DNA of 64,000 nt, from assembly GCA_921293015.1 (NCBI GenBank), contig OV121083.1, forward strand, positions 31,054,908 to 31,118,907. The letters are read 5' to 3'. A model generated the notes under the pieces. The model did not search any database and was not told where the DNA came from. It saw only the letters and a program-made list of their open reading frames with translations. Source of the stretch: Phorcus lineatus. Lineage: Eukaryota; Mollusca; Gastropoda; Trochida; Trochidae. Of this stretch, positions 1 through 64,000 are shown piece by piece; position 1 is the stretch's first letter, and the number at the start of each line of letters is the position of its first letter. A program made the translations under genes and the position numbers.

Positions 1-384
1 TGCGTGTCAATCGTGTAGTGATTGTGTGGTGATTGTGTAGTGTATGTGTTGTGATTGTGTTGATCGTGCTTCAGCCTTAGGACACGATAACAGCACAACC
101 AACACACAACCACAACACAATCGATAAATTGTCCCTCTTGCAATCGTACTCTTATCGTACTCATGTTAAATTAACCCTTATAGTCCTAAACTTAAGGACC
201 ACGATGACAGCTCGTGCAGAACACGGAGTCACACGATTAGTGTACGGTCACGATACAATCGTTACACGATCTTAGATTGGACTTACACAAATAAGAGCGT
301 TTCCCGTCAAAACTTTTTCATCACGTGTGCTTCGCGTGTCTTACTTTCAGTCAACATTTCAGCACAAACGATGGAAAGGTATTA

Positions 385-945
385 ATGAGAGAGAGTGTTT
401 AGTCAGTATAGGGACCACAGGTCCATTATACACGAAGTCATACAGGATTTTGGTAAATATGAGAGCACCATGATACATTACCAACACATCACTGTCAACT
501 AGTTAGTCAGTCTCGGTTACAACACTTGACAGACATCTATTTCTTTTATCATAAAAAGAAATAAGTATTTTGCGAGGCAGTTAATGACAAAAATATCCTT
601 AGATGTAAATAACTGGGCCAGCTCTAATCCTGAAGGATATGTTCTGAAATATTCTGGCAGAATATCATTTCTCAATTTCTTATAAAAAGAGCATTCTTTA
701 AACAAAAATGGTATTCGTTTTCAATATAAGGTATAATACAAAGCGGACAAAGGGGATCGTCCCTTTTAAAACCTAAATACATACCGTATTCTACCATCAA
801 ATTGTGATTAGAGCAGCGAAACCTACTAAGAAAAATACGAAACTCTCACACTGACACTACTAATATAAAACTCAATTTCTATGAATATTTTACCCTACGA
901 TAGAAATCCAGTTACCAGACAAAATTAATATCCGATGAGCACAAC
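385..945 (-). pseudogene. LINE (jockey/CR1-like) C-terminal relic inside copy 1
   Basis: Read on the minus strand this stretch matches the plus-strand LINE relic at 6,390-6,945. It shares the segment encoding KKLRNDILPEYFR and the conserved 3' end in which a GGCCTGTGG-like motif precedes the polyadenylation-like tail. It is broken by stops and frameshifts. The CT tail is reduced here to a short GAGAGAG run at 388-394, against about 100 bp in the other copy. It was carried into place with the host element rather than inserted independently, because the same junction occurs in both copies. Confidence 0.6.
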
Positions 946-1405
946 TGATTTGTACTACAGACTCACGTTTTTGGATTGATAACAATAAATGACCGAACAT
1001 TCGAAAATGGTAATTGGCCGCTCAATATTCAAATAGATCAAGGGAATGTGATGACCAGCATGTAGGAATGCGTATGTTTTCATAATTCGGTAGGAAGCGA
1101 ATCATGATATCCTCAATCATCCATCGACTTGGCAAGTTTCTCGATGTTAAGAAGTAAACTTTCTTACGTTGTCTGGAAATTCAACTGCATTGAATCAGAA
1201 CTAATGCCTGTGAAACACTGTCGGTAGTTATTTGAAGAAAGCCAGAAGATGAGAGAAAACTCAGGAAGATTGTCCGAAGATAATGTTACAATAGGTAATA
1301 TATGCTCTCATGTCTTTATCGCAATGCATCACAGGATGGATAACAATTCTACATTGATCATAAAAAGACATGGTTAACCTCTTTTGCCTTTGCATAAATT
1401 ATTTA

Positions 1406-1820
1406 AAGAGCCACTCTGTAAGTTGTTGGAGTCATATATGCCAAACGTAATCAATGGTGTCATTTGATCGCGAAGTATCGACTGTTACCAAAAAGACAGG
1501 TTTTAAAACTTGTTGTTTTACAGTGACAATATGAAGGTAGAACCTCGCAATTATGATCGGAAACCGGACAGTAGCGCGCGTCAAATAGTTAAACGTAATT
1601 TTGGAGACTTATCTAAAACAGCCAATGTATATAAGACGTGATATCTACACCTCTGTGCATTTATGAGGCTGTTTTCAGATTTTCATGGAAAACCAGTATT
1701 TGTCATATATATGTTTTTTGGACGTGAAAAGTTAAGATGTTTTGATTTTATATCACCACATGACATTTAGGTTTGTATCAAAAGTAAATAATATGTTATG
1801 AAAATCACGGAGTGGCTCTT
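1406..1820 (-). mobile_element. MITE, AAGAGCCACTC TIRs, TA target duplication (copy A)
   Basis: The termini AAGAGCCACTC and GAGTGGCTCTT are exact inverted repeats, flanked by TA at 1,404-1,405 and 1,821-1,822. The interior includes a conserved block near 1,550-1,610 around a CCGGACAGT motif that recurs at 3,350-3,420, 37,965-38,030 and 41,065-41,110. It has no coding capacity. TA duplication and length suggest a Tc1/mariner-type non-autonomous element. Confidence 0.75.
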
Positions 1821-2065
1821 TAAACTCGTGCATTAGTCTTACACCATTCGTGATTGCATCGTGAAAGCGTTATGTCAAGTTTGTGTTGATTGTGTTCCGA
1901 CCGTGTTAGAAGCGTGATCTTTCGTGCAATAATTGTACCCACATCGCGTACCTCACGCACAGAAACCGTGTTCACATAACAGATCGTAAAAACCACAATA
2001 CGATACCAGTACGATCGAATCGTAATGTTATCGTAGTGCAATCATACGTAGTGTGAGTTGGGCTT

Positions 2066-2867
2066 AAAGGCAGTCGAAGGGTATTTTGAAAGATAACGGT
2101 GTGAATTATACATTTTTCTTAAATCATCATAGTGTGGACAAACGAAAGCAAAGTGGACTTGATCTTCAACAGCAGATTTACATAATGGACATATTCTTTT
2201 GTGTCTTTCTATCGAAGATCTCCTGCCTGTATTTACAGCTAAGTCTAACAGGCCCAATCGGAAATATACATATGTGCGTCTGATATTTCTTGATGTCAAT
2301 ATAACAAAATATAACTAGTTGGATTAAACTCTTGTGGGATCTGTACAATTGATATCTTGTGCTATTGTCTAGATTGGAATGCCACTCTAAATAAAACATG
2401 CTAACAGATTGTTCTCGAAACTGTTTAAGGAATAGGTTTATATTACCAACTGTTTGATTTAGCAACACAAATCCAAACCCATGAGAACATAAAAGATTTT
2501 TTATATGAGTCACCCATGTTATCTTACCCATATCATCTAAGTGAACAAGCATGTTATAAGCTAGCTTTGGTATTCTTTTCTCGTGCACTCCAAGGATCCT
2601 TAACCAAAGTTTTAAACATCTAATTTGTGAATTTATGTATACTGGATATCTACCACATTACCATAAACCATGCAATTTGGTGTTGCCTGTGCTGCATTTA
2701 GAATATTTTGCATGCTAGAAGGTGTAGTTTCTCAATACATTCATGACGTTGGAAACCCCAGATTTCAGATCCATAAAGCATAATAGGTTGTATTTGTGAA
2801 TCAAACAATTTAAAATATATTCTCGGATATAAAATCCCAAAGTTGTTGGAAACTGACATAATGTTGA
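2066..2867 (-). pseudogene. Non-LTR retrotransposon (jockey/CR1-like) RT C-terminal region, relic
   Basis: Minus-strand translation gives the region after the RT domain: an IQPIMLYGSEIWG motif near 2,780, a KLAYNMLVHLDDMGK segment near 2,550, then the C-terminal CPLCKSAVEDQVHFAFVCP zinc-binding motif near 2,190. Frames change several times, so it is a pseudogene. It is the continuation of the RT fragment at 7,621-8,930. The FADD-containing part ends exactly where the 4.75-kb element begins, and this segment resumes on its other side, with a TA duplication at the junction. The 3' end is cut by copy 1 of the same element. Confidence 0.8.
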
Positions 2868-3114
2868 TAAAGCCCAACTCACACTACGCACGATTGCACT
2901 ACGATAACATTACGATTCGATCGTACTGGTATCGTATTGTGGTTTTTACGATCTGTTATGTGAACACGGTTTCTGTGCGTGAGCTACACGATATGGGTAC
3001 AATCATTGCACGAAAGATCACGATTCTAATACGGTCGGAACACAATCAACACAAACTTGACACAACGCTTTCACGATGCAATCACGAATGGTGTAAGACT
3101 AATGCACGATTTTA

Positions 3115-3549
3115 AAGAGCCACCCCATGATTTTCATAACATATTATTTACCTTTGATACAAAACTAAATGTCATGTATGTGGTGATATAAAATCAAAAC
3201 ATCTGATACTTATATATATATATGACAAATACTGGTTTTCCATGATGAGGTAAAGACATCATGTCCAATATACATGGATACCAGTTATGTAACCTAACAA
3301 ACACCATCAACTCCTAACTGCCCTCCTGGCTGTTTTAGATAAGCCTCCAAAATTACGTTTGACTATTTGACGCGCGCCACTGTCCGGTTTTCGATCATAA
3401 TTGCGACTCTCTACCTTCATATTGTCACTGTAAAAAACCCAGGTAGATTTAAAATGGGTATTTTTGGTAACAATCGATACTTCGCGATCAAATTACACCA
3501 TTGATTACGTTTGACATATATGACTCCAGTAACTCATGGAGTGGCTCTT
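3115..3549 (+). mobile_element. MITE, AAGAGCCAC TIRs, TA target duplication (copy B)
   Basis: Ends are AAGAGCCAC and GTGGCTCTT with TA on both sides (3,113-3,114 and 3,550-3,551). It is the inverted counterpart of 1,406-1,820. The related element copy at 16,258 reads straight through the same position (TTTAAATAATTTATAG near 16,500), which is an unoccupied target site and confirms the borders. Confidence 0.8.
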
Positions 3550-3674
3550 TAAATAATCTGTGCAAAGGTAAAAAAGGTTAACCATTGCTGTTAATGATCA
3601 ATGTGGAATTATTATTAATCATGCGATGCATTGCAGCTATGAAATACAATGCGATAAAGACATGAGGGCATATA

Positions 3675-5187
3675 CACTCAAAGCCATTAAAAACGCAATG
3701 CCTAATTCTAGAAATATTTCTGGTAAAACGTTTTCTTGCGCTTTTCTATCTTATGGCATACAGTTGCAACTTGAAATGGATCATTTTGTTTGAGTTCTGT
3801 GTTTGAACCCATTATCAGTTCTCGGTAATGAACTTTGTTCGTGCAAACGCAAACATTGTCTTTTTTTCACGATTTTAAGCAGTCCCATGTCACACGTTTT
3901 GCACGTGCATTCCCTGCACTCTGGCCCTTTAAATACCGATAAAGTTTTTTAACATTTGTCACTTCGGGAAAATGCCACGCCTTACGCAAGAAATGAGGAA
4001 CCGAGCTATTGGTATGCTGCATCAGGGCGCATCACAGGTAGCCGTTGCCAGAAACTTTCATGTGCACGCATCAACTATTGCTCGTCTCAGACAACGATTC
4101 CACGCCACTGGAAGAGTTTCTGATCGACCCCGACCTGGAGCGCCACCTGTAACAACTGCTGCTCAAGATCGCCACATCCGACTGCAACATCTGCGCAACA
4201 GGTTTCAGTCAGCTGCTGCTACTGCCAGGGGAACTGTGGGGACACGGCAACATCAGATCAGCCCTCAAACTGTCCGAAGGCGTCTTGCTGCTCATGGGTT
4301 ACGCTGCCGTCGACCTTATCAAGGTCAGATCCTATTGCAGCGCCATCGACTTGCCAGACAACAATGGGCCGCAAATCAGGGGTATCTGCACAATACACCG
4401 TGGCAAAATGTCATTTTCTCTGATGAATCTCGATTCAACCTCAGTTTTCCTGATGGACATCACTGTATCTACCGACGTCCACATGAACGTTTCGCTCGTA
4501 ACTGCGTGCAGGAAAGGGATCGTTTCGGGGGAGGTGGGGTCATGGTTTGGGGTGCTATCAACACTAACTTTCGGTCCCAGTTGGTAGTGGTCCAAGGCAA
4601 CCTTAATGCTCAACGTTATGTTGACACCATTCTTCGTCCGGCGTTGCTTCCATTGCTGGCTTAACATGGCGTCCGCCGACAGATGGTTTTCCAGCATGAC
4701 AACGTTAGACTCCACATCGCCAGGTTGACAAGGGATTTCTTAAACAATAATCATGTTGCTGTCATGGATTGGCCCGCTATGTCGCCCGACATGAATCCGA
4801 TTGAGCACATTTGGGATGAACTTGGACGGCGGGTTCGAACTCAAGCTGTGCCACCACGAACTGTTGCTGAGTTGACACAGGCACTCCAAAATCAGTTGCA
4901 AGCAATTCCACAGCGTGTACTGAGACATCTGTGTCAGTCCATGCCAAGACGACTCCAGGCATGTGTGAGAGCTCGGGGTGGACATACCCGATATTGACTT
5001 CAGCTGACCCTGCTTTGTGTAAAAGTTCTCTGACGTTTAGGATTTGTTCACTTGCAATGAATTATTCAATAAAATTAACAACAGATGTTTGTTATCTCGA
5101 TTGTGTAAATTTGTATTTACATTTGTTAAAAAATGTTTCAGTAAATAAACTTTGAATTTGAAGTTGCGTTTTTAATGGCTTTGAGTG
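3675..5187 (+). mobile_element. Tc1-like transposon, 1,513 bp
   Basis: It is bounded by perfect 24-bp inverted repeats starting CACTCAAAGCCATTAAAAAC (3,675-3,698 and 5,164-5,187) and by TA duplications at 3,673-3,674 and 5,188-5,189. The paralogous sequences near 1,300 (minus strand) and 16,625 (plus strand) show the uninterrupted target. It encodes one DD34E transposase. TIRs are intact and the coding region has a single nonsense codon, so this is one of the youngest insertions in the window. Confidence 0.92.
3972..4997 (+). pseudogene. Tc1-family DD34E transposase with one in-frame stop
   Basis: One continuous frame of 341 codons plus a stop is broken only by TAA at 4,662-4,664. The N-terminal helix-turn-helix region (residues about 1-60) shows ASQVAVARNFHVHASTIARL, followed by a GRVSDRPRPGAP linker. 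The catalytic triad is visible: first Asp in VIFSDESRF, second Asp in FQHDNVRLH, and Glu in SPDMNPIEHIWDELGRR, with 34 residues between second Asp and Glu. This is diagnostic of Tc1 DD34E enzymes, and the length is normal. It would catalyse cut-and-paste transposition at TA sites. The stop falls between the first and second catalytic Asp and would remove two of three catalytic residues unless read through. The start at 3,972 is the first ATG of the frame and fits family starts. Confidence 0.9.
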
Positions 5188-5189
5188 TA

Positions 5190-5614
5190 TTACTAATTGT
5201 AACTTTATCTTTTTCTCTCATCTCCTGGCTTTATGCAAATAACTACCGACGGTGTCTCACGGGCATTCCTTCTTATTCAAAGCAGTTGAATTTCCAGATC
5301 ACGTAAAGAAGTTTAGTTCTTAACATCGAGAAACTTGCCAAGTCGATCGATGAGTATCCCCATTGTTATCATTATTACCTACTTTGATTCAGTTCGGGAG
5401 TGGATTTCTATTTACTTATTTGAATTTTCGTACGATTGCGTATGAAAGTAAAACATATATTTGATAAGTCTTATGCTACCAAACAATTTGGCTTGTGATG
5501 AATTCTTGTTGCATAAGACTTATGAAACCTTGAATCAAAATATTGCAGCAGTAATTTGTAACCATTTTTCTTCCCTATCATACATTCATGCCGAAAATTA
5601 ATTGTCATTTTTCA
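5190..5614 (+). other. Interior of element copy 2, no gene
   Basis: This non-coding stretch is shared with copy 3. The part 5,190-5,345 matches 16,640-16,805, and 5,350-5,614 matches 18,455-18,935, including a short ATACGATTGCGTATGAAA palindrome near 5,430. No coding signal is seen. Confidence 0.5.
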
Positions 5615-5985
5615 CAGATATTACCCACATCTTTAAACTTTGCATTCTGCGCTAAATATGATTTCTAAGATCTAATAAACTCAAAAGTACACAAATATAT
5701 TATATAGAATATGCACTTTGCACTTGAGTCTTCTTTACACAGCAAAGCATCTCTCATAGGCTTGTGTAAAGACAAATATGACATCCATGCATGCAGCGTT
5801 TCCATTGGCTGAAATATTGCATTGAAGTCTATGTTGCAATATTTTGTCGTTAGGGGAACCTGCTGGAAGCCCGAGAAGAGCTTGTATTAGAACATTGGTT
5901 GTGGAAGAATTAATCACGAAGCTACAACTGGATAAAACACGGGTAGAGAATTGTCGGCAGTAACGTGGCGATTCGCTCGTCTCCC
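5615..5985 (-). mobile_element. Degenerate member of the MULE-type MITE family
   Basis: Read on the minus strand, 5,630-5,860 matches the interior of the well-defined 39,697-40,143 MITE in the same order: a CCAATG block, a CATATTTGT block, then AAGCCTATG and GTGCAAGATGCAT-like blocks. The block at 5,875-5,935 is a diverged version of that family's terminal repeat. No clear target duplication remains. A sister copy is at 25,880-26,150. Confidence 0.5.
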
Positions 5986-6008
5986 TCGCTTACCATTAAT
6001 ACCTTACC

Positions 6009-7619
<1,611 letters not shown>

Positions 7620-7620
7620 T

Positions 7621-8930
7621 AGGGCCTTTTTGGCACGTAACTTAAAGACCCTTCTAAATATAACTATGTTCGTTTTTTCAAAGTTAACAGATAACTTCCA
7701 TTCATTTGTATATTTTTCCAGAACATTGAACTGGTTTTGTAGACCAATAACAGTATCTGAAACAAGAATAACATCATCGGCAAAAAGAAGAATAAAAATT
7801 ATATATATCAGTTATATCATAATAAAGTTCGCTTATAAAGGAGGAAAACAATATTGGGCTTAAAATACACCCTTGCCGAACTCCAATTGGACAGTCAAAA
7901 TAATCAGTAACATCGTCATCACAACGAACACATGATTTAATGTTTGAGTACATTGATCTTAAAATAGAATACATTTTCCCTTGTAAGCCTGCTCTTCTTA
8001 ATCATTCCCATAATTTACAACGATCTACAGAATCAAACGCTTTTTTTTAAATCAACAAATGCTACGTAAAGTTTATGTTTACTACGAGATAAACATTTTT
8101 TTATTATTGCATAAAGTGTGAATATATAGTCAGTAGTTTCTCAGATTTGACCAGTGCGAGAGTCTAGTGTTTAGTATAGATGTAAATATTTTACCAATAA
8201 CACTCATTAGGGATATTCCTCGATAATTATCTGGATTGTCTTCAATGCCCTTTTTATGTATTGGAACAATAATTGAACGAGGCCAGCACTCTGGAAAGGA
8301 ACCACTTTCAAATACCCTGTTAAAGCACTTTAGTAGGAAAGGCATTAATTGTGACTGAGAGCATTTCATCTCTATTATAGATTTGTCAGGACCAGGTGAT
8401 TTTCCCTTCTTGAACCGATTAATAGCAGTCTTTACCTCATCTTCTGTTATTTGTTGTTCAAGAATCATTTGGTCAATATTGTCAAATTCGGTTGATGTTG
8501 CGCATTATCAAATGCAATATATTATTATTATTATCATTATTATCATCGAACGAATAGCTATCAATTTGTAAAATACCATCATTTGAAAATACTGTCTTAA
8601 AATGGGTCACATTCACATTTAGAAATATTACTTTTAGGATTTGGTTTACTTTTGAATGAACGAATTTGTTTCCAGAATAAAGTGGGATTGTTGAAAGAAT
8701 CATTCAGTTTTTTCAATCTGTGATAACGTAGGTTAGATTTAAATTTCCTACAAGAAGCTTTGTATTTGTTTCTCATTTTACAAAACCGATTTCTGTTGTC
8801 ATCCGATCGTTTACACCGAAAACTTCTTAGTGCTCTTCGAGCATCCCTACGGGCGGTTTTACATTCATTATTTAAGGGGGTTTTACAGGTTTGTTTGAAT
8901 TTCCTACGTATTTTCTTCATAAAACTTGCT
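7621..8930 (-). pseudogene. Non-LTR retrotransposon (jockey/CR1-like) reverse transcriptase, relic
   Basis: Minus-strand order from 8,930 down to 7,621 is as follows. A basic region preceding the RT (8,597-8,930) includes CKTARRDARRAL. Next come RT blocks KGKSPGPD (near 8,390), PIHKKGIEDNPDNYRGISL (near 8,230), GVRQGCILSPILF (near 7,880), and the catalytic LLFADDVILVSDT (near 7,760). Frameshifts separate the blocks, so it is dead. An endonuclease domain is not seen; it would lie beyond 8,930, where the large inverted repeat begins. It continues into 2,066-2,867 across the inserted 4.75-kb element. Confidence 0.85.
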
Positions 8931-9345
8931 GACTCTAGTACAATGTCGACAATAGTCTATCACTTGTGATAACACCGCTGATGGTCGCCACATCTTTGGA
9001 AAGGTTTTGTGTTGTCAACGTCGACAGCAACGACGGCATAAGGACACATTGAAAGTCGACACACAGTGCACCGGAGACTAAGTACATAATTAAGAGGTTT
9101 GAACACATTGATCCTTCCAAGCAGTATGTCTGATTGTCAAATGTCATAGGCCAGGCGAGTTATACGTTTCCGTTTGGTGATTGGCAACGCTTAATGTTCT
9201 TAGATGACGTAAGGTTAGGTTTTGCTTTTGCAGAAAAACGCGTTCACAGATGTGTCATTGACCGATTAGAACTAAATTTAGTCCACCGCCCATTAGGGGT
9301 CCCAAGGGTTAACAATTCTATTTTCTCTTCTCTACAGTTAATGTA

Positions 9346-10784
9346 TGTCACAATGTGACAATGGTACTCAGTGATAACACACGAGGAAATTTACCATACC
9401 AAAATTTATTCAGAAAACAGGAAAAAAATCAACAAACAACACTTTACAAAGTATACAAGAAGACGCGAGATTTCAATTTGATGTCATAGGTTACGGGATC
9501 AACCTGAAATGAAAAAAAAAAATATTGTCTGCTAGCCGTGCCCAGGTGCCATGCAGAACGTCAGAGTGCACACGTGATATTAGTCGAATATTAGAGTCTT
9601 GAGCTGCAACACAAATATCTTAATTACACACGATTTCAAAATCTCAAAACACCTATGGCATCATACCGAATAAAAAAAAACCCTATCCTTTTACCCAGAA
9701 AACAATCACTTTACATTTACACAAAATACACAAAAGATTTAACACTGAATTCACTGAAACGCTGATACAAAACCGACTTCAATTACTATACAGTAATAAA
9801 TTGGTTACCTTTTACTTCATGACAAAAATAAAGTTATCAGATCAATGAATACCTCAGAAAATCTTCAACACATTAAATATCACACAACACCTCTCAAAAT
9901 GTCAACTTTCACATACAAAATCTTATAAACACACTTCATCTCAACAACATTAGAGAATACAAATTCTCAAATCACCACAGTCACCACACTTCACATAAAC
10001 AACCGGTTACACTGCCCGGTACCCATCCATGAAACGTTCATGGTCAACAATCCTTGCACCCGACTCGACAAGGTCGCCTTGACACGCAAGGTACAGTCGC
10101 ACTACCATACGACACCATCCGCAACACTAGTACGGCACTCGGATCCAAGGCCCAGACCTTCTGTACTGGCTACACCATGGTCCTCACGACTTCACTGGGT
10201 TGACCACACCATCCGCATAGGTCATAGGTCAAAAGGTCATAGGTAGAGCAAGTCTACACTTGGATGCACTACAACACACATTCATGCAACACTTTAAAAT
10301 ATATCCCACACAACACATTTGAATAAACCCAACACCAAAACGAACCTTTAATTAATTACAAATTAACCCCAAATTTGTAATTATTTTATATTCAAAATGA
10401 TACTTACTCCAATCTTGATAACCATGCTGTCCCTCAGGGATTTATCTACACCCGGTACTGATTTACCGTATGATGTACAATCATTTCCCCAACAGCTGCT
10501 TACCACCTGTACACAATTGTTATACATTAAATACAACATTCTTATACCAAAGTCATGAAATTCAACATATAAAACTTCCCATCTATTCATCTCACCTCAC
10601 TGCAGGATAAGCCCCGGTAACACCAATGCAAGTGGCTAGTAACACCCCAACTTGCCTTATATACCTGCTAGACCATGCCTTGCATGCTTTTCTCATGCTT
10701 GGCTCAACCGCACAGCGTCAGCTTACTCTAACCTTCTGGGTTCTAGGTGATTACCCTGGTTAATATTGAATCCAGTTCGTGACA
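9346..10784 (+). mobile_element. Solo LTR, 1,439 bp, ATGTA target duplication
   Basis: It begins TGTCAC and ends GTGACA, a perfect 6-bp inverted repeat with TG...CA ends, and has 5-bp ATGTA duplications at 9,341-9,345 and 10,785-10,789. The right arm of the inverted repeat shows the empty site near 14,270. No internal gag-pol sequence is present, so recombination between two LTRs has left a single one. The LTR is long. The superfamily (for example Gypsy) cannot be set without internal sequence. A non-autonomous DNA element is less likely given the TG...CA ends. Confidence 0.75.
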
Positions 10785-11356
10785 ATGTATATTATTTTAT
10801 TTTACATTATTTGAACTGAGAATAGAATTATGAGTACTTGTAACTCTTTTGCTACTTATGTGTACTTATAACACACAAATTAAGTGTCCAAAAGCAAACC
10901 AAGGGACCTACCGTTAATGTACTATCATTGAAATACACCGACTCAGCCTTGGAAAAAACTATTTTCTCTTCTCTACAGTTAATGTATATAATTTTATTTT
11001 ACATTATTTGCACTGAGATTAGAATTATGAGTACTTGTAACCCTTTTGTGTACTAATGTTTACTTATAACACACAAATTAAGTGTCCAAAAGCAAACAAA
11101 GGGACCTACCGTTAATCTACTATCATTGAAATACACCAACTCAGCTTTGGATAAAACTATTTTCTCTTCTCTACAGTGAATGTATATCACTTTATTTTAC
11201 ATAATTTGCACTGAGAGTAGAATTACGAGTACTTGTAACCCTTTTGTGTACTAATGTTTACTTATAACACACAAATTAAGTGTCCAAAAGCAAACCAAGG
11301 GACCTACCATTAATCTACTATCATTGAAATACACCAACTCAGCCTTGGAAAAAACT
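10785..11356 (+). repeat. Three-copy tandem repeat of a ~198-bp unit (left arm)
   Basis: Units start with ATTTTCTCTTCTCTACAGT at 9,320 (split by the solo LTR and resumed at 10,785), 10,961 and 11,159. Each ends in an AACTCAGCCTTGGAAAAAACT-like block. Copies differ by scattered substitutions. The mirror set is at 13,706-14,302. Confidence 0.9.
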
Positions 11357-12230
11357 TACAATTTTGTATTTTGAATGTGTTGTTTTATTTCTTAATCATT
11401 GGGGATTTAAAGGGATAGATTTAAAGGGTACAAAGAAGAAATATAACACATAGGTACTAATTCGGTCATTACACACATCAGCTGCTTTTTGGACATCAAC
11501 AATTTATCAAAATCACAGTTTTAAGAGAGAGCATCATCATCAATAACATCACCATACACCACACACCACAACAACCATCATTATCATCCTCAAAACTGTC
11601 AAGTTGCGGGGCCTTGGTGTCGACTAGCTCTCTAGGAAGAGCGCACTGGCTCTAGCTTCCCATCTACAAGAGTCGAACTATGACTCTCATTAGCAACAAG
11701 AACAACAGGCATTGGAACAGAGATGTATTTCATAGAGCCACCTGCTAATTGAAATGCATTGTATGATACTCTAGGCTTTTGATGGTATCATGATAGTGTC
11801 CATGTTACATTGTTTGACCCATCTTCACAGCAATAGTCATTCAGTTGCAGACAGCAAACTTTATCAAAATTGTTTATGTCAGGTCCACCATAGACAACAA
11901 AAATGAAATCCTTATAGGGCTTTTATAAGTAATATGTACATAAGGAAGACAAAATTTTCTGCTTAACAACTTTATTTTAAAATTCACGTTCCTGAGTACA
12001 TGATTACTCCATCAGGTTGGTTGTAGGATATATGAATTTTGGTACATATAACCACAACAAGTAAACATTAAACAATAGTGAGGAAACCTAATTATCGAGA
12101 TTAATCATATGAGAATGTAATACAATATGGATTTCCAGTAAATGCAAATATGAGGACACCTAGCTCACCAAACAAATCTGATGGCACAACCTTATAGCCA
12201 CTTGATCTGACATGAAAAACTTTGAAGTCA
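11357..12230 (+). other. Inner part of the left inverted-repeat arm, no gene
   Basis: This non-coding sequence mirrors 12,918-13,705. It includes a CATCATCATCAATAAC-type low-complexity block near 11,535 and a paired TATCATGATAG motif near 11,785. Confidence 0.5.
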
Positions 12231-12498
12231 CCGTAGGAATGAGCAACTTAATGCTGTGATTTTATCAATAGATATGAGTCAATTTAAAAAAAAGTGTAAA
12301 TTTAAACAAAGTTGTAATAAAAACATTTGAAAAATTACACTTGATTTTTTTCGTTAAATTGATTAAACCCATTGTCTTCTACTTCCAACACAATATATCA
12401 AACAAAATATGTCTGCATCTCTAGACAACAGAACTGCAGTGGTTACATGACAATCCGCAAAAGGCCTAAAGTTACTATCACACATATATGATGTATCC

Positions 12499-12950
12499 AT
12501 GTGGTTAAGTTGTGCTTTCTTCAGCAAATCAACACAGAAGGTGCTTTATAGTATTGTAGGTTTCCTTACCAAGTCTAGAATCAACACAAACAGTATGACA
12601 TCTCATGATTACTTTCAATACAGAACTTTATGGGAATGCCTAAGGTGTGCTGAAAGTGCTAGACAAGAGGTGCAACAAAAATTCAGTATGACCACATTTG
12701 ATCTGGGAGTTTCAATGAAGGCATGTCCTATCACATGGCATAACAATGATAGATACAAAAACCATATCATAGTCAGAACTATTCCGCGTGGAATGTGCAT
12801 ATATAAGGGTGCGTGGCAAGTAGATGGATGGAAGTTGTTTCTCAGACATTCTTATCCTACTTGAAGCTGGACTCATTGGATTAGGCTCATTGCAAGGTGT
12901 TTTTTACTTGCTATTTTCAAAGTTTTTCTTGTCAGATCAAGTGGCTCTTA
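12499..12950 (+). pseudogene. Relic coding fragment in the inverted-repeat spacer (possibly DUF6589-type)
   Basis: An open frame at 12,499-12,864 encodes about 121 residues with TTFDLGVSMKACPITW and YKNHIIVRTI. After a frame change near 12,820 it continues as DILILLEAGLIGLGSLQGV (about 12,860-12,905). The alternation of a 'FDL..MKA' block, a 'hhVR' block and an 'LLEAG.I..GS..GV' block recalls large uncharacterised multi-copy proteins of cnidarians and molluscs annotated as DUF6589. That match is from memory and uncertain. The fragment lies between the arms and its 3' end runs into the right arm. No function can be given. Confidence 0.35.
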
Positions 12951-14701
12951 GGTTGTGCCATCAGATTTGTTTGGTGAGCTAGGTGCCTTCATATGTGCAT
13001 TTACTGGAAATCCATATTGTAAATGAATGTAAATTTTAAAATAAAGTTGTTAAGCAGAAAATGTTGTCTTCCTTATGTACACATCACTTATAAAAGCCCT
13101 ATAAGGATTTCATTTTTGTTGTCTATGGGGGACCTGACATAAAAAATGTTGATAAAGTTTGCTGTCTGCAACTGAATGACTATCATGATACCATCACTAT
13201 CATGATACCATCAAAAGCCTAGAGTATCATACAATGCATTTCAATTAGCAGGTGGCTCTATGAAATACATCTCTGTTCCAATGCCTGTTGTTCTAGTTGC
13301 TAATGAGAGTCATAGTTCGACTCTTGTGGATGGGAAGCTAGAGCCAGTGCGCTCTTCCTAGAGAGTTGGTCGACATCAAGGCCCCGCAACGTGACAGCTT
13401 TGAGGATGATAATGATGATTGTTGTGGTGTGTGGTGTATGGTGATGTTATTGATGATGATGCTCTCTCTTAAAACTGTGATTTTGATTAATTGTTGATAT
13501 CCAAAAAGCAGCTGAATCAAACAGTCATATTGAGATTGAAAATGAATAATTTGCAAGAATGTACTCCTATACCACATGCCTGTGATGTGTGTAATGACGG
13601 AATTAGTACCTATGTGTTATCTTTCTTCTTTGTACCCTTTAAATCTATCCCTTTAAATCCCCAATGATTAAGAAATAAAACAACACATTCAAAATACAAA
13701 ATTGTAAGTTTTTTCCAAGGCTGAGTTGGTGTATTTCAATGATTGTAGATTAATGGTAGGTCCCTTGGTTTGCTTTTGGACACTTAATTTGTGTGTTATA
13801 AGTACACATAAGTACACAAAAGGGTTACAAGTACTCGTAATTCTACTCTCAGTGCAAATTATGTAAAATAAAGTGATATACATTCACTGTAGAGAAGAGA
13901 AAACAGTTTTTTCCAAGGCTGAGTTGGTGTATTTCAATGATAGTAGATTAACGGTAGGTCCCTTTGTTTGCTTTTGGACACTTAATTTGTGTGTTATAAG
14001 TAAACATTAGTACACAAAAGGGTTACAAGTACTCATAATTCTAATCTCAGTGCAAATAATGTAAAATAAAATTATATACATTAACTGTAGAGAAGAGAAA
14101 ATAGTTTTTTCCAAGGCTGAGTCGGTGTATTTCAATGATAGTACATTAACGGTAGGTCCCTTGGTTTGCTTTTGGACACTTAATTTGTGTGTTATAAGTA
14201 CACATAAGTAGCAAAAGGGTTACAAGTGCTCATAATTCTATTCTCAGTTCAAATAATGTAAAATAAAATAATATACATTAACTGTAGAGAAGAGAAAATA
14301 GAATTGTTAACCCTTGGGACCCCTAATGGGCGGTGGACTAAATTTAGTTCTAATCGGTCAATGACACATCTGTGAACGCGTTTTTCTGCAAAAGCAAAAC
14401 CTAACCTTACGTCATCTAAGAACATTAAGCGTTGCCAATCACCAAACGGAAACGTATAACTCGCCTGGCCCATGACATTTGACAATCAGACATACTGCTT
14501 GGAAGGATCAATGTGTTCAAACCTCTTAATTATGTACTTAGTCTCCGGTGCACTGTGTGTCGACTTTCAATGTGTCCTTATGCCGTCGTTGCTGTCGACG
14601 TTGACGACACAAAACCTTTCCAAAGATGTGGCGACCATCAGCAGTGTTATCACAAGTGATCGACTAATGTCGACATTGTACTAGTCAGCAAGTTTTATGA
14701 G
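12918..14701 (-). repeat. Right arm of the large inverted repeat
   Basis: It is the reverse complement of the left arm without the solo LTR. It includes the mirror of the 198-bp tandem array (13,706-14,302) and the outer block 14,303-14,701, whose mirror is 8,917-9,319. It ends immediately before a 36-bp poly-G tract. Confidence 0.85.
13706..14302 (-). repeat. Three-copy ~198-bp tandem repeat (right arm)
   Basis: It is an inverted counterpart of the left-arm array and is uninterrupted. The three units end in GTAGAGAAGAGAAAA-type blocks at about 13,904, 14,102 and 14,302. Confidence 0.9.
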
Positions 14702-14709
14702 TTTTTTAT

Positions 14710-14745
<36 letters not shown>
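14710..14745 (+). repeat. Poly-G tract (36 bp)
   Basis: An unbroken run of G directly outside the right arm. The following 14,750-14,785 resembles the arm segment around 14,320-14,350 (GGGACTCCTAGTGG versus GGGACCCCTAATGG), suggesting another arm-derived fragment. A run of this length is prone to assembly and sequencing error. Confidence 0.9.
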
Positions 14746-14746
<1 letters not shown>

Positions 14747-16257
14747 GCATGGGGACTCCTAGTGGCCGTGGACTAATTGTGTTAACAAGATTTTGTAGCA
14801 TTATAGGGTGATAAGATATCTCTGGGGATCTGAAAACGAAACTTGTGGCGACCAGAACGCACAAAAAGACAGGGATGACGTTTTACGACCTATTCCCATT
14901 TATCCATCAACAACAGCGTGGCATTGTCTACGAACGCTAAAATGCAAGGTCCTCAAACAGCTTGACTGATAAACGCCCCTTACATCACGCCGACGTCGTG
15001 GTTTGTTTCATCAATAGAACAGTGATTCTCCGTTTTAAAACCGGGGCTGTTCGAAAAAGAGCATTCGGGCGACAGAAGATTCAGTCTTAAAATCAGCTGG
15101 CCTTAGTTTCAAGTTTAAAAACTGCAATTGTTTATCATTAAAGTATGGCCATGCCTTTAATTGTTGTATTCCGACCAGGACATATAATCAAGACAAGAAC
15201 CTCGGGCGAATTGATATATTCAAATAAAACCGCTATTTTCGGTTATTACTAAAATAATTATGGCTAATTATTGTACATAATAAAATAAATAATAAATAAA
15301 ATATAAAATTTTTTATACTCTGGTTTGATGATAATTGTTTTCTTCAGATAGTTATAAATCATATAATCTTTCAAAATATTTGAATCATTACACTGTCCGA
15401 ACCTCGGTCAGTTTGCCCTATATCTATACAATGCGAAATTTTGAATCCCCAGCAACAAATTAGAGACGATACGCAATGATCTGCTGAAGATAGTTTTCAA
15501 CTAAACTTGAGTTATTAAGGGCTTATCACATCAATGTAGTTTCATAACTATTGTCAATGATTTACCCATATTACCACTTGGCGGGCGATGAAGCTGAGCG
15601 TAAATATATTTACCAACTTATTTTCTCTTGTTGTTCTTTCCAAACTTGTATAGAGGGTGATTAACTCTCATCAAAGGCGTGTCTTTATTGTGCAACCTTT
15701 TATATAACTTTTACGGTATTTAAGTTCAATTTTAAATTTTGGCCAGTGTTAAAATCAGACTTCATAGAGCATTTTTATATTTCTTTTTAAAACAATGTGT
15801 TAATGTAATAGTCTAATAAAAATAATTGCATTCGTACTGTTTTTTGTAAATATCTTCCTATTCTGAGATTACCCTTAAATATATAATGCTTTATTTACAT
15901 AATGTGCATCCGAAGTTTCTGATGAAATTATCTTAAGCGTTCAGAAATTGTAAAGGAGGAGTAATTATGAATCCAAGAATGTGAGATACTCTCAAGTGCA
16001 TTCTGAAAAACTTGCCCATGATACAAATCGAAAACTGTGTTCGATCTGATCCTATAATGCTTTGACCAAGTTTGCCAAAACTGTTTTAAGAGCTAATCTC
16101 ATCAATTCCCATTAATAAGTCTATTGGTAAGTTCAGTTTAAATTTGGTTGCCACTGAACTTGTTTTGCTAAAATGCGATGAAGTATGAATTTGAAACGAT
16201 TCATAAGGTTTCTTTTGCACACACTATCCATTCAACATTTTGTTTAAACGTCTATAA
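14746..16257. other. No gene recognised
   Basis: AT-rich sequence with stops in all frames. A short segment at 15,395-15,425 (CTGTCCGAACCTCGGTCAG) recurs inverted at 56,175-56,200, so part of this stretch is an old copy of that repeat. Confidence 0.5.
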
Positions 16258-18985
16258 AGCCCAACTCACACTACGCACGACTGTACTACGGTAACATTAC
16301 GATTCGAGCGTACTGGTATCGTATTGTGGTTTTTACGATCTGTTATGTGAAGACGGTTTCTGTACGTGAGGTGCACAATGTGGGTACAATCATTGCACGA
16401 AAGATTACGATTCCAACACGGTCAGAACACAATCAACACAAACGTAACACAACGCTTTCACGATGCAAACACGAGTGGTGTAAGAATATTGCACGTTTTT
16501 AAATAATTTATAGGGCAAAAAAAGTTAACCATTGATTTTAATGATCAATGTCGAATTGATATCCATCTTGTGATGCATTGCAGCTTTGAAATACAATTTC
16601 ATTGCGATAAAGACATTATTGCGCATATTACTTATTCTAACATTATCTTTGGACAATCTTCCGGAGTTTTTCTCTCATCTTCTGGCTTTATGCAAATTGC
16701 TGACGATGTTGTTTCACAGGCATTCCTTCTGACAAAGCAGTTAAATTTCAAGCACGTAAGGACGTTTACATCGTGACATTGAGAAACTTGCCAAGGTGAT
16801 CGATAATTGAGGACATTATAATTCTCCTACACCCCTTATCACACGTATACAAACAACTCAACACCATTTTAACTTGGACTGGCTGTATTTGCATAGTCTT
16901 GCCGTACCATTACATCACTGAACATTCCAACATCAAACCATCCCCGTACACGCACTGGAACTGTGTTCTCCCTACGTATGCATCAGTTCCTTACTGGGGA
17001 GTTTACAGTAAAGTCAATACATTTGAACACAATAAAAGTTTTCAATATCATATTGGAGTTATTATACAGGTGTCAAAACGCACTCTTTATAAGTTATACA
17101 CTTTACACAATTCATTTCCATAAACGGAGCAAATTTGAAACGAAATTACCCTTTAAAGTATCTGTACATTGGCCAGTCAATATATTATATGGTATTAAAC
17201 AAAATATCCATAAACAGAATCCCCAAAATTCACCATAAACGGCATTTACAAAATTCACCATAAACGGTATCAAACAAATCCCATAAACAGGGCTATCAAA
17301 AGCATTATCAACATTTACATATCATACAACCATAAGCGGTTTCGATACATCACCATAAACGGCTCATGTCCTAACGACTCGAACTCATCCATAAACGGAT
17401 AGCTCCCCCATAAGCGGTTAACTGCCGGATAACACTTCAGCGCATCACTTGAGCATAACATCTGAAGCAAATATGAAAAAGAGTTAGATGCACAAAAGGA
17501 CAATAATTACAAATACATATTAAAACAATAAGAAAAAAGATATGTATATGGTACTGCACTACAGCCGAGAGAATCGAAACATTAACCTCTCACCCTTATA
17601 TACCCCGCTAGTACCACCAGCGCCCCTACAATTATCTCCCCTTTGATACTTTGTTCACCGGTAGGAGAAATTAGTTTTCCTCTAATTCATCCTTCAAACG
17701 AGGAAAACATCATTTCGCTTCCTACCAAATTATGAACCATCTGCATTTCTATATGCTGATCATCACATTCCCTTGATCTATAAATGCATACCGAAAGTTT
17801 GTTCACATGCCTGTGTCTCCTAGTGAAAATATCATGTTATTTGGCATCTCTTAGAGGCATCAAAGCTTTACGAAAATAAATCAGATGATGTTGAATTTAC
17901 GATACAGAAATGAATGTCCATTGTAGTTCAACGTAAACAGGATATCATTCCCAACAGTCAACCATAGCAGTTTTGGCAGGTCATAAAAGTGACCAGGAGT
18001 CAAAATTCCGAAAACATAAATTTAATTTTTCGCTACAAAATCCATTTAAAGTGGTCAATATTTTTAAACACAAGTTATGTTTGTTCCCTTGCACCAAGTC
18101 AATGTGACTGTGCGGTTTTTTTTGTCGGATATGAGAACTGGAATAGTAACTGTTTAATCGAAATTTCAGGAAATCAGAATTTCGAAAACATAACCCCTTC
18201 TGTCTATTTCATCATGCCTAACTTCGAATGACAGACAAGACGACTCCAACATAAGTTAAAGAATGGATATTTTACGCATTGTCAATTGATCATTCATTGT
18301 CAGTTTTGCTGTTAGCTGTATATGAATATCGAGCGCCCAAATTGCCATTTTCGAATTCTAGGTCATTAATTGTAATCATTCCAAAAACGTGAGTCTGTGG
18401 TAAATACTTTAAAAATTGGCCTGAGAGAGCAATGTCGTGTGAGTCCAGCGCAATATAAGCATCCCCATTGTTATCGTTATTACCTGCTTTCTACAAAATG
18501 GATTCAGTTTAATTTCTTATTGATAACAAGTACATCTGCGATTCATTCTAGCAGAGAACAAACCAAAGTAAACATTATACCACTTACCAGTGAAATCACT
18601 ATTTCTTCGTCTAATGTGATCGGAAGTTGTTTTCTAAATTTTCTTATTTAAATTTTCATACGATTGCGTATGAAAATTCTACATTAGTATGATAAGTCCT
18701 ATGTACAAAATCTTCAGAAATAGCATGAATATGTTAAACACTCTTTTTTTCTGATATGTCTGATATGTATATACTTTTGCAGTATACAGTTTATACGTCT
18801 ACCATACCTTTGATTGGCTACCACATTATGTTGCTTGTGATTAATTCTTGTTGCATTTTATCATACCTTGAAATTGCCGCAGTAATTTGTAACCTTATTT
18901 CTTCCCTATCATTTAAAGGTATACTTTCATGTAGAAAATTCTTTGTTAGTTTTCACACGTATTGCCCGTTTACAGTGTCGGACAT
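16258..18985 (+). mobile_element. AAGCCC-terminal TIR element, copy 3 (degenerate, without MITE, Tc1 or LINE)
   Basis: It starts with AAGCCCAACTCACACTACG after a TA. The block 16,258-16,495 matches 2,870-3,110. The sequence then passes straight through the MITE site (16,500) and the Tc1 site (near 16,625). Homology resumes at 17,708-17,790 and 18,320-18,400 (to the left copy) and at 18,455-18,985 (to 5,350-5,640). The right terminus is missing. It serves as an internal empty-site control for the other copies. Confidence 0.7.
16822..17707 (+). mobile_element. ~0.88-kb insertion carrying a CCATAAACGG motif array
   Basis: It interrupts copy 3 at a point that is continuous in copy 1 (minus strand near 1,110). 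The flanks ACATTAT and ACATCAT may be a decayed 7-bp target duplication. Inside, nine CCATAARCRG motifs (R = purine) occur in direct orientation between 17,118 and 17,418, often preceded by TTCA. There is no TG...CA terminus and no coding capacity. The superfamily is unknown. Confidence 0.5.
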
Positions 18986-19680
18986 AAGTCATGGGAGTAA
19001 TTTTGCATTATTCCTGTGACGCTATCGCAACACGGTTGGGAGCTGCTCTCAGCATTGCTGCAAATTTAGTGCACCGCCAACGCGATGATTTTGCGTCTCT
19101 ACTGCGATACACCTGGGCTGTATTGCGGTAAAGTGGGAGGGGCTTATACGGGCCGGTCTACCCGTTATTTGACCCGCTACAAGCATATTGGATAACTTTA
19201 AAGTGGGCTGGTCTAACGAAGCTGTTAAATGTTCATGTACTGTAAACCTGTAAAATATAATCTTTCGGCGTTTGTTAGTACTCCAAATGACTACCGGGAA
19301 AATAAGGAACGTGTATTTCCCAAGTTTCCATCATTATTTCTTATTATACCGCCTTACTGACCATGATAAAGTAAATACAAATTACCAACAGTGTCGTCAT
19401 CGCGTTTCATAGAACCAGGGATACGATCCTTGATAGAACTACACTTGTTATACACACTTACGTAGAAGTGTTCATGTATTGAACATTGTTTGGGCATGTG
19501 CCACGACTACATGTACGTTAGGGATATTATGTGGACGTATGACATACAAAAATGTACATACTGTTTGGAGGGGTTCTCCGAAAAACTGCACAATACGGCT
19601 GCTTATCCGAACACGAAGGTTACATCAACTTACAAGAAGAATACATGTACTGTATGCAAAGGCTCTAACGATCAGTCCCG
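18986..19680. other. No gene recognised
   Basis: A GC-richer patch at 19,020-19,200 contains CGCGAT and TTGCG motifs similar to those at 25,690-25,850. A short open frame at 19,490-19,684 has two CxxC pairs but nothing I recognise, and it ends at the border of the next element. Confidence 0.35.
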
Positions 19681-20965
<1,285 letters not shown>

Positions 20966-22547
20966 TAAGGATACTTTGTCTTAAAACCGACATAGCGTTC
21001 GTTTAATTAAAATCGTGATTAAAACTTTGTGTATTTCTGTAAAAAGATAATGTTACGCGCGACAAAATTAACCAATATAAGAATACCATACAGAGAGCTA
21101 TATCCTTTATCAAAGTCTCATCTCAAACATAAACAAATTACATATATACAAAACAATAAAACTTGAGTCATCCCTGTAAGGGATGAAAGAGACTAAACAC
21201 AAAGAGATGTAGAAAAAGAGATACAACATTGTATGATTAAGGATATATGTACATAGAGATATATTTAAAAAATCAATGTTAGTAACTTTACTTGATACGA
21301 ATGAAAATTAATATAAATGATATATTAGATTATCAGTTAAATTGGAATAATCGTCACATTCAACGTACGTAAAAAAATTTCAATAAACTCGACCTCTCGA
21401 GGTCATGTACAGGGTTTTCATTAATCATTTTCACAGAATAAAATACTCTTTATTTTAAATGCTGCCATCACATTGTTCAATCTCAACTCTAATCGGGGCA
21501 ACTCCTTATTTATGACATTTTTAGGCATTCAACTAGCCCGGTGAAAAGCAATGAAGCATGACTTGCCTGCGACTACATGAACATGTACCTTGTGACGTAA
21601 TATATATAGTTGTCTTGTGAGGTAGAACTTTATACCAAGGTAATTTGGGGTTTACTGCCTAAACAGCAGTTGTAAAAAATATTCTAGCAACGCCTTATTA
21701 CAGTATATTTCTGTTTTCAAAACGACTGTAAATTGAACACGATTATTGGTAAACCAATACCTGTACAATATGGTGTAGTAATAAGTGGTATAGTATGTTG
21801 ACGTTCTCTGAATATCGATAATTTTGTTCCTTATAACTTTAATCGGAATTGATACAAGGAAGCATTTGTATCTTTGATGTAATTTACAGCTTGTCGTCTG
21901 AGGTACTTGACTCAATAACTATAAGTTACTATTCGGGACATAAGGTCAAACCGATTTTGGAAATAAAAAAAGGTATTTCTCTCGTTCAAAGGTTTATCTT
22001 TCGCGACATTTGGCGACATTTGTTATTTTGAGATTATTACATATTTATATCTAAACCTACTGCTATATTTACTACACTAACGAAAAACAACCCATGAGAC
22101 TTCAACAAAATCACTACTTTTGGTTTTGTGTGATTTTAATGTTTATAGTTTAATAACACATTTTGCGGTTAGCGGTAGGATGTTGGGCCCGTGATGTCTA
22201 ACAAATTGATGTCACGACCTTTAGTTCTCTTATATCGTGATCACTGTTATCTATGAAAATATGTTGTGTAAAGTTAAGCTCAGTCCAAATCTTATAATTT
22301 TAAAAACAATTACCTAATCAATTGCACCAGAGTGTAAATAAATAGATCGTACCAAATAAATCTACATAAATTGTTTTGGCACTGAACTGATCAGAGAGAA
22401 AGACAATGCAAGCTGTTATTCAACAACGTTGTCTGGGGGATGCATCTTAATGAAACAAATATAAATAAATCATTTCTTGTTAATTTTATTTTAAAGAGAA
22501 TGTTCAGTGAATATTGACAGCAGGTTCACATCGTGTCAGACAAAAAT
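20966..22547. other. No gene recognised
   Basis: AT-rich, with stops in all frames. No repeat shared with the rest of the window was seen. Confidence 0.4.
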
Positions 22548-22593
22548 ATGGTGGATGTCAGCTTATTTCTTTTTATTTTATCAGGTAATCTTT
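22548..22593 (+). CDS. Possible signal-peptide first exon (weak)
   Basis: ATG at 22,548 opens MVDVSLFLFILS, a short hydrophobic leader. It is followed by G and a GTAATC donor-like site in phase 1 (GT at about 22,594). The stretch has the shape of a first exon of a secreted or membrane protein. It is very short, the donor lacks the GTAAG/GTGAG form, and no downstream exon is seen, so chance is a real possibility. Confidence 0.15.
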
Positions 22594-22599
22594 CTCTCA

Positions 22600-25519
22600 T
22601 TATCAAAGGTACGCCAGTACTTACATAACCTCGATTATGGTATGCCAAGCCTTTTTATGACTACTCGCCTACAAACCTATCCCGCGTCCATCTCTTGCTA
22701 ATTAAAGTGTGTATTCAATAGCTTGTGCGGCACTCATTGTTTATTGAGGATCTAAGTGAAGAGAAAAAAACTGAAATCCGAGAACTCTCATGCGCTATCC
22801 TTACGCACAGAAAGTCAACTTTTTGTAAACTATCCCTTTCTGTACAAAACGACTTCACATCGTTAAGATATAAGGCATGGTTTAAAAAGAATAGAATCAC
22901 AGATATATTAAAATTGGGAAATTACCAGCATCGGTTACCTGCATTGCCCACTCTGAAAAGTTAATTTAAATTGAATTGAATTTGAAAAGTGAATTGTTAA
23001 TATAGTGAATTAAATGTTCGTTTGGGTAATTATCTTATCTTTGTGTATACATTTGAATGACGATGTGTCAAAATGAAGGTTAATTGCGCTTAGTCTAAGG
23101 TTATGCATTATAAAGGAGCTGTGGTTGTTGAAACTAATATGTCATTTTTCTGAGGGGGTATGACATAAGAAGTTGTTGACAGTCATGTTTACTTAGGACT
23201 TCTTTTGTCGGAACAATAATGCGGTAATCGGAGATGTAGAATGGTCCACTACAGTTGTTAACAAGTGGAAGAGTGTGACGAAGTTTTTCAGACATCTTTG
23301 TCATGCAAAATATTGATAGTGTAAGCGGTAAAATTGTTAGGTGGAGTCATCCTTAAGCAATACGGTGTAAACGAATTTGAATTTTAGAGTTTGTAATTTG
23401 TAAGTTTTCAGATCTTAACCTCTATCATGTTAAGGATAATAACGTAGTATCATTTTCTTCTTGTTGTCTCAAAGGTTTCTGAGGGTGTTTTTAATGAGTT
23501 TGTCAGAAGGTTGAAACGTGATATGTTACCAAATACATGCAAACAATTATTTGTTTTTCATAACATGATAAATACGAGACATTTTCAGTTAATTGTAAAT
23601 ATTACGAGTTTGAAATAAGACTGACATATTGTGATAATAACAATGTTATTAGTAAAAAATAATCTGACGGATATGGTAAGTCCCTACCATGTGTTAACTA
23701 GTATTAGGTATCGAGCGACCAATGTGCATAATGCTTTTCCATCTCAAAAAATAATTGAGAATGGCTACCGACTTTAACGTTTGAACCATTATTATCAATG
23801 AAATGGCAATTTTTACATGCGCATGCAATAGGAAAACGTGTCACGTTACTAATTTGATACTATCATAATTTACATTTAAATAACTCACGATTTCCAGATA
23901 CAGTAGCGCTATGATATTTTCAAAACCAAAACTTGAATTGAAATGAAGGAGTTCACCAAAACGCCTATCGCCTCGTGTTTCGATACATCTATATATGCTA
24001 TATATGAGATAAGGAAAATATGCAACACATAATTGGTTCATTCCTTTTGATATTCATTTTCAAAATCAAATGATCCGGCATGAACATGCAGAAATTCATG
24101 TATACATTGAGACATTATATATCACCTCAGATAAGAGAATCTTCAACTGTACACCTGTCATTTTGATTAAGGAATGTGTGTTGATCAGAATATTGAAGTT
24201 AATAGTAAAATTAGAGTTAATTTTTTTTACAATATTTGTGCAGGTTAATACAGCGTGTCTGTGAAATATCAGAGGTATCACATCATCCTTAAGGCTTTCT
24301 AACCTAACTTATACGTATGGATTCATAAGCTCTTTTACAACCATCATAGACTAGTATAAATATATGACCATTTACACATCAACTATTAGTTTGTGATGTA
24401 GTTTCTTTGCAAGATATTCGGCAGGTATTTGGCAAATTACAGTTATATGTCATTGAAGAGTCTTGGTTTACGTTAACGATATGCATCTCACACGACAATT
24501 AACATTACATAACTAAGTAATGCAATCCCCTACTCCCGCTGCCTTACTAGAGCTAGCCGCTCCCCCGCCCTTCCGCTCAGTTCTTGCTCTCGTCATTCCT
24601 GAATTCGCTTGTTAATTTGTTTTTTAAAGTACATAGGATATCAATAGATGAGTGTTAAATTGTGTTAGAAGAGGCACTGTATAATATGTGTGCGGAGATT
24701 CACTGACTTTAGGGTAGACTTGTTTTGTAAAAAGAACACCGCATGAGCGTTTTGATCAATAGGTTCATATTGTTTATAGAGGGGGATATTGTCCTTGATT
24801 TTGGAAGGATTGTAAATTGTTTTTATTTGTAAGAAAAACATGACGTTTGTTTAAGTATTGTTTGATATTAATATATCTTAGTGAAACTGATGTTTTAAGT
24901 TGCCCTTTTGGATAGCCAATCCAAAAAGAGATTTATTGAATATATTTTAATAACATATTGTTTTAGTAATACTAACATAAATATTCTATTTGGTGACATT
25001 CTAACAAATATCTCTCTATGTCCTTGTTTCTTTTTCTTCTCATTCATTTACCAACATTTCTACCAACAAAACACTGAAATACGACTTGCGAAACATAACG
25101 ACTTTTATCCTTAAGGACCACCATATTTTATTGATAACACCTTCTTTATTGTGAGTTTTTATTCAGAAAATATTGCCTTCCTTATGTTTATCACTTCAAA
25201 ATGTCTATCAAACTTTTATTCAAAGTTTTCAATATTCGTTCATTTTTTGAGTGTACATGGTTCATACGTGTCCCTTTAAAAGTTGTTGTTATGTATCTCG
25301 GTAAAATAGAGAAATAGAATTAAGATGTGGATTTACAGAACTAAATGGTGAATATAATATAATATAAAAAAAGTTAGAGGGAATAAAAAAGTAAAATTTT
25401 AAAAGTTATAAATACATTTAATGATACATAATTAAACTTGGAAAGAATAAGTAACCTAAAAGTAAGTAGATATATAAGGAATCAACACAGCCGAGTTTGC
25501 AGATGTCGAAGACAAAGGT
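22600..25519. other. No gene recognised
   Basis: AT-rich sequence. An open frame at 22,725-22,964 (79 codons, rich in charged residues) has no motif I know. Nothing else was seen. Confidence 0.4.
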
Positions 25520-25545
25520 GGGGGGGGGGGGGGGGGGGGGGGGGG
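25520..25545 (+). repeat. Poly-G tract (26 bp)
   Basis: An unbroken G run following AAAGGT. Confidence 0.9.
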
Positions 25546-25879
25546 TGTGACTCACCCAACAGAGCCCACGGGTTGAGGGGAAAGGGAAGATGATACGATA
25601 ACTCTTGAAAGCTTTCCTTTCCGATACATTTACGACACCTTCATGCAATTGCCTCATCGGGACTAATTAATCACGTGACCTTAGCTCCGCCTACTCGATA
25701 AATGCACTGAACCATGCGCGTGGCTTTTTGCGATAGACTCGCAAAATCCCCGCAACCGACACGCGATATTGGCGTGACTTGACCGCGACACGACCGGATT
25801 TCGTTCGCGATAATTTTGCGATAATTCTGCATCCAGACTGCGAGACAAGGGAAGAGACATATGACCGCCACTGTATGCA

Positions 25880-26150
25880 TCTTTAAACTTTGCATTCTGC
25901 AAAAAATAAAATTTCAAAGATCTAATAAATTCAAAAGTACACAAAAGTATTACATTGAATATGCACTTTGCATTTTGAGTCTTCATTTTACAGCAAAGCA
26001 TCTTTCATAGGCGTGTGTGACGACAAATATGTTATCCATGCATGCGGCGTTTCCATTTGCTGAAATATTGCATTGAAGTCTAATAAGAGCTTGTATTAGA
26101 ACATTGGTTGTGTAGCATTCAATCTACAACTTGACAAAACAGTCCGTATG
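25880..26150 (-). mobile_element. Degenerate member of the MULE-type MITE family (second copy)
   Basis: It matches 5,630-5,985 with the same block order and relates on the minus strand to the 39,697-40,143 MITE. As at 5.6 kb, it is directly followed by the right-hand part of the AAGCCC element, so it lies within a copy of that element. Confidence 0.5.
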
Positions 26151-26505
26151 CAGAGAATTCGTTCGTCACCATCTTTACCTTCAATACCTTACCATCGTTT
26201 GTGCTGACTTGTTGACTGAAAGTAAGACACGCGAATCACACGTGATGAAAACGTTTGGACGGGAAACGCTCTTGTTGATGCAAGTTCAACCCAACATCGT
26301 GTAAAGATTGTATCCTGATCGTACAGTTATCGTGTGACTCCGTGTTTAGTACGAGCTGTCATCGTGGTTATAGAGTCTAGCACCATAAGGGTTAATTTAA
26401 CATTACTACGATAATAGTACGATTGCAAGAAGGACAATTTATCGATCGTGTTGTGGTCGTGTTGTAGTTGTGCTGTTATCGTGTCCTAAGGCTGAAGCAC
26501 GAAAA
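26151..26505 (+). mobile_element. AAGCCC-element right-end fragment (copy 4)
   Basis: It matches 7,048-7,375. It contains CAATACCTTACCATCG at about 26,190 without the LINE insertion, so it is the unoccupied site of the 14-bp target duplication. The terminal 240 bp are missing. Confidence 0.7.
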
Positions 26506-26700
26506 GTGGAATTACGTGTATGTCACCTGCTTAATAAGAGCTACGTTACTTCAATTAGTGAAAAGCGAGTTTTATTGCATCATCGTAAGACGGAAGTGCC
26601 CACATCGAGGTATAAAGCCTCGTTCCAGACGCGACCTCCCTTCACATTTGTTTGTTTTTGAAAATGGGCAATGCGAAGGGAAATGCACATGTTCCACTTT

Positions 26701-26830
26701 CAGGGGCGTAGGAGGGGGGGGGGGGGGGGGGCTTGAATTGAAATTTTGTAACCAAAAAAAAGAAAAAAAGGGGAAAATAATCATTTTGGAAAAAAACAAC
26801 ATTTCGAGCCCCCCTGTTCCTACGCCCCTG
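26701..26830. mobile_element. 130-bp MITE with CAGGGGCGTAGGA TIRs
   Basis: Perfect 13-bp inverted ends CAGGGGCGTAGGA (26,701 and 26,830) are flanked by ACTTT on both sides (26,696-26,700 and 26,831-26,835). The CAGGGGCGTA-type end recalls hAT elements, which usually duplicate 8 bp. Only 5 bp match here, so the family is tentative. It contains an 18-bp poly-G run at 26,714-26,731. Confidence 0.65.
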
Positions 26831-26835
26831 ACTTT

Positions 26836-27317
26836 GACACGTGCATTTGTTGTTTTTTGAAAATTGTGAATTGTGAATTCATGCACGCCGATAACGAGGT
26901 TGATAACTGACTTACCATTCAACCATTAAAATCAATTTCAAACAGCAAAGGAAACATTTAAAAAATATGTATTAAGCACATGTTAAAATGACAGAGGTAC
27001 TTTTGTTGATATTATTGGTACAATATTAATGGCGCTTCGAGGTAAACAAACGGTGCCGAAATGCGGTAGGTGACAGAAGCCTGAGGAAATCGCCCCGCAC
27101 GTGCAGCATGTTGAAATATACAAGCATCATAACAGAAGGTATAACCAGTGTAAACATTCACCAAGAACCGCAAGAAACTAAATTTCAAAATGTGAATTAG
27201 GAGAGGTTTACCACCGGAGGCGTTTAAGATTTAAAAAATTAACTATTTATAACTCAATCCTATCGCTCAAAAAATCTAAATCATTTGGTCATTTTAATGT
27301 CTTCAAAATGTTAGCTG
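26836..27317. other. No gene recognised
   Basis: AT-rich non-coding sequence with no shared repeat. Confidence 0.4.
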
Positions 27318-27391
27318 GTTTCGCTGGTGTAGTGGTTAGCTAACTGTACAAGACGACGGAAACTATGGGTTCTATTCCCAGTTTAATGCAA
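27318..27391 (+). other. tRNA-like sequence (SINE head or tRNA pseudogene)
   Basis: It has an A-box-like TGGTGTAGTGGTTAGC at 27,327 and a B-box-like GGTTCTATTCC at 27,368, with a 4-bp T-stem (TGGG/CCCA). The spacing suits an RNA polymerase III internal promoter. The acceptor and anticodon stems do not fold well, so a functional tRNA is unlikely. Confidence 0.5.
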
Positions 27392-29616
27392 AATATTTGT
27401 AACTACTCCTGTTTTACATGTTATTTTACGAATCATGTTCTCTATGAGAAACAAATGTTTAACACTTTGAACTTGTTAACAGGTGAGTAAGTTAGTTGAA
27501 CACCTGTATTCATTAAACTTACCACCTAAGCACGACTAGAACACAGTGATCAACTTAGTTACCGACCTAAAGAGAACAATAGAGTTGAATGGTAAATGAT
27601 ACATACAAACATATGAATAATGGGTAATCAAGTAATTTGTTATACAAACCATTAAGTTACATTTGGGAAAAGGTAAACAAATCCAAACAAAGGTAAATAC
27701 ATCACTACACAGGAGCTCGTCCTGTTTTTGTGGTCTTCGGTTTAACATTGTATTTGTTTTGTTTCATAAGAATAATTCGGAGCATTTATTTAAGCAATCT
27801 TCAGATTGTATTCATTTCAAGATTTCTCGTAACGTCTAAATTCGGTAGGTCAGGCGCTTAGTGACAGAAGGCACAATAGCTGACCTAGATATGCATACTC
27901 TCTAACCCGTTCAAACCTGATTTAATGTTCCGGGTTCACTCTGCTCCAAACACCCATATCACGTTCAGTTTACGCGATATTTAGGTTAAAGCCATATAGT
28001 CAACACGACGGACTGCTGATATGCAACCATTTCGGTGAGATAGCAACGAATGCCTTTTTAAAAATCAGTTTATATCATTTAACTTAAGGTTTGTCAAGTC
28101 TTCCTCAGTTTCAGACGAAAAACTTAAGAGTGAGTGAAAAGGTCGCCAGCCCCGATGGAAATCATGCCTTTTCTGGCTCTTTTCATTGGTTAGACATTTA
28201 CAACCATCATACATAACATTTGTACATACGCATTATGATAGTAAAGTCCGGCTGCTTGGAGTATTTTACAACCTGTAGTACTCAACTGCAAATTCCATCT
28301 ATCGTAGAGAGGTCGCAGCCGGGCTAATTCTTGTGCACGATTTCTTCATATTACAAAACATGTAAGGAAGTGTATCGTCGTGCAGCGCAAAAAGGCCCAG
28401 AATGTGACGAAATGATTGCTATGATAAAGTTCTGTTTGCGGGGATTCTATTATCATGAGGGTGTAACCTACATGTACGTATCATTATTTTTTAGTTTATG
28501 ATCAAATTTTCAGATTTTATGATCAATTGCCTCCTGTGATTTAAACCAAAGAGCTCGTTCCCCAATGCAACTTACTCTGACCAGCCAAATCTCCCTCATC
28601 TCCACTTGTTTTCATGACAATCCTTCTTAAAATCAATAGATATCGATACAATATTGAATTTGTACAGCATTTCATTCACGTAAATGAGGAAAGTTAAACG
28701 TGTGTACCATGCTGCACACCAAGCTTTGACGTAGATTCATTGACGTAGATTCATTTTCTTCTCATCCAAATGATAATGTTATATGCTGAAGAATTGTTTT
28801 TAAGGATATCTAAAAAGGTAGTGGTTGTCCTAGTGGTCTACGGATTAAATGTGCGCTATTTGTTTTAAATTGTCAAATTTGAAGCAAACAAAATATATCC
28901 CTCAGTAACATGTTTTAATTGGATTTTGTGACTGTCATGTATTAAAACAAATGTGTAAAAACAGAACTGTTTGATCGTGTTTTGTTTCGACAAAATACTC
29001 GGATAGAACGGCTTATGTAGGTTAAGATGTAATAACGGTAACCTACTCATAATTTAGTTGTCGTTCGACTGGGGTTAGCTTTAAGCATTGTTAAAGTATC
29101 AGAAATCGCGAGTCAGTTTTGCACAAAAAGGGAAATGTGGACTGTTGAAAACGGCTTTTCTAGTTAGGCTTTTGATTCAACCTGACGTTTTAATTGATAT
29201 TGGATGCAATGGTCTGTATTAAACTCATTATGCACCAACTTTGAATTCGACGAGATAGAAATTCCACTGTCTCAATATAAGCAAAACTTATATTGCCGAA
29301 TACGTAGTTTTTATGCAACGCTCCATTTACTCACAATCTTTTCTATTTGAGTCTAGAGTTGAAGTTGATGAATGATTTAAAAACAACTAGCATGGTACCA
29401 TCCTTTAAGTTGTTTGTTATTATTAATAGAAATATTGCAGTTTTTTGAGGAAAGGGGATGTCCTTTAAAACTTGATTTATTTTACCTACACTTTCTCAAA
29501 TCACTTCAACTTACTTTGATTATTATTTTGATAAGCTTATTGCGACAGGGCCGTCCGTTGATCAAGCTTCTGTTGCTTGGCTAATCAATATTCAATTGAG
29601 CATATATGATGACATA
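27392..29616. other. No gene recognised
   Basis: AT-rich sequence with stops in all frames. A TAGTGGTCTACGG A-box-like motif near 28,831 lacks a B box. Nothing else is supported. Confidence 0.4.
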
Positions 29617-30115
29617 TATAGAGAGATGTTTATTTCAGTAAAGGGGCCACAGGCCCATTATACAAGGCATACAAAGTGCACATTTATAGCGCCAATTTTT
29701 TTTATTGATCATGTATACATGAAAGACAACATTGAACAACTTCTCATGTGTTGGTAAATTATGATAATAATCGGGGATTGTATTTTTTCTTAAGTGACTG
29801 TAAAATGGACCCTAAAGACAAAAGTGAAATTCATCTTCAATAGTAGGAATTAAGCAGAGAGGACACAGGCGATCACTGCGCTTAAGACCAAGTCATATAC
29901 CGTATTCAATCATTAACATATGACTCGAAATTTACTTACAATGATACGGAATTATTTACAATAAGTGTCATTGATGTAAAATTCATAAGAAACATTTGCT
30001 TTCTCGGGTTTGATAAAGTTGAGTTTTGAAATGCATGAAATATTCTTCTTCCATGACTGGTTATCGTTGTCAATACATCCCTGTTTAAATACCGACATAA
30101 AAACTTAGACATTTC
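29617..30115 (-). pseudogene. LINE (jockey/CR1-like) 3'-terminal relic
   Basis: On the minus strand the end is GGGCCTGTGGCCCCTTTACT, then AATAAA and a CTCTCTA tail at about 29,610, as in the 6,009-7,047 insertion. Upstream, in a broken frame, lies LCPLCLIPTIEDEFHFCL (near 29,850), the C-terminal zinc-binding motif. It stops where the CCTAATTAGG array begins. Confidence 0.7.
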
Positions 30116-30149
30116 TACGGAAGCATCCGAGTGCCACAGTCAAATTTTT

Positions 30150-30905
30150 TTTATCTCCTAATTAGGATATACCATCACCTAATTAGGAGATAGTAACTCC
30201 TAATTGGGAGATAGTAACGCCTAATTATGAGATAACTAACCTCTAATTAGGACCTAGTTAACACCTAAGTAGGAGATAACTAAGTCCTACTTAGGACATA
30301 GCTATTTCCTAATTAGGACTTAATTATCGCCTAATTAGGAGTTACTATCACCTAATTTGGAGATACTATCTCCTAATCAGTTGAAACTATCGCCTAATTA
30401 TGAGATAGTAACGTCTAATTAGGAGATAAGTAGCCCTAATTTACGGAAGCATCCTAGTGCCACAGTCAAATTTTTTTTATCTCCTAATTAGGATATACCA
30501 TCACCTAATTAGGACTTAATCATCGTCTAATTAGGACATAACTATCACCTCATTAGGAGAAACTATCAACTAATTAGTAGATACTAACTCCTAATTAGGA
30601 CATAACTATCACCTAATTAGGATAAACTATCAACTAATTACGAGATGAAGTCCTAATTACTATGTCCTAATTAGGAGATATTAAGTCACCATCACCTAAT
30701 TAGGACTTAGTTATCACCTAATTAGGAGATGATTATCACCTAATTAGGAGTTAGTATCTCCTAATTAGGACTTAATTATCACCTAATTACGAGAAAGTAT
30801 CAACTAATTAGGAAATAGCTATGTCCTAAGTAGGACTTAGTTATATCCTAACTAAGAGTTACTACCTGCTAATTAGGAGTTACTTTCTCCTCATTAGGTG
30901 ATAGT
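30150..30905. repeat. Array of CCTAATTAGG palindromes with 21-22-bp period
   Basis: About 30 or more palindromic units, consensus TCCTAATTAGGA, lie at steps of 20-22 bp; for example starts are near 30,157, 30,179, 30,199, 30,220, 30,242, 30,264, 30,286, 30,308 and 30,330. Spacers carry AGATAGTAACT-like sequence. A longer unit starting GGAAGCATCC at 30,119 and again at 30,444 shows a ~325-bp duplication on top of the short period. There is no coding capacity. TAATTA is the core of many homeodomain binding sites. Confidence 0.85.
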
Positions 30906-31239
30906 ATCAACGTATCTATGTAACGGCCTTGAAGACTTTTCAACTTCAATGCCACACATTGGCGACCTTTCTCTGCAAGTCTATATTGATACATTACACA
31001 CTAACTTCATTTTACCATGAACACCTATAAACTACCACCTTGTTTGTAATGAAACTTCTGATATGACAATAGCTTGACTGAAAAAAACCATAACCAAACT
31101 GTCATTCAATAGTACTTGTTTATTGTGATGTTTGAACAATTTTCAAAAACAAATCCACACTTGGATTCACTCTCCGACACACTTTGGTTGACACTATCCA
31201 TTGTTGCTTGTTTGTCGGCTCCATCAGGTTCTTCTCCCT

Positions 31240-32279
31240 GCAAGATCTTTGACACATGTCCGCTTGTAATTTTCAACTGCCAGGCTCCTGTGACCTGTTC
31301 GGTCCTTCACTAGTTGCTGTAGATGCTCTTTTAGCGAGTGATTGGTGTAGTAACCGTCAATTCCTGCGTTATACATTAACCGTCTAACCACAGTATGTTA
31401 GACGGTTAATGTCTTGTTACGTCCGATCCCTTGCTTCGAACACCATACTTGCCCCTTTGGGTTTGTTAGAGGTCGAAAATAGAAAATGTCTTGGTCTCTT
31501 TGCTCTGGAAGGTGACTGCAATAAAGTTGGAAAAGTTGCACAGGGCACAGTTTTGAGTCACCATTCTGGTACGCTCGAGCACTATGAGGGTCTATTTTGC
31601 GGTGTTTCAAGCCGCCCCTGTACGTCTTAGACACAGTTTCGGTATACTGTAAATAGCTCTGACCTTTCACCTCAAAATTTCGGAAACTAAACCGACGGTG
31701 TTCTTCTCCACCTCTCAGTCCAAAACTCATCACTACGATCCAGATCAATGTGTCCACCAGAAGCTGCAGTGTAGATGAGCCTAACATGCCTTTACTCCAA
31801 AGGATAGCTTCTTGATCTTTGCTGATGACATCAGCTTGCAGCCTCTGAATACCAACTCCTCGCTTACACTTCTCCTGCATAACGTTATCAACAGTCTGAT
31901 TCAGACGCGAAAAAATTGGATCAGTAAAAGCATCCAGCTCTCGACCTTGCTGTCTCAAATGGCGTTGTATCCCACACAAAATAGATAACACACTTTCCCC
32001 TGGATTATCATCACCATTTTCTTTTTTGAGTGTTATGACAAAGATGCACAAGACAGTTTAAGTTCATCGTCCGACATTTCGTGTATTTCCCGCCGACTGT
32101 CGTTGAGAATACTATAGCTTCACCAAGCTCGCCTTTTCCATTGCTAGCATCGGATATGAATTCTTGTGTCCACTTCGAAAGTACATTCAAGGACCATTTG
32201 TTCTTCCTCAGTGTGTTAGGGGGTATAAATGCTCTTCCATGATCTGCATCTGACACCTGGACGAACCTCCTGTCTGGTC
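31240..32279 (-). pseudogene. Tyrosine-recombinase (Crypton/DUF3504-type) relic exon
   Basis: Minus-strand reading starts after a splice-acceptor-like TTGTGTTACAG (ending at 32,280). The parts in order are: WSLNVLSKWTQEF (N-terminal region), then after a frameshift near 32,050 SVLSILCGIQRHLRQQG (core-binding domain), then MSFGLRGGEEHRRF with the first catalytic Arg. A TAA near 31,398 ends this frame. In shifted frames the rest of the domain follows: DGYYTNHSL near 31,345, TGHRSLAVENYKRT near 31,290 with the Tyr nucleophile position, and then a stop. The HxxR box is broken by an extra A. The family derives from Crypton-type transposons and is often host-domesticated. Several lesions mark it as dead. 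Confidence 0.75.
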
Positions 32280-32284
32280 CTGTA

Positions 32285-33679
32285 ACACAAGAAAAGCCTT
32301 TAAAAAGGCAAATTTGGCGGGCACAAGGGCATAATTATTGGATTGGAGAGGAGGAGTATATTAGTAATAGTAATTTGAAACATAGCTATGTGAAGGCGCC
32401 AATATTGTGTATGTTATTCAGGCTACTATATTTGTTAAACCTCACTCGAAAAGCGACTATGAAGTTAATACAAAAGGAAAAGTCTAATAGGTGTGCAGAT
32501 ATGGCATTGACTGTGTTTATATTGGTAAAGAGAACCTAAACTATATCAAAAGTTCCAATTTTATTTAACTTGGGGAATTTCGAATCACAATCGGCCTACT
32601 AGAAGAAAAAATTTCATCCTATCAATAATTTTATCGTGGCAAGTGAATATTTTCAAATAAAACAATTTATGAATTTAAATACTTATTTTCTATATAAATT
32701 GAATAAATGTTTTGCAAGTATTTGCAATTATGTTTGTATATAAATCCCTTAGAAAATTAAAAGCCGTCGATTGGAAAGTTGATATTCATAAAGATTTGAA
32801 AAACTTTAGTTGAAATGTCAAACCTTTTAGCATAGAGAATCATATGTCTTTGAATATAAAGATATTTTCTAAATGTTATCATGAAACGGTTTTAAATTCA
32901 TATTTGTTATGAATGATAATTTTAATTGCAACCAACAAGTTTAAAACCAAATATTGGAAAAAAACAATTGCAAATGATCTTTAAGAAAAGGTAGAATTAT
33001 TTCGTGATTTGTTATCAAAGTAATTCAAGAAATAATATATAGGACAAGTGAGATACAAAGGCAATGGCCGTCTGTCATATTCGAAGAATGCGTGGTCTCG
33101 CATTCGATATCTAGGTCACCATGCACAAAGTTGCTTTGATGAATCCTGGCTGATAGCGATACTAAGGATACAACGTTTGACGAGATGTTACAATCAAAAT
33201 AACGACTGAACTCGAAAACGTATTTTAGATTCGAACAGAAAGAGATTTCGAAAATGCCTCAATCATCTATTTGTTGAATTAATTTTGCGATGTAATGTCC
33301 GATGTCAAAACACCATATTCATGCAAACCTATGTGTATTGGATTTCATTTGCATAATATATCTCAATCAGAATTTACAAATCGACTTCAAATTTTCAAGC
33401 TCTAGGGATGGAAATAACTATTAGCACCTGTAAAATCATCTTAAAGATATTTGAAAATCTTAAAAAACTGAAGTCTGAATAACAACGGTGCAAACCGTTA
33501 CTAACAATGATTTTAAATTGCAATATAATAATTATTATTCTAATTATGATTGCATGATGTCCATGATTTAGCAGCACCGAGGACACCACTAAGACTTGCC
33601 AATCATTAACAGATTTGACCAATTAGCCGTTGCTATATTGGGAGAAAAGTGAAAATATATGCAAGAGCGCAGACAGCAG
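32285..33679. other. No gene recognised
   Basis: AT-rich. It may include intron sequence upstream of the recombinase exon (minus strand), but no second exon was identified. Confidence 0.4.
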
Positions 33680-34600
33680 AGCAATGAAAGAGGTGAGGTG
33701 ATATGGGGTTTAACGCCGCTATCAAGAGTATTTCACTCGCGGCTGCTAGTATTATTGCAGGGAGAAAGCCCGCAAAACAATTGTGGCTATGCATTGCGAT
33801 GAAACCTGCTAGCATAGGCTGGAACTAGCGAACCATTGGTCGTACTGCACTGAATTTCAGTGTAGCATTGCACCCAAACCTTACTGCGTGTAGAACAGTT
33901 CTCTACTGCAGTCAAAGTTGCCGAGCGGACCGAACGCGCTAACCCGCCCCAACAAAGAAAGAAGATGAATGCAAAGCGAAAGGAAAAGATAGGAAAAGTG
34001 TAAAAAGAAATGACAAAGGGAGTGCTTGTCACAACCTTGTCATCTTGCCTCCTTTCAAGATGAAGACTGAGCCGAACTGGTGTATTGATCTGTGTAGGCT
34101 ATTCAGCTACGCCTCCCTCAACTACCAGACATCCTTTCTCCAAAGACACAGGTCGCAGTCCACGGCAAACAGACCGCCCCATTTTAGTCGCCTCTTACCA
34201 CAAGTATGGGGATGCTGGGGCCCTATTCTAACCCGGGAACCCCAAGGGGTTGCATCTTTGTTTATCTCATTGTATTTGGAAAGTTGAAGCATACAGCGAG
34301 CTACCACTTGACTCGATACCTAATCGAGACCCTTAGAGCTATGTCAGCCGGAGCTATTATCGCTCCAGGTAGGGGCACCCAAGCTGGCCAGATCGACGGG
34401 TAGAAGCCAGACCAAATTTGAGTCGTTAAAAAACCTTGTCTATATCTCACTATGCCTTTCTTTCCGTCTTTACCCTCATCTTCTCGATTCCTTTCTTTTT
34501 GAGCTGTCCAATCTCTTTTAGGATGCTTGTCATCCACGTGTTTGTTAGATGAAAAAATGTTGAAAACACCAAACCCCAACTCACTCACTCACTATACAGC
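33680..34600 (+). repeat. Mollusc-type interspersed repeat (SINE/MITE-like)
   Basis: It contains GGGTTTAACGCCGC (33,707), a tRNA-like A-box block GTTGCCGAGCGGACCGAACG (33,919), GTCGCCTCTTACCACAAG (34,188) and a CCTATTCTAACCCGGGAACC-like block (34,223). It ends near CTCACTCACTCAC (34,579). From general knowledge these motifs are widespread in mollusc genomes. The outer ends (GTGAGGTGATATGGGGTTT and, inverted, a GTGAGTGAGTGAGTTGGGG end) are loosely inverted. No coding sequence. Confidence 0.5.
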
Positions 34601-34614
34601 GAGCACTTCCAAAA

Positions 34615-35570
34615 GGAACGTGACAAGCTTTTCAGAGCTAATCCCTGTGTTTGTGTTTGATGATGCTACCTGAGAGAAGGGAGGTGGTGCTTTACGGGAT
34701 TGAGTTTGCTGCATAGTGTCAAGGTTACTGCATTTGCAACTGCATGTTGTTCTACCAGACGGAGAAATCTCCTTTTTCTGAGGTTTTATGTTTTGTTAGG
34801 AACTGACAGAACATTTAGAACTTTTCTCAACTCCACTTGCATGTGATAGTGCATTTTCTTTGACAATATGCACGGCTTCTTTGTATGAAATTTTATTCTC
34901 ATTACGTACATGCTGAACTTCTACGGCATGTTTGTACTTATAAGCATCACTGTGGTTACCACCTCCTGATAAGTGTGGCTACCACTGCAGCGGGGATATA
35001 TTTCCGATGTGCTTTTGCAGTTTGTAGCTGTATGATCAAACCGTTGACATTGAAAGCACCTCAGAGCTGGGGATACGTAGAGCCTTACTTTGAAAGATTC
35101 ATAAAACATTGTAACTCTCTTAGGGAGAGTTTGAGAAAAGAAAAATCAGTTGCTTTTTCCTCTCCCAGAAGATGCTTGGCTGCAATTACCTTGTAATTCT
35201 TAAGTTTTGAGACAGTTTCTCTCTCAGTGAGCCCTTTTAAAATTGTAAATACCACCCTGCTCTCCCTAAGACTTTTCGGAACATGCGTTTTGATGTTCTT
35301 GCCACACAACCGAGTTAACCCTAATGCCCTTTACAGTTCTGCCCTAGATTTGCACCGAAGTACAATTCCCCTTTCAAGTTTCATTAAGCTTTCTATATCA
35401 CCTACATTTTTCTGAGTATCTTTAATGATGGCTGTGGCAGAAATGGACTTGAGGTATGTACGAAGATCAACAGAGGAGATTACAGCAAAGAACTTTGTTT
35501 CTGGCTCTGAAAAATCACAATGATTGTCATCATCTCACTTTCGTTTTGGCCTTTTAGAAAGCATTGTTTG
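34615..35570 (-). pseudogene. LINE ORF1 (gag-like, zinc-knuckle) relic
   Basis: Minus-strand blocks in order are: HVPKSLRESRVVFTILKG (near 35,250), KVRLYVSPALRCFQCQRF (near 35,060) leading into the zinc knuckle CFQCQRFDHTATNC (CX2CX4HX4C), then a second partial Cys motif PRCSGSH. After these come ISYKEAVHIVKENAL (near 34,885) and a proline/serine-rich tail (APPPFSQVASSNTNTG). This matches nucleic-acid-binding ORF1 proteins of jockey/I-group LINEs. Several frame changes occur. No adjacent ORF2 from the same family was found. Confidence 0.7.
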
Positions 35571-35769
35571 AAAGCTATTTGCATATTCGGATTCTGTTGA
35601 ATATCATTAACTTCATGCTGGGAACCATACCCGACCGTACTAATATAACCATCCGTATCTGAATGCTTACTTAGGAATGATAACTTTACGAAACTATTCT
35701 TACGCGAAGCAGAGTTTTCGTAAAAGCAATCAAGAGGGCTATATCCGCGAAGTAGATCTATGCAAGAGA

Positions 35770-37800
35770 AACAATGCCTGTGAGTCGTTCAATCAAGGAT
35801 AGAAGACATCTCTCTTTAAATTCTTCAAATGTAAAAAACCTACCATCTTCCGTTTTAGTTGATTATCTGTTTAAAGTATTTGATTCACCTTTTGTGACAA
35901 ATATTTCAAAAATTGTAAAACCATCCTTCCAAAACTTATTGAATAATGTGGGAATACAATTTTTAAATATATTTTGAACTGCCTGACCTAGTTGAAGTCA
36001 GTATAATATGACTCTATTTATTGAGAATATTTAACATTATTTATATCTGGTACTCTGATCTAACCGTGTTCAGGGTTTAAGGTCATAACATTTCTTTTTA
36101 TCTTATCAGGTTTACCATTCGAAATAAATTTAAAACAAGATTTTTGTAACCTTTCTAGTAGTTGTCTCGGTGAATTCGGATGGGTTAAAGATAAATGATT
36201 TAACAAAAGGAGTAAATGAACGGGTTGACTAAATGTTCATTTATTTTTCAAGTTTATCCTCATAGGTAGTTTCAATAATGCTGTTCAGATGAATATTAAA
36301 ATTGATTCCTAAAAGAGAGGAGTCTGTTTGTGACCAATCAAAGTATTTTTCTTTACAAACTTTGTATCTTGATCTCTTTTCTGAAACAATACAAATGAGT
36401 TTTGTTTTGTCAACGAGCAAAAAAGTGTAAGACAATTTTTAAGACGTTTAGAGCTGCATAGAGGCTTTTTTTCTAATGCAAGAGTTGTGTTATCCGCAAG
36501 CTGAGAAGGAATATATTCTATGTAACCGATACTACTTCCCTTGATTTTATTGTCATTACGTATCATTATTCCTTCAATTTCCACACAATATATAAGTATG
36601 GGCCTCCTTGTCGACATCCACGTTATATCTTAAAAGGTTTTGTTGCAAATCCATATACCACAATTATTGGCTCTATCCCATTATATACTTAATACTTAAA
36701 CCAAAATTAGAGAAGGATAAAACATTACTTAGGCAAGTTCTATCAACTGAATCAAATGCATTTTCAAAGTCCCGGTACCTGATAAGATTCTGTATGTTTG
36801 ATTAAATCATAGATCAATATGGTAACTTCCCCTATGAGTCTGCCTTTGGTAAGCCTTTCTGGTCCTCGTTAATAATACCTGACAAAACTTTAATTCTGTT
36901 GGCTATTGCTGCTGAACCGATTTTATTAGATGTGTTCAAAAGTGATAATGATCGCGAGTTTTTTTTAGGGATTTCTTTGGCTTATTTCCCATAGGGATAC
37001 ATGTTACGAGACCTTGTTTTTTGAGTTACTGATAAGTTATATTTTATACCAATAAGTTAGCAAATATGGTCCTAGATCTTTCCAACAGAATTTGAGAAAT
37101 TCTGCTGTAAATCCATCTGGGCCGGGACTTATGTATTTTTTTAATGCTACTGACAATGCGGATAATGCTTGTTCTCCTTCTAGACTATCATATTTTGTCT
37201 CAGTTAGTTTCGTTACATTAACATCTTTGAAATAATCAATCAAGTAAGTCTATATGACTAGCGCTATGAGCTTTGTAAAGTTTTTCATAGAGGACCTTAG
37301 TTTCTTGCTCTATTTTTTCTACATTTAATAATATTGTACCATCATATTTTTGTTTCTTTAAAAGCTTTATCCAAAAAATGTCTGGATTCGAGTGAAAGGA
37401 AATATTTACTCGTTTTTTTCACCATCTTCAATCCATTTAGCCTTTGATGTAACTATCATTCCTTTATTTTTAAATCATTGATATCATCGTGTTCATTAAT
37501 GAATGTCATATACTATATATATATATATATATAGATTAAATATAACATACTTCACATAGTCGTTTGAAGAATCATTTTAATCCTTTATTAAAATTAAAAT
37601 GATTCTTCAAACGACTATGAGAAGTATGTTATATTTAATCTATATGTGACCTTGCGTTTGAACCAATTCAACTTTTCATATATATATATGACCGCTTAAT
37701 TGTCTAAATTTTCCTCAAGTTTTTCTAGCTCTTGATCTAGGGATTTCTCTTTTTCTTCTCGTATTTTCTTCTTACATCGTTTTACCTCGGATTATCATAA
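35770..37800 (-). pseudogene. Tx1/L1-like LINE ORF2 relic
   Basis: Minus strand, from the 5' side: a charged helical segment KSLDQELEKLEENLDN (near 37,730), then YDSLEGEQALSALSVALKK and SPGPDGFTAEFLKFCWKDLG (near 37,110). Next come an RT block with VEIEGIMIRNDNKIKGSSIG (near 36,560) and a C-terminal DGRFFTFEEFKERCL-type block (near 35,820). SPGPDGFTAEF is typical of the L1/Tx1 group. Many stops and frameshifts. A (TA)n/hairpin insert interrupts it at 37,510-37,690. Confidence 0.75.
37531..37643. repeat. Hairpin with 51-bp arms
   Basis: Arms 37,531-37,581 and 37,593-37,643 are inverted with one mismatch around an 11-nt loop. A (TA)n tract precedes the left arm and TATATATATA follows after about 35 bp. 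It sits inside the Tx1-like LINE relic. It could be a small fold-back element. Confidence 0.9.
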
Positions 37801-37934
37801 GTGAAGTTTCTCAAAGTAAATGATCATTAAAACAATATGTGTCTGTAGAGTTTTCATCATTCATTCTCGCCTTGATTCCTTTAGGTCAAAGAAAAAGTGG
37901 TTGTTTCTGAAAATAAAAATCTTAATGATTATCA

Positions 37935-38245
37935 GTTACCATAGTGACAGTAAGCAGGAAAAAGTAGAGTTTTATGATCGAAAACCGGACAATCGCGTGA
38001 GCCAATGACTCGCGATCGAACGTAATTTGGGATGCTTATTCACAGGAGACTCAACTAGGAATATAGGTTGGTATTGATGAGTAGGTCATTTGACTAAGAA
38101 ACGTGCATTTAGGACGCCACATGTTTGCTTCATAATATTTATATGGCCGTTGTGGCATTTAAGAGATAAAAATGCAACTTTCGATACGCAATGTCGTGAC
38201 TCTATTTAAGCCATATACTAAATTCATGAAACATACTCTGTTTCT
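37935..38245 (-). mobile_element. Partial MITE related to 40,794-41,259
   Basis: The core near 37,975-38,030 (AAAACCGGACAATCGCG and a following ACGTAATTTGG) matches the MITE interiors at 1,550, 3,380 and 41,080. A TGAAACATACTCTGT end near 38,226 matches the inverted end of 40,794. The other terminus is not clear. Confidence 0.5.
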
Positions 38246-38249
38246 GTTT

Positions 38250-39687
38250 TCTAACTCACCGTCTAGACACATGGGCTCTTCGTAACTTATGATGATATTC
38301 ACATGAATACATTCTTCCTCTGGTGTTCTACTACTCATTTCTTGGCAATTATAATTCCTATTAACAAATTTTCACATAATAGTACTCTGGCTGATATGAT
38401 ATGGGAGGTCGGGGAAATTAAGGGTACATTACGCTCTGTAGATAAAACCCCTATCCACAAAACCAGCAATTTATACCTAGCAAAAGTATTACAAAAACCG
38501 TAGCAAGTTGTATATCGTTTGAAAATGTATTTTTAAATATGTGAACAATTTTTTAAGAGACAATAATCCTCTCTTAAACTTGCGATCTCGATTTACCCCT
38601 GGCGACTCTACATCTAAATCAAATGCTTTCATAGCTAATGCACTTTGTTGAGAACGATTATATTATTGACTCAAAAGATTCACTTGTTTTCAAACATTTT
38701 TCAACAAAAAATGAACTTTGCTTGTTTTTGTTAATTTGTCCAATAAACGCCTTTAATTAGACTTTCATTAAGACAGCGTAATTATCGGCTGTGAAAAACT
38801 CACCTGGGCTAGGGGCCAAAAAATTCGTGCGGGTGTGACGTAATAAACAGACTGTACAGAGCCGCGCATCATTATTTCAACTGAAATACCGCCTTAAATA
38901 ATTGTTTGGTTGCCATTGTGGATATCCTTTTTACACCAAACGCTTAATATTGTTACATCGTCAAATGATTTATCTAACTGAGTGGAAAACATTCTCTGAA
39001 AATCGTTACTTTTTTTTCTGTGATATTGTTACGATAGATGTATAGATCACGAGGCACTGATTCTGTTTATGATGTCACCACAAGGGAGTGTGACCAGTCA
39101 TGCATTCACTGGTTTGTGGCCAGATAGATCTAAGCGGCCCACCAAAAGTGGCATTCAAAAACGGCTTTCATTACTAAACTGAACATATTTGAGTAGCGAT
39201 CTATGGCGCACTATACAATATTGTAATCAGACATTCATATGTTCCAAAGAAAATAGTAAAATATGTTTGTGATTTTGTAAATTTTAAAGGAAAAGGTGAG
39301 TCTAGTGATCCAAACTCACAATTTTAAGTTGACTCGATGAGCGTTTTACTTCACACCAGATTACCTAGACATTTACATATGTACTCTTACTTTCTCCCTG
39401 TCAATCAGGTTTTCGAAAAGGCTGTAGATCGGACAATATTTTCATTCTTACTGCTGTTAGAGAATTACGAAAACATTCTTAACAGAAATTTTACTATTCT
39501 CCATCTTATGTTTCTTGACTATTTTCATGTATATTGTGAGAAATTGAAATTGCTATTTTTAGAAGTGGTAAGAGTAGGGTAAACAAATAGTAATTTTTCT
39601 ATGGCGAAGAAGAAATTGACATAGTGATTGATTGTAATTCACAAAATCAAAATATTTACTTTCGAAATAGATAAACTAGCAACACAA
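38250..39687. other. No gene recognised
   Basis: AT-rich, with no shared repeat seen and no credible exon. Confidence 0.4.
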
Positions 39688-39696
39688 GCCAGGACA

Positions 39697-40143
39697 CATT
39701 CTCTCCCAACAGAGGTAGCTCCGTCATAAATTCCTATTCAACCTCTGTCTTAATACGAAGGTTTCTCTGGCTTCAGGCAGTTTCTCCTACCGACGCGATA
39801 TTGCAACTTAAACTACCTGGCAATATTGTAGCCAATGAAAACACTGAATGCATGAATAACATATTTGTTGTCACATAAGCCTATGCAAAGATGCAGTCGC
39901 AAAATGAGGCGTATGTGTTCTGTAAAGACGACTCAAAGTGCAAGATGCATACTCGAATATAGGTAAGCTTTTGTAAAGCTTCCGAAAATATTTTAAGCGA
40001 TTTCAATTATAACTTTTGAAATTGCACAACTAACTTTGATTGCATCCAATCAGCGTTCTACATTTCGTGCCCGAGAAACCTTCGTATTGAGACAGAGGTT
40101 GTAATGGAATTTATGACGGAGCTACCTCTGTGTGGAGAAAATG
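39697..40143. mobile_element. MULE-type MITE, 447 bp, 9-bp target duplication
   Basis: Inverted ends of about 70 bp begin CATTCTCTCCCAACAGAGG on the left and CATTTTCTCCACACAGAGG on the right. They are flanked by exact 9-bp GCCAGGACA duplications (39,688-39,696 and 40,144-40,152). Long TIRs plus a 9-bp duplication are the hallmark of Mutator-like elements. No coding region. Diverged relatives are at 5,615-5,985 and 25,880-26,150. Confidence 0.85.
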
Positions 40144-40454
40144 GCCAGGACATTTACGTACTTGTTATTCAAAATTACAAGAAACCACGAGTTACTGCTT
40201 GACTGTGTTATAAAGGCGTCCAATAAGTGTACCTATCATGTTGTATTGATCATGCTAAAATAGTGAATTTTGAAAATATACGACGGTAAGTCAATAAGCT
40301 CACAGAACTGATTATTCATACACCCTTAAAGATATCATCATTAAAGTAATTTTTGAGATAGGCCATCTGACGACAGTCCCCAGACTTAAACAAACCTTCC
40401 CGATCATTTACTTGAGATGTATAGCCTGTTGAACACAGGTACCCTCCCGTAATC

Positions 40455-40791
40455 ATGGAAAGTTCTAAAACTGAACATCATGCAGTTATCAAGTTTCTCA
40501 CGAAAGAAGGTGTGAATGCGACAGAAATACGTACATAAACGTTGCAAAATGGTCAGCTGAGTTTAAACAGGATCACAGCTCCTTTGTCAATGACCCACGG
40601 TCAGGAGGCCATGTTGAAACCATTAGAGATGATATGATTGCACGGGTCCAGTGCTTAATTATGTCCGATCGTAAAATAAAGATGGATGAGATATCTTCAG
40701 AGTGTGGCAAGTGCTCACGAAAGTGTTTCCGCCATAATTCATGAGCACTTGCACATGTCCATGGTGTCTGCAAGATTGGTACCATGAAACT
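40455..40791 (+). pseudogene. mariner-family transposase, N-terminal part
   Basis: It opens MESSKTEHHAVIKFLTKEG at 40,455 and then, after a frame change, reads KWSAEFKQDHSSFVNDPRSG and RVQCLIMSDRKIKMDEISSE. After further lesions it reads SVSAIIHEHLHMSMVSARLV. This is the helix-turn-helix DNA-binding half of mariner transposases. The gene is cut at 40,793 by a MITE and resumes at 41,262. Confidence 0.75.
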
Positions 40792-40793
40792 TA

Positions 40794-41259
40794 AAGTGAC
40801 ACAGAGTATGTTTCATAAATGTTTATATTTCTGAAATAAGAGCTAAGATACCATCTGTCTTGAGTTCAATTCATATATCATTCCTAAACTTGCAACTCTA
40901 TCTCTAAATGCAAAATTAGGATATTTTCTCTTTATCAATGACAATAAAAAAAACCCATATAGAAGTTAATAAGTCAAAATTGTGCATCTTACGTGAATAT
41001 TAGTTAATTGATCTAATAAAAACTATCATCATAAATCTGTACCTGCTGTAAATAAGTTTCCAGAATTACGTTTTGATCATTGGCATGCGCCATTGTCCGG
41101 TTCGATCATAAATTACAACTTAAACCTGTTTATTGCCCCCATACTGAACAGATGAACACCAAGATTGTAATTTTCAGAGACAACAACTACTCCTCGATAG
41201 ATTTACACTATTTATAAAGTTTGACTGATTTGACTGCAACAACATACTCTGTGTACCTT
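40794..41259 (+). mobile_element. MITE, 466 bp, ACACAGAGTATGTT TIRs, TA duplication
   Basis: The ends AAGTGACACAGAGTATGTT and, inverted, AAGGTACACAGAGTATGTT are flanked by TA (40,792-40,793 and 41,260-41,261). The interior shares the CCGGACAATG-type core with the AAGAGCCAC MITEs. It splits the mariner relic, whose reading continues on both sides. Confidence 0.8.
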
Positions 41260-41261
41260 TA

Positions 41262-41690
41262 AATACACAAGACCGACATCAGACAGTTGAATCCAGTCGC
41301 GAGATCTTGGACATCTACGATGCTCATCCGGGTATCTTTCTTGCGCGTCTGGTTGAAAAGGATGAAACATTGATTCATCACTAGGATACTGACACCTAGT
41401 AAAAATTTATGCAATGGAAGCATAAGCACCCTCCTGCACCCAAGTAGTTCGGAAATTAGCCTTTTGCTGGCAAGTTCATGTTAACCATTCTCTTGGATTC
41501 AAGGGACGTGATACTGATAGACTATAAACCACCTAAAATTACAATAACGGGAGCTTTCTATACTGACTTGTTGAAGCAATTGAAAGCGGATTTCTTGTGG
41601 CTTTGGGCCAGTCAGAAGACTTCTACCGCAAGGACATGGACAGTTTCAAAGACAAAAAAGTAATACCGTGATCATTGGCTTCTGTTTTAT
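41262..41690 (+). pseudogene. mariner-family transposase, C-terminal part
   Basis: In broken frames it reads QDRHQTVESSREILDIYDAH, DETLIHH (region of the first catalytic Asp), MQWKHKHPPAPK, ILLDSRDVILIDYKP, and FYTDLLKQLKADF. A segment FYRKDMDSFKDK follows near 41,615, resembling the extreme C-terminus. The segment that should carry the second and third catalytic Asp is missing, so there is an internal deletion. Confidence 0.75.
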
Positions 41691-41796
41691 ATTCACTTCT
41701 ATGAACTTATTGACTTCCCCTCGTACATACAAATACATACGAATACATAGCAATTGCTTTGCGTCAATCTGATTCGCTGAACACGGTAATAGAAGT

Positions 41797-42610
41797 TCAG
41801 TTCATACCTCCATAAGCTTAATTTCGTGACGTCACATCATTTTAAGCCACGCCCATCGACGGAACTATTTGTAAACAAGTTACGTTTTTCTAAAAATAGC
41901 AACACTTTGTGCAATGCCACTTCTTGAAAGTAGGTTAATAAAAAATGAACATAATTCAGTATGAAATAATTATTGTTGTCAAAGGTTCTAAAGGTAGTCC
42001 TTTTCATAATAAACAAGAGAGCTTTATCAGAAATTACAACCGATCGCGTTCCACCCCACAGAAGGCAAATGTCATTGTTCAATGCTCTCGCGACCGTTGC
42101 AGGGAGGTTGGCAAAGTAATGTCGTTAAGGTCATGAACAGAGTTAAGCTTGGCTCCTCAACAAGTTTAAGAACTGTGTACTGTTTAATCAGATTCCGTTA
42201 GATCGAGATCATAACACCACCAGTATATGGCATCTACGAGGGTAAATTCGGCTGGTTTCCTCTCTGAGTTCTACGTTCGCGATTTGTGTTTACAACTGTG
42301 AGAACTAGCAATGTCAAGGCCACGTGTGACGGACGTCCGATAAGTTCATGGCCACGTGCGTTGTAGATTTTCATTGGCTGATGAACGTTTTGTAGGCGGG
42401 GCTAGGGATCCGATGACGTTTTGATTGACATTTTATCTCTTTCATGCTGTTGAGCGTTGAATTCATTCGCGTATATATTGCAGCTCTATTTGGTGCAAAT
42501 ATGTATATTTAGAGCAATAAAATGTTTTAAAAACAACTAGTATGTATATATTTATTTATAAGAATTGACTTCAACATTTATTAAGTTCATGGAGGTATAA
42601 ACTTAAAAAC
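41797..42610. mobile_element. Element with ATACCTCCATNA terminal repeats
   Basis: The left end GTTCATACCTCCATAAGCTT (41,799) and, inverted, the right end GTTTATACCTCCATGAACTT (about 42,600) match at most positions. The interior has no coding region. The right end forms the left arm of the perfect hairpin that follows, so a second copy of the terminus lies beyond it in opposite orientation. Confidence 0.5.
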
Positions 42611-42716
42611 CGATGTGCAAACTCGGCGTAAATCCGCTACGCGGATTCACACAGTTTGCACATCGGTTTTTAAGTTTATACCTCCATGAACTTAATAAAT
42701 GTTGAAGTCAATTCTT
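42560..42716. repeat. Perfect hairpin with 64-bp arms
   Basis: Arms 42,560-42,623 and 42,653-42,716 are exact inverted copies. The 29-nt loop holds a further 7-bp stem (AATCCGC/GCGGATT). It could be a fold-back element made of two element termini, or a long RNA hairpin if transcribed. Confidence 0.9.
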
Positions 42717-42884
42717 AAATAAATGCCTCTCCATATCAAAACAAATTCATGCGACTTACATTTATTTATAATTGAAAAGGAACATATTATAACAAACATA
42801 ATACATTTATACAGGTACATGTTCATACTCAGTCATACATCAAACATGTACATAATCATTCATACATTTCAGTCGAGAAACACA

Positions 42885-43455
42885 ATTTAAAATTTAAAAT
42901 GGACTGGATCGTTTTGCTGCGGTAATGTAATCATTTACATATTTGATTATAAATTGATTTATGGAGACTGTTAGATAATGCTTTCCATACAGAGTGTCCT
43001 TTATGTTATACCAATGGTTTAAATAAAATGAAGTGTTTCTTATGGCACTATAGTTGGGCCATACAAAGATAATGGGTTTCTGATAGGTAACAACGCAACT
43101 GCATGATGAATTATGTGAATAGTTTTATTTTATGTATAAATCAAATCACTGCATAATCTCAACCTGCATTCCTAAATTGACAAAACATGTTTCCAATATT
43201 AATATCAAACCCAAAAGAAGTTAATAGTTTGATGTAATTATATTTTTTAATTCATTTATTGAATTTATTGGTCTTTCTTCTTCAGATAAAGAATGCCAAA
43301 GTTTAATAAGACTAGGTAAATATGAGTTTGCAAACGAAGATGTTCTTACAGGTATAATTTGTAAATCTTGGGAGTTTCTTGAATTATATGTGTTTGTTGC
43401 AGAAACAGATTCTGTTCAAATAATCTGTTCTTTTCTTGTACACCATTTTATGAAA
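42885..43455 (-). pseudogene. CR1-like LINE C-terminal relic (third LINE family)
   Basis: On the minus strand it reads VRTSSFANSYLPSLIKLWHS and LSEEERPINSINELKN near 43,300, then in another frame HNSSCSCVVTYQKPI (Cys-rich), PNYSAIRNTSFYLNHWYN and YVNDYITAAKR near 42,920. This is the post-RT C-terminal region typical of LINE ORF2 with a CxC...H...P.Y motif. It differs in sequence from the LINE at 7.6 kb. Confidence 0.65.
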
Positions 43456-43800
43456 TATGTGAATTTTTTTATTCATCTTCTTTCTGCAAGTGGTTGGAAA
43501 TCAGTTTCAAATTGGTTTAAGTGCATGGATCTTTAAGTATTGATGCCTGATATCGGTATATTGCAATACAGGAACAACACGATACGTACCGGTACACTCT
43601 CTGAAAATATCCAATACATCGGAGGTTTTACAATGTACAATGTCCATGTAAAATTGCAGAGCAACGTAACAAAAAATACATGATTTTACTGAACTCGTTA
43701 AGTGAAACCAGCACAGAAATGTTAAAGGTCCGAAACCAACCACTTAATTATCTCTCTATACGAGACGATGGCCAGATGAGCATTGATCAATTATATAATT
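43456..43800. other. No gene recognised
   Basis: It contains a TATCGGTATATTGCAATACA stretch at 43,549 and no coding evidence. Confidence 0.35.
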
Positions 43801-44884
43801 GTCCCCCGCCGCAACGCGGAACGGGGGACTATGAATTCAGCGGCGTCTGTCCGTACGTACGTACGTCCGGATTCTTGTTAACGCGATAACTCATGAAGCC
43901 TAGCACCTAGAGTGTTCATATTTGGTGACAGCTTTCAATGGAGAAAGACTCAGACGCCAGTCGACTTTGGTGACCTTGACGTTATTTTCAAGGTCACCAC
44001 TTCACCACGTAAGTCCGGAATCTTGTTTACGCGATAACTCATGAAGATTAGCACCTAGAGGGTTTATATTTGGTGACAGCCTTCAATGGAGGAAGACTCA
44101 GACGCCAGTCGACTTTGGTGACCTTGACGTCATTTTCAAGGTCACAACGACAAACTCGTGAAGCTTAGCACCTAAAGTGTTCATATTTGGTGACAGCTTT
44201 CAATGGAGGAAGACTAAGATGGCTGTCGACTTTGGTGACCTTGACATCATTTTCAAGGTCACCACGACACTACGTCTGTCTGGATTCTTGTTAACGCGAT
44301 AACTTGTTAAGCTTAGCACCTAGACTGGTCATATTTGGTGATAGCTTTCAATGGAGGAAGACTCAGACGCCAGTCGACTGTGGTGACCTTGACGTTATTT
44401 TCAAGGTCACCACGACACTACGTCCGTCTTGATTCTTGGTAACGCGATAACTCATGAAGCTTAGCACCTAGAGTGTTCATATTTGGTAACAGCCTTTAAT
44501 GGAGTAAGACTCAGACGCCAGTTGACTTTGGTGACCTTGACGTCATTTTCAAGGTCACAACGACAAATTCGTGAAGCTTAGCACCTAGAGTGTTCATATT
44601 TGGTGACAGCTTTCAATGGAGGAAGATTAAAATGCCAGTCGACTTTGGTGACCTTGACGTCATTTTCAAGGTCACTACGACACTTTGACCAATTTCTAAT
44701 ACATTGTTAACGTGCACCTAGTGTTCATATTTGTTGACAGCTTTCAATGGCGGAAGACTCAGACGCCAGTCGACTTTGATGACCTTGACCTTATTTTCAT
44801 GGTCACCATGACACTTTGACCACTGTAATACATTGTTAACGCGATAATATTCATTATGCCAAATATCTCATAACGGCGGGGGAC
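43801..44884 (+). mobile_element. GTCCCCCGCCG-terminal element with seven internal minisatellite units
   Basis: It starts GTCCCCCGCCG (43,801) and ends CGGCGGGGGAC (44,874-44,884), a perfect 11-bp inverted repeat. Between them lie seven units of about 118-150 bp, recognisable by TAGCACCTAGAG followed by TGTTCATATTTGGTGACAGC (starts near 43,900, 44,049, 44,164, 44,310, 44,459, 44,577, 44,707). Most units carry TGACCTTGACGTCATTTTC and TCAAGGTCAC. The left end has a further inner palindrome around GCAACGC. The target duplication is unclear. From general knowledge, repeats with this end and a following TACGTACGTCCGG stretch are common in mollusc genomes. Confidence 0.75.
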
Positions 44885-46185
44885 ATTGCCATGCTAGTGG
44901 CAAACACTTGTTTCTGCTATGTAGCGAAGAGAGCATGGAAAAAATTAAATATGAAAAGTAACAGTTTATGCAATGCGTATTGCAATACGTTTTTCTTATA
45001 TTGCGGTATGAAAAAGGGGAGCGATACACATCCTTACTGACTTACTGTACAATTCCCAAATCCCAAATACAATTACAGTGGTCAAATAATGGTACAATAA
45101 AGGCTTTATGCATGGACGATAGTGTTTTCCATGATTACTCTTTGAATATTCTTAAACAAATCATCGATGAAACTTTTTCAGATTTTATTTATCTGCACAT
45201 TCCAGTTAGCGTCCTTTCGAAACCAGAGGCCTTAATGTTTTTTGGAAACTTTTATATGAGTTTTTTCCATGCGTAATCTTGAAATAGAACTAAAATAAGT
45301 CTTTTACTAAAGTAGATAGTTTCAGGCCTCGATGGTTGAATATAACCTGCCATATCTGAAGCCAGTGTGAAATCAATTTAAATCGCTCTTAAGGCGTTTC
45401 GCGTTTTGAATAGGATCGACTATTATTGCATATATTGGTCTAACATCTTTTTACTTGTTTCCAAGGTTACAGTGTTACAGAAGAATAATGTCGTAACAAT
45501 GACTAAGCTGAAATACATATAGAACGCAATAGACCAATCCAGTCTGTCAATCACGCATGCGTAATTTCAACAAATCAGAGCGACGATAGCACCACGCTAA
45601 TTTGTCATCTTTACTTCCGGGGACAAACAAACCGATAATGGCAATATGTTTCGGTGTTTATACATGTTATTTAAAATGTCTTTCTTTGATTCTTCACAAT
45701 CTGTATGCATAGATGTCACGGTTTATGCATTAGGGTAGGTAACAAGGATTACCGTTTTTTATCGTTAATTTTGAAAAAAAGGCAATGAATAGGAAAATCC
45801 GATCGTGAGTCGGAAGAGTGCTCAAAGGTGAGAACATTGCACGAATTATCCACTTTTCAAAGCACTCTAAGATATATTTAACAAAGTGATAGTTCTAAAA
45901 AGTTTTTACAATGTAACTTTATGACCTAACGCTTTAATCAATATTCCTTTTAAGTTGGCTGGGAATAGTTCTAGCGATGTACACGTTAACATTTGGGTAA
46001 TTTTCGAAAGATTCGTCATATTTTAAACAGTGTAAATCATTGCTTTGCAAAATATCTCGATTAAATATAATTTGAATTTAAAAAAAAATTAATGAATAAT
46101 TTAATAAGTACTTCAGTACTGTATCATATCTTATGTTTCCAATTATTATTCTCCGGATTTTATATTCAAATAAATATGCTTATAC
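44885..46185 (+). other. No recognised gene; one unassigned open frame
   Basis: An open frame at 44,968-45,276 encodes 102 residues (contains CMDDSVFHDYSLNILKQI) with no motif I recognise and no splice context. The rest is AT-rich and non-coding. Confidence 0.3.
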
Positions 46186-46189
46186 ACTT

Positions 46190-46575
46190 CAAGCAAGAAA
46201 ATGGCCATTTAGAAGGTATCAAAACACCAATAATGAATGACGAATTAAAAGAAAAACCCGATGAAGAGTTATTACACGCATCCCCTAAAAAAATAAAGAT
46301 AGAACTCTGTTAAAAAATTGGAGACCAATCACACTGCTGAATGCACTTTATAAAATTATTAGTTCATGTATTACTCTACATGGAAATCAAACAGGCTTTA
46401 TTCCAGGTAGAACCATTTGTAAAAATACAAGACTTTTATATTACCTCATGTTTGAAACAAAAGATTGAAGAATCTTAGGATTACTTGTACTTATTGATTT
46501 TGAAAAGGCCTTTTGAAACAGTTTCTAAAGATTTCATTAATCTTATCCATAAAAAAATTGGGTTATGTACATATA
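46190..46575 (+). pseudogene. Tx1/L1-like LINE RT relic, 5' part
   Basis: In shifted frames it reads RPITLLNALYKII-like sequence (near 46,330), NQTGFIPGRTICKNTRLLYY (near 46,390) and LLVLIDFEKAF (near 46,480), then FINLIHKKIG. These are RT blocks in the order expected for the Tx1/L1 group. The next block (QNGHMSEFF and CRQGDPISPYLF) appears at 51,545, so the LINE seems to have been split by about 5 kb of later insertions. Confidence 0.7.
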
Positions 46576-47112
46576 TACAATGTCCATGTATGAAATAGCC
46601 ATTCTTGAAATCCTGTTGGCATTGTCTGGACACTCGTGAAAAAATTCGAATTACGGCATATTGATATAGATAGAAGGGGTTAATTTTTCGAAATTTCGAT
46701 TTCGTTAAATGTCAAATAAAATGTCCCATATCGACTCTGTGAGATTAAAACCAACATAATCACATTGAGTTTGTGCTGAGAAAAAAACGTGACACTTTTT
46801 TAAAGAAGTTGATAACTTATAAAGGATTTTATGGAGAAAAATAAAAATAAGTGTTTTCGGAACTTTGGCCCCTGGTCACTTCAATAACCTGCCAGAATTG
46901 TTATGGGTTATTGTGGGGTACGATAAACCTTTGCCTTAAAGAAGAATGGATGTGCATTTGTGTAATGAAAATTTAATATAATACGTTTCTTTTCCGCAAC
47001 GCTATGATACCTCAAAGTAATCTCAAATTACATGATATTTGCACTAGTATATTCAGGTATGTGAACAAACTTTTGGCATGCAGCTGTATATATATATATA
47101 TACAGCTACAGG

Positions 47113-50029
<2,917 letters not shown>

Positions 50030-50137
50030 CATATATATATGTAAAAGGTGAAGAAGGTCTCACGTGAAGTAAAAAGATATTTGAAAATAAAATACTTCAG
50101 ACGACACTTGCTGTAGATATCATTTTAATGATGACAG

Positions 50138-50139
<2 letters not shown>

Positions 50140-50192
<53 letters not shown>
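50140..50192 (+). repeat. (TA)n microsatellite
   Basis: An uninterrupted run of about 26 TA units. The preceding ~60 bp (TTTGAAAATAAAATACTTCA...) is repeated at 51,342-51,400 after another (TA)n tract. Confidence 0.95.
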
Positions 50193-50195
<3 letters not shown>

Positions 50196-50559
50196 AGAAT
50201 AGGTTTCTCACGTGAAAGAAAGTTATATATAAGAAAGAGTAAACATCGGATGGTTCTGACTGGATCAATCTTCTTTGATACAATACGATCAATTCATTTC
50301 GACCAGTGTATCATTCTTTTCAAGTATGTTTGACAAATGAAAGTATACACATATTTATGAAAGGAACAAAACAATAAATTCATACATTCATATATGTGAA
50401 TGGGTAATTGGTTAATCAGTCATTCGTTGCCAATCACGTAATAATTGCCTCAAGCACCCCTAAGTGGGTGTGACTCGAACACATTGGGGTTGTTCAGGGT
50501 TGATGATTCTGCAATGTTGCATTAATCACTGATGGGACCGAGAAGTGCAATTAAACACT

Positions 50560-51145
50560 CATGATCCAATATATCACAATAGTAATCGCTTCCTTATGTG
50601 AGCTAACAGTTCAATGATGGAGAAAACTTGTCTCTTTTGTTTCAAGAGTAATGGTTGTATTTTCTGACTTTGCATAAACTTTGTAGAAAGGAAAGATAGC
50701 AAAATTTCATAAATTTGCATAAATTACATTTTTTGATCTGCAATTCATTGTGTACTTAACTTGAAAGGATTCCCCTTTCTCAAATTTGAAGTTTTTGCCT
50801 TCCATAATGATAGGGCAGGTACCGCATCTTTTATCCTGTCATTTTGTAACTTCAGCTTCAGTGTTATAAGTATTGAATTTTGCTCTAGTCGGTAACCTTT
50901 TCAAGTTATTTGGTTGCCTTTTGCTTTTAATTATGGTATGTTTTTCAAGCATATCTTTTAGCTTTTTATTTTTGGTTAAGAGACTTAGGTTATTCTGAAT
51001 TATAGGGAACATATTTGGATTGTTTGGATTGTGGGTACTAACAAATGTTATAGTACGTTTTTGTTCTAATTTTTCTTTAGGTTTTCGCAATTCCAATATG
51101 GTGTGGTTGGTTGCCATTTTAATACCTTTGTCAATCATATTTTTG
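50560..51145 (-). pseudogene. Penelope-like element relic lacking the GIY-YIG core
   Basis: Minus-strand reading runs KTITFV-type and HTIIKSKRQPNNLKRL (near 50,930), then, in another frame, the CGTCP zinc motif (near 50,822) and MNCRSKNVIYAN (near 50,735). It then jumps directly to AIFPFYK (near 50,695), the segment that normally follows the nuclease. The whole YIG...R...H endonuclease core is absent. The order and spacing match the better copy at 60,850-61,870. Plus-strand sequence at 51,165-51,225 ([14 protein letters not shown]) resembles the upstream linker of a Penelope element in the opposite orientation, suggesting a head-to-head junction near 51,150. Confidence 0.7.
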
Positions 51146-51240
51146 GGGAAGGCCCATTTTTATATATAATTAAGGATGAGAGGTTACGGCAAAAAAGGTT
51201 AGAAGAATTAAAAGATGCTCTGCATACCAGTATATGTATT

Positions 51241-51517
<277 letters not shown>

Positions 51518-51544
51518 CAATGAATACACATACTGACCTATCAC

Positions 51545-54045
51545 ACATCCTCGTGTATGATACAAAATGGCCACATGTCTGAATTCTTTGTTAATAAAAG
51601 GGGCTGTAGACAGGGTGATCCCATTTCGCCATATCTTTTCCTCTTTGTAGCTGAACTATTGGGATGTATGATAAGAAGTAATGATAAGAGTAAAGGTATT
51701 GTTATTGATGACAAAGAATACAAATTAGGACAATATTCGGTGATACACAACTCTTTATAGATAGCACAGAGGATAGTCTATATGCAGCTATTGAAACCAT
51801 TAATATTTTTTATAAGGTGTCCGGTTTGAAAATAAATATAAACAAGACTAAAGCCATACGAATTGGTTCAATGGCAGGCAGTGAACAAAAATTGTGTAGA
51901 AATTCAAAACGTGAATGGTTCGATGGGGCATTTGAAGTTTTAGGAATCAAATTACTCTAAACCTGGCTGATTTATGGGTGATAAATACCAGCAAGATATT
52001 AGAAGAAATTAATAGATTATTAGCTGCTTGGAGAAAAAGAAATCTAACTTTTATTTAGAAATAACTGTTATAAAGTCATTAGCCCTTTCAAAATTAGTAC
52101 ATATATGCAGCTCTTTATAAAGTCCCTTGAACAAATACTTTTCAAATTTATCTGGAATGATAAAAAAGATAAATTAAAGAGAAGCACAATTAAGAGATTT
52201 AAAGACCAACGGACGACTGGGAATGGTTGATATAACTATTTTCATTGAAGCCCTAAGTTATCTACTCTTCGACTCTACTGTAAAAAAACTATCGGATAAA
52301 AACCCCTGCAACACACCTTTTCAAGACATTCTTAAAAATTATGCCAATATTTACAAAATATTGAATATTAGAAATCCTTTCTGGAAAGATGTTATGAAAG
52401 CTTGGAGCATCTATTGTAAGTCATTTAAAAGCGAAATACTTAATATTGATGATATTTTGGGAGAACCCTTATGGTTGAAATATTGTTTTAAAATCCTTAC
52501 TATTTATTAAGCATCGGGCAAACAAAGGCCTATTGGCAGTAAAAGACTTGTGTTATGAATATGGAGTTATGGCTTTCGAAGAGATTGAGACAACATATAG
52601 TATTAAAGGTAAAATTTTAGATTATAATTATTTACTTCACAATTTACCTGATTTATGGAAAAATCTTGTAAGAAACGCAAGAAGAACTCCTTCATATAAT
52701 GTGCAAATCAGTGTTTACCAAAGAAATATAGTTAAGTTTGCTAAAGGCACAAGACCTTTTTATGAAGAAAGGAATTTAAAAAATGATAACCTTGGTGTCT
52801 CTAAAAAGTGGGAATTGACATTTGATAACAATGAAATTGATTGGCACAACTATTTTAATTCTTACAGATATGGTATGAAGGATGTTAAACTTCTTGATTT
52901 TCAATACAGATTTTTGCAAAGAGTTTTTTATACAAAAAGAGAATTGTTGAGAATAAACCTTGTTGACAATGATCTCTGTACTTTTTCTCATGATGTTCCT
53001 GAAAGTATTTGCCTTTATATATTTATGTATTTATTGGGAATGTTGTGAAACCATGCATTTCTGGAATGAACTTGAAGTTTGGTTTAATAACTACCTATCA
53101 TAGAAATTAAAAATATCCAAATATTTGATTTGGTTTGTTACAAGACATAATGTTCTAATAAATCAAATCATTATATCTGCCAAAAATATATAAATTTTTA
53201 TATTAAAAAATCTATTCCAAAATAAAGAATTTACAAGAAAGTTTTAGAAGAGGTATTTGTTGAAGAAAAATATATTTCCAAAAGAAAACTCCAAATTAAA
53301 AAAAAATGGAGTTCACTCTTTCCTGTTTCAACAAAAATTAGTTTCTTAGCAAATATTTATGCTTCACTGTCTGTATTAGAATATCTGACATTGACTATGT
53401 ACTACTTGGGAGCTATTAAAAAAACATCAAGCAAGTGTTTTCATGCATATGAAACTGCAAAAACAAAACGAAAAGAAAAAATTGTTTCTTTTCAGATGAA
53501 AACTGAAGTGTTAATTTGCTATTTCACGTGTTTCAATTTAAGGATTAATTTTTTCATTGATTGTATTTTAAACCTAATATTTGTCAACAAATAAAAACTC
53601 TTCACAAACAAATAATTGACAATGATCCTATAACTTGTTGCTTATTTAGGCATACACTATTCATAAAATATCATACATGGGGTATAATAAAGTATATATG
53701 TGATCGCGTAAATGATTCAACTCGTATGTGAATTTTCTTGTATTTTTTCAGGAACCGGGATCATTTTTGTTATCATGTATCATAAAAAATATTCAGAGTG
53801 TCTTGTTTAATCAAATAGGTTGATTTTGTTCAATGTTCATCATGAATGATCTGTATGTAACGGGAAATATTTTGACAAACAGATGATAAATGAATTGATA
53901 GGTATTTATATATTTTTTGATTGAAAAACAAAATTCACAAATTAACTTGCTCCAGCAATAACTTGTTTATGCTTTTTGTAATATTCTTGTGATTTGTAAT
54001 AATCTTCATGTTTTGGAGGAAATAAAGATGATCTATCTATCTCTT
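51545..54045 (+). pseudogene. Tx1/L1-like LINE ORF2, 3' part and 3' end
   Basis: It starts SSCMIQNGHMSEFF and GCRQGDPISPYLFLFVAELL (near 51,600). A frameshift falls exactly at the catalytic YADD site near 51,735, after which DTQLFIDSTEDSLYAAIETI resumes. Thumb and C-terminal regions follow at 52,223-52,510 and 52,533-53,048 (DWHNYFNSYRYGMKDVKLLD and LCTFSHDVPES, the Cys/His motif region). Coding decays by about 53,340. The 3' end is probably GGAGGAAATAAAGATG, then ATCTATCTATCT near 54,030, a short tetranucleotide tail. Confidence 0.8.
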
Positions 54046-57000
54046 GTACCAGCAATAACCTGATACGTCCACCGATAAATATTATTTTTCACAATCTTGT
54101 TACTTGGATCTCATTTTGAAACCTGGAAAACAATAGATTTTTTAAAGATTGATTAATTTCAGAGGACTTCTCAAAAATAAAGAAATGTTAGAAAATTAAC
54201 CAAACAATCTCTTTTGCGCCAACTGTGATTTCATGTTTTTTGGTAGCCTTATTTAATTTGTGTTGTACTCATTCAATTTTATATTCTGTAAATAATTCCA
54301 ATCCATATTCATTTCTATGAAAGGCTCTTATTTACACAATTTTAAAATATGACATTTTCATATATTTTTTATAGGCCTATGAATAATTTCAATTGGATAT
54401 CTAGAATATAACTTTAATAAATATGTCCAAACCCAAAGTGACCCCTGTCAAGTATTTATAAAGTGTATGTGTTGGTACAAATTATTACTATAAGAGTACC
54501 TACTTAAATATATCATTTGAATAAATAAAAAAATCTCAACCTCAATAACCTAAATGTGACTATAATAAATGTGATCAATGATTTAGACATTTCTGTTTTT
54601 GATCTCAAAATAACCAGAATAACATGAAGAACAAATAAGACAAGTTTCTACACGGCCAATTGAATGTATTATAATGTATGTAAATATTCGACTAGCTGTA
54701 AACCTTTTTCAAAGAATGCTAATGAAACTTAGATGCAAAAACTTACTAAATTTAAAAGGACTAACGTTCTTGACACAATGATTTTTATTTTTTTTGGCTA
54801 AGGTATATTGACTAGCCTGGAGACCAGTGGTTGTAATACTGACAGTGTCAACAAGCCGGGCGACCTCGATCTACAACTATCTAGACATTTATCATAAGAA
54901 ACTTTTGAATCTAAAAATCACACCTACACTTGTTAAATATAAGTGAAATGAAACATTTTGCTGGCAATAGTATTGCTTGGTAAGTTTACAATTATGTAGA
55001 TTGTAGAATATAATCTAGGTTGAAAGTTTATTTTCAGTGCAAAGCTATTTGATTACAAAGCGGTGGAGGTTGATCTTCTAGGCCTACAGTACCAATCTGT
55101 GATTTGATAAAACTATTTCATAAAAAATAAAAAAAACAAAATTATGAATGCTATTGGGGTTTTTGAAATACAAATTCGGATAATGTGAGTGTTGAACGAC
55201 ATTGGTATGGATGAGTTGCTTGGTCCAGCTCGCCTGAGATTGAAACTTGTCCCCCAACCCCAAAATATTTCAGCCAGTCACGTTGCAAGGGACGGGAGGC
55301 CTAAATGCTCTCGACTGGATCGGTCTAAAGACAGTCTATAAGTGGTAGAAGTTTGTTTATATGATATTCAATGTTCATATGATGCCTAGGTCATATTGAC
55401 TGGTGATTAGAGCGGTAAACACTGGATGAGTCAATGATCATTCAGACTATTTTCCTGGAGGGGACCGATATGACAGCGATTCGTAAGAACTGACGCTGCT
55501 AATGGCTGAGATATTGCCCAAGCGATGTTAAACAATAAATCAGATTTACAATTTTCAAATATTCAATCAATCAACTATTCCAAATCTTGGTGTGTATATA
55601 TATTGAATTTAAGCTGAATGGTACGCTACGTAAATGATTTAAAGGTTTATACACGTATGTAATTTACATTTTGGACAAGTGTTTATGTTATGATTTTGTA
55701 AAATATTCATATATTGTAATTGATATATATGTCCTGTTGGACTTAGGCCACTTTGACAAAAAATAAAATTATCTAACAAAAAACAAAACATTACGCTTGT
55801 CACACGACATGCTCACCAATTATAAACTTTTTCAGTCAAACTAATTTCACAGGATCTGATCATGCAGCCGTACAATACAACTTTACAGGTACATTACATT
55901 TCATTATGTAAATACAAAGACATGCAGCAAAAAAACTTGATTATACAACATTATGTGATCACTTTGAACCCTTCACTAAAATGACAACAAATCAATAATC
56001 AGCAACCATGCTCACAAGAGAAACATATATCTATCAATAGCAATATCTAATTATCACGGTAAAATGTAATAACTGCGATAAATTGTAAATAAAACGCGTA
56101 AGATGTAATACTGCGGTAAATATGTAATAAAAATAACTGCGGTAAATTGTAATAGAGAGTGCAGTAGGACAAAACTGACCGAGGTTCGGACAGTGTATCA
56201 ATTCAAATATTTCGAAACTCTGCATTATTTATTTATTTTGGATTTCTATCATGCAATGCAAAATTGTTTGTAAATTATCTGAAAATAACGGTTTTTAAAC
56301 GCGCGAGGTTCGGACAGTTGTGACCTAACTGACAGTAGCAGATAATCTTTTCGCATGTATCTTAGCTTAAGTATTTATCAAAATGATCTCAGACATTGCA
56401 AAACACTCAATGAGTAGTTCATGTAAAATTTCATCAAAGTTTTTCGTAAACATGAATACATTTGTCATCTCTACAGAGCATGATTTCCGATGTAAAATTC
56501 TCCCGACACTGCCGCATGCGTCGTTACAGAATTATGACGTCACAATCACTTTTGTAGGCATTTGAAGCCAAAACGCATAATCGCTGAACTGTATGTGTTA
56601 AAAATTAATATCTTTGTTAAATGTGTTAGTCGTATGTTATTGCATGTTTCCAGAACTTTTGTTGGTTGATATTAAAGCATTACAAGTCCGTATAAAGAAA
56701 ATATAAAAAGTATCCGAACCAAGGTCAAAACTGTCCGAAGCACGGCCATTTTGACATATTATCAATATCTCAACATTAACTTAAATATTCTCTTTAAATG
56801 TACCCATATTCATCACAATTTATGTGTTTGGTTGTTTCTCTTTGTTTATGAATACAGGTTACAATGTTTTGGAGCTTCCTATATTTCCTAACCTGATAGT
56901 GAACATTTACGTTGAAACAAATATTTGACCAATTTCTTACATGGATCTATAAGTTGTACATCATAGCAAAAAGTCGATTAGATATACTACCAACAATCAA

Positions 57001-60000
57001 ATGTCTTTTTAATGAAATGAATAAAACGACATACTATTAATTAATATTTTAAACAAATATTTTGCCGACATCGACAATGCACTTATTATTGCGTCAGTTT
57101 GCCCTATATGTTCAGATCACATGTGCGTTAACCAATACTACGTAGTGCGGTAAATTGTAATAACATTAATGAAGATGTTCATGTTGATACATGTTTTATA
57201 TATCGTGTGTTGATCTATGTTTGTATATATATCGTTAGGATGCTTGTGAGTAGCATTTACTAACCAAAAAAAATAATTTATTTCGATGATTAATAGACAA
57301 AGTATTTATTTTTGTATTACTATTACGACATCTTTTGACTAATGGAAAGTGGAAAAAATGTCCAGGTAAGATGAACTTCAGCTGTTTATTTGATCTCAAA
57401 GGATAGTGACAATCAAATTATAATATCTTCAATAAAACTCCAAATTACATTGATTTATTTACTCAAATGACGAGTACCAAAATAAATAACTGTCATGTTT
57501 TAACCAACAGGCCCTAGCCTAAGACCAGAATGAATGGCTGACAAAGATATATGTATCTATGCTTCTCTATGTATGGTTTTAAACTATGCAATTGCATTCG
57601 CTAAAGTATTTATCACAGGACATCCCGAAACTATTAACTCATGTCCTCATGATGTAAGATTGACGTTGTAAATATTGACAGTTCAGGCTTTTTCCCCCAA
57701 GTGCTAAAACGATGCAGTGTGGCATTCTATCTTCACCCCTCATTCTTGCACATATCGCACCAAGTTTATATGAATAACCGTTTTCTTACAACATTCTGGA
57801 ATATGATAGTGAATTCGTACGCGATTGCTATACACAGATGGAGAATGTAAAGGACATTTTCATATAAACGTACATTTTACAATTATGTTATGCTTTTGAT
57901 AAAAAGAACATTTTCTGCCCAGACGGATACTATATTATCATTAATATAACCTGACTAAAACTTTCACTCAAAGCTATATACTATGAAACTATATCAAAGC
58001 AATTTTCCCAATGAAATATGATTTTTTTAATGTGCCATTAATAGCGTTGAATATTAAACAATTAGAATAGAGCACGCATATTAGAGCATTTAGGGCTATT
58101 TTAGGCCATTTGAGGATATATTCAGTCACTTTAGTTGTATAATAATGCAAAAACATACATACCATATTTTGAAATTAACCTGCAACCAGTAAAGTAGAAG
58201 CCAAAGTGATGCCGAAAATCACGAGGCGAATCCCAATTTCCTTATAGAATTCCCAGTTAAGGTCAAATAGGCATGTATGGTATAGGTCAAAATTGGCTCA
58301 GCAAAACATTTGGCAGCCACAACGTTTTTCAGTTTTTCGTTGCATATTTAAATGTTTCGGTGTCGGTGAACATATTTATGTTGCTCTTACACGTGGTATG
58401 GACTTTGACACGCTTTTCTGTATAGTACGGAAGTTGTGTGTAATAGAACCATCTGTGATACTGTCCCTCGCCCAAGCCATGCAAAACTTTATTCAGAGAC
58501 AAACATTAGCTCTTTAGAAAAAAGAAACATCGTTCGAAATTATATGCATTTTACAAGTCGAATAACAGATAAGTACCTCATCTACAATGTGTCTAACTGT
58601 CCATAAGTTCATAGTATACTCTCGATGATATTGATACCCTAAACAACATACAACTTAAAATGTCTTGAACAAAAAAACATTTCCACTGGTAATTTAGATT
58701 AAAGGCCGTCTATTGGTTTTTAATTAAAATATCATTTTGTATGTTATTTACAATTTACAGCTTTATTGATATGTATTGATGGTTATAACTTTCTGTGAAC
58801 GTTACGTAATCAGCACGTCGACGTGTCAAGAAACAGCGTTTTTTCGGGGCTATTTCTTTTACAAAAAAGTCTTATGAAGTTACACAAATATAAAGAGGTT
58901 GTATTAATCGCTGGAGTAACGCACAATCATTCCACAACTTTCCACATTTGGCAAGGCTTTTCACTTCTGATTTTGATCTAGTTGATGTTTGTTGTCAAAC
59001 ACCTCTATTAGCGTCACTTCTTTTGCTGACTCCCTCTACCCCTCACACACGCCCAACAAGTTTATTGTCATGTTGAGATCATAGAGACATGCTTGATTGT
59101 CGGTTAGACTAGGTAACCGTTAATTACCATGAAGTAAAATTATGCAACATCTTCTCTCTTCGTTGACAGAGAGACCTGTGTAATTACTTAGTAAGACCGT
59201 AATGAAAAGGTAACGGTTATTTTTTGTTTGAGATGGTTTGATAAATATATTTTTATTTCGTACGAAATTTGGATTGGCGAACAAGTCATTTGGTCTATTT
59301 TAACGCCGCTCCAATACAAAATTTAAGAAGCTGGATACAGAACATAACAACGAAATAGAGAAAAAAAAAACTAATGAAGTATATTTGTGATATAAATAAC
59401 AAAGCATAGCAAAAAATAAAGTGTTGTTGGGTATATGAAGACATATGAAGCAATATCAGAAGGACAAGGTATGGAGAGTTAATAAAAGAAATGTAAGACA
59501 TCTCATAACATATTATGAAACCCGTTGTTGATTGATCTAAACATTTATCCATTTCACTGTTATCACACCATGGAAGTCCAAACTTTACTTATTAGACAGA
59601 GGTTAAAATGCATGGTGAAGTTTCTATTTACCATATTCACCATTTTGAATGAATATGTGCATATATCGTAGGATACTCTGACATTGTTTTAAAGAGTTTT
59701 GATTATTGTCTTGGTTTTGGTATGGTCAGTTGATTATAAATATCCATAAATAATTAATAAACTTCAATGTTTTCATACATTTGTTTCAGTTTTCTTTTAC
59801 AAACATAAATTTGATATTATTGATAGTTGGATAATTTTACATTACGCGGTGTTTCTAACCTTGACTCAGAAATTTAAATTATTTCCTTAAATTTGAAAAG
59901 AATTGATACAAAATAGGAATTATCAGAATACATAACACTCTTATACCGTTTGATGTATGAGTAAACCTATTAACAGGAATGTTTTGTTCTTAAAACTATA

Positions 60001-60277
60001 TTTCAAGCTATGTTTGAGCCGATTGAGCTTTCTATAAAATACTTTTGTGGAATTTGAGTTTTAGTTCAAGTTTGTAGTCCCTAGGTTAAATATTAATATT
60101 ATTAAAACGTGACCTCGAAATAAACTCTCTTAATGCGATAATAAATTGCCTAACATTTTCATCATTAATTGTAGACTCGATCATTGGCTAAATCGATATT
60201 TTAAATATGATGTTCACAGTTCACATTTCACGTCACAGTGAATTTATAATCCGTTAGTACAGGTCTAGGCATTGATT

Positions 60278-60281
<4 letters not shown>
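54046..60281. other. No gene recognised; scattered old repeats
   Basis: Long AT-rich stretch. A SINE-like block at 55,380-55,535 contains ATATTGCCCAAGCGATGTTA, a motif of a repeat type I associate with molluscs. At 56,030-57,170 a TGCGGTAAATTGTAATA motif recurs (near 56,110, 56,140 and 57,148) together with several GAGGTTCGGACAGT-like motifs (56,180, 56,308, inverted variants near 56,730). A short open frame at 58,293-58,517 (74 codons) is unrecognised. No credible exon. Confidence 0.4.

Positions 60282-60350
<69 letters not shown>
60282..60350 (+). repeat. (TA)n microsatellite
   Basis: An AT run with one G interruption near 60,337. It lies about 70 bp before the ribozyme palindrome. Confidence 0.9.
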
Positions 60351-60425
60351 TAAAATAGTAAAAAGAATGTTCAAACTCTATGGTAGTATATATTAAAAAG
60401 AAGAAAATGAAATTGAATTACATTT

Positions 60426-60470
60426 GGCAAACGTTTTCAGCAGGTACGAATGTACCTGCTTCATCAGGCC
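60426..60470 (-). ncRNA. Hammerhead ribozyme motif, minus strand
   Basis: It is the exact reverse complement of the plus-strand motif at 60,495-60,539. Stem I is GGC/GCC, the CUGAUGA core corresponds to 60,461-60,467, stem II to 60,439-60,460 and GAAA to 60,435-60,438. It shares all core residues with its partner. Confidence 0.75.
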
Positions 60471-60494
60471 GTTTAATGCATTACTGCATTAAAC

Positions 60495-60539
60495 GGCCTG
60501 ATGAAGCAGGTACATTCGTACCTGCTGAAAACGTTTGCC
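60495..60539 (+). ncRNA. Hammerhead ribozyme motif, plus strand (Penelope-associated, type I)
   Basis: The order is stem I GGC (60,495-60,497), core CUGAUGA (60,498-60,504), and stem II of 9 bp with an AUUC loop (60,505-60,526). GAAA follows (60,527-60,530), then the self-complementary AACGUU (60,530-60,535) as stem III, U at the cleavage position (60,536) and GCC closing stem I (60,537-60,539). All conserved core bases are present. A palindromic, nearly loopless stem III is the form reported for Penelope-like elements, which are thought to cleave as dimers. The scissile bond would follow 60,536. Confidence 0.8.
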
Positions 60540-60589
60540 AAATATATATATATTAACACAAAAAACTTCTTCATAGTTCAAGTAATAAA

Positions 60590-60838
60590 TAGATAAAAAA
60601 CAAAAGTCTGGAAATGATTTCAATCCCCGACCGGTTTCACACTATTCAGTGATCATCATGGGGTCTTTATGACGTTGCCATGTTATGACGTCACAGAACA
60701 AGAGGCGCATAACTGTACATGTGATGCGCATGTCATGTTTTCCCGTACATGGAATAAGTGGCCACTTTTGAAGTTATATTCTTTCCCTTCTAATAAGTAC
60801 GGGCAAGTGCCACAATTTGGTCTTCCAAACTTTCTTAT
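60590..60838 (-). mobile_element. Inverted, deleted Penelope 3' copy (left arm of fold-back)
   Basis: 60,590-60,714 is the reverse complement of 61,966-62,090 with few changes. 60,721-60,838 is the reverse complement of about 61,505-61,622, encoding on the minus strand KFGRPNCGTCPYLLEGKEYN. The 343 bp that lie between these two blocks in the right copy, encoding the GIY-YIG core and C-terminus, are missing here. Confidence 0.8.
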
Positions 60839-60840
60839 TG

Positions 60841-61870
60841 ATTTGGAAGCGATTTTTAGATGATTGTTTCATCCTTTGGAAACGGAGCGATACTGATTTA
60901 GAATGTCTGACAAAATGAATTACAAAATTTACACCCAAGTTTGTCATTCACCAAGGAGGTAAATGATACACAGCTTCCCTTTTTAGATGTAAAAGTATCC
61001 ATCTCAAATAATCTTGTTGAAACGGATGTATACTACAAACCAACTGATTCTAAGCGATATTTGGATTTCAATTCATGCCATCCTCGCCATACAAAAAACA
61101 GCGTTCCGTATTCGTTAGCTAGACGAATCCGCATGATTGTTTCAAATACTGATCGTGTAGATTATAGACTGAATGAATTAAAAGATCTATTATTAAAAAG
61201 GCACTATCCGAAACAAATAATTGATGACGCTATTTTGAAAGCAAAACGGCAAAATCGTAATGATCTCCTTAAAGTTAAAGAGCAAGTACAAGAAAAGGTA
61301 CTACCATTTGTATCAACATTTAATCCAAGAAACCCAGAGATACTCCCAAAACTTAAAGAAACGCTCCACCCCCTACAAAATTGTGATACCTTAAAAGATA
61401 AACTTTCACATGTACATCTTATAAAGAGTAAACGGCAAAGCCGAAATATTAAACAAATAATAAGCAAAGCTAAATTTGATCAGTCAAGCCAAATTGACAA
61501 ATCAATAAGCAAGTTTGGAAGACCAAATTGTGGCACTTGCCCGTACTTATTAGAAGGGAAAGAATATAACTTCAAAAGTGGCCACTTATTCCATGTACGG
61601 GAAAACATGAAATGCGCATCACAAAATTTAATATATGTTATCAAATGCGGTGGTTGTGGCGAAGATTACATAGGACAAACGGGGGACACACTTAGATCAA
61701 GAGTGAGGGTCCATAAGCAGCAAATCAGGGACCCGTCCTGCCGCTACATTCCACTGAGTTGACATATAGAAAGATGTGCCGGCGATAACAGCGATGAAAA
61801 GAGAAAGATAAAAGAACATTATTTTATTAAACTTTTCAAGCCACAATTAAATGCAATTAATGTCACCTAA
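60841..61870 (+). pseudogene. Penelope-like element, RT C-terminus plus GIY-YIG endonuclease
   Basis: It begins at the RT catalytic box RFLDDCFILW (60,850) and is 5'-truncated there. A frameshift lies near 60,920. A long frame 60,941-61,762 then gives QLPFLDVKV, DVYYKPTDSKRYLDFNSCHP (RT thumb region) and the linker. The CGTCP zinc motif (near 61,533) follows, then the GIY-YIG domain: LIYVIKCGGCGEDYIGQTG, RSRVRVHKQQI. A TGA at 61,760 interrupts the frame, which otherwise continues HIERCAGDN to HYFIKLFKPQLNAINVT and a TAA at about 61,870. This is the standard Penelope C-terminal order. It is dead through truncation, one frameshift and one stop. Confidence 0.88.
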
Positions 61871-61965
61871 CTATGTCCATATCTAAAAACTGCTGTTAGT
61901 ATTATTATATGTGATTGATGTAAAGTAATGACGTCACCAATGTGTCGGTACGCATCGATTGTTAT

Positions 61966-62090
61966 GAGTTATGAGCCCCTTGTTCTGTGACGTCATAGCA
62001 TGGCAACGTCATTAAGACCCCATGATGATCACTGAATAGTGTGAAACCGGTCGGGGATTGAAATCATTTCCAGACTTTTGTTTTTTATCT
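61966..62090 (+). repeat. Penelope terminal region (right arm of fold-back)
   Basis: It contains ATGATCACTGAATAGTGTGA and ACCGGTCGGGGATTGAAATC. It is the inverted partner of 60,590-60,714. Confidence 0.85.
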
Positions 62091-62099
62091 ATATATCTA

Positions 62100-62142
<43 letters not shown>

Positions 62143-62150
62143 ATATATAT
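62087..62150 (+). repeat. (CTAT)n microsatellite
   Basis: About ten CTAT units followed by a short TA run, directly after the Penelope terminal region. Confidence 0.9.
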
Positions 62151-63525
62151 ATTTGTCAATTTGCTACATTCACTTGAAAAAAGTAGATCATTTGGAAAGG
62201 TACCCAAATTCACTAGCATTGTTCAGGAAGTCGATCAAGTCACAGATAATCTTTCAAACCTCACGTTCGATAAAGGTAGCCATTTACCTTTGAAATCAAA
62301 TAAACTTATTACAAACAAATGATAATGATTGCAAACAATTTTCCTTAACATTTTCCATGATGAAAATTCATCTTCTAAATCTCTTTTTATTCTGAATGAT
62401 GCAATTTCCAAACTCTATATCATTTATTCAGTTCGTGTGTTTAATTCAATCCTTAAATAGTAAAATGATTTATACAATTTCTGCAATAAAATAATAATAA
62501 ACAGGATTTGATTTATCATTTTAAAATCAAAGTCTACATTTGTTAAAAAATTGCAATGAAAAACGTTTTTAATTCTTTTTCAAAGGTCAAATTAAATTTC
62601 ATGTCTTACAAAATAAATGTTTCAAACAAAATAAATGTTTTCAAAATGTTAAATGTAGAAATAACTATAGGTTAACTTAATCAAAAGCTTCTAAAGATGT
62701 TCATAATATGGCGACTTTGACAAACAGAATAAAGGGACATAACTCTTGGTTAGTTAGGTAAGGTGCTAATTAGTCTGAAAGGCTGTAGAAAGGCCCCCTT
62801 GGCGTGCGTTCTTTCCATAGAGGCGCTTTGTATGATTGTGTAGAATCTAGAAATTGATACAACCAAGTTTTGTGGATGTTAGATGATTTGAAACTGAAAT
62901 CTTAGATACCGATCTTTGGAAGCTGCTGGTTACAAATTGTAGGTGTATTGACCTTTGGCTGGAACATCACTATACATGACAGTTGATGTTCTTTTTACAA
63001 TGTTTTGTGTTTTAAATGTGATTTTGACATCGTTTGGGACTTTCCAGTGTGCTTTGAAAAAGTTATGAGTTTTGATGACCGCAAAAAAACGTAATTAAGT
63101 AAATTGGTTAACTTTACCAAGTTTTTAGTTAACTTCAAACTTAACTTTTCCTCTCGTTTCTCTCTTATTTTGAATTTCTTATACTTGGCGGGATTTCATG
63201 TTTCCCAATTAAAACATGACCTCGAAATATGAAAGTAGAGGTTTTATATTAATCATAGCAACGGATCGTAAAAGATGTTCATACAAAGCACATTGGAATT
63301 AAAATATTTTCGTCTTAAACCTTATACCACTTCACTAATATATTTGCTTTGCTAGATCTAGGTCTACTTAGAATGCAACAAATATGAAATCATCCCAGTC
63401 TTATGTAATACATTCTAGTGAGACAGTTATTGGTCCTTAGCATTTTAAAAATTTTGGACCAAATTTAAACTTTGATGGAACATGACATTGTTTCAGAATA
63501 AATTTTATCGGAGTTTTGAAGTCCA
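62151..63525. other. No gene recognised; possible upstream region of the 63.5-kb exon
   Basis: AT-rich. AAAGGGACATAACTC near 62,731 is a motif of common mollusc repeats. A TTGTTTCAG acceptor-like site at 63,488-63,496 could end a 5' UTR intron just before the exon at 63,526; this is weak. Confidence 0.35.
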
Positions 63526-63601
63526 ATGAAGATGAATACATGGTTAATACTACTGGTTGCTGTCATTAGGACTGAAGGATTCCTATTCCAGGAAAAGTCA
63601 G
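63526..63601 (+). CDS. Signal-peptide first coding exon of a secreted or membrane protein (partial gene)
   Basis: ATG at 63,526 (a second ATG at 63,532) opens 25 codons: a Lys, a hydrophobic core WLILLVAVI, then a polar segment RTEGFLFQEKS. The exon ends in G with a strong donor GTAAGAG (GT at 63,602), giving a phase-1 intron. A short first exon that encodes only a signal peptide and ends in phase 1 is common for modular extracellular proteins. The remaining exons would lie beyond 64,000. No family can be named. The following 400 bp look intronic. Confidence 0.5.
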
Positions 63602-63667
63602 GTAAGAGCATTCATTTTTTTCTTTAATTAAGAATTAGAGTAGCCTCATGTGTTTTGCAATGAAGTA

Positions 63668-63753
63668 CAGTTTTGCCCTGAACTATATGATAGTGAAAGC
63701 ACGAGCCCGAAGTCCGAGCGGTTTGACGGTAATAATAGTTCAGGGCAAAATTG
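63668..63753. repeat. 86-bp hairpin element in the presumed first intron
   Basis: Ends CAGTTTTGCCCTGAACTAT (63,668) and, inverted, CAATTTTGCCCTGAACTAT (63,753) differ at one position. The interior has GCACGAGCCCGAAGTCCGAG. It is a MITE-like fold-back with no clear target duplication. Confidence 0.7.
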
Positions 63754-64000
63754 TTACATATAAGAATTTTAAAAACATAATTGTTGTGTATAACTGAATA
63801 TTAAGGGCAAACGAGAATGGCACTTCAAAACAATTACACATCGTGAACAAACAATTGTTGCGTGGTATTTGGTATTTTCCGTGCCCACTAGTTTCTATGA
63901 GAAATAATTGGCAGTTTTCTTAACGTTTTCCTGTGGTTAACATTATTCAGCCTTATCTTTGAAAGCTTGATTTGTATTCTTTATATAGGTAGAATTGATG

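Follow-up and report, generated by a model that had tools for sequence, protein, structure and literature searches.

A hammerhead-bearing palindrome in Phorcus lineatus as a probable miniature head-to-head insertion of a Penelope-like element

A perfect palindrome with a hammerhead motif on each strand was analysed in a 64,000-nucleotide stretch of Phorcus lineatus DNA (hereafter, the window). It is probably a miniature insertion, in head-to-head arrangement, of a Penelope-like family termed PLE-A, formed from two truncated cDNAs that were primed at both DNA ends and then joined. Judged by its sequence, the palindrome is the 3' end (pLTR) of this family. Inverted pLTRs with junction palindromes are already known; the new part is the pairing of one short and one long 3' end. 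There is no settled account of how Penelope elements finish integrating, and mirrored mini-insertions are natural records of integration in which the two cDNA ends lie no more than a few hundred bases apart.

The arms of the palindrome (60422–60480 and 60485–60543) are complementary at 59 of 59 positions, with the first mismatch at step 60, and TTAC at 60481–60484 forms the loop between them. An exact 59-bp inverted repeat with 4 nt between its halves, as described in an earlier note on this DNA, is therefore present at 60422–60543. It is the longest perfect near-palindrome among those listed for the window, the runner-up being 27 bp long. The interval 60422–60543 is correct for the perfect part only; by comparison with a genomic copy, the insertion extends over approximately 60346–60546. 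The palindrome itself contains no open reading frame. The insertion site includes the following features.

60281–60350, unstranded: (AT)n microsatellite, a tandem repeat forming the left flank of the insertion target; (TA)n flanks occur at most other copies
60346–60483, minus strand: left arm, PLE-A 3' end, reference positions 585–722, long end (with tail); 97.8% identity to the reference copy L027
60422–60480, minus strand: left half of the exact 59-bp palindrome
60481–60484, unstranded: central 4 nt (TTAC), the head-to-head junction
60481–60546, plus strand: right arm, PLE-A 3' end, reference positions 584–649, followed by an AT repeat; 98.5% identity to L027
60485–60543, plus strand: right half of the exact 59-bp palindrome
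60542–60553, unstranded: (AT)n, right flank of the insertion

The palindrome was used as a query against the P. lineatus assembly (957.8 Mb, 74 contigs) and produced at least 344 first-look candidates and at least 88 match rows; 40 of the 344 candidates were scored, and the counts are lower bounds. The studied set comprises 36 fetched loci (L007–L042), six more (L043–L048) and the window, 43 in all. Five copies (L024, L026, L029, L031 and L035) contain an open frame whose end lies some 110 nt upstream of the hammerhead. The frames of L035 and L036 match the GIY-YIG domain (E 4.3e-9 and 5e-6, above the curated score), and one L035 frame matches the reverse transcriptase domain RVT_1 (E 1.2e-4, below the curated score). 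These matches together identify the element as Penelope-like. Like Penelope pLTRs, the PLE-A copies have inverted terminal arms with an optional tail, and most are flanked by (TA)n or AT-rich sequence. An exception is L014, where the left flank is not TA; in L041 the left flank is an AAAT repeat. Exact hammerhead patterns were also searched in viral_contigs, where one pattern had no match and another matched L002 only, by eye without a matching stem II.

Some copies have other arrangements. At positions 2939–3340 of L017, four PLE-A arms lie in a row, two per strand, and the intact motifs carry a 3-nt insertion in the stem II loop. Among the fetched loci it is the only one with neighbouring arms on the same strand, and this array is possibly a step towards tandem hammerhead units. 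In L023 (3881–4482) and L021 (2911–3111), PLE-A ends lie tail to tail, apart from the head-to-head pairs.

Two putative hammerhead motifs were located in the palindrome.

60485–60546, plus strand: hammerhead motif, predicted cleavage at 60536/60537, with a C-A mismatch in outer stem I
60419–60480, minus strand: hammerhead motif, predicted cleavage at 60429/60428, with outer stem I as in the family

All parts of a minimal type I hammerhead are present, namely CUGAUGA, stem II, GAAA, stem III, a UH at the cleavage site and stem I. On the plus strand the core consists of CTGATGA (60498–60504), GAAA (60527–60530), AACGTT (60530–60535) and U17 (60536), with a 9-bp stem II (60505–60513/60518–60526); the mirrored core on the minus strand is at 60467–60461, and inner stem I has 3 bp in both motifs. 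Stem III is the self-complementary AACGUU and includes an A10.1-U11.1 pair, the usual hammerhead pair at this place being G-C, and position 17 is U. The full core that the earlier note assigned to each strand was thus found on both by the descriptor, at the level of sequence. Mirrored arms make the second motif a necessary consequence of the first, so that it adds no independent evidence. The descriptor scan found these two motifs alone in the window; in 60 second-order Markov versions of the window it gave a mean of 0.13 matches, and 0 with a stem II of at least 8 bp.

The covariance-model check suggested earlier gave no hit: Rfam 15 has no hammerhead match at the gathering threshold across the window, none up to E = 10 in 56000–64000, and none for either arm alone or for the unmirrored copy L027. 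What supports calling the motifs hammerheads is therefore the descriptor together with the fold and the Penelope context, and not Rfam. The L027 motif has a predicted fold in which stem I comprises 3 inner and 6 outer base pairs (z -3.97). The minus-strand motif of the window retains this outer helix; in the plus-strand motif it is interrupted by the C-A mismatch.

The palindrome had been suggested to switch between a cleaving form and a silent long hairpin. Both hammerhead cores are intact in sequence, as a bistable switch would need, but the long hairpin is predicted at -111.3 kcal/mol, far below the values for the two halves when folded separately (-38.5 kcal/mol) and for the right arm in its ribozyme-like fold (-18.2 kcal/mol). 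In minimum-energy folds of growing transcripts of both strands, which reflect equilibrium rather than kinetics, the hairpin zips from the centre outward together with the transcript and is complete once the cleavage site is made. Given also the damaged outer stem I on the plus strand, we see practically no prospect for the switch. In these folding models, the hammerheads of the palindrome would be passengers locked in a hairpin. Opposite-strand hammerhead pairs can arise as by-products without any switching role.

A second Penelope-like family, PLE-B, adjoins the palindrome in the window.

60585–60845, minus strand: inverted 3' piece of PLE-B, without the equivalent of 61624–61966; hammerhead-like motif with its core at 60659
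60846–62096, plus strand: 5'-truncated PLE-B body (open frame 60911–61762) with the 3' end; hammerhead-like motif with its core at 62022

PLE-B (60585–62096) is itself arranged head to head, the inverted 3' piece facing the 5'-truncated body, and 7 differences in 256 positions separate its inverted arms. The hammerhead-like motifs at both ends have C3 replaced by A, a stem III of ACCGGU and a stem I of CCCC/GGGG; in Rfam the motif shows only a sub-threshold match to Hammerhead_HH9 (15.5 bits versus 52). In the PLE-B frame, the GIY-YIG match of an 87-aa piece is weak (E 0.0051) and does not reach the curated score. The Penelope link drawn in the earlier note stands in so far as the palindrome appears to be the end of a Penelope-like family, but derivation from the neighbouring fragment is rejected: the PLE-B and PLE-A proteins share 40% identity, the palindrome and the PLE-B 3' end have no DNA similarity beyond an AT run, and PLE-B has its own degraded motif. 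PLE-B is an insertion separate from the palindrome and belongs to another family. Relatives of its protein were absent from viral_contigs, and in genome_contigs one 31% match was found on a 3.4-kb contig (L001) of a Campylobacteraceae MAG, where the Penelope-like protein is probably eukaryotic contamination. The divergence of the PLE-B arms also bears on the age of the palindrome. Its perfect identity had been taken to indicate recent formation or gene conversion; this is weak evidence, because at a divergence of 7 in 256 a run of 59 straight matches has p = 0.19, and the perfect palindrome need not be the younger of the two.

Past the hammerhead, PLE-A copies continue for about 40 nt to a short end (site 1, reference position 681) or for a further 41 nt, via the tail, to a long end (site 2, position 722). 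The tail corresponds to the optional one of published Penelope elements (PMC3846280; PMC11167929). Each end closes with an AT-rich TTTTAATATA stretch next to (TA)n, and what follows is mostly (TA)n. Head-to-head pairs were found at 25 of the 43 loci. In every pair with both arms ending at a standard site (18 of 18), one arm is short and the other long; short with short and long with long both count 0. These pairs are the following, with the outer ends used for classification in the four-arm locus L017.

18 short-plus-long loci: L007–L012, L014–L018, L026, L032, L035, L041, L042, L043, L045

Two more pairs deviate, L019 with arms reaching 701 and 722 and L044 with arms reaching 722 and 696; in both, the arm facing the long one runs past site 1 and stops before site 2, and we tentatively read these deviations as later losses. 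The other five pairs (the window, L013, L020, L021 and L033) are not assignable to an end class, in the window because the right arm stops at 649. This end might derive from a short end that lost sequence between its two AAT triplets. At the remaining 18 loci, with no BLAST-detected pair, seven copies end short and ten long, and L023 has its two arms tail to tail. Assuming independence and equal end frequencies, the chance of 18 out of 18 is p = 3.8e-6; with both deviants taken as long plus long, 18 out of 20 has p = 2.0e-4, again assuming independence.

Genome-wide patterns, which demand an exact match and a limited arm length, gave a similar picture. The pattern for a long end facing a short one had five matches, one of which is L044, and the pattern for two long ends had none. 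A long end with any partner was matched at ten places, where the partner is short in eight, unassignable in the window and at 696 in L044. A short end with any partner was matched at five places, all already known, with no case of two short ends. L043 and L045 were first found via a pattern demanding a short right end, and were also found via the pattern without that demand.

The short/long rule might be a product of survivorship, if equal-ended palindromes are unstable or collapsed in the assembly. Equal ends in (TA)n would presumably yield longer perfect palindromes, in line with this idea, but L035 (1,770 bp) and L026 (708 bp), both with large spacers, are short plus long as well; we consider survivorship unlikely, though with some real chance. 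An artefact of assembly or of chimeric reads has very little to recommend it. The evidence is assembled sequence, but a foldback gives equal arms and those of the window and of 18 other loci are unequal; moreover, the centres differ and the outer flanks are not mirrored.

The 5' ends of the arms show a pattern of their own. In 15 pairs, 21 of the 30 arms start at reference positions 578–590, adjoining TCAGTT, although this clustering is partly ascertainment because the query covered the 578–590 stretch. The TCAGTT stretch resembles an initiator, and transcription may start there. Each of nine closely spaced core pairs has a centre of its own, nine in all; these pairs are therefore separate insertions, not one palindrome that was copied. 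Many palindromic copies exist in the genome, as would be expected of a self-propagating palindromic element, MITE-like or a foldback retrozyme, with ribozymes on both strands. Such an element should have a shared centre and shared arm lengths; besides the nine centres, the arm lengths vary, the tail is now on the left and now on the right, and single-arm copies joined to a Penelope-type frame exist. We find this explanation very improbable.

Another way to make a palindrome is a snap-back, in which one cDNA folds and self-primes its second strand. Inverted-junction palindromes in Adineta vaga were read as self-priming on an antisense template (PMC3846280), and here the 4-nt centre is flanked on both sides by TGCA, which could fold into a small hairpin. 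However, the base that follows GTTAC, read in this orientation, does not provide the second TGCA at other loci, and the 5' ends of the two arms can differ greatly, as in L035 and L026. Self-priming predicts equal 3' ends and is contradicted by the unequal ends of all 18 standard-ended pairs, unless second-strand synthesis as a rule halts precisely at site 1. We rate the snap-back as improbable. The short/long pairing favours two cDNAs from two sites, one per strand.

We propose that the two-cDNA insertion would proceed as follows. The endonuclease would cut both strands of (TA)n, and each DNA end would prime a cDNA, one from site 1 and the other from site 2. Both cDNAs would end early, many of them near the initiator-like sequence just upstream of the hammerhead, and we guess that this stop is possibly a run-off at the 5' end of the RNA. 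The 5'-truncated cDNA ends would then be joined head to head, with the 3' ends outward. The arms would be near-perfect mirrors because both copy the same short piece, and would have unequal ends because each strand uses one start site. Against the two-site model are the arms of L019 and L044 that end at neither site, and the right arm of the window, which cannot be classed. The in vitro start sites of PMC11167929, described below, also speak against it, both in their use on the two strands and in their lack of homology to the target, as do the left flanks of L014 and L041 and the ascertainment behind the 5'-end clustering. We speculate further, with slightly more doubt than conviction, that the start sites are obligatorily one per DNA strand, as with a functionally asymmetric integrase dimer in which site 1 is used by one subunit and site 2 by the other, that every two-sided insertion is short on one side and tailed on the other, and that the mini-palindromes are the run-off form.

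Hammerheads in Penelope elements were reportedly described in a 2014 paper. They are known from PMC11167929 and PMC7229834. With head-to-head palindromes known as well, the novelty lies in the pairing rule; a literature search found no paper joining Penelope-like elements, the hammerhead ribozyme and the head-to-head layout. One of the closest systems is Poseidon of Anolis carolinensis (PAc), which like PLE-A has a hammerhead at the pLTR-ORF junction, an AT-rich target and two adjacent start sites that define a tail (PMC11167929). Work with this element in purified form showed cutting and extension of both strands, and internal starts of reverse transcription at the two adjacent sites with the tail between them; the PAc hammerhead cleaved only with its protein present (PMC11167929). 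Unlike those of PLE-A, the PAc start sites lie in an AC-rich stem loop that is not homologous to the target (PMC11167929). As the start site was no different between the two strands in vitro (PMC11167929), a pairing of start sites within each inserted molecule would be new.

Endonuclease-bearing Penelope elements, Adineta vaga Pen2a and others (PMC3846280), likewise have head-to-head inverted pLTRs, junction palindromes and AT-rich simple-repeat targets, and an optional 31-bp tail on one inverted pLTR is comparable to that of PLE-A. In contrast to the copies shown there, the insertion described here contains little beyond the hammerhead-bearing end, its arms mirror each other over 59 bp, and many copies were counted to establish the short/long pairing. 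PMC3846280 does not contain the word hammerhead. With metazoan retrozymes (PMC7229834), PLE-A shares a type I hammerhead whose stem III is weak and palindromic; an amphibian motif of this kind is said there to work better as dimers. Unlike these retrozymes, which are tandem repeats of 150–450 bp, PLE-A has a motif that adjoins a Penelope-type frame, and direct tandem units are absent from the palindrome site in the window.

Several other features were observed elsewhere in the window. Two arrays of about three 198-bp repeats each (10784–11356 and 13707–14298) flank approximately 2.3 kb, and their consensus units look like mutual reverse complements. Nested tandem repeats with units of 117 and 148 bp occupy 43859–44815, and short palindromic units are arrayed around CTCCTAATTAGGAGATA at 30152–30909. 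A Tc1-type transposase fragment (HTH_Tnp_Tc3_2) was found at 3933–4664, and a DUF3504/QRICH1 reading frame at 31398–32057.
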